A stretch of 64,000 bases of DNA, taken from the NCBI GenBank assembly GCA_030591565.1, contig JAUVAU010000004.1, positions 1 through 64,000 of the forward strand. The letters run 5' to 3'. Within the stretch, counting starts at the first letter, position 1. Each line of letters starts with the position of its first letter. A model generated the notes under the pieces. It saw nothing but the letters and a program-made list of their open reading frames with translations. It was not told the DNA's origin and did no database searches. Shown here piece after piece: positions 1 through 64,000 of the stretch. Origin of the DNA: Deltaproteobacteria bacterium. GTDB lineage: Bacteria; Desulfobacterota; Deferrisomatia; Deferrisomatales; BM512. The translations under genes were made by a program, and so were the position numbers.

Positions 1-1
1 A

Positions 2-166
2 TTTATGAGCCACGTGGAGACGCCCCAGGAGAAGATACGTGAAGAGATGCGGTTGACGCCGCTGCGTGGGCGAATCGAAAATTTCGGGGAAGTTGAGGAG
101 GGGTTTTTCAGCGGACAGGCCCTGCGAGAGGCGCGGCGCTGTCTGCAGTGTCACAGAGAGCTATAG
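2..166 (+). CDS. C-terminal fragment of an NAD(P)/FAD oxidoreductase-like protein (gene starts upstream of window)
   Basis: Open frame from base 2 to TAG at 164-166, ending ...FFSGQALREARRCLQCHREL; REARRCLQC resembles glutamate-synthase-type oxidoreductases. Confidence 0.45.
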   Translation, partial: FMSHVETPQEKIREEMRLTPLRGRIENFGEVEEGFFSGQALREARRCLQCHREL

Positions 167-244
167 ATGGATAGGTTACGTTAATCTTTTATGCCGTGTG
201 CAGCCGCCCCATGAGCGCCACGGCGACTTTAGTATGGAGTTGAA

Positions 245-1612
245 ATGGCTACAGGCAAGAAGAAGAAATCACTGGTTGACCGGATTTACGATTTTTTATG
301 TTCGGTCAAGCTCTCACTGGGAGTGTTGATCGCGCTGGCGTTAACGTCGATTTTCGGCACCGTTATCCAGCAGGGCAAAGACGCCTCCACCTATCTGGGC
401 CTCTACGGGGAGACCTGGGCGAAGATTATCGATATTTTTGACCTTGGCGATATGTACTACTCCTGGTGGTTCAAGCTCCTCCTGTCGCTGCTCATGGTCA
501 ACATCACCTTTTGTTCGATCAAGAGAATCCCCAAGGCGTTGAGGTTGATGAAGGACAGCGACCCGGTTTACGACAACCGCCCGGTCGCGATCCATGAGCG
601 CTTCAATGCCACCAGCAAGGAGTCGGTTGAAGAGGTGGCCAAGAAGGCCGAAGAGTTGCTCTCTTCAAAGGTGGGTGCGGTAAAGCGCGAGGAGAAAGAT
701 GGCTCGATATACCTCATGACCTCCAAGGGCAAGTTTAGCAGGATGGGTGTCTACATCACTCACTTTAGCCTCTTCCTCTTCGGCCTCGGCGCCATAGTGG
801 GCTCCGCTACCGGTTTCAAGGGCGGGGTCAACATCATCGAGGGTCGCACCGCCACCACCGTCTACGACCGCGCTTTGGGCAAAGAGGTGCCGCTCGGTTT
901 CGATATCAGGTGTGATGATTTTGAGCTTGAGCTCTACGCCGCGACCGGTCGCCCCAAGGACTATAAGTCCACCCTGGTGATCATCGAGGATGGCAAAGAG
1001 GTCGCCAAGAAGACGATCGAGGTCAATAGTCCGCTGATCCACAACGGCTACTATTTCTATCAGTCCAGCTACGGTCAGGTGGGTGTGCGCGGGGTAACAT
1101 TATCCGTGGCGGGGCTTGATCGCCGCTATATCCACGTCAACAAGGTGCTGGGCAAAGATAGCGGCCTGGTCATGCCCGATGGCTCGAAGCTTGTGATTCG
1201 TGACATGTGGAAAGACCCCGCTGGGCGCGCCCCCGATGGCGTGATGCTCGGGCTGATGCGTGACGGCAAGCTTGTCACCACGGGCAGGGTGTTCGCCAAG
1301 GAGGTAAGCCCCAATATGTGGCCGGTGGGCAGCTACCTGGTGAAGGTCAATGAGATAGACTGGTGGAACTACACCGGGCTGCAGGTCGCCAGGGATCCGG
1401 GTGTGCCGATTATATGGGCGGGCTGCTTCATAATCACGTTGGGGCTGATGATTTCCTTCTTCATGAGCCACCGCAGGGTGTGGGCTCGCATATCGGAAAA
1501 AGACGGTAAGACCAATGTGGAATTTGCGGGCAACGCCAGCAGAAACAGGATCTCTTTTGAGAGATGGTTTGAAGTCTTGTGCAAGGATGCACAGGAAACC
1601 TTTGAAAAATAG
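245..1612 (+). CDS. resB: ResB-like cytochrome c biogenesis protein
   Basis: 455 aa, N-terminal SVKLSLGVLIALALTSIFGTVIQQ typical of ResB/Ccs1, multiple TM, followed by ResC/CcsA gene. Confidence 0.88.
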   Translation: MATGKKKKSLVDRIYDFLCSVKLSLGVLIALALTSIFGTVIQQGKDASTYLGLYGETWAKIIDIFDLGDMYYSWWFKLLLSLLMVNITFCSIKRIPKALRLMKDSDPVYDNRPVAIHERFNATSKESVEEVAKKAEELLSSKVGAVKREEKDGSIYLMTSKGKFSRMGVYITHFSLFLFGLGAIVGSATGFKGGVNIIEGRTATTVYDRALGKEVPLGFDIRCDDFELELYAATGRPKDYKSTLVIIEDGKEVAKKTIEVNSPLIHNGYYFYQSSYGQVGVRGVTLSVAGLDRRYIHVNKVLGKDSGLVMPDGSKLVIRDMWKDPAGRAPDGVMLGLMRDGKLVTTGRVFAKEVSPNMWPVGSYLVKVNEIDWWNYTGLQVARDPGVPIIWAGCFIITLGLMISFFMSHRRVWARISEKDGKTNVEFAGNASRNRISFERWFEVLCKDAQETFEK

Positions 1613-1631
1613 TCTGTATGTTGTATAAATA

Positions 1632-2525
1632 TTGATTAAGGGCGTCCTTGGAGTATCCGGGCGCCAGGAGTTGATGATGATTAATACGTATAATGATGAA
1701 ATGTTTGGCATCGCGATGGTTATCTATCTGCTTGCCAGCGTCATCTATGTTGTTTACGCAGTGTCGCAAAACAAAAAAGTCGGTTTGGCTGCTACCCTGA
1801 TGGCGGTATGCGGATTTTTGGTAAACACCGCCGCCATGGGTGTCAGAATGGTAGAGACCCAGAAGGTGGGTTTTTACGTGCCGCTGTCCAACATGTATGA
1901 GTCGATGGTCTTCTTCGCATGGTCCATCATGCTCATATATTTGATCTTTGAATATGTCTACGGATACAAGGTTATCGGCGTGCCGGTGAGTATTCTGGGG
2001 TTTTTGTCCATCGCTTTTGTTTCGCTCAATCCCAATATTTCGTCTGAGCTGTCGCCGCTGGTGCCTGCGCTGCAGTCCAACTGGCTGACCTCGCACGTCA
2101 TCACCTGCTTTATCGGGTATGCTGCGTTCGCGCTCTCCTTTGCGATATCGATCCTCTATCTGATCAAGGGCGATGACAAAAAATCTGGCGGTGACGATGA
2201 CAAGCCCCCCATTTTGCCGCCCAAAAAGGTGCTCGACGAGCTTTCGTACAAAGCGGTCGCAGTGGGTTTTCCGCTGCTGACGCTTGGCATCCTGACCGGC
2301 GCGGCCTGGGCTAACTACGCTTGGGGCACCTACTGGAGTTGGGACCCCAAGGAGACCTGGTCTCTGATAACATGGTTCGTATACGCCGCGTTTTTACATG
2401 CGCGTTTTACCGCTGGCTGGCATGGCAAGCCTCTTGCCTGGATGTCGGTTGTCGGTTTTGGCGCTGTGATTTTTACATATTGGGGTGTTAACTTCTGGCT
2501 TTCCGGCTTGCACAGCTACGGTTGA
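1632..2525 (+). CDS. resC: CcsA/ResC (CcsB-type) cytochrome c assembly protein
   Basis: WGTYWSWDPKETWSLITWFVYAAFLHAR, the WWD-like haem-handling signature of CcsA. Confidence 0.92.
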   Translation: MIKGVLGVSGRQELMMINTYNDEMFGIAMVIYLLASVIYVVYAVSQNKKVGLAATLMAVCGFLVNTAAMGVRMVETQKVGFYVPLSNMYESMVFFAWSIMLIYLIFEYVYGYKVIGVPVSILGFLSIAFVSLNPNISSELSPLVPALQSNWLTSHVITCFIGYAAFALSFAISILYLIKGDDKKSGGDDDKPPILPPKKVLDELSYKAVAVGFPLLTLGILTGAAWANYAWGTYWSWDPKETWSLITWFVYAAFLHARFTAGWHGKPLAWMSVVGFGAVIFTYWGVNFWLSGLHSYG

Positions 2526-2674
2526 TCGGGGCGGCAGGGCCAGGGGATGGTTGCAATTAATGTGGCGAGGCTGTGATTCGGTGCAATTTCAGCATTGTCG
2601 CATCCTCAGTTGTGGGGGTGTGGGCTTCGCCATTGCCGTAGATCTACATGAGGTATCAGATGAAAGGGAGGAAA

Positions 2675-3967
2675 ATGAATCGCGCTCTGGTGTCGGTAGT
2701 CGTTGTAGTTCTGGCGGTCCTTTTCTGGGTTAGTGGTACAGCATGGGCGGATGGGTGCATAACCGATTCCTGCCATGCGACTATGGGGACTGCTGCATAC
2801 GTTCACGGCCCAGTTGCGGCTGGTCAATGCGTTATTTGCCACTCGCAATCAACGGGCAATCATCCAAGCGGTAGCGGTAGCGATTTTATTCTCTCCGAGC
2901 AGGGCGGCAAGGAGCTTTGCTTTGCCTGCCATGAGAGAATGGATCAAAATCCTGTCGTTCATAAGCCTGTGCAAACCGGCGACTGTATAGCCTGTCACGA
3001 CCCGCATCAGTCAGATGCGGAGCTGATGCTCAAAAAGGCTACTACCAGTGAGTTGTGTTTTGCCTGCCATGATCCGAGCAAGACCCAGAAGGCGGTCGTG
3101 CACGGCCCGGTGGCTGCGGGTGACTGCAACATCTGTCACAACCCTCATTCGTCCCAATTCAAGGGACTCACGGAAGAGAAGGGCGCGGAGCTCTGCCTGC
3201 TGTGCCACATCGACCGCGAAGAGGAATTCAAGAGAAAATATGTCCATAAGCCGGTCGCTGAGGATTGCTCCAAGTGCCATGATCCCCACGGAACGGACTA
3301 CTCCTTCATGCTCTATGGCGAAGACAAGAACCTGTGCTATGCCTGCCATACGCGCACCAAGGAGCACATTGACAGCTCGTCGGTCAAACATACTGCGCTG
3401 AAAAAAGAAAAATGCACCGCATGCCATACCCCGCATTCTTCAAACTACCCCAGACAGCTCAGGTCGCCGACCAAAGATGTGTGCTACGTATGTCATACCG
3501 AGATGGGCGCCCTGGTGGCGTCGGCCAGGAACATGCACGGTCCCGTCAAGCAGGATGACTGTTACGCCTGCCACGATCCGCATGGGTCCAACTACACGAA
3601 GGTCTTGAAAAAGGACTTTCCACCCAGCTTCTACATGCCCTACAAGACTGAAAACTATGCGATCTGTTTTGATTGCCACAACAAGGATATTGCGCTCAAT
3701 CAGTTCACTACCAAGCTGACTGACTTTCGCAACGGCGACACAAACATGCACTACCTGCATGTCAACAAGGACCCCAAGGGCAGAAGCTGCAAGGCTTGCC
3801 ACGAGGTCCACGCCGGCAACCAGGAAAAGCATATCCGCAAAGAGGTTCCCTTCGGCAAAAAGTGGACGCTGCCGATCAACTTCACCAAGACGGAAAGCGG
3901 TGGACGTTGTGTGGTGGGTTGCCACAAGCCGAAAGACTACGACCGTGAAAACCCGGTCGCCTATTAA
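2675..3967 (+). CDS. Periplasmic multihaem c-type cytochrome (doubled CXXCH motif family)
   Basis: Signal peptide; 13 CXXCH motifs plus CX4CH (CITDSCH) and CX3CH (CVVGCH); ATG at 2675 has a nearby GGGAGG RBS. Confidence 0.9.
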   Translation: MNRALVSVVVVVLAVLFWVSGTAWADGCITDSCHATMGTAAYVHGPVAAGQCVICHSQSTGNHPSGSGSDFILSEQGGKELCFACHERMDQNPVVHKPVQTGDCIACHDPHQSDAELMLKKATTSELCFACHDPSKTQKAVVHGPVAAGDCNICHNPHSSQFKGLTEEKGAELCLLCHIDREEEFKRKYVHKPVAEDCSKCHDPHGTDYSFMLYGEDKNLCYACHTRTKEHIDSSSVKHTALKKEKCTACHTPHSSNYPRQLRSPTKDVCYVCHTEMGALVASARNMHGPVKQDDCYACHDPHGSNYTKVLKKDFPPSFYMPYKTENYAICFDCHNKDIALNQFTTKLTDFRNGDTNMHYLHVNKDPKGRSCKACHEVHAGNQEKHIRKEVPFGKKWTLPINFTKTESGGRCVVGCHKPKDYDRENPVAY

Positions 3968-3975
3968 TTGATCAG

Positions 3976-4013
3976 GAGCCACCCGCAATTTTGCCGGGTG
4001 GCTCTATCTTTTT
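3976..4013 (+). terminator. Rho-independent terminator
   Basis: GAGCCACCCG-caattttgc-CGGGTGGCTC followed by T-rich run after the multihaem cytochrome. Confidence 0.8.
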
Positions 4014-4051
4014 GGTTTCGACTTTTTGTATCCTGTCAACGGGAGCTTGAA

Positions 4052-5071
4052 ATGAAGGGTATAGTGGGTAGGGTTTTCAATTGGAGGATTGGCTGCATCG
4101 TTGCTGTTTTGTTGGCTCTGGCAATAGTTTCCCCCGCGCAAAGTGCTGAGGCTTTCAGAAGTCTCAAAATGGGGGATGTGGCTCCGGGGTTTACACTCAA
4201 GACCACCGGCGGGGATGATGTGCAGTATGAAGCGCCTCCAGAGGTGGCTATCGTTCTGGCATTCATCAAGCCGGGCCAGGAAAAAAGCGAGGCAGTCGCC
4301 AGGGATCTCGCGAGGCTCGGTGGCGAGGTCGCTGAAAAGTCACAGATACTGGCGATTCTTGTTGGCAGCGATGGCGTTGATGGCGCGGCCTGGGTCAAAA
4401 ATCTGGGGCTCAAGTATCCCGTGCTGCTCGACAAGGATGACGAGGTGTATGGCACCTACGGCGTCATGGTCGCTCCCCAGACGGCTGTCCTGGATGCCAA
4501 GGGTGTTTTGAAGGCGGAGATCAACGGTCACGTTGATGGTTATACGCGTCAGGTGGAAAACGCCCTGCGTGAAGTCTTGGGTATGGAGCAGCTCAAAGAC
4601 GAGTCCACCGAGGCGGCCGTTGAGTTGCCCAAAGAGCGCAAGGTCGCCATGCGGGAAGTTGCAAAGGCCCGCATGTTCATCAAGCGCAGGATGAAGTCCA
4701 AGGCGCTTCCCCAGGTTAGAAAAGCTGTGGCGAGTGACCCCACATACCTGGACGGTCAGTTGCTCCTGGGCGAGCTGTTGCTCGACGAGGGCGACGACGC
4801 CAATCTGGCCGAGGCCGAGACCAGTTTTGCGAAAGCCGCCGAACTTGATCCCTCCAATATCATGGTGAAAGTGGGTCTGGCGAGGATAATGGTTGCCAAG
4901 GGCGATGCCGCCGGAGCGGTCGGGGTGCTGGATAAAGCGGCCATGATCAGCCCCAACGCCGGCAAGCTCTATTACTACCTTGGACAGATACATGAGAAAA
5001 CCGGCAACCTCCAGGGAGCTGTTGACGCATATCGCAAAGCCCTGCACAAGCTGCTGAAAATAAAGAAATAG
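4052..5071 (+). CDS. Redoxin (AhpC/TSA-like) domain fused to TPR repeats, secreted
   Basis: MGDVAPGFTLKTTGGDDVQYEAPPEVAIVLAFIKPGQ... redoxin-like region then TPR-like helices ending AVDAYRKALHKLLK. Confidence 0.75.
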   Translation: MKGIVGRVFNWRIGCIVAVLLALAIVSPAQSAEAFRSLKMGDVAPGFTLKTTGGDDVQYEAPPEVAIVLAFIKPGQEKSEAVARDLARLGGEVAEKSQILAILVGSDGVDGAAWVKNLGLKYPVLLDKDDEVYGTYGVMVAPQTAVLDAKGVLKAEINGHVDGYTRQVENALREVLGMEQLKDESTEAAVELPKERKVAMREVAKARMFIKRRMKSKALPQVRKAVASDPTYLDGQLLLGELLLDEGDDANLAEAETSFAKAAELDPSNIMVKVGLARIMVAKGDAAGAVGVLDKAAMISPNAGKLYYYLGQIHEKTGNLQGAVDAYRKALHKLLKIKK

Positions 5072-5137
5072 AACAATCGTCTGCGCCCGAGCTTTGGCGT
5101 GGACGGTTGATTTGCCTCAACCGAGAGTGCATCAGAT

Positions 5138-5449
5138 ATGATTGAGACTATTAATGGAATCCTCGGCCTCCTGTCCGAACCCATGTATGAGGCGGCCAGC
5201 GATCTTCAGGAAGTCCTTGCTGAGTGGGAGTTTGTGAATATCTGGATTCTGGTGTCGGTCATAGTCCTGATCGGTTCGGGGTTTGTGCCCTATGTCCTGG
5301 GGAAAGTGGGAGATGGCGGCGCCAAGTTGAAGGGCCAGGTACTGGGTGTCGCCTGGGGTGTTTCGCTGGCAGCCCTGTGGGCGGCCTTGCATATCGGAAT
5401 AGGGCGAGGTGAGTTTGGCGAAGTCATGTTCAACGGCACCTTGCTCTGA
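5138..5449 (+). CDS. Small hypothetical membrane protein
   Basis: 103 aa, two predicted hydrophobic segments, co-directional with neighbours. Confidence 0.6.
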   Translation: MIETINGILGLLSEPMYEAASDLQEVLAEWEFVNIWILVSVIVLIGSGFVPYVLGKVGDGGAKLKGQVLGVAWGVSLAALWAALHIGIGRGEFGEVMFNGTLL

Positions 5450-5591
5450 CTCAGCTGCATAGGGGTCGGGTGACTCCCAGGAACATTGAAGACAGATTGA
5501 CCAGCCGCAAAGTGCGGTTCAACGGCTGCGCCCGGGCAAAATGGAGCGCGCCGTTTTTTATGCGCCCGCGGGCCCGTTTGGTATGAGATAG

Positions 5592-6431
5592 ATGAGACTG
5601 CGTCGTTATTTCCAATTTGCAATGAGCCTTGGCGCCAATAGTTATGTGCAAGGTTTCGTTAGTAATCCCCCGGCGATCTACCAGGGTTCCGCCAAGGGTT
5701 TCTGCGTGCCGATCCTCAACTGCTACGCATGTCCGTCGGCTCTTTTTTCCTGCCCCATCGGCACCATTCAGCACTTCATGGTCGTCCACCAGATTCCCTA
5801 TTACGTGATCGGGTACCTGAGCATAATCGGCGCGACCATCGGTCGGATGCCCTGCGGTACGCTTTGCCCGTTTGGCCTCTTTCAGGATCTTCTCTATAAG
5901 CTGCCGTCGTTGAAGATCAAGCTGCCGCCGTTCTTGCGACCGATGAAGTACATGGTCCTTGTGGCGCTGGTGATCGTCATCCCCTGGATAACCAATGAGA
6001 ACTGGTTCTCCAAATTGTGTCCGATGGGCACCCTTATAGGCGGTTTGCCCTGGGTGACGATAAGCGCGGAAGTCCGGTCCATGATCCGCGATCTCTTCTG
6101 GATCAAGGTGTCGATGCTGATCTTTTTTACCGCGTCATCCATAGTAGCCAAGCGACCTTTTTGTCAGATGGTATGCCCGCTTGGCGCCCTCTATGGGCTA
6201 TTCAACCGGTTCAGCCTCGTGCGTCTGAAGTGGGATGCCGAAAAATGCACCCATTGCCGCAAATGCCAGGAAGTGTGTCCGATGGAGATCGCCGTGTGGG
6301 AAGGTGAAAACATCGGCCACTGTATCCGCTGCCTGGATTGTACGGCGTGTGAAGCGATAAACGTGTGTACGGTGCTTACCAGCGAGTCCACGAAAGAGAG
6401 CGAACAACCGGGCTCTGTGGAGTTGGCTTAG
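5592..6431 (+). CDS. NapH/MauN-like 4Fe-4S membrane protein
   Basis: CGTLCPFGLFQDLLYK, CPLGALYGLF motifs and C-terminal CTHCRKCQEVCP / CIRCLDCTAC ferredoxin motifs. Confidence 0.88.
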   Translation: MRLRRYFQFAMSLGANSYVQGFVSNPPAIYQGSAKGFCVPILNCYACPSALFSCPIGTIQHFMVVHQIPYYVIGYLSIIGATIGRMPCGTLCPFGLFQDLLYKLPSLKIKLPPFLRPMKYMVLVALVIVIPWITNENWFSKLCPMGTLIGGLPWVTISAEVRSMIRDLFWIKVSMLIFFTASSIVAKRPFCQMVCPLGALYGLFNRFSLVRLKWDAEKCTHCRKCQEVCPMEIAVWEGENIGHCIRCLDCTACEAINVCTVLTSESTKESEQPGSVELA

Positions 6432-6478
6432 AGCGCACCTCGTACGCCTATGGTCAATAAACTGATACTGGTTTACGA

Positions 6479-7993
6479 TTGGCTGAATTGGCCGTGTTGA
6501 AATCATTAAACGTAAAACTGAATTTCGCCATCGCTGTCGTGCTGGTGCTCGTCATGGGCCTGAGTGCGTACTTTACCCTCCAGGAGCGCCAGAGCGAGGC
6601 GATAGCCAACACAAAGACCAAAGCGCAGCTGCTCACCACCACTGTCAGCAATATCATTCGCCGCGACATGGAGAGTAACCATGAAAAAGACATGGGTAAG
6701 CTCATCGGCGTCGTCAGCGAGTTCCGCGATATCGAAACCTTCCGCATCTTCAACACCGAAGGCATAATCCTCCACTCGGCAGAACCCGGCGAAGTCTTCA
6801 ATTCCATCGACGACCTCGTGCTTGATGTTTTCCAGAGCGGCAACCATTCCGCGCCATTTAGGGCCGAGGGCGGGGGGTCGTTGAGTTTTTGCCGTGTCGA
6901 GGTGATGCAAAACGAACCCGCCTGCTACCGTTGCCACGGCTCCGATACCGACATCGTGGGTGTGCTTGAGGTGTGCATGTCCATGGCCGAGGCCGACGAA
7001 CTGCTGATAGCCAGCCGTGACTACCTCATCCTCTCAACCTTGGGAACGATCCTTATCGTCGCCCTGGCGGTCAGCATCGTCACGACCTTGATGATAAAGC
7101 GCCCGATTTCAGCCTTGGAGAAAACCATGGGCAGGGCGCAGCAGGGGCGGCTCGATGTCAGGGCAGAGGCGCGCAGCAACGATGAGCTTGGGCGACTGGG
7201 CAGATCGTTCAACAACATGATCACACGGCTTGATGAAAGTAATATTGAAATCCAGCGGCTTCACCACGAGCAGATGAAACGCTCCGAGCGTTTGGCCTCC
7301 ATCGGAGAGATGGCGGCCAGCGTGGCCCATGAGATCAAGAACCCCCTGGCGGGACTTTCAGGCGCCGCGCACATACTCTCAAAGAGCTTTAGCGAGGAGG
7401 ACCCGCGAATCCACGCTGCCGAAGAGATGATAAAGCTCACCGGCAGGCTGGACAAGACGATCAACGATCTGCTGAGCTTTGCCCGCGAACTGAACCCGGA
7501 CTGGCACCAGTCCAACCCCAACGACGTGATAGATGAAACGCTGTTCTTTATCGACAAGGACAGTAAGGACGATGAGCGCCGGGTCGAGAAGGATCTTGAC
7601 GCACTTGTTCCCGAGATCGAGACCGATGAGCAGCTGTTGCAGCAGATACTGTATAACCTTATCATAAACGCTCGTCAGGCTTGCGCAGACAAGGTCGGAG
7701 CGTGCGTAAGGGTATCTTCCAGCAGGTTGCCCACGATCAGGATGCCGGGCGAGTATGTGCAAGCTGAGTATGTGGAGATCAAGGTAGCTGACAGTGGACC
7801 GGGTATCCCCGCCGAAACAATGTCCAACATCTTCAAGCCGTTTTTCACCACCAAGATTAAAGGAACGGGCCTCGGCTTGTCGATCTGTAGTAATATCGTA
7901 GATGCGCTCGGTGGCGTCATATACGTTGATACCACCGTTGGGCAGGGTTCCACATTCTACATATGGTTAAAACGAGAAAGGACGACAACATGA
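6479..7993 (+). CDS. Membrane sensor histidine kinase with c-haem motif in the sensor domain
   Basis: Periplasmic region contains CYRCH; HAMP-like region; SVAHEIKNPLAGLSGAAHILSK H-box; GPGIPAE and GTGLGLSI ATPase motifs. Confidence 0.9.
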   Translation: MAELAVLKSLNVKLNFAIAVVLVLVMGLSAYFTLQERQSEAIANTKTKAQLLTTTVSNIIRRDMESNHEKDMGKLIGVVSEFRDIETFRIFNTEGIILHSAEPGEVFNSIDDLVLDVFQSGNHSAPFRAEGGGSLSFCRVEVMQNEPACYRCHGSDTDIVGVLEVCMSMAEADELLIASRDYLILSTLGTILIVALAVSIVTTLMIKRPISALEKTMGRAQQGRLDVRAEARSNDELGRLGRSFNNMITRLDESNIEIQRLHHEQMKRSERLASIGEMAASVAHEIKNPLAGLSGAAHILSKSFSEEDPRIHAAEEMIKLTGRLDKTINDLLSFARELNPDWHQSNPNDVIDETLFFIDKDSKDDERRVEKDLDALVPEIETDEQLLQQILYNLIINARQACADKVGACVRVSSSRLPTIRMPGEYVQAEYVEIKVADSGPGIPAETMSNIFKPFFTTKIKGTGLGLSICSNIVDALGGVIYVDTTVGQGSTFYIWLKRERTTT

Positions 7994-9033
7994 AAAAGCT
8001 AATCCTGATAATGCTCTGTGCTCTGCTGGCAGGTTGTGTCGTCAGCAAGCAGCGGTACCAGGACCAATTCCTCGAAGCTCGTGAACTCTCCTCAAAAGTG
8101 GAGGGGTTGGAAAGCAGGCTGGAAAGAAAAGAGCAGGAGGGTGTTCAGCTCACTGAGAAGATAGCTGTGCTTGAAGAGGAACTCGAAACCGTCGGAGGTG
8201 AAAAGGACGTGTGCGACAAATCCCTGGCCGAAACCCGCCAGCAGCTCGAAAAGTGCCGGGATTTGAGCGCGGGACTTGAAGGCGAGCTTGACGTCGGTAA
8301 AAAATCCCTTCGCAGCGCAGAGGCCGAGCATGGAAAACTTCTGGGCCGGATTGAAGAAATGAAAGCCAACCACACGCAAAAACTCGCCGACATAGAGAGT
8401 GAGTTGAAAAGGCGCGACATCAAGATGGAGGAGTTTCGCGAGAAGATACATATCTCGGAGACCGATCGCGCCGTGTTGATGGAGCAGAAAGAGAAGTTGA
8501 AGCTCGAAAAGCAGGAGCGTATTGACGAGCTCAGCAAGACCTACGATGAACTGCTGACGGCGATGGAGGGGGAGATTGAAAAAGGCCAGGTGCAGATCTC
8601 CAAACTGAAGGGGCAGCTCTCGGTCAACCTGCTAAATGAAATCCTCTTCGATTCCGGCGAGGCCACCGTCAAGGAGCAGGGCCAGGAGGTGCTGCTCCAG
8701 GTCGCCGAGGCGCTAAAGAACGTCACCGACAAGGCGATTGTCATCGAAGGGCACACCGACAACGTGCCGATCATAGGCGGGCTCGCCGAGCGATTTTCGA
8801 GCAACTGGGAATTGAGCACGGCCAGGTCCGTTTCGGTCGTGAGGTATCTTGTCGATGCGGCGGGGCTGGACCCGACCAAGATGGTCGCCAGCGGTTATGG
8901 CGAACACAGGCCGGTGAGCGAAAACGATACGGAGGAGGGGCGGGCCAAGAACCGCCGCATTGAGATCAAGCTCGTGCCGCTAAATTATATCGGCTTGCAA
9001 AATAGTGAAGAGGCCGAGGCTGGACAGGAGTAG
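7990..9033 (+). CDS. OmpA-family lipoprotein with coiled-coil N-terminal region
   Basis: Lipobox LCALLAGC; Glu/Lys-rich coiled coil; C-terminal OmpA domain IEGHTDNVPI...ASGYGEHRPVSEN..EEGRAKNRRIEI. Confidence 0.9.
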   Translation: MKKLILIMLCALLAGCVVSKQRYQDQFLEARELSSKVEGLESRLERKEQEGVQLTEKIAVLEEELETVGGEKDVCDKSLAETRQQLEKCRDLSAGLEGELDVGKKSLRSAEAEHGKLLGRIEEMKANHTQKLADIESELKRRDIKMEEFREKIHISETDRAVLMEQKEKLKLEKQERIDELSKTYDELLTAMEGEIEKGQVQISKLKGQLSVNLLNEILFDSGEATVKEQGQEVLLQVAEALKNVTDKAIVIEGHTDNVPIIGGLAERFSSNWELSTARSVSVVRYLVDAAGLDPTKMVASGYGEHRPVSENDTEEGRAKNRRIEIKLVPLNYIGLQNSEEAEAGQE

Positions 9034-9084
9034 GGGCTTGGGCTGCCGACTGCCATTGGTGGAAGACAACGGGGGGAGTACAGC

Positions 9085-10056
9085 ATGAATCGTGCAAAAG
9101 TCGTGCTGCTACTGGTCGTGGCGGCGCTTGCCGTCGCGACCAGCTGTGGCGACAGGAGGCGCAACGTAATTGCGACCAACCTGACCAAGCTGAGCAGTAA
9201 GACCTTCGTCGTCGTCCCGACTGGCGTTGATGAACCCGAATGCTACCGGATCGCAATGGACGCCGAAATGGCGCTGTTGTCCAGTGGTTACAAGGTAATT
9301 CATTATGACGAAGTGATAAGCGAGGTCGAAGAGAAGAGAAAGGTCTCGGCTGACGATATTTCCAGCTATTCGGACGCATCCCAAAATAGCGGCAAGGTTG
9401 ATGGCGAGACAAAGGTGAAGGAAAAATATAAAGTAAGAACCAAAACGCCTGCCGATTACTATTTGAGTGTTTTGTACAATAAAGATGCCACTATAAGAAT
9501 CAGCGATGGCTATTCAAGAAGGGTTCTTAGCTCTGTCATTGCAAGAAATGATTATAAGAGTATACAGCGTGGCGTCTTGAAAGCATTGGAAAGTGCAAAT
9601 TTACCGGCAAATGTATTTGAATATAATGAATCAACTTTTAGGAAAGGTATTATAGAGTCTGGCAAGAAGATGGCCGTTTTCCCATATTACGATGATACTA
9701 TTGCAGGGTCCTATCACTATAAAGTTGAAGGTGCATTAGTTGTAAAGGGAATTAACGTAATAGAAGGAAGGTATAGAAATAGAGCTGTTGAAATAAGTAC
9801 CAAGACAGAGGCTGACGATAAGAATAAACGCAGCACTGAAAAGAATCGGAAGGTAAAGCACCAGAGAACCGATTATCTTGATGCTGATTATGTGGTCGAG
9901 CACCTCTGCGTAGAAAAGAGGAAGTACGCCTGCACAATACGCATCACGCGCTGGAAGGACAAAGAAGTGCTGGGCATCATCAAGACCTCGCACCACCTGA
10001 ACAACATCAACACGCAGGTGTCCGCTGCGATGGATATAATGCTCGACGGCACCTGA
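9085..10056 (+). CDS. Hypothetical secreted/lipoprotein
   Basis: 323 aa, signal peptide-like N-terminus ending AVATSCGD. Confidence 0.65.
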   Translation: MNRAKVVLLLVVAALAVATSCGDRRRNVIATNLTKLSSKTFVVVPTGVDEPECYRIAMDAEMALLSSGYKVIHYDEVISEVEEKRKVSADDISSYSDASQNSGKVDGETKVKEKYKVRTKTPADYYLSVLYNKDATIRISDGYSRRVLSSVIARNDYKSIQRGVLKALESANLPANVFEYNESTFRKGIIESGKKMAVFPYYDDTIAGSYHYKVEGALVVKGINVIEGRYRNRAVEISTKTEADDKNKRSTEKNRKVKHQRTDYLDADYVVEHLCVEKRKYACTIRITRWKDKEVLGIIKTSHHLNNINTQVSAAMDIMLDGT

Positions 10057-10612
10057 CCCCGCCAGTTGATCTAACACACGCTCGGAAAATTCATTGCCGC
10101 AGCGTTCCATAAACGTATTGCAAAATTTTTGACTTTTGTAACCGGTTTTTGAAAGACGCTATGCTAACTTGAGGTTTAGAGCCGTGGTATGGTTTCCCCG
10201 TGAAGCATAAACTGGGAGTGGTGGAATTGAACAAAGAACAGGGAGAGGTGCGCCTTGCATATATATAAATCTACTTTGATGCAGTGAAATGTTTTGATAG
10301 TGTGTCAAGGGACTATGTTTTGGAACGCTTCGATCTTGGCGGCAACTGGATTGGAGCAGTTTCAGACCGAGTCAAGCTTCAAACGGGGACCGCAGATGGG
10401 CTGCGGCATAATGTGGGTTGAAATATCCGACATATCGCCGCATTGCCGAGCTTGCGTGTCTTTTCTCCGTACCGGTTTTCATGCCGCTGGACGGGTGATG
10501 GTTGTCTCATAGCCGTTTAAGCCACATGACGCCCGGCTGCTGCTACTGTTGCCGGTTGTCTTGCTGGCCTATTGAATAGCCTAGGACCCAACGAACCCAA
10601 GGAGAGATCAAG

Positions 10613-11350
10613 ATGAAAAAACTGGTGGTATTGATTCTGGCTGTCGCAGTGTTTTGCACCTCGGGAACCGCTTTTGCTGAAAAGCTATATGTTGGCGTCG
10701 ACACCGCCTTTGTTCCTTTTGAGTATAAAGACAAGGACGGAAAATACACCGGTTTTGACGTCGATCTATGGGCAGAGATCGCCAAAAGGATAGGCGTTGA
10801 GTATGAGTTGAAGCCGATGGATTTCAATGGGCTGATTCCCGGTTTGACCACCGGCAACCTCGATGTTGCCCTCGCTGCGATTTTCATCAAATCATCCAGA
10901 GAAAAGGTAATTGACTTTTCCCACCCCTACTTCAGGGCCGGTCTTAAAGTCATGGTTCAGGCGTCCAACAAAGACATCAAGGCTCCCGAAGACCTCAAGG
11001 GCAAGGTCGTCGCTGTCAAACTCGGCACGGCAACCGTGGAATATGTCGAGACCCTTGGCGCAAAAAAGATCGTAAAGTTCCCCAATATCGATCAGGCATA
11101 TCTCGAGGTGGTAACAGGCGGAGCTGATGCGGCGATGCACGATACGCCCAATGTGCTTTACTACATTAAAACCGCCGGCAACGGCAAAGTAAAGGCTGTA
11201 GGCCCCGACGTGAAGGCCGCCCAATATGGCATAGCCTTCCCCCAGGGGAGCGCTCTTCGCGACAAGGCAAACATTGCCCTTCTGGAAATGATGGAAGACG
11301 GCGCTTACGCGAAGCTGTACCGCAAATGGTTTGATACCGATCCCGAATAA
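10613..11350 (+). CDS. Polar amino acid ABC transporter substrate-binding protein (GlnH-like)
   Basis: Signal peptide; LYVGVDTAFVPFEYKDKDGKYTGFDVDLWAEIAKRIG signature. Confidence 0.93.
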   Translation: MKKLVVLILAVAVFCTSGTAFAEKLYVGVDTAFVPFEYKDKDGKYTGFDVDLWAEIAKRIGVEYELKPMDFNGLIPGLTTGNLDVALAAIFIKSSREKVIDFSHPYFRAGLKVMVQASNKDIKAPEDLKGKVVAVKLGTATVEYVETLGAKKIVKFPNIDQAYLEVVTGGADAAMHDTPNVLYYIKTAGNGKVKAVGPDVKAAQYGIAFPQGSALRDKANIALLEMMEDGAYAKLYRKWFDTDPE

Positions 11351-11405
11351 GCAAACCAGGAATGAGAGTTGAAACCCTGAGCTTTTAATGTTGGAGACCA
11401 ACTAG

Positions 11406-11455
11406 AAACACAAGGTCCCTTCTGCGCTGGCGTGTGCAGAAGGGACCTTGTGTTT
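11406..11455 (+). terminator. Perfect 20-bp hairpin between SBP and permease genes (attenuator/terminator or RNA-stability stem)
   Basis: AAACACAAGGTCCCTTCTGC (11406-11425) pairs exactly with GCAGAAGGGACCTTGTGTTT (11436-11455). Confidence 0.85.
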
Positions 11456-11492
11456 AAAGGTCTTCCCAACAAGGATTTTAAAGAGACAACCT

Positions 11493-12215
11493 ATGGACTT
11501 TCAGTTTTCAATTATTCTTGAATCGATTCCAACCCTGCTAGAAGGCGCCAAGCTTACGTGGATCATAACACTGCTTGGCATCTCCGGCGGCATGTTCTTC
11601 GGCGTTTTGGCCGGCCTGGGGCGCATTGCAGGCACTGAAGCTCTGGGGGAAAAACCTCACGGGGTTTTCGTGCCGATAAGCTTCCTCATCCAAAAAATAT
11701 CCGGCGGCTATGTCGAGACGGTTCGCGGTACGCCCATTATCGTACAGGCAATGTTTCTATATTTTGCCTTCCCTATGCTGGTCAAAGCGATCATGGACCT
11801 TGAGCGTTTTCGAATAGAGGCGTTAACCGCCGCCGTCATCACCATAATGTTCAACGCGGGGGCCTATATCGCAGAGATCGTCCGGGGCGCGGTTATTTCC
11901 GTCGACAAAGGGCTAGTGGAGGCAGGTATGTCTCTGGGAATAACCCGCTTCCAACTGATTTCCCATGTGATCGGCCCCTTAGCTCTAAGGCGCATGATCC
12001 CCCCCCTGGGCAATCAATTCATCATCAGCCTAAAAGACACTTCCCTGTTTATTGTCATTGGGGTTGGCGAACTTACCCGCCAAGGACAGGAAATCATGGC
12101 CAGCAACTTCAGGGCTCTTGAAATCTGGCTCACTGTGGCGATTATGTATTTGATAATGACGACCGTGCTTGCCGTGACGCTGCGAACCTTTGAAAAGAGA
12201 ATGAAAATGTTTTAG
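11493..12215 (+). CDS. Polar amino acid ABC transporter permease (GlnP-like)
   Basis: [53 protein letters not shown]. Confidence 0.93.
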
Positions 12216-12280
12216 CCGAGCAAAAGGGCTGCGTTTTTTCAAGTGCGTGCTGTTGGAATTGACAAGGAAGATGACGGAAA

Positions 12281-13021
12281 ATGGCGAACATCATAGAGCT
12301 CAAGAATGTCTGCAAGTCGTTCGGTAACATAGAGGTTTTGCATAATATCGACTTGACGGTGGAGGAGGGAGAAGTTTTGGTGGTCATCGGCCCCTCCGGC
12401 TCCGGGAAATCCACCCTGATCCGCTGCATTAACTGTCTGGAGATGATAACCAGCGGGGAGCTTTTGGTCGACACCATAAGAATTCCCCATGAGCGTAATC
12501 GGGTGCGCCAAATCAGGCTGGAAGTCGGAATGGTTTTTCAACAGTTCAACCTCTTCCCCCACATGACCGCTCTCGAAAATGTTGCTTTCGGTCCCCACAA
12601 GGCGAGGAGCGTCAGCAAGAAAGAGGCGAACGAAATTGCCAGAGACCTACTAAACAAAGTCGGTCTGGCGGAGTTTGAAAACAAGTTGCCCGGGCAGCTT
12701 TCAGGTGGACAGCAGCAGCGTGTTGCTATCGCGAGGGCTTTGGCGGTCAACCCCAAGGTCATGCTCTTTGACGAGCCGACCTCCGCTTTGGATCCTGAGA
12801 TGATCGGCGAGGTGCTGGATGTCATGAAACAGATCGCCAGAGAGAGCGGCATGACGATGGTCGTTGTCACCCATGAGATGGGTTTTGCCTCGCAGGTAGG
12901 CAACAGGCTCATTTTCATGGACGAAGGAAGAATTGTAGAAGAGGGCAAACCCCAAGAGATTATGAAGAACCCCACATCGGAGAGACTGAAAGAGTTCTTG
13001 GCGCATGTGAAACATCACTAG
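12281..13021 (+). CDS. Polar amino acid ABC transporter ATP-binding protein (GlnQ-like)
   Basis: Walker [40 protein letters not shown]. Confidence 0.95.
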
Positions 13022-13114
13022 CACTTGTTCAAAAAGAACTCGGTTGCAAAGGCATGTCCGGCAAGTAAGCTCCAGGCATGCTGATAGATTATCTGGAAAA
13101 GAGGGTACGCAGTC

Positions 13115-14188
13115 ATGGAACAGTGGCAAGAACAGCTCAAAGAATTCGTCAACACCATCGATCGCCTGAAAAAATATATAAACCTCACACCCGAGGAGGA
13201 GGCGATCCTTCAGGGGAACAAGACCATTTGGGGTACGACTCCATACGTCGCCTCCCTCATGGACAAGGACGACCCCGCCTGTCCCATACGAAAGCAGGTC
13301 ATCCCTTCTTCGCAGGAGGGACAAAACACGTATGGAATGGACGACTATCTGGTCTGGAAAGAGAACAGGGAGACCGAGGAGGTCCGCCCCGACTCCATTG
13401 CCCGCCAATACCGTGACCGTATCGCCTTCACCGTAACGCAGACCTGCGGAATATACTGCCGCCACTGTTTCAGAAAAGAGTTGGTGGTGGACGGAGACCT
13501 ACAGCTCGACTTCAACGTGGACGAGGGTCTTGCATGGATAGCCAAAACCCCGGAAATCAGGGACGTACTAATAACCGGCGGCGACCCATTTTTGCTGTCC
13601 GACGACAAAATTGAATACCTGATCAGGAAACTCCGCGAAATTCCGCACCTCGAAATGATCCGCTTCGGCACACGGTTGCCGATCGTCCTTCCGCATAGGA
13701 TCACCCCCGGTCTGAAAAAAGTGCTCGGCGAGTACCACCGAGTACCCATCTGGGTAAATACCCAGTGCAACCACCCCAAAGAAATCACGGAACTGACCGC
13801 CAAAGCTGTTTTCGACCTTCTCTCATGCGGAGTCAATGTCGGGAACCAGACGGTATTGCTCAAAGGCATAAACGATAATGTCGAAACGTTCAGGGCTCTA
13901 CATCAGAAGCTTCTGACCATACGTATAAAGCCCTACTACGTCTTTTACTGCGAGCCTGCCCCCGGCATTGACCACTTCCGCACACCCGTCGAAAAGGGTG
14001 CGGAACTGATACGCGACGCCTTGCGTGGACACACTACCGGCCTCGCCCAGCCCATGTACGTCATTGCCACGAATATCGGCAAGATACCCCTGATGCCCGA
14101 CTACTACATCACCGACCATGATGATCAGTACTACTACCTGAGAAACCATAATGGGCTGGAGACCAAGATCCCGAACATGCCGGGTTAG
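13115..14188 (+). CDS. KamA-family radical SAM aminomutase
   Basis: CGIYCRHCFRKE radical SAM motif, DVLITGGDPFLLSDDKIEYLI, RFGTRLPIVLPHRI; lysine 2,3-aminomutase-like. Confidence 0.88.
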   Translation: MEQWQEQLKEFVNTIDRLKKYINLTPEEEAILQGNKTIWGTTPYVASLMDKDDPACPIRKQVIPSSQEGQNTYGMDDYLVWKENRETEEVRPDSIARQYRDRIAFTVTQTCGIYCRHCFRKELVVDGDLQLDFNVDEGLAWIAKTPEIRDVLITGGDPFLLSDDKIEYLIRKLREIPHLEMIRFGTRLPIVLPHRITPGLKKVLGEYHRVPIWVNTQCNHPKEITELTAKAVFDLLSCGVNVGNQTVLLKGINDNVETFRALHQKLLTIRIKPYYVFYCEPAPGIDHFRTPVEKGAELIRDALRGHTTGLAQPMYVIATNIGKIPLMPDYYITDHDDQYYYLRNHNGLETKIPNMPG

Positions 14189-14402
14189 GGTCAAGCACTA
14201 CCGCATAGCCATTTTTGGGTAATATCGGTTTAACACTCCTCATTTCTGTGTAGAGCCGCCCTGTCGGTTCAACTGAGGCAAGGGAAAGGGGAGTCTGAAC
14301 CTTATGCCCTACTCACCATGAATTTTCAATAGGACAATATGCGCTGCCGGTAAACGCTTTGTAACGGTAGTACATATTCGTGGTGGGATGAGATGCAGAT
14401 TC

Positions 14403-14436
14403 AAACACCCAGCGTTCTTGCGCTGGGTGTTTGCTT
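14403..14436 (+). terminator. Rho-independent terminator
   Basis: AAACACCCAGCG-ttcttg-CGCTGGGTGTTT then T-rich. Confidence 0.75.
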
Positions 14437-14544
14437 TATCGGTCGTTTTTCGAGGGCCAATTGTCCGACTATGCCCCGACTTGGCAGCCGAGAGTGTCGG
14501 ACCACGTCCTTCCTTTTGCACCTAATGGCTACCGGGCCAAACAC

Positions 14545-15138
14545 CTAGACCTTGCCCCCTTTGACCCACCAGTCCGAGTCCTGGTCGAACCACCAGGTGG
14601 AGGAGTTGCGCTCATTTATCGCCTCTGCCAGCTTTTTGGCTGCATCGGTCTTTAGCCTGCGCATGGTAAAGGGCATCCACTCTTTAGCGTTCGGGTTGCC
14701 CACATCGTGGTGTTCTTTCAGTTGGAGGAGCATCTCCAGATTGTCGGCGTCTTTCACGAGTATCGCTTCGCGGCTCTCATGTGCGTTGAACTCTTCGAGA
14801 ATCCCGGTCATCTCGCCGCCGAACTCCAGCCCCTCGGTCATGTCGGCGATAGCCCGCGCTTCGTCCACCTTGGTGTATTTCTGGTTCATGTAGTTCAGAT
14901 CGCCGGTGCGCGCCTCGGGCAGGTCGTGGAAAAGAGCCATCTTCAAGACCTTGCCCACATCCACCTCCCCATCCATCTTTGCCAGCACATAGGCGATCAT
15001 CGCGGAGCGGAATACATGTTCGGCCACGCTCTCGGCCCCCGAGCCCAAAAACTGCCACCCGGTGCGCGGTGTGCGTTTGAGCATTCCGGTTTCAAAGAGA
15101 AAATCAGCGAGACGATCCAAATAACACCTCCAGGGCAC
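14545..15138 (-). CDS. HD-domain phosphohydrolase (YfbR/HDDC2-like)
   Basis: SVAEHVFRSAMIAYVLA, ALFHDLPEARTGD, VKDADNLEMLLQLKE HD motifs. Confidence 0.85.
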   Translation of the reverse strand: MPWRCYLDRLADFLFETGMLKRTPRTGWQFLGSGAESVAEHVFRSAMIAYVLAKMDGEVDVGKVLKMALFHDLPEARTGDLNYMNQKYTKVDEARAIADMTEGLEFGGEMTGILEEFNAHESREAILVKDADNLEMLLQLKEHHDVGNPNAKEWMPFTMRRLKTDAAKKLAEAINERNSSTWWFDQDSDWWVKGGKV

Positions 15139-15217
15139 TGAAAAGGGTCCGCTTCTTGACGGCGACCGCTGCCCACGTATACATTAGCAAGATACCCACG
15201 ATGCCGGAGGGTTAACG

Positions 15218-16966
15218 ATGCGAGCAGTGCCACACTCACTTCCGGAAATTCTGGAAACCGTTGAAGAAAACGGATTTCCCTGGGCGCTCGATTGTGTTTT
15301 TGACACCTTCAACAAGCTGATGGAGATCGACCCGGAGCAATCCTGGAAACGAATCCTCCACGACGCCAGCGAAATCATAGTCGACTTCCTCGGCGCCGAC
15401 GCAGCCACCATACGCCTTCACGAGCCCTACCTCAACCGCATGATATCGTTCGGCTCCTACCAGTTTGCCGAAGAACTCCGGGAAGATGCTATAGGGCTGG
15501 ATGATACCATCGCCGGCAAAGTGGTCTCACTGGGGACCAGCCAGACGGTGAGCGATATCCTGGAATGCACCGAATACCACAACAAGCAGGCGGTGCGCCA
15601 CCGTTACCGCTCACTTTTGGCGGTGCCGCTCATAATCGAGCGCTATCTTGAGGAGGGCGACAACGTGCTGGGCGCTCTGCAAATATATTTTGCGGACGGT
15701 CCCAGGGAATTTACCAAAGTGGAAATAAAGGTGGCGGAGATGATGGCGCAGCGGGTCAGCTACGTGCTGGCGCGAAAACGCATCATCGACATGAAGAGGG
15801 TGAACAAGAAGAAAGAATGGCTCGTCGGCAAACTCTTTTCAAAGATAAGCCTTGAAAAAGGCATAAAGATGAAGGAGCTCTTCGGGTTGATGGTGGAGGA
15901 GCTTGCCGACATCATCCGCATACAGAGCTGCTCGCTCTTCACCATCTCGGGTGATGGCAAACAGGCGACTTTGGAAACCGGCTACCCCGAAACGGGCAGC
16001 TATCACACCATCGGCAAGGTGTTCGACCTGGCCGAGCACCCCTATCTGCTGACCGCGGTGATGGGCGACAGGCCGCTGGGGGATTTTGAAAACGAGCGCA
16101 TCTACCCCTCCTACCTGCTAATAAAAAACCCGCGAGCCTCCTCCCTCATGACCGATGAGCTCAAGGAGTTTTCCTCGAACCACGATATAAACTCGATACT
16201 CTACATCCCGCTCAGGATCGATGACCGGGTGCGCCACCTGCTCGTTTTTGACGCGCTGGAAAAGCGCAGATTCTTTTCCGACGAGGACATCGAGATACTC
16301 ACCTTCTTTGGAAAAGAACTTACCCAGGCGCTTGAGATCGAGCGGCTCGACGATATCCTCCATGATTTCAAGAACCCGGCCATCGCCATAGCGGGTTTTG
16401 CCCGCCGGGTTCGCGCCATGATAGTCAGCAATGTCAACGAGACTGACCAGATGCTCAAATTCGTCGATGTGGTCATACAGGAGGGGATGCGGCTCCAGGA
16501 GATGGCGATGAGCCTCTACCCGGTCGCCCGCCCCGAGTCGGTCGACCTGGCCGAGGTGGCGACGCAGCGCTTCCTTATCAACCGCGAGGCGATCAGCGAG
16601 CAGCGCCTGTGCCATATTGAACTTGAGGTCGGCGAGATGCCCAAGGGGATAATGGTGATGGTGTCTCGTCTGGCGCTGGAAAGGGTGATGGACAACCTCC
16701 TGACCAACGCCACCAAGGCGATACCCCAGACGGGCGGCTACCTTACCATCGGGGTCGGCAGCGACGGGGCGAGCGCCATATTGGAGATAGCCAACACCGG
16801 TCGCATTCCCGAGGATGAGGTGGAGAGGATTCGCAGCGCCGACGACAAGGGGCGCGGGCTCAACATCGTCCACAGGTTTGTCAGTATGATGGGCGGCAGG
16901 GTGGAGGTTGATGCGGAGCTGGACCAGACCACCTTTCGCATAGTGTTACCCCTCGATCAGAGCTGA
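15218..16966 (+). CDS. GAF-domain sensor histidine kinase
   Basis: Two GAF-like regions; H-box DILHDFKNPAIAIAGFARRV; DNLLTNATKAIPQTGGYLTI N-box; GRGLNIVHRFVSMMGG. Confidence 0.82.
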   Translation: MRAVPHSLPEILETVEENGFPWALDCVFDTFNKLMEIDPEQSWKRILHDASEIIVDFLGADAATIRLHEPYLNRMISFGSYQFAEELREDAIGLDDTIAGKVVSLGTSQTVSDILECTEYHNKQAVRHRYRSLLAVPLIIERYLEEGDNVLGALQIYFADGPREFTKVEIKVAEMMAQRVSYVLARKRIIDMKRVNKKKEWLVGKLFSKISLEKGIKMKELFGLMVEELADIIRIQSCSLFTISGDGKQATLETGYPETGSYHTIGKVFDLAEHPYLLTAVMGDRPLGDFENERIYPSYLLIKNPRASSLMTDELKEFSSNHDINSILYIPLRIDDRVRHLLVFDALEKRRFFSDEDIEILTFFGKELTQALEIERLDDILHDFKNPAIAIAGFARRVRAMIVSNVNETDQMLKFVDVVIQEGMRLQEMAMSLYPVARPESVDLAEVATQRFLINREAISEQRLCHIELEVGEMPKGIMVMVSRLALERVMDNLLTNATKAIPQTGGYLTIGVGSDGASAILEIANTGRIPEDEVERIRSADDKGRGLNIVHRFVSMMGGRVEVDAELDQTTFRIVLPLDQS

Positions 16967-17039
16967 CCACTGACAACCGCGCCGCCATGCAGTATCATGG
17001 GGCGATGCGGCGTCATGCAAAAAAAACCCGCAAAATGAA

Positions 17040-18251
17040 ATGAGCCAGATGAAGTCTTCTAATCGGATGAAGTCTCCCAGGGTGTTGACCGGCCTGGAAG
17101 AGTTTGGGGCCAACCCATCGCGTCATATGAGCGCGGGCGAGCGCGTGGGCCTGCTGATGAACCCCGCCAGCGTCGGCGCTGACTACCGCTCGTCGCGTGA
17201 CGTGGTCTTCGGGGCCATTGGAGACCAGCTAAAGTGCATCTTCGGTCCCCAGCACGGGATCAACGCCGACGTGCAGGACAACATGATAGAGAGTGATCAC
17301 GCCACCGACCCGGTGCTGGGTATTCCCGTCTGGTCGCTCTACGGTGAGAGCAGGACCCCCACCGACGAGATGCTGGACGGGTTGGACACGGTGCTCGTCG
17401 ATATTCAGGATGTGGGCACCCGCGTATACACCTTCATCTGGACCTTGAAGCTCTTGATGGATGGCTGCGCCGATAAAGGTGTGCGCGTGGTGGTGCTGGA
17501 CAGGCCCAACCCCATCGGCGGCGAAATGGTTGAGGGCAACCTGCTGGAGCTGCGCTACCGCTCCTTTGTGGGTCTCGAAGCGATACCCATGCGCCACGGC
17601 CTGACCATCGGTGAGTTGGCCCGCTGGCTGGTCGCCTCCGGTTTGAGTAATTGCGAGCTGAAAGTGGTGAAGATGCAGGGGTGGCAACGCTGGATGCACT
17701 GGCCCGATACCGGCCTGCCCTGGGTGATGCCCTCTCCCAACATGCCCACCTATGACACGGCGCTGGTCTATCCCGGCGGGGTGTTGACCGAGGGGACCAC
17801 GGCCTCGGAGGGGAGGGGAACCACACGACCCTTCGAGATAATGGGCGGCCCCTGGGGTAGCCACGGGGAAGTCGCCCGCGAGCTTGAAGGTTGCGGCCTT
17901 GACGGGGTCCTCTTCAGGCCCGTCACCTATGAGCCGACCTTCCACAAATGGGCTGGGCAGCTCTGCTTTGGGGTGCAGTCCCATGTTACCGACCCGCTCG
18001 GTTTCAAACCCTATCTGGCGGGGCTGGCCTTCTTGAGGACCATGTGGAAACTCTACCGTGACGAAGGTTTTGGCTGGACCCCCCCGCCCTATGAATATGA
18101 AGAGGTGGAGCTACCCATCCATCTCCTGATCGGTTCATCGGAAGTAAGGGAGGCGGTTGAACTAGGAGTGGAGATACCGGAAATCGAAAATATCTGGGCC
18201 GATGAGCTGGCCGGGTGGGTCGAGGAGTCGAAAAGTTGCCATTTGTATTAA
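17040..18251 (+). CDS. namZ: DUF1343 protein, exo-beta-N-acetylmuramidase NamZ-like
   Basis: GLLMNPASVGADYRSSRDV, FGPQHGI, DTVLVDIQDVGTRVYTFIWTL, VLDRPNPIGG typical of DUF1343/NamZ. Confidence 0.88.
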   Translation: MSQMKSSNRMKSPRVLTGLEEFGANPSRHMSAGERVGLLMNPASVGADYRSSRDVVFGAIGDQLKCIFGPQHGINADVQDNMIESDHATDPVLGIPVWSLYGESRTPTDEMLDGLDTVLVDIQDVGTRVYTFIWTLKLLMDGCADKGVRVVVLDRPNPIGGEMVEGNLLELRYRSFVGLEAIPMRHGLTIGELARWLVASGLSNCELKVVKMQGWQRWMHWPDTGLPWVMPSPNMPTYDTALVYPGGVLTEGTTASEGRGTTRPFEIMGGPWGSHGEVARELEGCGLDGVLFRPVTYEPTFHKWAGQLCFGVQSHVTDPLGFKPYLAGLAFLRTMWKLYRDEGFGWTPPPYEYEEVELPIHLLIGSSEVREAVELGVEIPEIENIWADELAGWVEESKSCHLY

Positions 18252-19657
18252 AGCTGGAAGAGCTGGGCAGGATTCACTTCACAGGAGTGTGCGGCACCGC
18301 AATGGCCTCGGTGGCAGGTGAGCTAAAGCGCATGGGGTGCGATGTCACCGGCTCGGACAGCGGCACATATCCGCCCATGTCCACCTTCCTAGCCCAGTGC
18401 GGCGTGCAGGTGGTCGAGGGTTTCGCCGCCGAAAATCTCATTCCCCATCCCGACCTTGTGGTCGTGGGCAACGCGGTGAGCCGGGGCAACCCCGAGGTCG
18501 AGTACGTGCTTCGCCACTCGCTGCAATACTGCTCGCTGCCTGAACTGATCGAGTCCGTCTTTTTGCCGGGTACGCATCCCGTGGTGGTTACCGGCACCCA
18601 CGGCAAGACGACCACCAGCGCATTGATCGCCTGGATACTGAAGGAGAACGGGCAGGACCCCTCGTGGCTGATCGGCGGCGTACCCAAGGGGCTTGGGGGC
18701 GGTTTCAGGCTGGGGAAGGGCAAACCGTTCGTCATAGAGGGGGATGAGTATGACACCGCGTTTTTTGACAAGCGCCCCAAGTTCATCCACTACAGGCCCA
18801 AGACGCTGATCCTGAATAATATCGAATATGACCACGCCGACATCTACCCGGATATGGGCAGGATTCGCGAGGTCTTCGCCCATCTGCTCCGCATCGTCCC
18901 ATCCAACGGCCAGGTGATCGCCTGCGCGGATGATGTGGAGGTAATGGCGCTGGTGAAGGATAGCCTCTGCCCCGTGACCACCTACTCCATCAAGGGCGCC
19001 GACGCAGATTGGCGCGCAGCGGTCCACCATGAAACGCTTACCGTAACGGGCCCCGGTATACATGGGTTGGAGGTGGCCCACTCGCTCATCGGCGTTCACC
19101 AGGGGTGGAACACAATGGCGGCGCTTATCAGTTGCGTACTGCTGGGTGTGGACGTGCGCGCCGCGGCCAACTCCATCACCAGCTTCCAGGGGGTCAGGCG
19201 AAGGTCGGAGAAGGTCGGCGAGGCTTACGGTATTGAGATTTATGATGACTTCGCTCACCACCCAAGCTCCATAGAGGGAACGCTGGAGGGTTTTCGGCTG
19301 CGCTACCCGACCCGGCGCATCTGGGCGGTGGTGGAGCCGCGTTCAAACACCATGCGGCGCGCGGTATTTCAGGAGCGGCTCGCCAACTCCTTTGCGGCGG
19401 CGGACCATGTGGTGATAAGGGAGGTCTTCGATCCCGAAAGGTCTCCCGATGGCGACCGGCTGGATGTTGCGCGGCTGGCGACCGAGATCGGCGAGGGCGG
19501 CACCCCCGCCGTGGTGCTCCCGAACGGCGACGCTATAGTTGAACATATTTCAAAACAGGCGCTGCCCGGCGATGTGGTGGTAATCCTCTCCAATGGCGGT
19601 TTCGAGGATATCCACACCAAACTGTTGCATGCTTTTGAGCTAAAGGAAATGGATTGA
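18215..19657 (+). CDS. mpl: UDP-N-acetylmuramate:L-alanyl-gamma-D-glutamyl-meso-diaminopimelate ligase
   Basis: Mur ligase signature GTHGKTTTSALIAWIL; IEGDEYDTAFFDKRPKF typical of Mpl; DDFAHHPSSIEGTLEGFR. Confidence 0.92.
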   Translation: MGRGVEKLPFVLKLEELGRIHFTGVCGTAMASVAGELKRMGCDVTGSDSGTYPPMSTFLAQCGVQVVEGFAAENLIPHPDLVVVGNAVSRGNPEVEYVLRHSLQYCSLPELIESVFLPGTHPVVVTGTHGKTTTSALIAWILKENGQDPSWLIGGVPKGLGGGFRLGKGKPFVIEGDEYDTAFFDKRPKFIHYRPKTLILNNIEYDHADIYPDMGRIREVFAHLLRIVPSNGQVIACADDVEVMALVKDSLCPVTTYSIKGADADWRAAVHHETLTVTGPGIHGLEVAHSLIGVHQGWNTMAALISCVLLGVDVRAAANSITSFQGVRRRSEKVGEAYGIEIYDDFAHHPSSIEGTLEGFRLRYPTRRIWAVVEPRSNTMRRAVFQERLANSFAAADHVVIREVFDPERSPDGDRLDVARLATEIGEGGTPAVVLPNGDAIVEHISKQALPGDVVVILSNGGFEDIHTKLLHAFELKEMD

Positions 19658-21501
19658 AGATGGTAACAGGACGTACAATTTGGGCGACCCTCGGGGCGAT
19701 TACACTGCTGGCCGTGGGGTGCGCCCCCCAGCTGGGGACCAACATAGAGACAAACATAGAGACAAACATAGCGACCGCTGCCTGGGTGGTGCGCGACCAG
19801 TTGGTGGAGCCCGCCAACATAGCGGCGGTCTGCGATGAGGCGAGGTCTGCCGGGCTGGACCGGCTGGTGGTTCAGGTCAGGGGACGGGGCGACGCCTATT
19901 ACGAGACTGAGCTTGCGCCGCGCGCACAATCGCTGGTGGAGGCCAACGCCACCTTCGATCCCCTGAAGAAGGTCCTCTCCTCATGCTATTCCCAGGACCT
20001 TCTGGCGTGGCTAAACGTCTACTATATCTGGGGCGGCGAGGAGTCCCCCCCCGACCCCCGCCATCTCGCCAACACCAACCCGGAGTGGATCATCCATGAC
20101 GCCGACGGGGTGCAGGTCAGCGAGTACTCCATGGAGCAGCGGGCCAAGGGATGGATCGAGGGGCTTTACGCCGATCCCGCCTCAACCGGCTACCGCAAAA
20201 AAATGGCAGCGCTGGTGGGGCAATTGGCCGCCGACTACCCGGTCGAGGGCATTCATCTGGACTTTGTGCGCTACCCCGGCCCCGCCTACGGACAGGGGGG
20301 GTTGCTGGGTATCCGCTTCACCAATCGCTACGGACTCGATCCCCGCTGGCTGCCCGCGGGTTTTGGCACCCTGGATGTGCGCGCCTGGATCATGGGAGAG
20401 ATGGGGCCGGATGAGGCCTTTGTCACCAGCGCAAAACTTATTTGGGCGTCGATGAGATCCGAGCAGGTGACCAAGATGGTGGCCGGGATAAGGGAAACGC
20501 TGGACAGCACGAGGCAAGGGGTGGAGCTATCCGCAGCCATCTTCCCCGACAGCGCTGCCGCCTTCATCGAGAAGGGGCAGGATTGGGTAGGCTGGGTGGA
20601 GAAGGGGCTTGTCGACGCCCTGTACCCGATGGCCTATTTCGGCACCCCCGAGAGGGTGTCGGCTCAACTCCAACACGTCTGCGCCACGGCGAAGGGGATC
20701 AACCCGGAGCTGAAACTCTGGGCGGGGCTTGGGGCCTACATCAAGGAAGCCGATCAGATCGGGGTTGAGGCCGACGCGGCCAGGCAGCTTGGCTATGATG
20801 GGATATGTCTCTTCGACGCGGGAACCATAAGGGCTAAAAACGGCGGCATGGGGAGCTATACACAGCAGATCGAGGGCGAGAGAAACGGCGCAGCAGCCAA
20901 GGCGCATGCGTTCAATGGCGACCGCTATAATGGCGACAACCTCGCCTATGGTTTCTTGCGGGTCGCCGGAGATGGGTTTGAGCTTCCAAATGATTGGCCC
21001 CAACGGCTGGAGCAGCGACGCGCGGAGTTCAGGGCTGCCCTGGGTAAGGAGGTGCCGAAGGTGCTGGGGGGGCTTGAAGCCCTTGGCGTTGAGGTGCCCC
21101 CGTGGCGTGAGCTGAGCGGTGTCTTCCGTTACGTCCACCCAATGGACCCGGAGGAGCGCAAAACCGAGCAGTTTGAGCTTTGTACCGAGGCCCGTGACCG
21201 GATTGTCTCCGGCGAAGATGTGGCGCTGGTCGCCTTGGAGATGAGTCAGGGCGGCACGAAGAGCCTTGGCGGATGGCTTGGGCGCAAGTATCTTGGGGGT
21301 TACGGTCCGATGGATGACGCTTTGGAGGGGTTGGCCGCCGGCGGGGTATCGCAGGTTGTGGAGGTCTCCAACGGCTGCTGGGTTTACGTGGTGGAAAAAG
21401 CCGGTGGGCGCGAACGGGTTGATTACAATGACGCACCCTGGCAGGTCAGGCGACGACTCTTCAGGGGCGAATTGTCCAAAGAGTTTAAAAAGCGGATGTG
21501 A
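19654..21501 (+). CDS. Lipoprotein with GHL10/DUF187-like glycosidase domain and C-terminal parvulin (PpiC-like) domain
   Basis: Lipobox-like LLAVGC; RDQLVEPANIAAVCDEARSAGLDRLVVQVRGRGDAYY...LLAWLNVYYIW...GIHLDFVRYP; C-term A.dRIVSGEDVALVALEMSQGGTKSLGGWLGR...MDDALEGLAAGGVSQVVEVSNGCWVYVVEK. Confidence 0.8.
   Translation: MKMVTGRTIWATLGAITLLAVGCAPQLGTNIETNIETNIATAAWVVRDQLVEPANIAAVCDEARSAGLDRLVVQVRGRGDAYYETELAPRAQSLVEANATFDPLKKVLSSCYSQDLLAWLNVYYIWGGEESPPDPRHLANTNPEWIIHDADGVQVSEYSMEQRAKGWIEGLYADPASTGYRKKMAALVGQLAADYPVEGIHLDFVRYPGPAYGQGGLLGIRFTNRYGLDPRWLPAGFGTLDVRAWIMGEMGPDEAFVTSAKLIWASMRSEQVTKMVAGIRETLDSTRQGVELSAAIFPDSAAAFIEKGQDWVGWVEKGLVDALYPMAYFGTPERVSAQLQHVCATAKGINPELKLWAGLGAYIKEADQIGVEADAARQLGYDGICLFDAGTIRAKNGGMGSYTQQIEGERNGAAAKAHAFNGDRYNGDNLAYGFLRVAGDGFELPNDWPQRLEQRRAEFRAALGKEVPKVLGGLEALGVEVPPWRELSGVFRYVHPMDPEERKTEQFELCTEARDRIVSGEDVALVALEMSQGGTKSLGGWLGRKYLGGYGPMDDALEGLAAGGVSQVVEVSNGCWVYVVEKAGGRERVDYNDAPWQVRRRLFRGELSKEFKKRM
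19741..19776 (+). repeat. 12-bp tandem repeat (x3) within lipoprotein tether
   Basis: aacatagagaca aacatagagaca aacatagcgacc encoding NIETNIETNIAT. Confidence 0.8.
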
Positions 21502-21522
21502 CCGGCATGCGAGGCTGGAACT

Positions 21523-22443
21523 TTGATGGAAGCTGAAAAAATACAATTTCCCCCAAGAATAGCCAAGGGCGACAAGGTCGCGCTCATTACTCCCGCCGGG
21601 CCGGTGGAGAGGGAGCGGCTGGAGTGGGCGAGGGACTTTTTGACCGCGAGGGGGCTTGAAGTCTCCCTGCGCCCGGATGCCCATTCCCGTGTCGAGTACC
21701 TCGCCGGCTCCGATCATCGAAGACTCGAAGAGTTGAGGGGTGTCCTTTACGATCCCGGGATAAAGGCGATCTTTTGCGCACGTGGCGGGTATGGCGTGCA
21801 GCGGATACTGCAACTGCTCGACCTCTCAGAGCCGCCCCCGCCAAAGGCAGTGGTCGGCTTTAGCGACAACACTGCGCTCCTTTCCTACCTGAACCGTAAG
21901 CTGGGGTGGGCGGTGCTGCATGGACCGCACCCGGAGCCGGAGAGTGAGAACACCTTCGGAGAGGTGCTCTCATTGCTCGGTCTTGAGGGCGAGCCGGTCA
22001 GGCAAAAGTTCGCGGGATTGCGTACCATCAACCCCGGCCCGGTGGTGACCGCGCCCGTCACCGGCGGCTGCCTGTCGATCATCTCTTCGGGGATAGGCAC
22101 CCCCCACGGCGTGGATGCGCGTGGATGCATCCTCTTCATCGAGGATGTCAACGAGCCGGTGTACAAGGTGGACAGGCTGTTGCATCATTTGAAATGGGCT
22201 GGCGTTTTGGATAGCGTTTCCGCGCTGCTGATAGGGAAGCCGGAATCATTCCTGCCCGGAGACACTGACCCGGAACCGCTGAACGCGATGCTCAAGACCT
22301 TCGCCGCCGAGCTTGACGTGCCGGTGGTCACCGGCATGCCCTGCGGCCATGTGGAAGCGCACAGGCCACTTCCCTTCGGCCCCCTTGCCAGACTGGACCC
22401 CGATGGTGGGACGCTGGAGTTCATCGAGGACTTCACCAAATGA
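21523..22443 (+). CDS. ldcA: LD-carboxypeptidase (S66 family)
   Basis: IAKGDKVALITPAGPV, AIFCARGGYGVQRIL, VVGFSDNTALL, GCLSIISSGIGTP. Confidence 0.9.
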   Translation: MMEAEKIQFPPRIAKGDKVALITPAGPVERERLEWARDFLTARGLEVSLRPDAHSRVEYLAGSDHRRLEELRGVLYDPGIKAIFCARGGYGVQRILQLLDLSEPPPPKAVVGFSDNTALLSYLNRKLGWAVLHGPHPEPESENTFGEVLSLLGLEGEPVRQKFAGLRTINPGPVVTAPVTGGCLSIISSGIGTPHGVDARGCILFIEDVNEPVYKVDRLLHHLKWAGVLDSVSALLIGKPESFLPGDTDPEPLNAMLKTFAAELDVPVVTGMPCGHVEAHRPLPFGPLARLDPDGGTLEFIEDFTK

Positions 22444-22465
22444 CCCAAGTCACAGGGGTAGGGCG

Positions 22466-23437
22466 ATGAAAGTGGGTCGCTTGATGACGGTGGGCTTTGA
22501 GGGCACGAGATTGCCGCCGGAACTAATTGCCTTTGCTGATGAGTTCGGTTTGGGTGGGATAATCCTCTTCAAACGCAACTGCCACAAAGCACAGCATGTT
22601 GTTGAGATGCTCTCGTTTATGCGAGAACGTTTAAAAGACGCCGCTGGTGGTCGCCCTCCCCTGGTCATGGTGGATCAGGAGGGGGGCAGGGTGGAGAGGC
22701 TATATGATGATGGTGTACCTCGCCTTCCGTCCGCCCGTGAGATGTCAGAGTTTGATAGCGACGGTTTGTCCCAGTTGGCAGAATCCCAGTCGGTAGCGCT
22801 TCGGCATCTGGGGATTGATGTGAACCTCGCCCCGGTGTGCGATGTGGTCAGACCCGGCGAGAGCGGCGTCATCGGCGACCGCTCCTTTGGCGAGGATGCA
22901 AAGCGGGCCAGTTATGGAGCCTCGACATTTTATAAAGGGATGCGCGAGGGCGGCATAAGGGGCTGCGCCAAACACTACCCCGGCCACGGCGCTTCAGTAA
23001 TTGACACCCATCTGGCTGCGGGAACAGTCAACTTGAGCGAAGGGGAGCTTCGCCGCGTCGATTTACCTCCTTTTGAAGCTCTTGTACGAGAGCGGGTCGA
23101 GTTCGTCATGGCGGCGCACCTGGGCTACCCGGAAGTCGATCCCCTCCCTGCCTTCCTCTCACGCAAATGGCTCGTTGATATTTTGCGCGATGAGTTGGGT
23201 TTTCGCGGCGCGGTAATAAGCGATGATATGGAGATGGCGGCGGCGTCCGGCGAACGCGACGCACCCCATACGGCGTTGGCCGCAATTGAGGCGGGATGCG
23301 ACATGCTAGTGTATGGAAGAATGATTAAACCTCGGCTGGATATATTCGAGGTGGCTCGCCACCTGAGCCGGAACCTTTCGCGTGAACGTTATGCAGAGGC
23401 GACCGGCAGGCTCGCCGCCCTTGGACCTTCCCGATGA
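22466..23437 (+). CDS. nagZ: Beta-N-acetylhexosaminidase (GH3)
   Basis: GGIILFKRN, VMVDQEGGRVERL, LAPVCDV, GCAKHYPGHGASVIDTH, VISDDMEMAAA. Confidence 0.93.
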   Translation: MKVGRLMTVGFEGTRLPPELIAFADEFGLGGIILFKRNCHKAQHVVEMLSFMRERLKDAAGGRPPLVMVDQEGGRVERLYDDGVPRLPSAREMSEFDSDGLSQLAESQSVALRHLGIDVNLAPVCDVVRPGESGVIGDRSFGEDAKRASYGASTFYKGMREGGIRGCAKHYPGHGASVIDTHLAAGTVNLSEGELRRVDLPPFEALVRERVEFVMAAHLGYPEVDPLPAFLSRKWLVDILRDELGFRGAVISDDMEMAAASGERDAPHTALAAIEAGCDMLVYGRMIKPRLDIFEVARHLSRNLSRERYAEATGRLAALGPSR

Positions 23438-24423
23438 AGACTCCAACCCCCGAAAAAGTTGCTGACCTGCTGGGCCTTGGTGGGGTTACCTCCGTTGAGC
23501 CCCTGGCCGGTGACGGCTCTGCGCGTGTTTATTACAGGGTGAGGACAGGGGGGAGGTCCTATGTCCTCCTGATCGGCCCAAATCGCGCCGAGAACGACGC
23601 ATGGCTGCGCATCCGGGCTCATCTTGAGCGGGGTGGAGTGCGCGTCCCGGCCCTTGTGGGCATTTCCACGGAGGAGGGGTGGATTCTGATGGAGGATATG
23701 GGAGGTGAGTGCCTTCTTGATCTGCTCCTGACGGCTGGCGACGATGAAGCGCGGCGCACCCTTTACAGGCCGGTGCTGGAAACGTTGGCGAAGATGCAGC
23801 TCGGTTGTACGGAAGGGTTTACCCTCGCCACCGGCTTTGGCGAGCGAAGCTACGACAAGCAGATCATGATCCTGGATGAGGGGGTATATTTCATCGAGGA
23901 GGTTGCGCGGGGCCGACTGGGGATCGAGGTGGAGCTCCCCCAACTTATAAATGAGCTGGAGGCGATGGCCGAGGTGGCTGCCGGGGCTGCGACCGGATAC
24001 TTCCTGCACAGGGATTTCCAGAGCCGCAACCTCCTGCGCACGGTTGAGGGAGAGTGGGCGGTGATAGACTTTCAGGGGGCGCTGCCCGGACCCTTGGCTT
24101 ATGACGCCGCCGCGCTTATCCTTGACCCTTACCCGGCGAACTCAAAACAGCTCAGGGCGGCGCTTTTTGGTGATTATCTCAACCTCCTGGGCGAGAGGGG
24201 TGACGAGGTTCGACAGAGCTGGGGCGTGGTTGGCTCTTTTCGGTTGATGCAGGCGCTCGGGGCCTTTGCCAAACTCGGCGGGCGCATGGGCAAGGCTGGA
24301 TTTTTGGAGCATGTACCGACGGCGCTGGAGTCGTTGGAAGGGCAGCTGGCGCTGGCTGGAGTGCCCGAAGTTCCGACGCTTAAAAAGCTCGTCTCCAGTT
24401 GCAGGCGGTTGTGGAAAAGTTGA
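23434..24423 (+). CDS. Aminoglycoside-phosphotransferase-fold sugar kinase (AmgK-like candidate)
   Basis: GDGSARVYYRV, WILMEDMGG, FLHRDFQSRNLL, WAVIDFQGALPGPLAYDAAALI; context of PG salvage genes. Confidence 0.8.
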   Translation: MKTPTPEKVADLLGLGGVTSVEPLAGDGSARVYYRVRTGGRSYVLLIGPNRAENDAWLRIRAHLERGGVRVPALVGISTEEGWILMEDMGGECLLDLLLTAGDDEARRTLYRPVLETLAKMQLGCTEGFTLATGFGERSYDKQIMILDEGVYFIEEVARGRLGIEVELPQLINELEAMAEVAAGAATGYFLHRDFQSRNLLRTVEGEWAVIDFQGALPGPLAYDAAALILDPYPANSKQLRAALFGDYLNLLGERGDEVRQSWGVVGSFRLMQALGAFAKLGGRMGKAGFLEHVPTALESLEGQLALAGVPEVPTLKKLVSSCRRLWKS

Positions 24424-24446
24424 ATATTTAAGAGTAAGGTTAGACC

Positions 24447-24597
24447 CAGCCTGACTGGTCGTTGACAAGCACTGAATTTTATTTGAGAACGAGGAAGGAT
24501 ATAAAAAATGACCGGAGGAATACTCAGCGTATTTCGAGGATCATTTTTTAGCCTGACGAAGTAAATCGGAGAAAAGGCAGGGTTTGTCAGCGATCTG
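24447..24597. repeat. R2 structured intergenic repeat, copy A
   Basis: Near-identical to 35085-35235; inverted relative to copies at 42353 and 46036; central hairpin AAAAAATGACCGGAGGAATAC...GTATTTCGAGGATCATTTTTT. Confidence 0.9.
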
Positions 24598-24636
24598 AGA
24601 GTTGCACTCCCGAAAAATTCCAGAGGAGAAGTTAAA

Positions 24637-24828
24637 ATGTGCGAATCCAACGCCTTCCTGAAAAGAGGCGATGAGGAAGAATTGTTGCTGGCCGAAGTGG
24701 CCCTGATTGAGCCCATGGAGGGCGGTTACGTGCTCAGGGGGCTGTTTGGCGAAGAGGTCGAGGTGGCCGGAGAGCTGAAGGTGATCGACCTTCTCAAGCA
24801 CAAGATAATCTTCGAGCCAAATGGCTAA
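24637..24828 (+). CDS. CooT family (nickel-binding-like) small protein
   Basis: 63 aa MCESNAFLKRGDEEELLLAEVALIEPMEGGYVLRGLFGEEVEVAGELKVIDLLKHKIIFE matches CooT family pattern. Confidence 0.75.
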   Translation: MCESNAFLKRGDEEELLLAEVALIEPMEGGYVLRGLFGEEVEVAGELKVIDLLKHKIIFEPNG

Positions 24829-25447
24829 AGGGCGACTGCCCTCTGCGCTCATTGCCATAGCCGATTGCGATCGGTTGGGCGCTGCGCTGCCCGGTAAGGT
24901 TGCGCTGGCGTATGGCGCAGGGGTCGAGTGTGTCCTGCTGCGAGGCCCTTCGCTGACCGTCTCAAAGTACAAATCAGTCGCGACAGAGGTTGTGGAAAGC
25001 TGTCCGGGATTATCCCTCATTATCCACTCCTATCGGGAGGTAGCCGCAGGTTTGAGCTGTTATGGGGTGCATATGCCCTCCCATCGGCTTGGGGAGCTTG
25101 CCCGTGTGAGCGAGGGGTTATTAAGGGGCGGCTCCTGCCACGACGGTGAAGAGCTTGAGCGAGCCGCCAAGGCGGGTGCCGATTACGTTTTCCTGAGTCC
25201 TGTCTTTCCTCCTACCTCCAAGCCCCACGGGGGGCCGACCCTTGGCTGGAGCGGTTTTTCAAGTCTGGCAAAAGGATGTGGGTTGAAGGTCTATGCGCTG
25301 GGTGGAATGGGAATCGAGAAGGTTGCAGACGCGGCTGCCAACGGCGCGGCGGGCGTCGCGGTGCTGGGAGATATCTTCGATGCGGATGATGTGTCCCGGC
25401 GGGCTGCGCGCTGGGTTAAGGCAATGAACGAATTGAACTGGGAATGA
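24821..25447 (+). CDS. thiE: Thiamine-phosphate synthase/TenI-like protein
   Basis: GVHMPSH, SCHDGEELERAAKAGADYVFLSPVFPPTSKPHGGPTLGW, YALGGMG. Confidence 0.78.
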   Translation: MAKGRLPSALIAIADCDRLGAALPGKVALAYGAGVECVLLRGPSLTVSKYKSVATEVVESCPGLSLIIHSYREVAAGLSCYGVHMPSHRLGELARVSEGLLRGGSCHDGEELERAAKAGADYVFLSPVFPPTSKPHGGPTLGWSGFSSLAKGCGLKVYALGGMGIEKVADAAANGAAGVAVLGDIFDADDVSRRAARWVKAMNELNWE

Positions 25448-26832
25448 TAAAGATGATTGAATTGCACACAGCAGCTACACCGCCAAGGGTTCTCACCATA
25501 GCCGGCTCCGATTCCGGCGGCGGCGCGGGAATTCAGGCTGATCTAAAAACCGCAGCGGTGTTGGGTTGCCACGGATCTTCGGCGATCACAGCGATAACCG
25601 CCCAAAACTCCACGGGAGTCAGCGGTATCTACCCGACGGAACCCGCCGGGGTCGTCGCCCAGATTGACGCGGTGCTCTCCGACATCGGGGCCGACGCGGT
25701 GAAAACAGGGATGCTCTTTTCCGCTGATATTATTACCGCAGTGGCAGCCAGCCTGACCCGCCACGGCGTCTCCACGCTGGTTGTCGATCCTGTGATGATC
25801 GCCAAGGGCGGCGCGAAGCTCTTGCAGGATGACGCCGTAGAGGCTTTGAAGTCAAAGCTGTTGCCCCTTGCCACCCTCGTCACTCCCAACCTGCCCGAGG
25901 CCGAGGCGTTGACCGGTATAGCCCCCGACACCGCTGAAAAGAGGTTGGAAGTTTGTCGCGCCATAATTGAACTGGGGGCGGGAGCGGTCCTACTAAAAGG
26001 GGGACACGGGGAAGGCGAGGAGCTGGAAGACCTCTTCATGGATGGGGAGGGCAAGGTAAAAGTATTCAAATCCCAACGCTTCGATACCAGGAACACCCAC
26101 GGAACCGGCTGTACTCTTGCGGCGGCTACAACCGCTTACCTGGCAAAGGGCGAGACTATGGCCGACGCGGTCGCCCTGGGCCATTCCTTCGTCAATCGGG
26201 CTATCCGCTACGGCTACTCTCTTGGAGAGGGACATGGACCAACCAACCCCTATGTCGCTGCTTTGACCGGCGGAGAGCGTGGAGTGTTGGAGCGGCTCGC
26301 CAGCGCCTGGGAGATACTTGAAGAGGCAAACCCCTACGGCCTGATACCGGAAGTCCAGTCCAATCTGGCCGAAGCCCTTGCCTCCGCCGCCGGTTTCACC
26401 GACGTCGCGGCCTTTACCGGCAGGATAATCAAGGCGGGCAAGAGGATCAGGCGGGTTGACGGGCCATCATTCGGGGCCAGCAGGCACATGGCCAAGATAC
26501 TCATGGCATCGGCCAGAGCGGCAAGCCCCTTCCGTGCGGTGATGAACATCCGCTATGGTGCTGATGTTTTGGAGGCGTGCGCCAGGTTGGGGCTCAGCGT
26601 GGAAGGGTTCGACCGCAACGATGAACCGCCGGAGGTCAAGGCCGCCGAGGGCTCGACCCTTGAGTGGGGCACCGCTATGGTGCTTGAGTCCAAGGGTTAT
26701 GCCCCCGACGCCATCTTTGACGAGGGCGACGTGGGCAAGGAGCCGATGATAAGGATTTTCGGCATGGACGCTATTGATGTGGCCAACAGAGTAGTCGCGC
26801 TGTGGCGCATCCTTGAGGAGAAGAAGAATTGA
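25444..26832 (+). CDS. thiD: Bifunctional HMP kinase/HMP-P kinase (ThiD) with C-terminal ThiN domain
   Basis: VLTIAGSDSGGGAGIQADLKTA, DPVMIAKGG, TRNTHGTGCTLAAA; ~170 aa ThiN-like extension after position ~270. Confidence 0.9.
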   Translation: MIKMIELHTAATPPRVLTIAGSDSGGGAGIQADLKTAAVLGCHGSSAITAITAQNSTGVSGIYPTEPAGVVAQIDAVLSDIGADAVKTGMLFSADIITAVAASLTRHGVSTLVVDPVMIAKGGAKLLQDDAVEALKSKLLPLATLVTPNLPEAEALTGIAPDTAEKRLEVCRAIIELGAGAVLLKGGHGEGEELEDLFMDGEGKVKVFKSQRFDTRNTHGTGCTLAAATTAYLAKGETMADAVALGHSFVNRAIRYGYSLGEGHGPTNPYVAALTGGERGVLERLASAWEILEEANPYGLIPEVQSNLAEALASAAGFTDVAAFTGRIIKAGKRIRRVDGPSFGASRHMAKILMASARAASPFRAVMNIRYGADVLEACARLGLSVEGFDRNDEPPEVKAAEGSTLEWGTAMVLESKGYAPDAIFDEGDVGKEPMIRIFGMDAIDVANRVVALWRILEEKKN

Positions 26833-28166
26833 CTTTTATAGATCAGCTAAAGGGTGGATCGATCCCCGATCCGGTTGCGGCCGCGGCCAGGGCGGAAGGG
26901 GTCGACCCCTCCCATCTTGCCGAACTGGTAAAAGAGGGCAGGGCGATAGTCTGCCTGAACAAGGTGAGAAAAGGTTGCAAGCCCCTGGCGATAGGCGAAG
27001 GGCTGCGGACCAAGGTCAACGCCAACATCGGTACCAGTCGCGACCGCAACGACCCGGCTGAAGAGATCGTCAAGCTCAAGGCGGCGCTCGATGCGGGGGC
27101 CGATACCATGATGGACCTCTCCACCGGCGGCGACCTTGCTGAAATCCGCCGAGCCATAATGGCCCAGTGCCCGGTCCCCATCGGCACCGTTCCCATCTAC
27201 CAAGCTATCGCTGACACCACCGGTCCTGCGGGCAAGGATATGTTCGAGCTTGACGCTGAGACGATCTTCAAGGTGATCGAGCAGCAGGCGCGTGAAGGCG
27301 TGGACTTCATGACGGTGCACTGCGGCATAACTCAAAATGGCGTGGAGATGCTCGAATCCCAGCGCCGCGTCCTGGGTGTGGTCAGCCGTGGCGGCTCCTT
27401 CACCGTCGCCTGGATGCGCAAGCATGGGCAGGAAAACCCCCTCTACGCACAATATGACCGCCTCATCGAGATATGCCGTGAGTATGAAGTGGTCCTGAGC
27501 CTTGGTGACGGGTTCCGTCCGGGAGCGGGGGCCGACGCCACCGACAGGGGCCAGATACATGAGCTGATGACCCTTGGCGATCTGACTCTGCGTGCAAGAG
27601 AAGCCGGAGTCCAGGTGATGGTAGAGGGCCCCGGCCATGTCCCAATGGACCAGATCGAAGCCAATATGCTCTTGCAAAAGCGGCTTTGCCACAACGCTCC
27701 CTTCTACGTGTTGGGGCCGCTGGTGACCGACGTCGCCCCCGGCTACGATCACATTACCTCCGCCATTGGCGGAGCGATGGCTGCACGCGCAGGAGCCGAC
27801 ATCCTCTGCTATGTCACCCCCGCCGAGCACCTTGGCCTGCCCGACGCCAAGGATGTGCGTGAGGGCGTCATAGCCTCGCGGATAGCGGCCCACGCCGCCG
27901 ATGTCGCCAACGGTGTGCCGGGTGCGGCCGAGTGGGACCTGAAGATGTCCAGAGCCAGGGCGGCGCTGGACTGGGAGGGGCAGATAGCGCTGTCAATGGA
28001 CCCGGTGAGGGCCAGAGAACTTCGCTCTCGCGCAATGCCTGAAAATGAGGATGTCTGTACGATGTGCGGAGAGTTTTGCGCGGTTAAGGTCTACAACGAA
28101 GGGTGCTCCCACGAGGTGAAAAGCCCCGGATATCCTCCGATTGACGTTGTCAGGGGCGAAAAATGA
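26829..28166 (+). CDS. thiC: Phosphomethylpyrimidine synthase
   Basis: KVNANIGTSRDRND, DAGADTMMDLSTGGDLAEIRRAI, EGPGHVPMDQIEANM, C-terminal CTMCGEFCAVK. Confidence 0.96.
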   Translation: MTFIDQLKGGSIPDPVAAAARAEGVDPSHLAELVKEGRAIVCLNKVRKGCKPLAIGEGLRTKVNANIGTSRDRNDPAEEIVKLKAALDAGADTMMDLSTGGDLAEIRRAIMAQCPVPIGTVPIYQAIADTTGPAGKDMFELDAETIFKVIEQQAREGVDFMTVHCGITQNGVEMLESQRRVLGVVSRGGSFTVAWMRKHGQENPLYAQYDRLIEICREYEVVLSLGDGFRPGAGADATDRGQIHELMTLGDLTLRAREAGVQVMVEGPGHVPMDQIEANMLLQKRLCHNAPFYVLGPLVTDVAPGYDHITSAIGGAMAARAGADILCYVTPAEHLGLPDAKDVREGVIASRIAAHAADVANGVPGAAEWDLKMSRARAALDWEGQIALSMDPVRARELRSRAMPENEDVCTMCGEFCAVKVYNEGCSHEVKSPGYPPIDVVRGEK

Positions 28167-28284
28167 TCCTCGAAATACTTATAGGTATGCCTGCGGTCAT
28201 TTTTCTTCCCTTCCTCGTTCTCGAAGGATCTTCGGGGCTTCCGGTTTAGCGTTGTTCCCTGATCCGGGGCTTTTCGACGAAACT
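28119..28284. repeat. R2 family repeat, copy E, overlapping the 3' end of thiC
   Basis: AGCCCCGGATATCCTCCGATTGACGTTGTCAGGGGCGAAAAATGATCCTCGAAATAC...GGTCATTTTTC matches 61990-62085; outer stem GCCCCG/CGGGGC. Confidence 0.85.
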
Positions 28285-28285
28285 T

Positions 28286-29110
28286 CTAGACCTCGAACTC
28301 TTCTCCCAGATACGCCTTTATTACCACTGGATTGTCCTTGATCGCCTGGGGTATGCCCTCGGCGATCTTCCTGCCGAAATCCACCACGAAGATGCGGTCC
28401 GAGAGGCTCATCACCAGCTTCATGTCATGCTCGATGAGGAGAATTGATATCCCGTCCTCGTCCCGTATCTGCGTAATCAGCTCGTCCAGCTCAGTGGTCT
28501 CCTGGGGGTTCATCCCCGCAGCGGGCTCGTCGAGGAGGAGCAGGAAGGGGTCGGTGGCCAGGGCCCTGGCGATTTCCAGCCTGCGTTGCGCGCCGTAGGG
28601 CAGGTTCTTCGCCAGATCGTTGACGTGCTTTTTCAGCCCCATCTTTTGCAGCAGTTTATAGCTGATGGAGATGGTCTCGCGCTCTTCAGCACGGGTGGCC
28701 GGACCACGAAATATAGCGCCTATGACGCCTGCGCTGGTTCGGCAATGGCGGCCCACCATGACATTTTCCAGCGCTGTCATGTTGGGGAAGAGACGGATAT
28801 TCTGGAAGGTTCGCGCCATCCCCCTGATCGTGATCTGATTGGGCTTCAGCCCGTTAAGCCGTTGCGGCTCCATCCCGGGCGGTATTACCATCACGTCGCC
28901 GCCGGTGGGCGGGTAGATGCCGGTGATGCAGTTGAAAAAAGTCGTCTTGCCTGCGCCGTTGGGGCCGATCAGCGCGACTATTTCACCCTGACGCACATCC
29001 AGATCAACCGTATCGACGGCGCGCAGGCCGCCAAAATCCATCGTCAGGCCGCTTACATTCAATACCTTGTCAGCCATCGGCCCCCTCCTCGTCCAGCCCG
29101 TGGAATTCAT
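28286..29110 (-). CDS. livG: Branched-chain amino acid ABC transporter ATP-binding protein
   Basis: GPNGAGKTTFFNCITGIYPPTGG, YGAQRRLEIARALATDPFLLLLDEPAAGMNP. Confidence 0.95.
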   Translation of the reverse strand: MNSTGWTRRGPMADKVLNVSGLTMDFGGLRAVDTVDLDVRQGEIVALIGPNGAGKTTFFNCITGIYPPTGGDVMVIPPGMEPQRLNGLKPNQITIRGMARTFQNIRLFPNMTALENVMVGRHCRTSAGVIGAIFRGPATRAEERETISISYKLLQKMGLKKHVNDLAKNLPYGAQRRLEIARALATDPFLLLLDEPAAGMNPQETTELDELITQIRDEDGISILLIEHDMKLVMSLSDRIFVVDFGRKIAEGIPQAIKDNPVVIKAYLGEEFEV

Positions 29111-30281
29111 AGGACCGCCTCACGTTGGAGATGAACCCCTGGGGTCTGAAGAGCATCATGAGGACCATGGCCGCGCCAAAGAGCAGCATGCGGTATTCGC
29201 CCAGTATCCGCACATATTCGGGCAGGAGCTTCAGCACGAAAGCCGCCAGGATGACGCCGAGTATCGACCCCTGTCCGCCCAATACGACGATGGAGAGAAT
29301 CAATACCGATTCCCAGAACTCAAAACTCTTTGGATTGATGAAGCCCGACTTGGCGGCGAAGACGACTCCGGCCATCCCGGCCCAGGTCGCTCCCACGGCA
29401 AACGCCGCCAGCTTGGTCTTCATCCGGTCGATGCCCATGGCCTGACAGGCGATCTCGTCTTCGCGCAGCGCCAGCCAGCTTCTGCCCAGGCGCGAGTTTT
29501 GAATTCTGTTGACGACGAAAATGGTGAAGACGAGCATAGCTATAATTACGTAGTAGATAAGGACGGTTGAGTCGCTGCGGCTTAGCACGTCGCCAAAAAG
29601 CGTCGGGCCGGGGATGTTGGCGATACCGCTCGGGCCGTGGCTGAGATCATCCCAGTTCTCAAGGATCAATCTGATTATCTCGCCAAATCCAAGAGTGACG
29701 ATTGCCAGGTAGTCACCGCGCAGCCGCAATACCGGAATGCCCAGCAGTATCCCAAACACTGCCCCCAGCCCCGCGCCAAGCGGCAGCGCCGCCCAAAAGC
29801 TCAAGCCGAAGTGGAAGTTTAAAAGTGCGTAGGCGTATGCCCCCACGGCGTAGAAGGCCACATAGCCAAGGTCCAGCAGTCCGGCAAGCCCGACGACGAT
29901 GTTGAGGCCAAGGCCCAGCACTATGAAAATCAGTGCACTTATCAGCGGCTGCATATGCTTTTCGCTCAGCACCAGCGGACCCAGCAGCGCCGCTACAGTG
30001 CCCACCGCTATGAGCGGCTTGTAGATCGCCGGTTCGTTCATGACCCGGTCGGTCCACTTGGTCAGCGCGCCCTTGGTCGTGAGGGTCCCTTCTTCCTTTT
30101 TCTGAAGCAGGTAGCGCCAGAGCCAGGAGAGGAAGAAGAAGGTCACGCCGACGATTAGCATGTTGTGCCAGCGCCACTCGACGGTGTTCTCGATGGTGTT
30201 TACCTTCACCACCATCAGCGGGAAGGTCAGGAAGATGAACCAGACAGCGGCAATTAAGGATTTTCTGATCTCGGCGACCAT
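29070..30281 (-). CDS. livM: Branched-chain amino acid ABC transporter permease
   Basis: LGLNIVVGLAGLLDLGYVAFYAVGAYAYALL; GDYLAIVTLGFGEIIRLIL. Confidence 0.94.
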   Translation of the reverse strand: MVAEIRKSLIAAVWFIFLTFPLMVVKVNTIENTVEWRWHNMLIVGVTFFFLSWLWRYLLQKKEEGTLTTKGALTKWTDRVMNEPAIYKPLIAVGTVAALLGPLVLSEKHMQPLISALIFIVLGLGLNIVVGLAGLLDLGYVAFYAVGAYAYALLNFHFGLSFWAALPLGAGLGAVFGILLGIPVLRLRGDYLAIVTLGFGEIIRLILENWDDLSHGPSGIANIPGPTLFGDVLSRSDSTVLIYYVIIAMLVFTIFVVNRIQNSRLGRSWLALREDEIACQAMGIDRMKTKLAAFAVGATWAGMAGVVFAAKSGFINPKSFEFWESVLILSIVVLGGQGSILGVILAAFVLKLLPEYVRILGEYRMLLFGAAMVLMMLFRPQGFISNVRRSYEFHGLDEEGADG

Positions 30282-30287
30282 GACCGG

Positions 30288-31112
<825 letters not shown>

Positions 31113-31279
31113 CGTGTAGCCCAGGGCGATAAGGGCGTAGATAGACCCCTTCCTGAGACCGATCAGAAAATATTCAAGAAATGCTTATAGGCTGTCAGCG
31201 TCCAAGAACTTCTACCTGCTGCTTTTAAGCGGCACCTTCCGGCAAGGGGAAGGCCCCTATGGGATTGATTGAAATAATG

Positions 31280-31309
31280 GAGAGGGCAGACCCTTTGGCC
31301 TGCCCTCTC
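31280..31309 (-). terminator. Hairpin downstream of livK, upstream of livH
   Basis: GAGAGGGCAG-accctttggc-CTGCCCTCTC. Confidence 0.75.
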
Positions 31310-31325
31310 ATTCGTTTTACCTTAT

Positions 31326-32444
31326 CTACTTCTGCTCTACGTATTTGCCGTTGGTGACTTTGTACATGGAGAAACCGACGCCGATGGCGTCGCCCTTCTC
31401 GTCAAAGCTGATCTTGCCGACGGGGGTTTCCACGAACTCGGTACGAAGCGCCTTGGTGACGGCATCGTAATCGGTGGAGCCCGCTTTTTCGATGGCATTG
31501 AGGAGCGCCATCGTCGCAGCGTAGCCCTCTTTGTAGAAAGCGCCGGGGTCTTCGCCGTACTTGTCTTTGTGGAGCTTCTCGACTTTTTTGTAGAGGTCAA
31601 GATAGGAGACGTCCTGGGGACCGGAAGCGTAGACGCCCTCGGCGAACTCGCCGGCCACCTTGATGAAGGTGTTATCTTTTACGCCATCGTCGGAGATGAA
31701 GAAGGTGTCCATCTTCTTCTTGCGCATCTGGGTCACGATCTTGGAGGCTTCGGGGTGGTAGCCGCCGAAGATGACCGCGTCGGCTTTTTCGCCCTTGATC
31801 TTCTGGACGATGGCGGAGTAGTCGACCGCGCCGGGGGTCACGCCTTCAAAAAGCACAACTTCCACGCCGTCGGTTCTTTCGAGGAACATCTTGGCGAACT
31901 CGGCGTAGCCCTTACCATAGTCGCCCTTGTCGTGGATGACGGCGACGCGCTTGGCGCCAAGGGTCTTGACGGTGAAGTTGACGCCCAGCATCGCCTGCAT
32001 GTCATCGGAAGCGATGGTGCGAAAAAAGTTGGGGTAGTCGCCGCTCTGGGTCAGGCCGGGGTTGGTGGCCGAGGGTGACATGGTTACGATGCCGGCGTCC
32101 TTGTAGATACCCAGCGCGGGCTTGGTCGCGCCCGAACAGATGTGGCCCAGCACCACGTCGGCGCCGTCGGCGACCAGCTTGGCGGCCACGTTGGTGGCGA
32201 TTTCGGCTTTACACACGTCATCTTCGACCAGCAACTCAACCTGCTTGCCGAGGACGCCGCCAGCTGCGTTGATTTCAGCGATGGCGAATTCAGCCGCGCG
32301 CACGGTGGGGATGCCGTAGGAGGCCAGGTCGCCGCTGTGGGGGCCTGCCACGCCGAGTTTGATCGTGTCTGCGGCGATGCCGGAGACAGCGAAGGTTAGG
32401 GTGACGAGTGCTGCCAGTGCCAGAGTTCTGAACTTTGTTTTCAT
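31326..32444 (-). CDS. livK: Branched-chain amino acid ABC transporter substrate-binding protein
   Basis: Signal peptide; IKLGVAGPHSGDLASYGIPTVRAAEFAIAEINAAGGVLGKQVELLVEDD. Confidence 0.94.
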   Translation of the reverse strand: MKTKFRTLALAALVTLTFAVSGIAADTIKLGVAGPHSGDLASYGIPTVRAAEFAIAEINAAGGVLGKQVELLVEDDVCKAEIATNVAAKLVADGADVVLGHICSGATKPALGIYKDAGIVTMSPSATNPGLTQSGDYPNFFRTIASDDMQAMLGVNFTVKTLGAKRVAVIHDKGDYGKGYAEFAKMFLERTDGVEVVLFEGVTPGAVDYSAIVQKIKGEKADAVIFGGYHPEASKIVTQMRKKKMDTFFISDDGVKDNTFIKVAGEFAEGVYASGPQDVSYLDLYKKVEKLHKDKYGEDPGAFYKEGYAATMALLNAIEKAGSTDYDAVTKALRTEFVETPVGKISFDEKGDAIGVGFSMYKVTNGKYVEQK

Positions 32445-32490
32445 TTCCCTTTGTCCTCCTCGCCGTCAGCCACAACGGCTTTGTGGGGGT

Positions 32491-33198
32491 TTAAATACCC
32501 AGGTATGCTTTCTTTATCTCTTCGTTTGCGGCCAGGTTCGCCGCCGTATCCTGCATGGTGATCACACCGTTTTCCATGACGTAGCCACGGTGTGAGACCT
32601 GTAACGCCAGATTCGCGTTCTGCTCGACCAGGAAGATCGTCGTGCCGTGCTCGGAGTTGATCTTCCTTATGATGTCAAAAATCCTCTGGACGATAATCGG
32701 CGCAAGTCCAAGGCTGGGCTCGTCGAGGAGCAGCAGCTGTGGCCGCGCCATGAGCGCCCTGGAGATCGCGAGCATCTGCTGCTCGCCGCCGCTGAGAGTA
32801 CCACCGGCCTGGCCCTGGCGCTCGGCGAGGATGGGAAAAAGATCGAGCACATAGTCGAGGTCCTCTTTGATCCCGGCCTTGTCCTTGCGAAGGAACGCGC
32901 CCATGTCGAGATTTTCAAGGACCGTAAGGCCCGGGAATATCCGTCTGCCCTCAGGGGCCTGGCTTATCCCCATGCCGACGATCTTCTCGGGGCTGAGCTT
33001 GGTTATCGGCTTGCCCTTGAAAAGGATCTCCCCACTTCGTGGAGGCACCACCGCGCTGATCGACATCAGGGTAGTGGTCTTGCCGGCACCGTTGGCGCCG
33101 ATAAGGGTGATGATCTCACCTTCGGCGACTTCGATCGTCACGCCCTTCAGGGCCTGAATGTTACCGTAGTATGTGTGTATATCCAGAACACGAAGCAT
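32491..33198 (-). CDS. livF: Branched-chain amino acid ABC transporter ATP-binding protein
   Basis: MLRVLDIHTYYGNIQALKGVTIEV, GANGAGKTTTLMSISA, LSGGEQQMLAISRALMARPQLLLLDEPSLGLAP. Confidence 0.95.
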   Translation of the reverse strand: MLRVLDIHTYYGNIQALKGVTIEVAEGEIITLIGANGAGKTTTLMSISAVVPPRSGEILFKGKPITKLSPEKIVGMGISQAPEGRRIFPGLTVLENLDMGAFLRKDKAGIKEDLDYVLDLFPILAERQGQAGGTLSGGEQQMLAISRALMARPQLLLLDEPSLGLAPIIVQRIFDIIRKINSEHGTTIFLVEQNANLALQVSHRGYVMENGVITMQDTAANLAANEEIKKAYLGI

Positions 33199-33341
33199 TT
33201 TCGTGTGCCAACTCCCCAGTAATAGCCCCGACAATCGTGAACATGAATCGCCAATGCTAAAGCTGATTTAACCGCGCAGTCAAGTACAGTCGCACCAGTC
33301 GCCATGAATATTGACCGGAAGGTCGGTCAGCCATATAATGG

Positions 33342-34967
33342 TTGCCTAAAAAACAGGCAGGAGATAGGTTTTGCAAAATGAGTAAATTTTCTGGAATCGA
33401 CGCCATAACGGCACTTTACGACGTCTCGATGGCGGCGACCTCGTCGCTGGACCTGGGCAGGGTCGTCGAGCAGACGCTAAGCACTTTGGCCGAGGGGATG
33501 GGCATGGAGCGCGGCATGCTTGTGCTTCGCGACCCCGCCACCGGCGAGGCCACCATCGCGGCGGCCCATGGGCTGACCCAGGAGGAGATACGCCGGGGTC
33601 GCTACAACGAGGGCGAGGGGGTGGTCGGCAGGGTGCTGGCCACAGGCGAGCCGATGGCCGTTCCCAACGTGGGGATGGAGCCGCTGTTTTTGAACCGGAC
33701 CCGTTCGCGTGGCGACCTTTCACGCTCCAAGCTCAGCTTCATCTGCGTACCGGTCAAGGTGGGCGAGGAGACGGTGGGGGTTCTCAGTGTGGATCGGCTC
33801 TTCAAAAAGGATTCGGATCTCGACGAGGATGTGCGCCTGCTGACGATTGTTGCCGGGTACGTCGCCCAGGCGGTGCGCATCCAGCGGATGGTGGAGACTG
33901 AGAAGGCGAGCCTCACCGACGAGAACATTCAGCTAAAGCGCGTACTGAACACCCACTTTGGCCTTGAAAATCTGGTGGGCGCCAGCTCGGCCATGAGGGC
34001 GGTGTTCGAGCAGGTCAAGCATGTGGCCCCGAGCCGTGCCACCGTGCTGATAACCGGCGAGAGCGGCACCGGCAAGGAGCTGATAGCCAAAGCGGTACAC
34101 TTCAACTCCACCCGGCGCGATGGGCCCTTCATCTCCGTTTCCTGCGCGAGTTTGCCCGAAGGGGTGCTGGAAAATGAGCTGTTCGGCCACGAGCGAGGGG
34201 CGTTCACAGGGGCCACGAAACTGAAGAAGGGGCGGTTCGAGCTGGCCGACGGCGGCACCATCTTCCTGGACGAGATCGGCGAGATACCGGTCAACCTACA
34301 GGTGAAGCTCTTGCGCGTGTTGCAGGAGCGTGAGATTGAGCGGCTGGGCGGCAAGGCGACGATACCGGTGGATGTGCGTATCGTCGCGGCAACCAACCGC
34401 AACCTCGCCACCGAGATGCGCTCGGGCAATTTCCGTGAAGACCTCTACTACAGGCTCAACGTCGTCCCCGTCCACTTGCCTCCGCTACGTGAACGAAAAC
34501 GGGATGTGCCGCTCTTGGCCGATTACTTCCTGCGCAAGTTTGTCGAGGAGAATGAAAAACCGATCACCGGCTTCTCCCGAGAGGCGCTGGCGGCGATGGG
34601 GAAACACAACTGGCCGGGAAATGTGCGTGAGCTGGAGAATCTGGTTGAACGCTGCGTCGTGCTGGCGAACCATCCGGTCATCGACCTTGACGACCTGCCC
34701 GAAGAGGTGGGAGGGAAGGGGTCTTATCTCCCCTCCAAAAACAGCGGCGACCTGGAGAGCGCAGTGGCCGAGACGGTCGCGCCGCTCTTTGACGAGCCAC
34801 CCAGGGAGGGTGTATACCGCGCGGTCAACGACAGGGTCACCGAGGCCCTTGTGAAGATGGCGCTGGAAAGATCGGGGGGGGTCAAGCTCAAGGCCGCCAG
34901 ATTGCTGGGCATCAACCGCAACACCCTTTACGCAAAACTTGATGAGATTGAAAACGCAGACAAGTAA
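33342..34967 (+). CDS. Sigma-54-dependent transcriptional regulator with GAF domain (NifA-like architecture)
   Basis: GAF region, AAA+ GESGTGKELIAKAVH, ENELFGHERGAFTGA, C-terminal HTH KLKAARLLGINRNTLYAKL. Confidence 0.93.
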   Translation: MPKKQAGDRFCKMSKFSGIDAITALYDVSMAATSSLDLGRVVEQTLSTLAEGMGMERGMLVLRDPATGEATIAAAHGLTQEEIRRGRYNEGEGVVGRVLATGEPMAVPNVGMEPLFLNRTRSRGDLSRSKLSFICVPVKVGEETVGVLSVDRLFKKDSDLDEDVRLLTIVAGYVAQAVRIQRMVETEKASLTDENIQLKRVLNTHFGLENLVGASSAMRAVFEQVKHVAPSRATVLITGESGTGKELIAKAVHFNSTRRDGPFISVSCASLPEGVLENELFGHERGAFTGATKLKKGRFELADGGTIFLDEIGEIPVNLQVKLLRVLQEREIERLGGKATIPVDVRIVAATNRNLATEMRSGNFREDLYYRLNVVPVHLPPLRERKRDVPLLADYFLRKFVEENEKPITGFSREALAAMGKHNWPGNVRELENLVERCVVLANHPVIDLDDLPEEVGGKGSYLPSKNSGDLESAVAETVAPLFDEPPREGVYRAVNDRVTEALVKMALERSGGVKLKAARLLGINRNTLYAKLDEIENADK

Positions 34968-34972
34968 GTCGC

Positions 34973-35004
34973 TTAATGGTTAATGCTTAATGATTAATGA
35001 TTGA
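34973..35004. repeat. Short AT-rich tandem repeat (TTAATGN)x4
   Basis: ttaatggttaatgcttaatgattaatgattg. Confidence 0.75.
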
Positions 35005-35006
35005 GG

Positions 35007-35235
35007 CAGGCTTTTGACAAAGGTGGACAATGGGAGGCTGGCTGGAAAATCGGCTACTCGTAGCTGTCTGTCTATCTACTTACTCAGGCTGACTGATCGT
35101 TGACAAGCACTTAATTTTATTCGAGAACAAGGAAGGATATAAAAAATGACCGGAGGAATACTTAGCGTATTTCGAGGATCATTTTTTAGCCTGACGAAGT
35201 AAATCGGAGAAAAGGCAGGGTTTGTCAGCGATCTG
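35007..35235. repeat. R2 structured intergenic repeat, copy B (long left flank)
   Basis: CAGGCTTTTGACAAAGGTGGACAATGGGAGGCTGGCTGG...CTGACTGATCGTTGACAAGCACTTAATTTTATTCGAG...; matches copies A and (inverted) C, D. Confidence 0.92.
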
Positions 35236-35250
35236 GTTGAGGTAGGAATA

Positions 35251-36399
35251 ATGGGCAAAACCGATCACCCAGTAAAATTTGAACTGAACCACAAGGATGC
35301 GCGGACAAAAGCAAGAGCGGGCACCTTGACCACCCCCCACGGCACGGTACCGACCCCGCTCTTCATGCCGGTGGGCACCCAGGCGGCGCTGAAGACCGTC
35401 CACCCCGAGCTGCTTGGGCAGACGGGGGCGCGCATCATCCTCTCAAACACCTACCACCTCTTCCTGCAACCCGGCACCGCGGTGGTGGCGAGGCTCGGAG
35501 GGCTGCACGACTTCATGGGCTGGAAGGGTGGGCCGATGCTCACCGACTCGGGCGGTTTTCAGGTGTTCAGCCTGCCGGGCAGGGTAATCACCGAGGAGGG
35601 GGTGCGGTTCGCCTTTGAAAAAGATGGCAAGCAGGTGTTCATGGGGCCGGAAGAATCGATCAGGGCGCAAAATGACCTTGGCGCCGATATCATAATGGCC
35701 TTTGACGAGTGCATCCCCTATCCAGCCGAGCATGACTACGTGGCGGACTCGGTGGAGCGCACCCTGCGCTGGGCCAAGCGGTCGCTCGAAGCCCATGCAA
35801 GGCCCCAGGAGCAGGCGATCTTCGGCATCGTCCAGGGGTCTGTCTACCCCGACCTCAGGGAGCGCTCCGCAAGGGGGCTGGTGGAGTTGGATTTCCCCGG
35901 CTATGCGGTGGGTGGCGTGAGCGTAGGTGAGGGCCATGACCTGATGAAACTGGCGGTGGAGTACTCCGAGCCCTTTCTGCCCCAGGACAAGGTTCGTTAC
36001 CTGATGGGGGTGGGCAAGCCCGAGGACATTCTGGAAGCGATCGAGCGCGGGATGGACATCTTCGACTGCATAATACCCAGCCGTTTCGGCAGGGCAGGGG
36101 TCTTTTTTACCCCCACCGGCAAGCTGCGTATCCACAAGAAGAAGTACCGCAAGGACCGCTACGCGATCGATACCAACTGCAAATGCCCGACCTGCAGGGA
36201 CTTTTCCAGGGCATACCTGCACCACCTCTTCACCGTGGACGAGCCGCTGGGGAAAACCCTGGGGACGATCCACAACATCCACTTCTACATGACGCTGACC
36301 GCTACCGCCCGCGAGGCCATACTGGAAGACCGGTTTGCCCAGTTCAAACGTGAATTTTACAAGCAATATCTGGCAGATGGCGCGAAACAGGGGGGATGA
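35251..36399 (+). CDS. tgt: tRNA-guanine transglycosylase
   Basis: LILSNTYHLFLQPG..., LTDSGGFQVFSL, GIVQGSVYPDLRERSA, YAVGGVSVGE, CKCPTC.FSRAYLHHLF. Confidence 0.96.
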   Translation: MGKTDHPVKFELNHKDARTKARAGTLTTPHGTVPTPLFMPVGTQAALKTVHPELLGQTGARIILSNTYHLFLQPGTAVVARLGGLHDFMGWKGGPMLTDSGGFQVFSLPGRVITEEGVRFAFEKDGKQVFMGPEESIRAQNDLGADIIMAFDECIPYPAEHDYVADSVERTLRWAKRSLEAHARPQEQAIFGIVQGSVYPDLRERSARGLVELDFPGYAVGGVSVGEGHDLMKLAVEYSEPFLPQDKVRYLMGVGKPEDILEAIERGMDIFDCIIPSRFGRAGVFFTPTGKLRIHKKKYRKDRYAIDTNCKCPTCRDFSRAYLHHLFTVDEPLGKTLGTIHNIHFYMTLTATAREAILEDRFAQFKREFYKQYLADGAKQGG

Positions 36400-36511
36400 G
36401 AAGGAGTATAAGAATACTCCTAAGTGGTTGAAACGTCTAAATAATATAAATTAACAAATAAAAACAGCAAGTTACGTGTGCACAAAATTAGTGCAGTCGG
36501 AGTCGACCATC

Positions 36512-37789
36512 TTAACTCGTGGGGGTTTTCGAGTTATCCACAGGCCTATCCACAGCTTTTCCCCTTAGCCTGCTGACAGTGGGGGGTAGCTTGTCCAAAA
36601 GGGCTTTGGTGACGGAGAGTTGAACGAGATCGGCGGTTGAGGTGATCCTCGCTGCGCGGCAACCGGGCGGTGGTAATTTGGTCTCCCCTCCGTAAAGTGC
36701 TCTAATCGCCCGCCTCACCGCATCCTCCTCATCCAGCGCAGTCTCCGGCTGAATCGCCCCCTGGAAAAAACCGGAGGTCTCGCAATTAAGCCGTGTCTTT
36801 CCCCAATCCATCCTTGACGCCAATTCCTCGGTGATAAGGTCCGCGTAGCCCACTCCGGTACCGTTGCCGTCGCTCTGGGGTGTCAGGGTCAGGGCGATCA
36901 CTTTTCCAACTTTTGTACCCGAGAGTTCATGGGGAAAGCGCCTGCCCATTCCGATGACGTTCAAGTCCATGCAGGTGCCGGAGATATCCTTGCCGATCTT
37001 CTCTATTATCAGGATATCCAGTTCGGGAAAGGGGATGAGCGGGTAGAGTTCCCAGGCTGATCTGAGCAACCCGGATTCCTTTTCCAGCCAGCTCTCCGGT
37101 GTGAGTAGCTCGACAGCGGCCGTCTCCTTCCAGGGATTTTCAACGACAGCGACGCCGAAGGGAACCTTCCCCGAAGCCAGATGGAACTTCAATACAGCCG
37201 GAATCGTCTCGGCCAGCCCCGCCCTGTGCACCTCGACCGCTGACTCCAGGTGTCCGAGGCCGACCGCGAGCATCTTCGCCGGGCCCGACTCCACAACCCC
37301 CCTGAACGCGGTGTGGGGCTTCACCCTGTTCAGCGGAACTATATAGTCAGCCTCCCAGGCAGCCTTTTGAACCCATACAGGCACCCCCGACGCGGTATGC
37401 CCCGCCACCAGCGTCTCCTCTTCCAGCTTCAGGGGCGCGCCGACCGCTTCTTCGGTGATACCAAGGGAAGCCAGGACTTCACGTCTGCCGGCCCGGTCCT
37501 TGCCCCCGTGGCTGCCCATCGCCGCGACGATGAAGGGGCGGTGGCCGTTTTTCTTTAGCCAACCGGTGAGAGCGGCTATCAGGGTGGGCAAGGCGGTGAT
37601 GTTGCGGCTCCCCACGCACACCGCCACGGTGGAGTTGGGGGCGAGCGCAGGTGGGTCCCTGTCGAGTATCGCGGCCAGCTCCCCGCCCACATCCTCAACC
37701 CTTGGCCGGGGTAGCTTTTGTTCAACCGGAAAAAATTTGAGTAAACTCACCGTGTCTGTCCTCCAGGAGGCTACCGAAAAACTCTCCAA
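36512..37789 (-). CDS. Lactate racemase domain (LarA/DUF2088-like) protein
   Basis: VGSRNITALPTLIAALTGWLKKNGHRPFIVAAMGSHGG, NRVKPHTAFRGVVESGPAKMLAVGLG. Confidence 0.72.
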   Translation of the reverse strand: MESFSVASWRTDTVSLLKFFPVEQKLPRPRVEDVGGELAAILDRDPPALAPNSTVAVCVGSRNITALPTLIAALTGWLKKNGHRPFIVAAMGSHGGKDRAGRREVLASLGITEEAVGAPLKLEEETLVAGHTASGVPVWVQKAAWEADYIVPLNRVKPHTAFRGVVESGPAKMLAVGLGHLESAVEVHRAGLAETIPAVLKFHLASGKVPFGVAVVENPWKETAAVELLTPESWLEKESGLLRSAWELYPLIPFPELDILIIEKIGKDISGTCMDLNVIGMGRRFPHELSGTKVGKVIALTLTPQSDGNGTGVGYADLITEELASRMDWGKTRLNCETSGFFQGAIQPETALDEEDAVRRAIRALYGGETKLPPPGCRAARITSTADLVQLSVTKALLDKLPPTVSRLRGKAVDRPVDNSKTPTS

Positions 37790-37902
37790 AGAAATGTTTC
37801 CTTTTGAAGAAGTGATGCCTCTTCCTAGGTTCTCGGAGAATAGTCGATGTTTTTCAACAAACGCCTAAGCGTCTTGCTAGCCCAACACCGCTTTGTTAGG
37901 GT

Positions 37903-40002
37903 GTGCCGATGCGAACCATTCTAGCATTTTTTCTTCTTGTTTTGATATCGCCGGTCCCTCTGTGTTCGGGAGCGGAATTCGATGTCAACGATTTCCCTGT
38001 CAGATACGCTGAAGAGGGCCGCTTTCGCGAGGCGATGGCCCTTGGCGAAAGCGACAGCGCCGCCGCCTTGTCAATCCTGGATGAACTGAGAGGGTCTTCA
38101 AGGTTGCCCGCCGATGCAGTCGCCTGGGCCACGGGGCTCTTTTCCCCGGATGACGGGGCGGTCAAGAGCCTCGAAGCGATAGTGGATATCGGCAGGTCCA
38201 GCCCCTTCTACGTGGACGCGCTGGACCGGTTGGCACGTATTGCCGAAGACAAGAGCGACTGGAAGCAGGCCGCCAACCACCTCTCCCAAGCCGTAAAGCG
38301 CCTTGATGAAGACAAGAAGCTGGCCCCGGTGCTGGCGCGGTTGCTCAACGCTTACGACAAACTGGGTGAAGACAAGAAGGCGCTGAAAACAGCCATCCGC
38401 CTCTGGATTCGTCTGCCCCACATGGGTGAGTCGGAGGTTGGTGAGGCCTATCTGGCGCGACATAATGGCGACCCCATGAACCCCGTCTCCGGCGAAGATA
38501 TCTTCATCCGGGGCCGGACTCTCCTGGACAAGGGCGACAGGACGGAAGCGATTGAGACGCTGCTGGATTTGCGTCCACGCTTGCTGCCCGGGACCAGATT
38601 CACCCCGGAGCTTGACCTGGCCCTGGGCAAAGCCTTCTACTTCCTTCGCCGTTACGAGGAGGCGGTACCACCGCTGGGCCGCGCCATCGAACACTCGAAG
38701 AAGGCTGCGACCAGGCAAGCGGCAGGATTCTACCGTGCGCGCTCCCTCTTTGGCCTCAGTATGGGGCATGTCGGGGCCGCCGAGCTTTTCAAGATGGCAA
38801 AGGAATGGCCCGACGCCTCCAACGCCCCCATGTGGCTCTACCAGAGCTATCGCGTCTTTGAGGGACGGGGGATGGCCGGTGAGGCCGGGGCTTCCAAGGG
38901 CAGACTGGTGAAGTTCTACCCCTCTTCCGATTACGCCCTCGACGTTGGCTGGTGGGAGGGGTGGGAGCTTTTTGAACACTCCAGATATGGGGAGGCCGCC
39001 AGGGCCTTCTCCTCATCGGTCTCAAGGGCGCCACGGGGATGGCAACATGCACGGGGCATCTACTGGGCGGGGCGCAGCTATGCAAAGGGTGGGGAAACCG
39101 CCAAAGGTGACGAGCTTTACGGAAAACTCCTGAGCCTCTATCCCCTTGGCTACTACGCCCGTTTTGTGAAGAACGAAATGGCGGGCAGGTTGCCGTCAGC
39201 CGGTTTGGGTGACCCGAGGGGGATGGGAGCGACTGTGCTGGCTACACCCCTGCCGACCGAGCGGGATATACACCTGGATGGGCCGCTTGGTCCCGCGACC
39301 TCCTACCTCAGGTTGGGGCTGGTGGAGGCCGCCAGGGTCAAGTTGGAGAATGGCGCCGGGTCAAGGCCGGTTGAGCTGTGGCTGCGCTACTGGGCCGAGG
39401 ACTTTAAAGAGACGGTCAGGAAAGCCGGGTGCCGCTGGGACCAGTGGCCCTGGCCCGGGGGTCCCGACGGGCGAGACGACGCCTGCCGACTCTCCTTCCC
39501 CCTGGCCTACCCGCGCTCGGTGGCGCTCGCGGCCAAAGCGGCGGATATCCATCCCCACCTCCTCCTCGCCATCGCGCGCACCGAGAGCCATTTCAACCCT
39601 GACGGTTTCTCCTCCTGGGAGGCGCGCGGACTGATGCAGTTCATCCCCAACACCGCCACGGCGATCGCCGGGGAGCTGGGGCTGGAAGAGTTTGAGCAGC
39701 AGGACCTCTTCGACCCACCCACTGCGCTGGCGATGGGGGCACGCTATCTCAGGAAGCTTTTGGACAGGTTCGACGGAAACGTGGTGGCGGCGGTGGCTGC
39801 CTACAATGGCGGGGGCAAGCAGGTCCAGAAATGGCTTGATAAAAATAAGGGCGTTGAACTGCCTGAATTCGTTGAGAAAATTCCCTTTCGTGAAACCAAA
39901 CGCTACGTAAAGAAAGTGCTCACTGCGCTTGACGCCTACGGGCGGCTTGACTCGCAGGGTCTATGGGTGCAAAATCCCCCTGATTTAATTGATAGTAAAT
40001 AA
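37903..40002 (+). CDS. Soluble lytic murein transglycosylase
   Basis: Signal peptide; superhelical N-terminal region; LLLAIARTESHFNPDGFSSWEARGLMQFIPNTA, LAMGARYLRKLLDRFDGNVVAAVAAYNGG. Confidence 0.93.
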   Translation: MPMRTILAFFLLVLISPVPLCSGAEFDVNDFPVRYAEEGRFREAMALGESDSAAALSILDELRGSSRLPADAVAWATGLFSPDDGAVKSLEAIVDIGRSSPFYVDALDRLARIAEDKSDWKQAANHLSQAVKRLDEDKKLAPVLARLLNAYDKLGEDKKALKTAIRLWIRLPHMGESEVGEAYLARHNGDPMNPVSGEDIFIRGRTLLDKGDRTEAIETLLDLRPRLLPGTRFTPELDLALGKAFYFLRRYEEAVPPLGRAIEHSKKAATRQAAGFYRARSLFGLSMGHVGAAELFKMAKEWPDASNAPMWLYQSYRVFEGRGMAGEAGASKGRLVKFYPSSDYALDVGWWEGWELFEHSRYGEAARAFSSSVSRAPRGWQHARGIYWAGRSYAKGGETAKGDELYGKLLSLYPLGYYARFVKNEMAGRLPSAGLGDPRGMGATVLATPLPTERDIHLDGPLGPATSYLRLGLVEAARVKLENGAGSRPVELWLRYWAEDFKETVRKAGCRWDQWPWPGGPDGRDDACRLSFPLAYPRSVALAAKAADIHPHLLLAIARTESHFNPDGFSSWEARGLMQFIPNTATAIAGELGLEEFEQQDLFDPPTALAMGARYLRKLLDRFDGNVVAAVAAYNGGGKQVQKWLDKNKGVELPEFVEKIPFRETKRYVKKVLTALDAYGRLDSQGLWVQNPPDLIDSK

Positions 40003-40069
40003 AGTTTAGGCGCGCTAAAGGCGCTCGCCATAAATTTTGGGTGTCCAAATTTGAACCGGAGAAGATGGT

Positions 40070-40933
40070 TTGAACGAGATAGTTTCCAAACAGATTATCG
40101 GTCCTGCGGTGTATCGCATTGAGATCAGCGCCCCCCGCATAGCCAAGCGGCATCAGGCCGGCAACTTCATAATGCTGCGCATCGATGAGACAGGTGAACG
40201 CATCCCGCTCACGGTCGCCGATACCGATCAGGAGAAAGGCACGGTGACCCTCGTCTTCCAGGCGGTCGGCAAGACCAGTGAACAGCTTGGCGCGATGGAG
40301 GTGGGGGAGAGTCTGCTGGACTTTGTCGGTCCGCTGGGCAAGCCAACCCACATCGAGAAGATGGCTGGCGTGGCTATATGCGTAGGCGGCGGCATCGGAG
40401 TAGCCCCGGTGCACCCGATCGCGAAGGCGCTGAAACAAGCGGGCAACAGGGTCATCTCCATCATGGGAGCACGCGCCAAGGAGCTGCTCATAATGGAGGA
40501 GGACATGAAACGCTCCAGCGATGAGCTGCTGATCGCCACCGATGACGGCTCCTACGGTCACCACGGCTTCGTCACCGATGTGCTGGACAAAGTGATACAG
40601 CGCGAGGGGGCGGAAAACGTCGGCCTCGTCGTCGCCATCGGCCCCGTTCCCATGATGCGCGCCTGCTGCAAGACTACAGAGCCATACGGCGTCGAGACGG
40701 TTGTGAGCCTCAACCCCATAATGGTTGACGCCACCGGGATGTGCGGCGCGTGCCGCGTGACGGTGGGCGGCGAGACCAAGTTCGCCTGTGTGGACGGTCC
40801 CGAGTTCAACGGACATGAAGTGGACTTCGACGAGTTGACCAAGCGCCTTCGCATGTACCTTGAGGATGAACGGGCGGCGATGGAGCGGTACAACCACGAG
40901 ATGAAGGACCACAAGCGCTGCTACGAGAGTTAG
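40070..40933 (+). CDS. Sulfide dehydrogenase/NfnA-like FAD/NAD-binding subunit
   Basis: GNFIMLRIDETGERIPLTVAD, CVGGGIGVAPVHPIAKAL, CGACRVTVGGETKFACVDGPEFNGHEVDFDE. Confidence 0.9.
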   Translation: MNEIVSKQIIGPAVYRIEISAPRIAKRHQAGNFIMLRIDETGERIPLTVADTDQEKGTVTLVFQAVGKTSEQLGAMEVGESLLDFVGPLGKPTHIEKMAGVAICVGGGIGVAPVHPIAKALKQAGNRVISIMGARAKELLIMEEDMKRSSDELLIATDDGSYGHHGFVTDVLDKVIQREGAENVGLVVAIGPVPMMRACCKTTEPYGVETVVSLNPIMVDATGMCGACRVTVGGETKFACVDGPEFNGHEVDFDELTKRLRMYLEDERAAMERYNHEMKDHKRCYES

Positions 40934-40949
40934 GAAAAAGGAAATAGCA

Positions 40950-42347
40950 ATGGCAAAAGTAAAAATCCCGCGCCAGCCCATGCCGGAGCAGGACCCCAAG
41001 GTGCGGGCCAAAAATTTCGACGAAGTGCCCTTCGGTTATTCGCCCGAGGCCGCTGTCCTTGAGGCCAAGCGTTGTCTGCAGTGCAAGAAGCCCAAGTGTC
41101 TTGCCGGCTGCCCCGTGGAAGTCCTCATCCCCGAATTCATTGAAAAGATCGCCGAGGAGGATTTCGTCGGAGCCGCCCAGATGCTGAAGGTCAGGAACAG
41201 CCTCCCCGCCGTGTGCGGCAGGGTGTGCCCCCAGGAGACCCAGTGCGAGGAGCTATGCGTGGTGGGCAAGAAGGGCGAACCGGTGGCGATCGGCAGGCTG
41301 GAGCGGTTCGCCGCCGACTGGGAGCGCAATAACGCAGAGGTCACGATTCCCGAGATTCCCCCCGCGACCGGCAAGAAAATCGCGGTCATCGGGGCTGGCC
41401 CAGCCGGGCTGACCGTCGCCGGCGACCTGATCCTCAAGGGCCACGAGGTCAAGGTCTTCGAGGCGCTTCACAAGCCGGGCGGCGTGCTGGTTTACGGTAT
41501 CCCGGAATTCCGCCTCCCCAAGGCGATTGTCCAGGCCGAGGTGGACTACCTCGCCGCCATGGGTGTCCAGTTCGAGATGAACGCCGTGGTGGGCAAAATC
41601 ATAACCGTTGACGAGCTGATTGAGGAAGAGGGCTATGACGCCGTCTTCGTCGGCTCGGGCGCGGGGCTTCCCACGTTCATGAAGATTGATGGGGAGAACT
41701 GCAACGGCGTCTACTCCGCCAACGAGTACCTGACCCGCTCCAACCTCATGAAGGCCTACCTCTTTCCCGAGTACGACACCCCCATCGCGAGGGGCAAGCG
41801 GGTGGCAGTTTTTGGTGGCGGCAACGTGGCGATGGATTCGGCGCGAACCGCGCTGCGCCTTGGAGCCGAAGCCTCCATCATCGTCTATCGCCGCAGCCGT
41901 GAAGAGATGCCCGCCAGGTCCGAGGAGGTCCACCACGCTGACGAAGAGGGTGTGCAGTTTGAACTCCTCACCAACCCGATTCGTATCCTCGCAGATGAGG
42001 AGGGCAGGGTGCGTGCGATTGAGTGTGTCAGGATGGAGCTTGGCGAGCCGGACGAGTCGGGCCGCAGGCGTCCCAGCGTGATTGAGGGCAGCGAGTTCGA
42101 GATTGAAGTGGACACCGTAGTCGTCGCCATCGGCAACTCGCCCAACCCGCTCATCCCCTCCACCACTCCGGGGATTGAGACGACCAGGTGGGGGACGATC
42201 GTCGCCGACGAAGAGACGGGCAAGACCACCAAGGAATATGTCTACGCGGGCGGCGATGTGGTAACTGGCGCAGCCACCGTCATCCTGGCGATGGGTGCGG
42301 GAAGAACAGCGGCAAACGCCATTGAAGAGCTGATCAAAGACAAATAA
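40950..42347 (+). CDS. gltA: NADPH-dependent glutamate synthase/NfnB-like subunit
   Basis: EAKRCLQCKKPKCLAGCPVEVLIPEFI, CGRVCPQETQCEELC, VIGAGPAGLTVAGDL, VAVFGGGNVAMDSARTALRLGAE. Confidence 0.94.
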   Translation: MAKVKIPRQPMPEQDPKVRAKNFDEVPFGYSPEAAVLEAKRCLQCKKPKCLAGCPVEVLIPEFIEKIAEEDFVGAAQMLKVRNSLPAVCGRVCPQETQCEELCVVGKKGEPVAIGRLERFAADWERNNAEVTIPEIPPATGKKIAVIGAGPAGLTVAGDLILKGHEVKVFEALHKPGGVLVYGIPEFRLPKAIVQAEVDYLAAMGVQFEMNAVVGKIITVDELIEEEGYDAVFVGSGAGLPTFMKIDGENCNGVYSANEYLTRSNLMKAYLFPEYDTPIARGKRVAVFGGGNVAMDSARTALRLGAEASIIVYRRSREEMPARSEEVHHADEEGVQFELLTNPIRILADEEGRVRAIECVRMELGEPDESGRRRPSVIEGSEFEIEVDTVVVAIGNSPNPLIPSTTPGIETTRWGTIVADEETGKTTKEYVYAGGDVVTGAATVILAMGAGRTAANAIEELIKDK

Positions 42348-42352
42348 TTATC

Positions 42353-42655
42353 CAGATCGCTGACAAACCCTGCCTTTTCTCCGATTTACTTCGTCAGGCT
42401 AAAAAATGATCCTCGAAATACGCTAAGTATTCCTCCGGTTATTTTTTATATCCTTCCTTGTTGACTCGCCCCCTCTCGGGGCCTCGCCTGAAGGTGCGCT
42501 AATGCGCATCCAAGTTTTCAGGACAGAAAACTTGCCTCGAATAAAATTCAGTGCTTGTCAACGATCAGTCAGGCTGAGTAAGTAGATGGGCAGACAACTA
42601 CTAATAGCCGATTTTTCTGCCAGCTTCCTATTGTCTACCTTTGTCAACAGCCTGA
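42353..42655. repeat. R2 repeat, copy C (inverted relative to A/B; carries extra internal module)
   Basis: CAGATCGCTGACAAACCCTGCCTTTTCTCCGATTTACTTCGTCAGGCTAAAAAATGATCC...; internal CCCCtctcGGGG, GCGCtaatGCGC, AAGTTTTCaggacaGAAAACTT stems. Confidence 0.92.
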
Positions 42656-42678
42656 AATAATTGTTATCTAAGCCAAAT

Positions 42679-43137
42679 CTAGCGCAACAGCCTCGGATCG
42701 TAATCAAATGGGACAGCGTCGCCAATGGTAAGTCTCGCAAAATCCGGGTGAGCCGGATTGATGAGATAGTTGAATTCCTGCGGGACGACGATGGAGGGGA
42801 TTGCCAGGAGCACCGTCCTTGCCGCTTCAACCCATTTGTCGCCTGACTTGGACAGACTCGCCAACGGTGGTGTGGAGCGCCACTTCCTGGGGAGTTTGGT
42901 TGGTACCTGCCCGATTTGAATTTCCACCGGCACGTCAACGGGTATTGCGACAAACTTTTGCGGTATAGGAGCGGCGCCAAGGTGCGGAAGCAGCTCAAGT
43001 GCCGCAAGCGAGAGGCTGGAGGAGGTGTAAACGACCGCCACGCCTTTTGAGTTCCATCGACCTCCGTATTTGGCTGCTCCCTGGCCGTCAAAGGCGGTGT
43101 CTACATATTCGGCCTTACATAGTCTCCATATCCGCAT
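42679..43137 (-). CDS. RES-domain toxin (NAD+ phosphorylase family)
   Basis: MRIWRLCKAEYVDTAFDGQGAAKYGGRWNSKGVAVVYTSSSLSLAALELLPHL, RES family N-terminal signature. Confidence 0.9.
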   Translation of the reverse strand: MRIWRLCKAEYVDTAFDGQGAAKYGGRWNSKGVAVVYTSSSLSLAALELLPHLGAAPIPQKFVAIPVDVPVEIQIGQVPTKLPRKWRSTPPLASLSKSGDKWVEAARTVLLAIPSIVVPQEFNYLINPAHPDFARLTIGDAVPFDYDPRLLR

Positions 43138-43140
43138 GGG

Positions 43141-43581
43141 CTAGAAGACACCGTACTCTATGCGTCCGAGGAGATCATCAACCTCAAGTGTGCCTGCATC
43201 AGTATCCAAAATATCAAGTGGTCTTTGCCCGCCAAGGGAAGGAATCTCGCTGCGAAGCCAGGCTGAGGCTGCTTTCTTGTCGCCGAAGACCGACTCTGCG
43301 TGCGCGATTATCCTGGCGATCCGAAAAAGACTATCCGATTCGACTGCGGTCAATCGCTTTGCGCTGCTCTTGCGCCGGTAAAGGGTCCTTGGGGGAATTT
43401 TAAGAGGCTCCGCTAACTCACTGAAGCTCATGGTCAAACGTTCCGCAACCAGATTCAGGCTGGAAAAAGGGAAACCCTCAAGAACCAATTTGCGCAGGTC
43501 TTCAATGTTTTCCGGCTTTTTGCCAAGCGTCTCCCTCCCGCCAAGGATGCCAGCGATTGCTTCTGTTTGTTGCAGAGACAT
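43141..43581 (-). CDS. Xre/MbcA/ParS-like (DUF2384) antitoxin
   Basis: FSELAEPLKIPPRTLYRRKSSAKRLTAVESDSLFRIARIIAHAESVFGDKKAASAWLRSEIPSLGGQRPLDILDTDAGTLEVDDLLGRIEYGVF. Confidence 0.9.
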   Translation of the reverse strand: MSLQQTEAIAGILGGRETLGKKPENIEDLRKLVLEGFPFSSLNLVAERLTMSFSELAEPLKIPPRTLYRRKSSAKRLTAVESDSLFRIARIIAHAESVFGDKKAASAWLRSEIPSLGGQRPLDILDTDAGTLEVDDLLGRIEYGVF

Positions 43582-43833
43582 AATAGTCCTCCGGTCCTAG
43601 AGTGTCATATGACAAAGTATAGACTGCCATCTGGCAAAAAGCAAGTAGGTCCGCCACCCCATGGATTCAACCCTGCTACCATCTGATTAAAAGCTGGTTT
43701 ACAACCGACATCAGGCACCCAAAGGGCCGCTCGGAAGGCAGCATGCCGATCTGCAACTGGCGGGCGGTGTTTAACCAATTCTCAATCATGTTTGAAGGAT
43801 GGATGCCGACAATTTGACCGACGGACTAAACTC

Positions 43834-44448
43834 TTAACAGGCAGCAGGCAAAAGCGCAGAGAGAAGAAAATACCTGCCTTTTGCCTCATGTTTATTTAGC
43901 GGAATTTCCTTCAATACACGCCCATCCAGCTTTTTGACTTTCTCCTCAAAAGGTTTGTGATTTTGAGATGTAGATAAGTTGATCTTAGGGTCAGCACCAT
44001 ACATCCAGGTCAAGCCTGCCACTAAACCAAAGCCCTCGGCGCACTTCTTCAAAGTTTCTTTACGATTAGGTAGCATGATCTCGGAGGCAAAATTGCGATT
44101 GAGGTCAAAAGTCGCCACCCTGTCAAGGTCATCTTGCGATAAATGCATGGTATGGCCGACATAATTTTTGAACTCGCAAGCAAGGTAATAATCGCGGTCT
44201 GGAGAAATCGCCAGCATATCAATCCCTTGCACTTCTCTGCCGTTGATCTTCTTTTCAGGGTGATTAGCTTCCGCATAAAGGGAAAAATCCCTGCACATAA
44301 GCTGGTGGGCAAAATGTAGAGAAAGATTGCGCTCGGGTAGATCATTCGCCCCCGCCGCATCAGCAGCCCAATAAACGTCCATAGCTTTACTTAGGCTATT
44401 TGCAGTACTTTGGAGAACATCCTCAATAATGGTCTGAGCATCTGGCAT
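43834..44448 (-). CDS. Hypothetical protein, possible PD-(D/E)XK-like fold
   Basis: 204 aa; GIDMLAISPDRDYYLACEFKNYVG resembles D-x(n)-ExK core. Confidence 0.55.
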   Translation of the reverse strand: MPDAQTIIEDVLQSTANSLSKAMDVYWAADAAGANDLPERNLSLHFAHQLMCRDFSLYAEANHPEKKINGREVQGIDMLAISPDRDYYLACEFKNYVGHTMHLSQDDLDRVATFDLNRNFASEIMLPNRKETLKKCAEGFGLVAGLTWMYGADPKINLSTSQNHKPFEEKVKKLDGRVLKEIPLNKHEAKGRYFLLSALLPAAC

Positions 44449-44673
44449 TGTTTCAATCCCTCTTTAAACGTGGTTATAGAGCAGTGTCTCCAATATCATT
44501 GCACAAAAATGGTCGTGAGAAACCAAGTCAGTGCCCCTTTTTTATTCCCCAAATATGACCGTCAACTATGACCATTTGGCCTTTCTTTTGGGGTGTAGTA
44601 GTCTAGAATTGACTTACAGTAGCCAGGGGCAGCACCCAGGCAGCGACTAAAAACCTTTAACGGGGAGTGTGAT

Positions 44674-46035
44674 ATGACTCGCGAAGATATAGTAAAGCAG
44701 GTTACGGAAGGGTTGTCCTCGGGCAAGGTGCGCCCTTGGGGGGCTGAAACCGCCGCCCTGGAGTTGGGGGCGGAGGAGCCGGACCATATCACCCTGGGTA
44801 CGATGGCCCGCCGGGCCTATTTAGAGGAGAAGAGCGGCGTCAAGCTGAACCACATGAAGATGCTTGAGCGACCCTATTACGCTGAATATCTCTGCCCGGA
44901 GGATGGCACCGAGTGGACGCTGGCCTCGGATGATGAGGACCTTACCTGTTGCCTGTGTGGCAGCGCGCTCACGCCAAAGACCGCTTCCGGCAAGCCGGTG
45001 TGCAAGCCCCTGGTGCAGAATTACATTGGCGGCACCGAGGACTACTACAGCCTCGCCGGTGAGGTGTCGGTGGGCGGCGACGTTGAGGCCACCTTCACCA
45101 ATATCCTCTGCTACGGCACCGGGGTGGGGCATCTGGGGGTTGGGGTAGGGTGCTTTCAGTTAAACCGCTACAACGGCCCCATAGAGGTCAAGGTGGCCGA
45201 CTATGCCGGCGCGGCGAGGAACCTCGCCTTCGTCTTCGATGACGAGAGTGAGCGGGCGAGGGCCAGGGGGCTGATCAATGACAACCTGGACCCGATAATT
45301 GCGCAGATGAAGCAGAGCTTCCTGGATGACTTTGGCGGGGAGGTCTACTACGTGGACTTTCTTGAAAAACAGCACCACTCCGACCGCATCCTCCACTGCT
45401 GTTTCTACACCCGCTTTGGCGAGTATCGAGGCCACGGCTGCACGTCGCGGGCGACCGGCGTCGCCAAGAACTATATCGACGAGATGTTCACCCGCGAGGG
45501 GGTCAAGTGCAGGGTGTCGGTGATCGGGATGGGGCGCGACGGCGACCTCAAACCCTCGCCGCGCAACCGCAGGGGGCGCTACGTCTCAGCGCTGCAACGC
45601 ATCCCCATTGCGGTGTATGAGAAGAATATCGGACGCCCGGTGGATGATCTCCTCTCCTATATCGAGCTGGACCGGCAGGGAGTCACCGAGGAGCTTGGCT
45701 GGCCCGCCTACACCGGCATGGGCGGCGAGATAGTTCCGGCCTTCTATCGCACCTACAAGTGCAACCCGCGGCCTGAGATCGTCAGCTGCTATCAGAAGGT
45801 CTGGGCGGAGACTCGTGGCGGTGATCTCATCTTCGGCGTCGAGCTTCCCAATGTTGAAGTCGGCATCATCTCCGGCCCCGAAGGGATCGTGCCCCCCATC
45901 GCCAGGGAAGCCATGAAGATCAGCGGCATCAAAAACGCCAAAGAGTATTGCGCGGCGCTGGCGGCCGTCACCCTTGGGGGCGAGTTCAATTTCGCAACTC
46001 TTCACATAAAGGAAAAGCTCTACACCGGAAGGTGA
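44674..46035 (+). CDS. Conserved hypothetical protein with zinc-ribbon-like Cys motif
   Basis: 453 aa complete ORF; YLCPEDGTEWTLASDDEDLTCCLCGS; family not recognised. Confidence 0.7.
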   Translation: MTREDIVKQVTEGLSSGKVRPWGAETAALELGAEEPDHITLGTMARRAYLEEKSGVKLNHMKMLERPYYAEYLCPEDGTEWTLASDDEDLTCCLCGSALTPKTASGKPVCKPLVQNYIGGTEDYYSLAGEVSVGGDVEATFTNILCYGTGVGHLGVGVGCFQLNRYNGPIEVKVADYAGAARNLAFVFDDESERARARGLINDNLDPIIAQMKQSFLDDFGGEVYYVDFLEKQHHSDRILHCCFYTRFGEYRGHGCTSRATGVAKNYIDEMFTREGVKCRVSVIGMGRDGDLKPSPRNRRGRYVSALQRIPIAVYEKNIGRPVDDLLSYIELDRQGVTEELGWPAYTGMGGEIVPAFYRTYKCNPRPEIVSCYQKVWAETRGGDLIFGVELPNVEVGIISGPEGIVPPIAREAMKISGIKNAKEYCAALAAVTLGGEFNFATLHIKEKLYTGR

Positions 46036-46294
46036 CAGATCGCTGACAAAGCCCGTCTTTTCTCCGATTGACTTCGTCAGGCTAAGAAATGATCCTCGAA
46101 ATACGACAAGTATTCCTCCGGTTATTTCTTATCACCTTCCTTGTTGACTCGGCCCCTCTCGGGGCCTCGCCTGAAGGTGCGCTAATGCGCATCCAAGTTT
46201 TAGGACAGAAAACTTGCCTCGAAGAAAATCCAGCCCTTGTCAGCAATCTGTCGGGCTGGGTAAGTAGATAGACAGACAGTTGCGAGTAGACAAT
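46036..46294. repeat. R2 repeat, copy D (directly abuts stop codon of upstream gene)
   Basis: CAGATCGCTGACAAAGCCCGTCTTTTCTCCGATTGACTTCGTCAGGCTAAGAAATGATCC...; same internal module as copy C. Confidence 0.92.
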
Positions 46295-47026
46295 AAGGTG
46301 AGTATGGGCGTCAAACTAGTCATAGCAAGCGGTCCGAGAAACTTTCCGGCTACGCTGGAGCTGCCCGAGGGTGAAGCTCCTTTTGGGGGGCTGCTCCTCT
46401 TCCACGGCTCCGATGGTTTCGGACCACAGCACGGGGCGCTGGGGCGCTGGTTTGCCGACAATGGGTATGTCACGCTGATGCCCCGCTGGTTTGGTCCCTC
46501 CACCCCCTATCTCCACTGGGATGGGCTGGTACAGGCTGATCTCGATGCCTTCTGGAAAGCGCTGGGCGAGGTTGAGGGGGTTGATTCCCGATGTCGCGGG
46601 CTGGCCGGGGCCAGTCGGGGCGGCGGGCTGGCGCTGGTAGCGGCTTCAAGGCTGACAGGGGTTGCGGCAGTGATAGACTATTTCGGCCTCACCCGCTGGT
46701 GTGGTGAGCTGGGGCTGGAAGAGATGCGGGGGCTTGAGCTTCAAACAGGGGAGGGGGAGACTCTGGGCTTCACACGCTCAATCACAGCGCCCATTATTGC
46801 GTTTCACGGGGAGGCGGACACCGTGGTCCCGGTGGGGGATACGCTGGCGCTGATGGAAGCGGGCAAGCGTTTTGGCCTCAAACTGGAAACGCACCTCTAT
46901 CCCGGCGTGGAGCACTCCTTCATCTGGCCGGACAATGACAAGTACGATGGGCAAGCCGACCGCGACGCCAGGGACAAGACGTTGAAGTTCCTTGCCCGCA
47001 ATCTTGATTGTGAAGAGAGCCGATGA
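46280..47026 (+). CDS. Dienelactone hydrolase family protein
   Basis: GLLLFHGSDGFGPQHGALGRWFADNGYVTLMPRWFG; GASRGGGLAL; AFHGEADTVVPV; PGVEHSF. Confidence 0.85.
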   Translation: MRVDNKVSMGVKLVIASGPRNFPATLELPEGEAPFGGLLLFHGSDGFGPQHGALGRWFADNGYVTLMPRWFGPSTPYLHWDGLVQADLDAFWKALGEVEGVDSRCRGLAGASRGGGLALVAASRLTGVAAVIDYFGLTRWCGELGLEEMRGLELQTGEGETLGFTRSITAPIIAFHGEADTVVPVGDTLALMEAGKRFGLKLETHLYPGVEHSFIWPDNDKYDGQADRDARDKTLKFLARNLDCEESR

Positions 47027-47397
47027 GCGGATACGAAGCTGAGGAGCTGACCCAAGCGCAGGAAAGCCAACTGCTGGCCGCTCTCGTTGAGATGAAGAGC
47101 GAGCTGACGAGTCAGATCGCGGCTGGTGACGAAGGGGCCAAACCGGTTGATCTCGACCTGCCCATAGGCCGCATCTCTCGCATGGACGCGATGCAACAGC
47201 AGGCGATGCAGAAAGCTGGTCTGGAAGGGCTTAAACACAAGCTGCGGCTGGTCAGCCTGGCGCTGGCGAGCGGCGAGCGGGGCGATTACGGCTTTTGTCG
47301 CGAGTGCGACGAGCCGGTTGGTTTTCCCCGGCTGAAGGCGCGGCCTGAGACTCCCTTCTGTATTTCTTGTCAAGAGGCCAAAGAGGGTGGTGGTTGA
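47023..47397 (+). CDS. TraR/DksA-type zinc finger protein
   Basis: GDYGFCRECDEPVGFPRLKARPETPFCISCQEAKE. Confidence 0.88.
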   Translation: MSGYEAEELTQAQESQLLAALVEMKSELTSQIAAGDEGAKPVDLDLPIGRISRMDAMQQQAMQKAGLEGLKHKLRLVSLALASGERGDYGFCRECDEPVGFPRLKARPETPFCISCQEAKEGGG

Positions 47398-47550
47398 CCG
47401 ACTTCGCCTTCTTCCGGTGCCGGCTTCGTCTTTTCCCGCCTACCAGCGTCGCGTGCTCGCTCACGCCCTCGGCGTAGTAGGGCTACTGCCTCGTTCGCTC
47501 GCTTGCGCGTCTCCTTGGTGAGACGAGAAAATACATTACCGGAATGTTAA
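47397..47550. repeat. R3 degenerate intergenic repeat, copy a
   Basis: gacttcgcc...cgtcgcgtgctcgctcacgccctcggcgtagtagggctactgcctcgttcgctcgcttgcgcgtctcc; similar layout at 53640, 58705, 58845. Confidence 0.5.
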
Positions 47551-47580
47551 TATACAAAGCCTGGCCCCCTGCCTCCATCC

Positions 47581-47937
47581 CTAAAAAAGAGGTTTGTTTT
47601 CGATCTTCTCGCACACACCCTCTTCGATGATCCCACCAGTTTCTTTAGAGTAAAACTCTCCGCTATACCTTAAAATCCAAAACCTCTTATCCCGGATTGA
47701 GGAGAACGTCGGCAAGTCAACTGTGTAGAGGTGTTCATCTACCTTAACAATTCCATCCCTTCTGGGGTTTTCGTTTAGGTCGGTCGCTTTTTTGTTCTCT
47801 GGGTCGATTTTTATATACGCGTTCAATGGCTTGGAATTGCCTGCATGGAAAGTATACGTGCATTTAAGGAGAAGTTCTTCGCACCATCCCTGCATGGGGA
47901 TGAGAGCCAGAAATAAAACCAAAAACAGAAGTTTCAT
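47581..47937 (-). CDS. Hypothetical secreted protein
   Basis: Signal peptide MKLLFLVLFLALIPMQGWCEE; 118 aa. Confidence 0.6.
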   Translation of the reverse strand: MKLLFLVLFLALIPMQGWCEELLLKCTYTFHAGNSKPLNAYIKIDPENKKATDLNENPRRDGIVKVDEHLYTVDLPTFSSIRDKRFWILRYSGEFYSKETGGIIEEGVCEKIENKPLF

Positions 47938-48111
47938 TGCAATACCCACCTTCCACAGGAAAAGCTTCACGGAAAACATCATATGCAATGTGGTTATTCT
48001 CCATGCTAGAGAGGGGGGAGTCAACAGGGAGATGTGAGATTGGAATGCATGAGTTATGCAACCACTACGCGCATGTGGGAAGTGACTTGTAAAAGCGAGC
48101 AATAAGGGGTC

Positions 48112-48488
48112 GGGCCTTGTGTTTTAACATTTTGCCTTTGACCTCCACCCCCACCGAGCTGTGCAGTGAGCGGATGAGGAGTCTTTGAGGGTCGGGTTGT
48201 CTGAGGCGAGGCGCTAGCCGAGCCGAGTTTCCGACCCTCCCTCAGACGCGAACGGTTCCCGAAGGGAAGCACATGTGCTCGAAGGGGCGCGTCTTTGCGG
48301 TACTTTCTCCGCGCAGAGAAAGTACCCTCGGGGTGCAGGGGACGAGTAGTCCCCGCATAACATAAAACCAATCCGATGCCGCTAAAAGGCCAAGCGCCCA
48401 GCGTAACAGGCCCAGCGGCCAGCGCCCCAAGTCTCGCGCCCAGCGAATAGGCCCAGCGGCCCAGAGCGCCCCCCTCCACCTAAAGTTC
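48112..48488. repeat. R1 hairpin-rich repeat, copy 1
   Basis: CACCCCCACCGAGCTGTGCAGTGAGCGGATGAGGAGTCTTTGAGGGTCGGGTTGTCTGAGGCGAGGCGCTAGCCGAGCCGAG...; closely matches 54950-55250. Confidence 0.9.
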
Positions 48489-51400
48489 CATAATGAAGCA
48501 ACCGCCCCCGCTGCTGCTGTCGTTACCCAATGAAGGCGTCTCCACGTCCAGGCAGTTGGAGTTGCCGTTGGCGTCCAGGTCCTGGATACCGCAACCACAC
48601 TCTCCAGGTACGGTCTTCAACGGATCGGAGGGACATTCGTCTACACAGTCCAGTACACCGTCGCCATCATTGTCGATGTCGGCGTAATCGCAGCCGCATA
48701 TTCCGGGAGCTGTTTTTAGGGAGTATTCGGGGCAACCATCAACGCAATCGGCGACGCCATCCATGTCGGTATCGGCGTCGGGTGTCCCGCAGCCGCACTG
48801 TCCGGGGGCAATCTTTAGCGGATCTTCGAGGCAGAGGTCTTCGTAGTCTCCGATGCCGTTAAAGTCATACGCCTTTAGTTGAACGGCGTAGTCCAGATCG
48901 TCAAAAAGCTCCTTTGTGTCCAGGTCTACGTAAAGGAGGTCAACTCCGTTGTCGCCATCCAGGTCCGCGACCGCGGGGCCGGAGCAGTTGTAGAAGTTTC
49001 CGTAAAACGCATTTTCATAGAGGCAGTAGTCAGGGATCACAATTTCGGTTGACCCCGGTCCGTCGGTAATTGCCAGACCCTTGTCGGTGATATGCAGGAT
49101 TTCCGGGTCGTTATCTCCATCGAGGTCGGCGACCAGCAGCCCCGCAGGCATGTTGCTGACAGGCACCGAATACTTCATGGTACCGGTTGAGGTAAAGACG
49201 GAGAGGGCGTCCTGTTCGGCTATGACCACTTCCACAAAGCCGTCGCCATCTACGTCAGCCGCAACAATAGGGCCGCCGCGGGCAATGGGCCAGTTGCCGA
49301 TGGGTGAGCCTGTGGCGTCTAAAACCATTGTGCTGGGGCCATCATTGCAATCGGCATCTCCAATCTCGATACAATCATCCGAAACCACTATCTCAGCTGC
49401 TCCATCGTTGTCGATGTCCACTAGCGAGAGCCATGTGTGGGTGCCCCACACCATGAAGTAGGGCCAGCCACCTGAGACAGTCGCGCCATTGGATTCGTAA
49501 GCGGCCACGTGGCAGGTGTCGTCAAACCACCCATCGTCATGTTCGCATAGCGCGACCACTATCTCGTTTTGAGAGTCGCCGTCAATGTCCGCGACCGCCA
49601 CCCTGGATGAATCCACCGGGTCAAGGTAGTAAGAGGGCAGGCTCGGGTAAGGTGAATACCAGGGTATGGGCCAATTGGGTACGTTGGTGTTGTTGTGGCG
49701 GATGACATTGATATCCTGACCCACATGCGCCACCACCTCCGCGCCGGTCAGGCCGTCGATCTCGGCAAGACAGAAATCGTGAACCTTGTCGAGGCCAGTT
49801 CGGGGCCAGCCGCTCACCACCGCGCCGCTTTGTGCATGCCAGGCGACTAGTCCCCAATCCTGTGCAAAGAAGGATGCGACGATCTCAAGGTCGCCGTCAC
49901 CATCAATGTCTACCGCCGCCAGGTGGCTGACCGATGGTGTCAGCCCGGAGGCGTCAGGGGAGGGGATTGACACCGGCCACCCATTGACATATGTGCCATT
50001 TTCTTTGAAATACACCTTCCCATTGAATGAGTAGGCGACTTCCTGGGTGCCATCATTGTCGTAATCGGTAACGAGGGGCGATGATACGCGGTCGGCCTCA
50101 AAGGGTTCGTCTATCGCTGTGGGGAAGGTGGGAACACTGTTGAAACCGACGACGCCACCAAAACGCCCGTGGTAGGTCGTCTCAATCAATTCGCCGCTTA
50201 ACAGCTCCCGGTCGCTCGTAATCGTGACCAGATAGGTGAAGCGTGTTCCCGGCTCGACAGGGGCCACCGTGGTCGGGATGGTTGCGGTGGCAAAACTCAG
50301 CGGCTCCATTGAACCGAGCTGGGCTGTCGGCAGAGTCGTGAATATGCCTGGAGGCTCGGTGGTCACGTCCACCGTGATGTTGGTCATCACACCGCTGTAG
50401 TTTTTGAGCGTAATTTTAAGGTCAACCCTTTCGCCGGGTGAGGGCGTCTTGTCGCCGTCGCTGTTGACGGAGTCGTCAGCGACGAGCGCAACGAGTTTAA
50501 TCAGTGAGGTGGCCTCCGTTGTCAGGGCGCGTCGGGCGTTGGCGCGGCCCCGGCCCGTGAGTCCTATATATTCGGGGTTGAGGTGGTCGATATTGTCGGC
50601 AGAGTTGACCGCCTGTGCCATGATTTGGCCGACTCCCCAATCGGGATTGAGTCCCACGATCAGGGCTGCGAGCCCGGTGATGTGGGGGGCCGCCATTGAA
50701 GTCCCCCTTATGCGGACGAAGTTGGTGTCAACTGTCAAGCCGCTACTGAAAGTGTTGGTGGAGGCTAATAGCGAAAGGATATTCAAGTAGTCGGCATTGC
50801 TGGTGCTGTTGGCGCTGTTGCCGCCGGGTGCGGAGATGTCAACCTTGCCGCCCCAGTTGCTAAAGTCGGATTTAATATCCCCGGTGTCGGTGGAGCCCAC
50901 CAGCAGGATGTTGGCCTTGTTCCTGAGGGCGTCGCGGTTTACGTCGTAGTTGTCGTTACCCGCCGAGAAGACGACCACCGCGCCCATTGAGACGGCGTAG
51001 TCTATGGCGTCCCCTATCACCGTGTCCTCAGAGGAGGAACCCCAGGAGTTGTTTATCACGTCCGCGCCGTTGTCGGCGGCGAAGATGAGGCCCAGGGCCA
51101 GGACGCTTGAGTACGCATTGGGGAAGACCTTGACCGGCATTATCTTGGCCTGGGGGGCGACGCCGGTGATGCCGAAACTATTGTCCGCTATAGCAGCAAT
51201 GGTGCCGGCCACGTGCGTTCCGTGTCCGTAGTAGTCGTCAGGGTCGTTGTCGTCGTCGGAGAAATCATAACCGACCATCGTGCCGTCGGTGCCTGTGTAG
51301 ATGTTGCTGTTGAGGTCCGCATGGGTGTAGTCCACGCCGGTGTCCACCACGGCTACGATCACATCATTGCCAAGGGCGACATCCCAGGCGGCCCCCAGCT

Positions 51401-52037
51401 CCATATTTTTTAGTCCCCAGAGGTCGTCATAACCCTGGTTCCAGCTGTTTGAAGAGGAGAAGAAGGGGTCGTTGGGAGTGTGATGGAGCACACCCATTGT
51501 GTCGGGGTGCGCGTAGAGGACTCCGTCCATTTGGGAATAGGCCTGGGCCGCCGCGTGCGCGTCGGTTCCGGCACGCAGCTCGAATACGTAGACCCTGCTG
51601 AAGTCAGGTGTTTGAGCGTTACTCGGCGCGCGGGCCGCACGTTTGCTGAACCGGCTTTTCACCTCTGACACATGGGTCTGGAATTCATCTGTGGCGCGTG
51701 CTGCAAACTCCGCCAAACCGCTGAGGTTGTCCATCTCGGGTTCGGAGGGGGCCAGGGCCGATTTGAAGAGTTTTTTGACGGAGACTACGCCAAAGCGCGC
51801 ATTCAGAGTTGTCAAAGCCGAGACGGAGGCGCTCTGCTTTAGCGCCTCCCCTGCTCCGGGCAGCCGGTCGGCGATGGTCCCAACCCCGGACTCGCTTGAG
51901 AATTTGACGACGATTTTATTTACAGCGGCTCTTTTTGGTGGAGGAGGTGCGCCCCTATCGGCAAAAACGGGTGACACTATCAAGGGGATGGCGACAAGTG
52001 ACGCCGTTACTGCTTTTGCGAGAACGATGAAACGCAT
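48480..52037 (-). CDS. Secreted subtilisin-like S8 protease with FG-GAP/VCBS and TSP3-like repeats, C-terminal SSSGGGCFIMEL
   Basis: IVAVVDTGVDYTHADLN, GHGTHVAGTIAA, GTSMAAPHITGLAAL; DxDGDG repeats; Cys-rich tail. Confidence 0.93.
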   Translation of the reverse strand: MRFIVLAKAVTASLVAIPLIVSPVFADRGAPPPPKRAAVNKIVVKFSSESGVGTIADRLPGAGEALKQSASVSALTTLNARFGVVSVKKLFKSALAPSEPEMDNLSGLAEFAARATDEFQTHVSEVKSRFSKRAARAPSNAQTPDFSRVYVFELRAGTDAHAAAQAYSQMDGVLYAHPDTMGVLHHTPNDPFFSSSNSWNQGYDDLWGLKNMELGAAWDVALGNDVIVAVVDTGVDYTHADLNSNIYTGTDGTMVGYDFSDDDNDPDDYYGHGTHVAGTIAAIADNSFGITGVAPQAKIMPVKVFPNAYSSVLALGLIFAADNGADVINNSWGSSSEDTVIGDAIDYAVSMGAVVVFSAGNDNYDVNRDALRNKANILLVGSTDTGDIKSDFSNWGGKVDISAPGGNSANSTSNADYLNILSLLASTNTFSSGLTVDTNFVRIRGTSMAAPHITGLAALIVGLNPDWGVGQIMAQAVNSADNIDHLNPEYIGLTGRGRANARRALTTEATSLIKLVALVADDSVNSDGDKTPSPGERVDLKITLKNYSGVMTNITVDVTTEPPGIFTTLPTAQLGSMEPLSFATATIPTTVAPVEPGTRFTYLVTITSDRELLSGELIETTYHGRFGGVVGFNSVPTFPTAIDEPFEADRVSSPLVTDYDNDGTQEVAYSFNGKVYFKENGTYVNGWPVSIPSPDASGLTPSVSHLAAVDIDGDGDLEIVASFFAQDWGLVAWHAQSGAVVSGWPRTGLDKVHDFCLAEIDGLTGAEVVAHVGQDINVIRHNNTNVPNWPIPWYSPYPSLPSYYLDPVDSSRVAVADIDGDSQNEIVVALCEHDDGWFDDTCHVAAYESNGATVSGGWPYFMVWGTHTWLSLVDIDNDGAAEIVVSDDCIEIGDADCNDGPSTMVLDATGSPIGNWPIARGGPIVAADVDGDGFVEVVIAEQDALSVFTSTGTMKYSVPVSNMPAGLLVADLDGDNDPEILHITDKGLAITDGPGSTEIVIPDYCLYENAFYGNFYNCSGPAVADLDGDNGVDLLYVDLDTKELFDDLDYAVQLKAYDFNGIGDYEDLCLEDPLKIAPGQCGCGTPDADTDMDGVADCVDGCPEYSLKTAPGICGCDYADIDNDGDGVLDCVDECPSDPLKTVPGECGCGIQDLDANGNSNCLDVETPSLGNDSSSGGGCFIMEL

Positions 52038-52095
52038 GGTTACTCCCGTATTTAAATACCCTGTAAATAAGGGCAAAATAGCGAAAAACTCCCTA

Positions 52096-52923
52096 TCAGG
52101 ACTCTGTCTTGAATAAATGAACATCCCGCTGGGGGAAGGGTATGGATATCTTCTCTTCGTCAAACCGCTCTTTTATGCTGCGCATTACACTGAAATAGAC
52201 ATCCCAGTAGTCCTCGGTTTTTGCCCAGGGGCGGACCACGAAGTTCACGCTGGAGTCGCCCAGCTCCACCACCTCGACCATCGGTGCGGGATCGGAAAGC
52301 ACTGCGGGGTGTTTGTCCAGGATGTCGAGCAGGACGTTGCGGGATTTCTCGATATCGTCGCTGTAGCCGATCCCGGCGGTCATATCCACCCTGCGGGTGT
52401 CGTTGCCGGTTATGTTGACTATGGTGCCCTCGGTAAGCGCCGAGTTGGGGAGGATGATCTTGCGGTTGTCCGGGCCGGACATCGTAGTGGTGAAGATGCC
52501 TATCTCCTTTACCGTGCCGGCATGACCAGCGGCCTCAATGAAGTCATCGACCCTGAAGGGGCGGAAGATGAGCAGAAGCACCCCGGCTGCGAAGTTGGAC
52601 AACGAACCCTGCAACGCCAGGCCGATTGCAAACCCCGCCGCGCCCATGAGGGCCACAAAGGAGGTGGTCTCGATGCCGAACTTGCTCAATGCCGCAATGA
52701 TGGCGAAGGCGATAACTGCGTAGTAGGAGAGATGTCCGAAGAAGCCCACCAGGGCCTTATCGGCTTTCATCCTTTTCAGGGCGCCCCTGACCATCTTCGC
52801 GACAATCGAGGCGATTATCTTGCCCAGGATGAGGATGGCAAGCGCGCCTATGACACGCAGACCGAAGGAGGTGATGATGGGAATGGCAGAGTCGATCAGA
52901 TTTCTTGCCGTCTCTTCATTCAT
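52096..52923 (-). CDS. MscS-family mechanosensitive channel
   Basis: SLSNFAAGVLLLIFRPFRVDDFIEAAGHAGTVKEIGIFTTTMSGPDNRKIILPNS. Confidence 0.94.
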   Translation of the reverse strand: MNEETARNLIDSAIPIITSFGLRVIGALAILILGKIIASIVAKMVRGALKRMKADKALVGFFGHLSYYAVIAFAIIAALSKFGIETTSFVALMGAAGFAIGLALQGSLSNFAAGVLLLIFRPFRVDDFIEAAGHAGTVKEIGIFTTTMSGPDNRKIILPNSALTEGTIVNITGNDTRRVDMTAGIGYSDDIEKSRNVLLDILDKHPAVLSDPAPMVEVVELGDSSVNFVVRPWAKTEDYWDVYFSVMRSIKERFDEEKISIPFPQRDVHLFKTES

Positions 52924-53119
52924 TTCTATGCCCTCTTTTGTAACCTCTGTGAAAAATGGTGGCAATGCGTTCGATATTGTAACCGTGGCTACCGCATAAC
53001 TCAAGAATAGGGGAAAATGCGAAAGATACGGTAAACTTGATCCCGGTCATATGCTGAAAGGGCTATGGGGTATACACTTGTGGCCGTAATTCTATCTTTA
53101 AAAGGCCGGGAGAGTACTT

Positions 53120-53638
53120 TTGGAAATCAAGAAATTCACTGTCGCAATAATCATGCTAATCGTCACGGGCCTCACTGTGGCCGGGGGGGCGGCTGCCGAG
53201 ACGCAGTGCTCGCCCGAGCTGCTGGAGGCGATGAAAAACCACCTGGGCGAGATACAGTACCCGGAGAACATGATCCGTGAGTCCACCCGGCAGGAGCCCT
53301 TCGGGGTGGTACCCACCAAGGGGTTCGACCTCGCGGCCCATGAGTGCCACACGATGGCCGGGCAGGCCTACAAGGTTTACGGCGAGGGCAAGTGCGTCCC
53401 GGGGGAGGAAGAGTGGCTGGCGATCGTCAAGTATCCCTTCAAGCTCTTCTACCGCAAAGCCCCGACTGAAGAGGAACTCTTCGAACTCAACTGGAATGCG
53501 GGGACCGACGGCCTCTGGCGCGTGACCTTCGAAGAGACCCACAACGGCTGGGTGGCGGTGGGGCAGCGAGAGGAGTTGGATTTGGATGGGGGTGGTGGTG
53601 GTGGCTCAGGTCATCCTGAAGGTGGTGGTGAAAAATAA
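53120..53638 (+). CDS. Hypothetical secreted protein with Gly-rich tail
   Basis: Signal peptide ending AAAETQC; tail DLDGGGGGGSGHPEGGGEK. Confidence 0.65.
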   Translation: MEIKKFTVAIIMLIVTGLTVAGGAAAETQCSPELLEAMKNHLGEIQYPENMIRESTRQEPFGVVPTKGFDLAAHECHTMAGQAYKVYGEGKCVPGEEEWLAIVKYPFKLFYRKAPTEEELFELNWNAGTDGLWRVTFEETHNGWVAVGQREELDLDGGGGGGSGHPEGGGEK

Positions 53639-53639
53639 A

Positions 53640-53810
53640 ACGAATTTGCTGTGTCGGGGCCGACTGCGCCTCTCGTCCAAATAACTACGTCGCACACTCC
53701 TCGTTGACCTAGCCGTATTATTCATACTGTCGTCGGCCAACTCGTCGCTTAGCTCCTTGCCTTTGAACGAGATGCTGTGTCGGGCGGCTACGCCGGAAAA
53801 ACGCTAAAAC
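53640..53810. repeat. R3 degenerate intergenic repeat, copy b
   Basis: ctacgtcgcacactcctcgttgacctagccgtattattcatactgtcgtcggccaactcgtcgcttagctccttgcctttgaacgag. Confidence 0.5.
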
Positions 53811-53833
53811 TAAAGACCTCCAAGTTTCCATAG

Positions 53834-54097
53834 CTATTCAAAAATCTTTATATACGCAATCGTGATAGCACCAGAAATACCCCAAAGCCACCAAGAAGCA
53901 GCTCCGGTCCATATTCCAATAAAAAACACCTTCAATCTCATTCCAAATGTTGCTTTACCATCCAAAATTGCTTGAGCAAACTGGGTCCTCTCTGAAGAGG
54001 GCGTGTTTTCAGCTTCATAGACAGCTTGAGGCGTAAATGAGGCTATAAATGAGATAAGTGCGGCTAATAAAAGCCAAACCCCAAATAACATTCTCAT
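53834..54097 (-). CDS. Hypothetical small membrane protein
   Basis: 87 aa with two hydrophobic stretches. Confidence 0.5.
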   Translation of the reverse strand: MRMLFGVWLLLAALISFIASFTPQAVYEAENTPSSERTQFAQAILDGKATFGMRLKVFFIGIWTGAASWWLWGISGAITIAYIKIFE

Positions 54098-54141
54098 CTT
54101 ACCCCCTTGCTAAAGTTCTATAGTTTTTCTGTAGAAACAGT

Positions 54142-54804
54142 TTAAGCAACGTTACAAATACTATCTATTTTCTTCTGCAAACCTGCCCAAATTATTGGAT
54201 ACACAGTATTCATGTAATTTGCCACATAAGGAGACATTACGATAGCATCAAGTTCCAACGGTGGTGGTGGTATTTTTGTATAATTCTTTGACTTATTTTT
54301 GTTTTTCGTCTGTAGAATTGAAGGAAGTAGAATATCTATTGCACTATAAGGTTCATATTGTTCATCTTTTTTTATAAAAACATCGGTATACAATCTATGT
54401 CGGTTGAGTTGAATTGAATTGAAATCAACATATTTATTGACATTTTCAGCATAAAACGCAAGTAGAGATGCCATAGCGCTGGCAATGAGTGCCGTTATTT
54501 TCAGGTTACCAAGTAGTTGATTCTCAGATACTCTAATTTTTTGCAAATATAAATCAGCATCATTTTGCAATTGTGAATATACATAACAACCAATTTCAAA
54601 CAACGTGTAATCATTGAAGTATTTACTATATGGCTCATCGTTTTGTTTAGGGTCAATAAACATACCTATACACATAAAAAACATAAAAGTGAATGTTTCA
54701 TCATCGTCTAAACTATAGCTATTTTTATCTATGCCATGTTTTAGATTCTTGCACTTTTCGTAAATTTTGCTTTCAATTTTGTTTCGCTTGAAAATGCCTA
54801 ACAT
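54142..54804 (-). CDS. Hypothetical protein, AT-rich gene
   Basis: Complete ORF starting MLGIFKRNKIESK; composition differs from flanks. Confidence 0.5.
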   Translation of the reverse strand: MLGIFKRNKIESKIYEKCKNLKHGIDKNSYSLDDDETFTFMFFMCIGMFIDPKQNDEPYSKYFNDYTLFEIGCYVYSQLQNDADLYLQKIRVSENQLLGNLKITALIASAMASLLAFYAENVNKYVDFNSIQLNRHRLYTDVFIKKDEQYEPYSAIDILLPSILQTKNKNKSKNYTKIPPPPLELDAIVMSPYVANYMNTVYPIIWAGLQKKIDSICNVA

Positions 54805-54859
54805 GGGAAACCTCCGGAAAATCACTGGGAAGATTTGGGACAGTATACCTATTTATCAC

Positions 54860-55255
54860 CTCAGGGTCATATTGTCTGAGGCGAAGCCGAGTTCGTGACC
54901 AGTTCCCATGCCCTTGACCTCCCTTCCCCCTTCAAGCGGTTTTCGCAATTTGCCTTTGACTTTCACCCCCACCGAGCTGTGCAGTGAGCGGATGAGGAGT
55001 CTTTGAGGGTCGGGTTGCCTGAGGTGAGGCGCTAGCCGAACCGAGTTTCCGACCCTCCCTCACACGCGAGCGGTCGCCGTAGGCGAGCACACGTGCTCGA
55101 AGGGGCGCGTCTTTCTGGAACTTTCTTAGCGCAAAGAAAGTTCCCGAGGGGTGCAGGGGACGAGCAGTCCCCGCATACAATCAAACCAATCCAATGCCCT
55201 AAGGCCACGCGCCCAGCGAAAAAGCCGAGCGGCGAGCGTCCCCCTCCCCATAAAA
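54860..55255. repeat. R1 hairpin-rich repeat, copy 2 (partial unit 54860-54950 followed by full unit)
   Basis: GGTCATattgtctgaGGCgaaGCCgagttcgTGACC then CACCCCCACCGAGCTGTGCAGTGAGCGGATGAGGAGTCTTTGAGGGTCGG... Confidence 0.9.
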
Positions 55256-55388
55256 AAGGTGGAAACCATTTTGCCCTTCGTTGCATCCAAATCGCTAATC
55301 AAAGAGATGAGTGTCATCTCCGCCGTCGTAAGACACAACTCGTGCGGCGGGGAGTTCGCGTTATAAGGAAACGAAAGGGAAAGGGATT

Positions 55389-55772
55389 ATGTTAAAGCTC
55401 GGGAAATTCAGTTTACACTTTGTGCTCGTGGCGCTCCTTCTGGCGGCCATCGCGGGATGCAACGGCAATACCTCTTCTGCGTCGCAGGCCACCGATTCGC
55501 AGAAATATCTCCTGTTCTTTCTCGATCCCAACGGGGGACCGTGCCGGATGCAGGGGGATATTCTCAACGGTGTTCGCGGCGAGGTCGAAAAATATGCCTC
55601 CATCCGGTATGTGCAGACCACACGCCAGGCTGACCGGGAGACCTTCTACAAGTATGGGATAAGGGGGCTGCCCTCGCTCATCCTGATCGATGCCTCCGGC
55701 AAAGAGGTGCGACGCCTGCCGCCGGGGATACAGCAGGCCGATCGGGTTTTAGCCACCGTCCGCATGCAGTAA
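55389..55772 (+). CDS. Thioredoxin-like lipoprotein (single-Cys GGPC active site)
   Basis: Lipobox LAAIAGC; YLLFFLDPNGGPCRMQGDILNGV...GIRGLPSLILIDASGKEVRRLPPG. Confidence 0.8.
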   Translation: MLKLGKFSLHFVLVALLLAAIAGCNGNTSSASQATDSQKYLLFFLDPNGGPCRMQGDILNGVRGEVEKYASIRYVQTTRQADRETFYKYGIRGLPSLILIDASGKEVRRLPPGIQQADRVLATVRMQ

Positions 55773-55784
55773 CGGCGAGAGACG

Positions 55785-56438
55785 ATGCTTATTGATTTGG
55801 CCTTGCGCCTGGGCGCTTCCTTCGCCGCCGGGTTGGGTAGCGTGGCCTCCCCGTGTGTTTTGCCCGTGGTGCCGATCATCATCACCGGCAACGAGGAGGA
55901 TCACCGCTACCGTCCGCTGCTCATAGTTGCGGGGATCTCCATCACCTTCATCCTGATGGGGATCGCCAGCGCCGCCTTCGGCTCCCTGCTGGCGGGCGGC
56001 ACGATGATCTATGTCGAAAAAGGCGCCGGCGTAATGATCCTCCTCTTCGGGCTGCTCACCCTGGCGGACCTCAACCTCTTCAAGGGGTTCCACTATTTCC
56101 AGCGTCTCGGCGCGGGAGCCCGGGGACCCTGGTCGGGGCTCATCCTGGGCATGGCGCTGGGGCTGATCTGGATACCCTGCATAGGGCCGTTCCTCACCAG
56201 CATCCTGGCCATGGTAGCCAGCGAGGGAGAGGTGCTGAAGGGGATATTGTTTCTGGGGGTGTATTCCCTCGGGTTCGCGGTGCCCATGCTGATAGCGGCG
56301 TATTTTTCGAGGTATTTTCGCGAACGCGTGCGCCGGATGCAGCGCCACCCGATGCTCCTGCGGATTTTCAGCGGCGGGATACTGAGCCTGTTCGGCCTCT
56401 ACATACTGTTCAACGGGATCGTGGGCTTCGGGTTTTGA
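55785..56438 (+). CDS. ccdA: CcdA/DsbD-like thiol-disulfide transmembrane protein
   Basis: LGSVASPCVLPVVPIIITG, LGMALGLIWIPCIGPFLTSILAMVAS; six TM. Confidence 0.88.
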   Translation: MLIDLALRLGASFAAGLGSVASPCVLPVVPIIITGNEEDHRYRPLLIVAGISITFILMGIASAAFGSLLAGGTMIYVEKGAGVMILLFGLLTLADLNLFKGFHYFQRLGAGARGPWSGLILGMALGLIWIPCIGPFLTSILAMVASEGEVLKGILFLGVYSLGFAVPMLIAAYFSRYFRERVRRMQRHPMLLRIFSGGILSLFGLYILFNGIVGFGF

Positions 56439-56444
56439 GTCTCT

Positions 56445-56885
56445 CACACCCCCACCGAACTGTGCAGTGAGCAATTGAGGAAGTTTTGAGAGTCATCTTG
56501 TTTGAGGCGAAGCCGAGTTCATGACCCGTTCCTATGATTTTGACCTACCTTCCCCGTCCAAGCGGAGCAGTTCAGCTCGTAGGATCAGGAGGTCTTGCGG
56601 AAGTGAGCGCTAGCGAACGGCTCCAGACCTCCCCGGAGAGATGAACGATCAGCGTAGCTTGTGGGGTGTCCAGGGGTCGAGGGGAGGTTGACAAGAACCT
56701 CCCCTCCGTCGCTAAAGCCCTCGTAGAGGGCGAGCGAAACAACCCGGGCCAACCCCTCCACCAACAGAAAAGGCCTTCGCAAGAAGGCACACCAAGCCAA
56801 ATACCATCAACCCAATCCAATGCCCCATAGGCCACGCGCCCAGCGAGAAAAGGCCCAGCGGCCCAAAGCGCTCCTCCCGTGGTTC
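56445..56885. repeat. R1 family repeat, copy 3 (conserved ends, different hairpin middle)
   Basis: CACCCCCACCGAACTGTGCAGTGAGC... start and ...CCAATCCAATGCCCCATAGGCCACGCGCCCAGCGAGAAAAGGCCCAGCGGCCCAAAGCG end shared with copies 1 and 2. Confidence 0.8.
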
Positions 56886-56905
56886 GCTTCCCATCGCACA
56901 TAAGC

Positions 56906-56936
56906 AAAAAGTCCGACCAAATGGCCGGACTTTTTT
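56906..56936 (-). terminator. Terminator downstream of tRNA-Sec (bidirectional-looking)
   Basis: AAAAAGTCCG-accaaatggc-CGGACTTTTT. Confidence 0.7.
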
Positions 56937-56943
56937 ACTTAAT

Positions 56944-57041
56944 TGGCGGAAGTGGATGGGAATCGAACCCACCGGCGACGCTATTGACGCCGCCCATCGG
57001 TTTTGAAGACCGAGGTAGCCACCAGTGCTACAACCACTTCC
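56944..57041 (-). tRNA. selC: tRNA-Sec(UCA)
   Basis: Reverse complement GGAAGTGGTTGTAGCACTGGTGGCTACCTCGGTCTTCAAAACCGATGGGCGGCGTCAATAGCGTCGCCGGTGGGTTCGATTCCCATCCACTTCCGCCA: 8-bp acceptor stem, anticodon TCA, long variable arm, CCA end. Confidence 0.97.
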
Positions 57042-57185
57042 ATTTCATGCAGGTCGCTGAGCGTAGCATTTTCGCTTGCGGATTGCCAAGGTCGATATTG
57101 GCGCCACAAGGTCGCAGTGTGTATTTTTTGGGTATGTTTGGCGGAGGTTGTTTACGTCTCTGGTCTTCAACGTGAAGGGGGTGGT

Positions 57186-57803
57186 TTGGACGTTCATTAC
57201 AGGGTTGCAATTTTTGGTTCGGCGAGGCTGATGCCCGAGGACCAGGCGTATCGTGATGTGTTTGAGATCGCCGTCGAGCTTGGCAAGCTGGGCTTCGATG
57301 TCGTCACGGGCGGCGGGCCGGGTTTGATGCAGGCGGCCAATGCGGGCCACAGGGCGGCCGATTCCGAGGCTCATTCCATCGGGCTGAACATTGTTTTGCC
57401 CCATGAGCAGGACTTTAATCCATATCTGGACATAAAGCAGGATTTTGATCGCTTTTCGGGACGGCTCGATACTTTCGTCTCCATTTCCGACGCGGTTATC
57501 GTGGCTCCCGGCGGGGTGGGGACGATACTGGAGCTTTTCTACTCCTGGCAACTGGCGCAGGTAAAACACATCTGCGAGACGCCCATCGTCCTCTTTGGCG
57601 AGATGTGGGGTGGATTGCTCGATTGGCTGACGACCGAGGTGTTGGAGCGTGGTCTTTTCAGCGAGAAGGACTTGAATTCAATCTTCCACGTGAAGTCCCC
57701 CGGTAAGGTGGTCGAGCTGATTGAGAGGATACACGCCGATCGCGCAAAGGTGGAGCATGTGTGCGTCAATTATGAGGTGTACCGTGGTGAACTGGATTTA
57801 TAA
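57186..57803 (+). CDS. LOG family protein (TIGR00730-like)
   Basis: [49 protein letters not shown] start assumed at 57186. Confidence 0.85.
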
Positions 57804-58702
57804 GCCTTTACTGGCGGCGATTGCGTTGGTCCTTGTCGCGGGCGGGGCCGAGGCCGGGTGGGATTTTTCCAACGCGCTTATTCCCGTAGACGAGATCACC
57901 TCCGGCGGTCCTCCCAAGGATGGCATCCCGGCGCTTACCGATCCCGAGACTAGTAGGGGCGGCAGCGGCGGATTTCCTCTCCGATGGCGAAGTAGTGCTG
58001 GGTGTGGTCCACAACGATGAGGCCAGGGCGTATCCGCTGCGGCTCTTGAGTTGGCATGAGCTGGTGAACGACACCATTGGGGGCAAGCCTGTACTTGTCA
58101 GCTGGTGACCGCTGGCCTATTCCGGTGTGGTCTACGCCCGTGAAGTCAAAGGAAAGGCAAAGAGTTTTGGGGTCTCGGGGCTGCTCTGGAACTCCAACGT
58201 TATGATGTACGACCGCGAGACCGAGTCGCTCTGGTCCCAAGTGCTAAACCGCGCGGTGGCGGGGCCGTTGTCTGGAACCGGGCTGGAGAAGATGGGTTCC
58301 ACCCTGACCAGCTGGGGAAAGTGGAAGAAGAAGTACCCCGCGACACGGGTGGCGACCTTCAACACAGGCCATCGGCGCGATTATTCCGAAGACCCCTACG
58401 CGGACTATTACCAGAGCCGCCGCTCGCTCTTCAGTCGTTTTTTCGGAGGCCCGGGCGAAGAGGACAAGGAGCTGGTGGTCGGGGTGGAGGGCGAGGGGTT
58501 CAAAAAGGCTTATCCGCTCAAGCTGCTGCGTGACAAGAAGAAAATAAGCGATAAAGTCGGCGACGTCGAGCTGCTCCTTGAATACGATACCTCCACCGAC
58601 AGCGTGACCGCCAGGGTTGGCGGCGAGGAGCGGGTGGTGTTGATTGTTTATTGGTTTGTTTGGCGGAGTGTGCATCCGGCCACTACTCGCTACGGGGAAT
58701 AA
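57784..58702 (+). CDS. DUF3179-family protein interrupted by a +1 frameshift (~57950) and an in-frame TGA (58106-58108) at the conserved Cys position; candidate selenoprotein or pseudogene
   Basis: Pieces: [14 protein letters not shown] | [67 protein letters not shown]...[25 protein letters not shown]...[17 protein letters not shown]. Confidence 0.75.
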
Positions 58703-58704
58703 TT

Positions 58705-58835
58705 CATTAAAATTTGGGGAGGCTTCGGCTTTCGCCCAAATGCTGCGTCACCGGCTGCGCGCACGCTCGGCCTGTAGCTCTGCTACTATGCCTCCCGTGT
58801 GCTCACCGGATTCCTTGCCTTTTTGACGAAATCCT
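58705..58835. repeat. R3 degenerate intergenic repeat, copy c
   Basis: ggcttcggctttcgcccaaatgctgcgtcaccggctgcgcgcacgctcggcctgtagctctgctactatgcctcc...ttgcctttttgacgaaatcc. Confidence 0.5.
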
Positions 58836-58844
58836 TTGCCTTTG

Positions 58845-58985
58845 GTTTGTCAGGTAGGGCGACTTCGGCTTTTTCCGTCATATTTACGTCGCGTACTCGT
58901 GGGCTTCGGCTTTCGCCCGTCAAAAACTATACTGCCTAAGTTATCCGCTTGCGCGTCTCCTCGCCGGTCGAAAAAATCCTCTGCT
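58845..58985. repeat. R3 degenerate intergenic repeat, copy d
   Basis: cgacttcggctttttccgtcatatttacgtcgcgtactcgtgggcttcggctttcgcccgtc...ccgcttgcgcgtctcctcgccggtcgaaaaaatcc. Confidence 0.5.
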
Positions 58986-59116
58986 GGGGGGATGCTATAC
59001 CCATTAATCGGCAATCGAACCACTGCCGGGGAATGGCGCGGCTGGCGAGGATGATTTTTTTGGGGTATCCTTGCAACGTTGCCTGAAATTAATTCATTAA
59101 AATTGGAGAGGTTGAA

Positions 59117-59383
59117 ATGAAAAAGATTGTAATTCTTGTTTTGGCGTTGGGTTTTTCTATGTTGGTTTCGATGGGTTTTGCCCAGGGTGAAGGTTCGGCG
59201 ATGGGGCTTTTTGAGGCCAAGTGCTCCAAATGCCACCAAGCCGAGAGGGCCACGTCGACGAAGAAGGACGCGGCGGGCTGGACATCGACCGTCAATCGCA
59301 TGAAGGGCAAGTCACCCGGACACATAAGCGACGTTGAGGCCGAGACCATAATCAAGTATCTGACCGAGAGCTACTCCAGGTAG
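59117..59383 (+). CDS. Small monohaem c-type cytochrome-like protein
   Basis: Signal peptide; CSKCH motif; VNRMKGKSPGHISDVEAETIIKYL. Confidence 0.85.
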   Translation: MKKIVILVLALGFSMLVSMGFAQGEGSAMGLFEAKCSKCHQAERATSTKKDAAGWTSTVNRMKGKSPGHISDVEAETIIKYLTESYSR

Positions 59384-59402
59384 TTTGCTGCTTATTTGCC
59401 TG

Positions 59403-59435
59403 AAAAAGCCCCGGTCGGATGACGGGGCTTTTTTT
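59403..59435 (+). terminator. Rho-independent terminator
   Basis: AAAAAGCCCCG-tcggatga-CGGGGCTTTTTTT. Confidence 0.85.
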
Positions 59436-59595
59436 GTGTGCGCTGCCATTTACTGTGTTGCCGCAGGGTTTGTCGGGTGCGATAATAACGGGTGATATTC
59501 AAACATATTTAAGCCACGCCGAGGCGGTCAGGGCAGAGGCTTTGGCCCCGCCGAGGTGATTAAACCGAGGCTTTAGGTTAGAAGGAGTTCAGACA

Positions 59596-60714
59596 ATGGT
59601 TCGTGTGGGATTTGTGGGCTGGCGCGGTATGGTCGGCTCGGTGCTTATGGAGCGGATGGTCGCCCAGGGCAATTTTTCCGGTTATGAGGCGGTCTTTTTT
59701 TCCACCTCGCAGGTGGGGCAGGCTGCACCTGATTTTGGTGGCGGCGCTGGTGTGCTGGCCGATGGCTATGACCTGAAGACGCTTGGCGGGCTGGACGTTA
59801 TCGTCACCTCCCAGGGTGGCTCCTACACCGAGAAGGTCTACCCGGAGCTGCGGGCCAGCGGCTGGAAGGGCTACTGGATTGATGCGGCCTCGACGTTGCG
59901 CATGAACGACGAAGCCCTGATCGTATTGGACCCAATCAACCGAGACGTGATCGACCGTGGGCTGGACTCCGGGATAAAAAATTTCATCGGCGGCAACTGC
60001 ACCGTGAGCCTCATGCTCATGGCGCTAGGCGGACTCTTCAAGGCGGGGCTGGTTGAGTGGCTCACCTCCATGACCTATCAGGCGGCGTCGGGTGGGGGGG
60101 CCAAGAATATGGAGGAGTTGGCGCACCAGATGGGCGCGTTGACCGACGCTGGTTTGCCCCTATTGAACAACCCCGGCGCAACCGCGCTGGAGCTTGAGGA
60201 GGCGCTGACCGGCGCTATGCGTAGCGAGTCCTTCCCCGACCAGCTTTTTGGCGTTCCTCTGGCCGGTAGCTTGATCCCATGGATCGACCGGCCGATGGAG
60301 AATGGGCAGACCCGCGAAGAGTGGAAGGGGATGAGCGAGTCCAACAAGATCCTTGGCCGCTCGGACAACCCCATACCCATTGACGGCACCTGTGTGCGCA
60401 TCGGCACCATGCGCTGCCACAGCCAGGCGTTCACGGTCAAGCTCACGAATGACGTGCCCTTGGGTGAGCTGGAGCAGATCATCGCAGAGGATAACGACTG
60501 GGTGCGCTTCATCCCCAACGTCAAGGAAGAGACGGTTCGCGAGCTGACCCCCACTGCGGTGACCGGGCGGCTGCACGTACCGGTGGGCAGAGTGCGCAAG
60601 ATGAACCTGGGGCCGGAGTATCTGGCGGCGTTCTCGGTGGGCGACCAGCTCCTGTGGGGCGCGGCCGAGCCCATACGCCGCATGCTGGCGATCGTTTTGG
60701 AGCGTATGGGTTGA
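59596..60714 (+). CDS. asd: Aspartate-semialdehyde dehydrogenase
   Basis: VGFVGWRGMVGSVLMERM, FIGGNCTVSLMLMALGGLF, TYQAASGGGAKNMEEL. Confidence 0.95.
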   Translation: MVRVGFVGWRGMVGSVLMERMVAQGNFSGYEAVFFSTSQVGQAAPDFGGGAGVLADGYDLKTLGGLDVIVTSQGGSYTEKVYPELRASGWKGYWIDAASTLRMNDEALIVLDPINRDVIDRGLDSGIKNFIGGNCTVSLMLMALGGLFKAGLVEWLTSMTYQAASGGGAKNMEELAHQMGALTDAGLPLLNNPGATALELEEALTGAMRSESFPDQLFGVPLAGSLIPWIDRPMENGQTREEWKGMSESNKILGRSDNPIPIDGTCVRIGTMRCHSQAFTVKLTNDVPLGELEQIIAEDNDWVRFIPNVKEETVRELTPTAVTGRLHVPVGRVRKMNLGPEYLAAFSVGDQLLWGAAEPIRRMLAIVLERMG

Positions 60715-60724
60715 GCAGGGTCTG

Positions 60725-61336
60725 TTGATGGGTTCCTTTCTCTCGGTAGTAGCCGGGTTCGCGCCGTTTGCCATCCTCCACTCGCTGCTGTTAACGCAGC
60801 TCGCAAGGGATATCTTTCAGGCAATCTTCGGCCAAAAGGTGTTCAGGCGGTGGTACCGGCTCTGTTACTCCGCTGTCTCGGTCGTGACCTTCGGTGTGTA
60901 CGTGGTCTGGGCGCACACCCTGCCCGACAGCCGCTGGTTTGAACTCTCCGGCGCTGCATACGTGGCGGCATGGGGAGTGCGGATTCTGGGGATGTGGCTG
61001 ATGTACAAGGCCATGTCTCAATTTGGTGTGTTCAGCTTTCTCGGGTTTGACGGGTTGAAAAAATCTACCGGACCCGCCGATGGGTTGGATATCAGCCCGA
61101 TAGTGGCGGTGGGCCCCTATAAATATATCCGTCACCCCATCTATGCGGGGGCTATGCTGTTTCTCTGGGGCGATCCGGTCTGGACGGCGAATAAGGCCGC
61201 CTTCAATCTGGCCGCGACGCTCTATTTGTATCTGGGCAGCAAGCTTGAAGAGGCGAGGCTAACCAAGTTGCATGGCGACGCCTACCGCTCCTACGCCAGG
61301 GAGACGCCCCCCTTCATTCCGCGATTGAAGGAATAA
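60725..61336 (+). CDS. NnrU/isoprenylcysteine methyltransferase-like membrane protein
   Basis: GPYKYIRHPIYAGAMLFLWG, KLEEARLTKLHGDAYRSYARETPPFIP. Confidence 0.75.
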   Translation: MMGSFLSVVAGFAPFAILHSLLLTQLARDIFQAIFGQKVFRRWYRLCYSAVSVVTFGVYVVWAHTLPDSRWFELSGAAYVAAWGVRILGMWLMYKAMSQFGVFSFLGFDGLKKSTGPADGLDISPIVAVGPYKYIRHPIYAGAMLFLWGDPVWTANKAAFNLAATLYLYLGSKLEEARLTKLHGDAYRSYARETPPFIPRLKE

Positions 61337-61411
61337 GGGGTGCACAAGCTTGTTGACATGAAAATGGTGATGGATAGAATTGGAGTATAGTTTTACTGCA
61401 TTCGGGAGAGC

Positions 61412-61978
61412 GTGATGTTCAACTTCGCTGTGTACAGAAAATTTGTGAATATCAACACCGGCAAGAGGGTCCTGCTGCGTCCCCTGCTCGAAGAAGACCA
61501 GAAGCGGCTCTACGAGCTCTTCCAGTCCGCCGAGGAGGAGGATTACAAGTTCCTCAAGGACAACGTCAAGGACCCCTTGACGATAGAGCGATGGATCTCC
61601 AACCTCAACTATTCCAAAGTGCTGCCCCTGGTGGCGTACTGCGAAGAGCGTGTCGTGGGCGACTGCAGCCTGCATCTGAGAAGAAGCTCCCAGCGCCATA
61701 TCGGTGAGATACGCATCTACCTCGCGCCCGATTACCGCAGCGTGGGGCTTGGCTCCAAGATGATCACGGAGGCCGAAGAGGTGGCGCGCAAGCTGGGGTT
61801 GCAGTTCGTGGTGGCGCAGATCATCTTGGACCACGTCGGCCTTATCAAGGCATTCAGGCGACTGGGTTTCGACCTTCGCTGCACCCTCGACGATTACTTC
61901 ATGGGCGCCGACGGGAAGACCTATGACGTGGCCTACCTCATTAAAAGGATCAAGCCGATACAGGAGTTCACCTTCTAG
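61412..61978 (+). CDS. GNAT family N-acetyltransferase
   Basis: VNINTGKRVLLRPLLEEDQKRLYELF; IGEIRIYLAPDYRSVGLGSKMITEAEEVARKLGLQFVVAQII. Confidence 0.85.
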   Translation: MMFNFAVYRKFVNINTGKRVLLRPLLEEDQKRLYELFQSAEEEDYKFLKDNVKDPLTIERWISNLNYSKVLPLVAYCEERVVGDCSLHLRRSSQRHIGEIRIYLAPDYRSVGLGSKMITEAEEVARKLGLQFVVAQIILDHVGLIKAFRRLGFDLRCTLDDYFMGADGKTYDVAYLIKRIKPIQEFTF

Positions 61979-62128
61979 GAGCTTCGTCGAAAAACCCCGG
62001 ATATCCTCCGAGTGACGTTGTCAGGGGCGAAAAATGATCCTCGAAATACTTTTCGGTATGCCTGCGGTCATTTTTCTTCCCTTCCTAGCCCTTGAATGAT
62101 CTTCGGGGTTTCCAGTTTATCGTCGGCT
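61979..62128. repeat. R2 family repeat, copy F (directly abuts GNAT stop codon)
   Basis: AACCCCGGATATCCTCCGAGTGACGTTGTCAGGGGCGAAAAATGATCCTCGAAATACTTTTCGGTATGCCTGCGGTCATTTTTC...CTTCGGGGTT; matches copy E. Confidence 0.85.
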
Positions 62129-62231
62129 GTTTTGCTACAACCACTTAGCACAGCGGCTCGCCGGGAATGGCGGGCTTTTTCATGATGTTCCTCCACCTGT
62201 GTGACGTCGAAGCGTCACGGGAGGCCGTGGG

Positions 62232-62447
62232 ATGAAGATAGAGATAAGGACCGAATGGATCAGGCTGGACCAACTGCTGAAGCTCGCCGACGTGGTGGGC
62301 GGAGGCGGCGAGGCCAAGGTGCGCATCCAGCAGGGTGAGGTGATGGTGGATTCCGAGACCGAGGTGCGCCGGGGCCGCAAGATAAGGGTGGGCCAGTCCA
62401 TAGAGATAGATGGAGCCGTGATTGAAGTCGTGGGGGAAGGCGGCTAG
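62232..62447 (+). CDS. S4-domain RNA-binding protein (YbcJ-like)
   Basis: IRLDQLLKLADVVGGGGEAKVRIQQGEVMVDSETEVRRGRKIRVGQSIEIDG. Confidence 0.88.
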   Translation: MKIEIRTEWIRLDQLLKLADVVGGGGEAKVRIQQGEVMVDSETEVRRGRKIRVGQSIEIDGAVIEVVGEGG

Positions 62448-63134
62448 ATGGGCCAACGGATTCAATCTCTACGCGCAGGCGCGCTGGATGTCGCGCCCAT
62501 ACTGCTCGGCGTGGTCCCCTTCGGCCTTATTTACGGGGTGGCCGCCACCGAAGCGGGGCTTGGCTCGCTCTCGGCTTTCCTGATGAGCTCCATCGTCTTC
62601 GCGGGGGCCGCCCAGCTGGTCATCGTAGACCTCCTTGCCCAGAATGCCGCGTGGCCGGTGATCCTCGTCACCGCATTGGTGATAAACCTGCGCATGGCGA
62701 TGTATGGAGCGTCCCTTGCGCCCCACTTTGCCCACTGGTCCCCCTGGTGGAAGAGGGTGGGAGCTTATCTGGTGACCGATCAGGCGTTTGCCGTCTCGAT
62801 CATCCGCTATGAAAAGCCGATGGCGGAGCTTCCCAAGCGCTGGTACTACTTCGGGGCGGCGGTGGCGCTCTGGCTGGTGTGGCAGTGCTCGACCATGACC
62901 GGCATCGCGCTGGGTGCGACGATTCCCGCTTCCTGGGAGCTGGACTTTGCGGTACCGCTGACTTTCATGGCGCTACTGGTACCCTCGATCAAGGATAGAA
63001 ACTCCATGCTGGCCGCGCTGGGGGCAGGCGTGGCCGCTGCGCTGACCTCCACCATGATCTTCAAGTTGGGGATCATAACCTCGGCGCTGATAGGGGTGCT
63101 GGTGGGTTACTTCGCGGAAGGGAGCGAGAGATGA
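62448..63134 (+). CDS. azlC: AzlC family branched-chain amino acid permease
   Basis: GVVPFGLIYGVAATEAGL, SSIVFAGAAQLVIVDLLAQNAAWPVILVTALVINLRMAMYGASLAPHF. Confidence 0.92.
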   Translation: MGQRIQSLRAGALDVAPILLGVVPFGLIYGVAATEAGLGSLSAFLMSSIVFAGAAQLVIVDLLAQNAAWPVILVTALVINLRMAMYGASLAPHFAHWSPWWKRVGAYLVTDQAFAVSIIRYEKPMAELPKRWYYFGAAVALWLVWQCSTMTGIALGATIPASWELDFAVPLTFMALLVPSIKDRNSMLAALGAGVAAALTSTMIFKLGIITSALIGVLVGYFAEGSER

Positions 63135-63463
63135 TCGCCTCCCAGAGTACAGGAGTGTGGCTGCTGCTCGGCGCGGTGGGCGTGGGCACCTACCTCATTC
63201 GCTATTCCTTTATCGGCATCCTTGGCCGGGCCGAAGTGTCCGAGCGGGTGCAGAGGCTCCTGCGCTACGTGCCCCCCGCCGCGCTGGCCGCGCTGGTAGT
63301 GCCGGGGCTGCTCTTTCGGGGGGACAACCCCGGACTGACGATCCACAACTATCGCCTCCTGGCCGGTTTGCTGGCCGCGACGGTTGCGTGGAAGACCCGG
63401 TCGATCCTCGCTACCATCGCCACGGGGATGTCTGCGCTCTGGCTGTTGCAATGGTTATTCTGA
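63131..63463 (+). CDS. azlD: AzlD family permease subunit
   Basis: GVGTYLIRYSFIGILG...LRYVPPAALAALVVPGLL; overlaps azlC stop. Confidence 0.88.
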   Translation: MIASQSTGVWLLLGAVGVGTYLIRYSFIGILGRAEVSERVQRLLRYVPPAALAALVVPGLLFRGDNPGLTIHNYRLLAGLLAATVAWKTRSILATIATGMSALWLLQWLF

Positions 63464-63484
63464 GGTGTGTTGTACACATGAAAG

Positions 63485-63518
63485 AAGAAGGCCCCGCAGA
63501 ATCTGCGAGGCCTTCTTT
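63485..63518. terminator. Hairpin between convergent genes
   Basis: AAGAAGGCCccGCAGAATCTGCgaGGCCTTCTT. Confidence 0.8.
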
Positions 63519-63547
63519 ACTGAAATGTTTTCAATTTAATCTTCAGG

Positions 63548-64000
63548 TTAGTCCAGTAGAGAGTTGATAAAGCAACCGCCGGAGCTGCTGGAAGTGGCGG
63601 CATCTATTATGTCGTCAACCTCATCAACCTCGCCATCGCAGTCGTTGTCAATCAAGTCAATTATTTCAGTATTGCCGGGATATGCATTCGCTTCCGTGTC
63701 GTCACAGTCAGTGTTGTCAAGCACATACCCTGTAGGTTGGTTGAACGCCATCTGTGAAACCAGGGGGTCACCAAAGCCGTCACCATCAGCATCGGCGTAC
63801 CAGGCGAAAGACGGTAAGGCGGCCACGCTGGCTGTACCAGTGATAAAATCACCCGACACGAGGTCTCTGGCGATGGACTTGACCGTGATGACCAGCGGGT
63901 TGGCACCATCCGTCGCCGCGATGGTGCGATCGTCCCCACTCGTGAGCTGTGCCGCAACTAGCGCGTCCACGCTTGTCACATCAATGGATTCGCCAGTTAC
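63548..64000 (-). CDS. C-terminal part of MopE-type (putative metal-binding motif) protein ending SSSSGGCFINSLLD (N-terminus beyond window)
   Basis: WYADADGDGFGDPLVSQMAFNQPTGYVLDNTDCDDTEANAYPGNTEIIDLIDNDCDGEVDE; frame appears open past window end. Confidence 0.8.
   Translation of the reverse strand, partial: VTGESIDVTSVDALVAAQLTSGDDRTIAATDGANPLVITVKSIARDLVSGDFITGTASVAALPSFAWYADADGDGFGDPLVSQMAFNQPTGYVLDNTDCDDTEANAYPGNTEIIDLIDNDCDGEVDEVDDIIDAATSSSSGGCFINSLLD

Follow-up and report, generated by a model that had tools for sequence, protein, structure and literature searches.

What kind of element keeps its ends and exchanges its interior, and does it matter that it lies beside a tRNA gene? These questions are raised by the third copy of a repeat, R1, in the 64,000-nucleotide stretch of DNA analysed here (the window), where it is flanked by the stop codon of a gene that we take from its own sequence to be CcdA-like (55785-56438, +) and by tRNA-Sec (56944-57041, -). 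In the reading that we favour, with a probability of about 0.6, small non-autonomous gene cassettes are usually bounded by inward-facing multi-hairpin elements of one lineage-specific family, and R1 copy 3 is a recombined member of that family that stands alone. Computation showed a module grammar, a chimera with its junction, covariation, a bias in loop sequence, a G+C asymmetry, 21 head-inward pairs and one empty site in relatives.

Architecture and origin of R1 copy 3

R1 copy 3 spans positions 56447-56885. Checking the sequence located the head, all four hairpins and the tail hairpins quoted in a preliminary description, whose account of a conserved head and tail hairpins around a different hairpin interior was borne out by the sequence and by a genome search. 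Alignment of the copies placed the A-type head, module a (CACCCCCACCGAACTGTGCAGTGAGC, 56447-56472, +), 8 bp past the stop codon of the CcdA-like gene, and the L motif that usually precedes a head is absent. Within the window this head recurs at 48146 and 54964. It is followed on the same strand by module H (56490-56527, GAGTCATC...GAGGCGAAGCCGAG...CATGACCC), a hairpin common to A and B types, by module B1 (56550-56565, TTCCCCGTCCAAGCGG), with which the B body starts, and by hairpin B2 (56588-56632, GGAGGTCT...AGACCTCC), which has an inner GTGA-GC-GCTA-GC-GAAC with tandem GA. Next come hairpin B3 (56679-56706, +, GAGGGGAGGTT-GACAAG-AACCTCCCCTC), within which the previously quoted GGGGAGGTT-gacaag-AACCTCCCC lies, and hairpin B4 (56710-56736, +, CGCT..GCCCTC-GTA-GAGGGC..AGCG), a GNA triloop hairpin containing the quoted CCCTC-gta-GAGGG. 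The tail consists of hairpin T2 (56772-56788, +, GGCCTTC-GCAA-GAAGGC, containing the quoted CTTC-gcaa-GAAG), which is terminator-like on the minus strand and then followed by CTTTTCTGTT, and of hairpins T3 (GGCCACGCGCCCAGCG) and T3b (GGCCCAGCGGCCCAAAGCG) at 56830-56870 (+).

Searching the whole genome returned 55 match pieces for R1 copy 3 and 54 for copy 1. The R1 repeat is therefore not due to chance, and at least 54 related elements are present in the 2.49-Mb draft genome. The tabulated counts cover the 540 kb that were fetched, copies outside it such as C99:66820 being left out, and contig ends of the draft assembly fall inside several elements. Alignment of the copies yielded two bodies, A and B. 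Type A elements consist of head a, hairpin H and body b-c-d, and type B elements of hairpin H followed by B1-B2-(B2x)-B3-B4. The middle of R1 copy 3, thought to be unrelated to the other copies, is thus the body of the second abundant type, B, which is present in about 25 copies that are up to 89% identical. Module order is near-constant in the 54 elements (L, a, H, body A or B, d, T5-d, T2, T3/T3b/T4), which end near GCGTCCCCC, and 127 of the 127 module matches inside them lie on the element strand; five matches fall outside elements (two T3, three L). The L motif, present at most heads, begins with GGGG and takes the form GGGGTCGG, GGGGACGC or GGGGTCAG. These results agree with a modular element with replaceable structured interiors, with the refinement that the interior is one of two bodies. 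The idea that the ends are fixed and match did not hold. Head a is paired with body A except in R1 copy 3 and at C41:54852 and C1:14429, two copies that have a truncated B unit in front of a whole A unit, and the tail hairpins are common to both types and reshuffled. The converse, that the two ends are independent repeats that often occur separately, is true in part, with head a standing without a body at C40:13259 and C69:22898.

The origin of the unusual combination can be followed in the alignments. The first 80 bases of R1 copy 3 match the A copies C12:3232 and C56:31575, with 97% identity over the head, and a windowed comparison gave 100% identity to these two copies over 56470-56514. From about 56524 onward the sequence follows the B copies C28:42042 and C73:13261. 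The switch lies inside TTTGAGGCGAAGCCGAGTTCATGAC, a sequence that the A copies share exactly and many B copies almost exactly, and the A-to-B junction falls within the shared stretch 56501-56525. As a result, the left arm of hairpin H (GAGTCAT) derives from type A and the right arm (ATGACCC) from type B, with one A.C mismatch between the arms that is absent from the A parents. R1 copy 3 is the sole a-H-body-B combination among the 54 elements. Judged from these alignments, it is the product of recombination between an A-type and a B-type end inside the shared hairpin H, and the simplest view is that two cassette ends left it as a remnant or gave rise to it by recombination. Elsewhere, at L116 (~16524) and L117 (~3900), half of hairpin H is fused to an L motif at the common word GAGTTC, an arrangement that suggests microhomology-based joining of modules.

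The position beside tRNA-Sec, which had been pointed out, proved to be incidental: of the 6 tRNA genes in the 540 kb examined, no more than 2 have any of the 54 elements at a distance of 150 bp or less, and we ruled out that the elements are markers of tRNA genes. The window also contains other dispersed repeats. One family, of 80-300 bp, lies at 24444-24597, 35082-35235, 42353-42612 and 46036-46294 and occupies at least a dozen sites in the 540 kb; another (28118-28252 and 61989-62123) matches the sampled genome at least a dozen times.

Paired ends around AT-rich genes

The heads of the elements face AT-rich DNA and the tails face native DNA. The 600-bp flanks on the head side have 46.2% G+C versus 56.4% on the tail side (p = 3e-10), random stretches having 56.7%, and this asymmetry holds over the whole A/B element set, not just over close A/B pairs. 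At the opposite end of AT-rich stretches beside single A/B elements we identified two more end types, C (9 places) and D (6 places), in numbers affected by the choice of sampled regions around A/B hits, which should not affect orientation. Several of these C and D ends carry their own L motif. Amongst neighbouring ends within 4 kb of each other in the 540 kb examined, 21 pairs were oriented -+, 1 was +-, 6 were ++ and 2 were --, so that head-inward pairs exceed tail-inward pairs by 21:1 (p = 1e-5).

The 21 head-inward pairs, hereafter cassettes, enclose segments of 0.6-2.0 kb with 34-51% G+C and one or two genes each. The two ends of a cassette correspond in orientation and L motif but often belong to different body types (A/C, B/D). 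Among the recognisable cargo are a protein kinase similar to defence kinases, a signal peptidase, an HSDR_N_2 protein, HNH together with MazG-like proteins, and pentapeptide repeats; the rest of the cargo proteins examined are unknowns, and no transposase was recognised among them. Cassette 1 of the window has a C-type end with its own L motif on the left (47422-47539, -), a small hypothetical gene as cargo (47581-48102, -) in a region of about 0.44 G+C, and R1 copy 1, a complete A-type end with the L motif GGGGTCGGGCCTTGTGTTTTAACATT, on the right (48105-48480, +). In cassette 2 a D-type end (53660-53799, -) is followed by two hypothetical genes of 87 and 227 aa (53834-54825, -; region G+C about 0.34) and by R1 copy 2 as the right end (54833-55253, +), made of an L motif and a truncated B unit (54852-54940) and then a complete A unit (54940-55242). 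R1 copy 3, by comparison, has neither L motif nor partner, and its head-side G+C of 0.60 is native-like. An isolated C-type end lies at 58861-58984 (-), and the adjoining GGGGGGATGCTATACCC motif faces the opposite way.

One empty site in all was found. At locus C28 three same-family genomes have the genes that flank the cassette in synteny, only a few hundred bases apart, and contain neither element nor cargo at this site. Facing pairs of elements around small foreign insertions therefore point to an undescribed form of gene-cassette carriage in this bacterium.

Such pairs might instead go back to REP/TIR-like selfish, MITE-like units running from GGGGGACGC to GCGTCCCCC, with foreign DNA having later entered head-to-head dimers. 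Head-to-head dimers are indeed the most frequent layout of published REPs, and DNA can insert between the partners (PMC3733652); in addition, the L and tail ends of the elements together form a short inverted repeat. Yet not one cargo-free head-to-head dimer was found among 69 ends, partners are often of unlike types, and the head-side AT richness extends across all A/B elements, beyond the close A/B pairs. We consider it unlikely that the elements are selfish repeats of this kind, spreading on their own, with the cargo as a mere passenger of insertion hot-spots.

Covariation and strand bias

Across 21 copies of body B, 21 of the 33 named pairs are changed on both sides; 92.8% of the cells are paired versus 75.6% after shuffling, and the covariation score is 0.488 versus 0.185. 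For body A 99.0% of the cells are paired versus 92.4%, with a score of 0.198 versus 0.076, and the count of pairs changed on both sides is not above that of the shuffles. When partners were offset by one column, pairing dropped to roughly half of the cells. Hairpin B3 is changed on both sides in 8 of its 11 pairs, and its loop GACRAG is fixed. The global folding energy of R1 copy 3 is unremarkable on either strand (DNA z -1.15 and -1.03), and the evidence for structure is therefore covariation among copies, not stability.

The perfect hairpins also show a strand preference in their loops. On the + (element) strand, 51 of 63 triloops are GNA and 1 is TNC (background 38/38), and 26 tetraloops are GNNA and 2 are TNNC (background 24/29); since the copies are related, neither these loop counts nor the pair counts above represent independent events. 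DNA mini-hairpins with GNA or GNNA loops are unusually stable and nuclease-resistant (PMC4686876). We infer that the loop bias may reflect selection for single-stranded DNA hairpins of the + strand. Of the 54 elements, 25 have terminator-like hairpins on the minus strand and none has them on the plus strand, and simple gene calls gave 32 neighbouring genes that end towards a tail and 15 that start towards one. Transcription that comes in from native neighbours is probably terminated at the tails.

Terminator-like tails and strong covariation would equally be expected if the elements were structured RNAs, such as 3' UTRs or terminators, selected as transcripts, the mosaics being due to recombination of RNA genes. 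G-U pairs exceed A-C mismatches on the element strand, in agreement with this. A rough strand test of G.T versus A.C gave 9:2, from few independent events. On the other hand, the only hit above gathering score in an Rfam search of the window was tRNA-Sec, with no match to the elements, and the terminators are on the minus strand only, opposite to the loop bias. Moreover GNYA tetraloops outnumber GNRA (18 versus 8), a better fit to DNA than to RNA, and the G+C asymmetry is left unexplained, all of which makes selection as RNA improbable. Finally, perfect stems could be a by-product of arm-to-arm copying through template switching at palindromes, the copies being decaying, functionless mosaics, and it would fit that both arms of the stems change while mismatched intermediates are nearly absent (the 11 pairs of B3 are 99.6% paired across 21 copies), but the fixed G..A loops with a variable middle, the fixed GACRAG loop, the one-strand bias of loops and terminators and the non-random placement around foreign genes make this highly implausible.

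Proposed mechanism, distribution and known systems

The L motif is close to the GGGGWSAS consensus of TIRYT terminal repeats (PMC3733652; PMC6006769), and TIRYT transposase genes are flanked by inverted repeats with this motif (PMC3733652). The single Y1_Tnp (PF01797) gene of the genome, on C46, has two GGGGTCAGG motifs, on one side only, and no A or B element beside it. In two other genomes of the group the Y1 genes are flanked by inverted GGGG(A/T)CAG motifs. Consequently, from the likeness of L to GGGGWSAS and the GGGG motifs at Y1 genes, we propose an HUH tyrosine transposase acting in trans. This recognition step is only moderately supported because the orientation differs: the GGGG of TIRYT units is outermost and points inward, whereas in cassettes it borders the cargo and points outward. 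At another locus, L164 (G012:C286), a Y1 transposase gene lies between inverted tandem GGGGAC(A/G)GATCTATT repeats (1034-1200 and 1814-2008).

In the proposed mechanism a normal end would comprise, from the cargo outwards, an L motif GGGG(A/T)C..., an optional head a, hairpin H, a body and the tail hairpins, the body being A or B, with C and D at other ends. Two ends in inverted orientation would enclose one or two AT-rich accessory genes and would fold as + strand single-stranded DNA hairpins. A candidate HUH (RAYT/TIRYT-like) tyrosine transposase would recognise L and the adjoining hairpins in trans, and the tails would block read-through between cassette and native genes. Tentatively, and with less confidence than for R1 copy 3 itself, we view the whole as a dispersed chromosomal cassette system with interchangeable ends A-D made of ordered single-stranded DNA hairpins, recombining via shared hairpins, of which R1 copy 3 is an example, and served by a putative trans-acting enzyme. 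If this is true, heads towards AT-rich and tails towards native DNA would give a border rule for horizontally acquired single-gene insertions, one that covers defence-like genes and needs no recognisable transposase. It would also suggest how foreign genes are insulated from neighbouring transcription and would supply a concrete set of single-stranded DNA substrates.

A DNA search of 98 relatives gave no match beyond the own genome. Viral, plasmid and phage collections gave none either (none in plasmids for R1 copy 3, none in phages for copy 1), and the covariance model of the B body matched in the own genome alone. The A-core model matched eight times, weakly but coherently, in three genomes of the same family; the matches keep the b-c-d arrangement, their sequences differ and several adjoin likely accessory genes. 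From these weak, consistent matches the core is therefore older than DNA similarity shows, and the system seems to be a trait that changes fast in this family. Same-family loci L202, L206, L209, L211, L213, L203 and L204 have their own version of the b-c-d core, several preceded by long hairpins. CcdA homologues of the relatives are distant (27-29%). Two pattern searches were set aside: the single stretch returned by an exact-pattern scan of GTDB contigs, in BMS3Bbin14, falls within an unrelated coding region and was taken as chance, and a looser d-module pattern returned mostly unrelated symmetrical palindromes in 297 genomes.

To our knowledge the cassette ends match no known IS ends. BOX elements of Streptococcus pneumoniae resemble the elements described here in having a fixed module order and a variable interior, and differ in their modules; we know of no association of BOX elements with foreign cargo. 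Integron attC cassettes are single-gene cassettes that recombine via folded single strands, as proposed here, but the present elements stand at both ends of the cargo, inverted, are scattered over the chromosome and are much longer. TIRtrons (Di Nocera 2013, PMC3733652) have inverted GGGG-type motifs on both sides and form dispersed families, partly of dimers. Unlike them, our elements enclose cargo genes and not a transposase, their GGGG points out from the cargo, and their ends extend for 100-400 bp as an ordered series of hairpin modules, of several types. REP/BIME sequences mobilised by RAYT (PMC2817692) share intergenic palindromes in mosaics, complementary stem changes and inverted pairs around a gene. 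They measure 20-40 bp, whereas the present units measure 300-450 bp, carry AT-rich accessory cargo and have no RAYT between their ends; no GTAG tag was evident on reading the aligned heads, bodies or tails. Mobile insertion cassettes (PMC3913671) are likewise non-autonomous, with inverted, IS-like ends, a passenger gene and no transposase, and inverted ends around one or two passenger genes without a transposase are what the 21 head-inward pairs display. Compared with these, the present cassettes have left and right ends that often differ in type, occupy 21 dispersed chromosomal places and carry hairpins of single-stranded DNA type. In all, the proposed system would be a functional parallel to integron cassettes or mobile insertion cassettes, with new ends.
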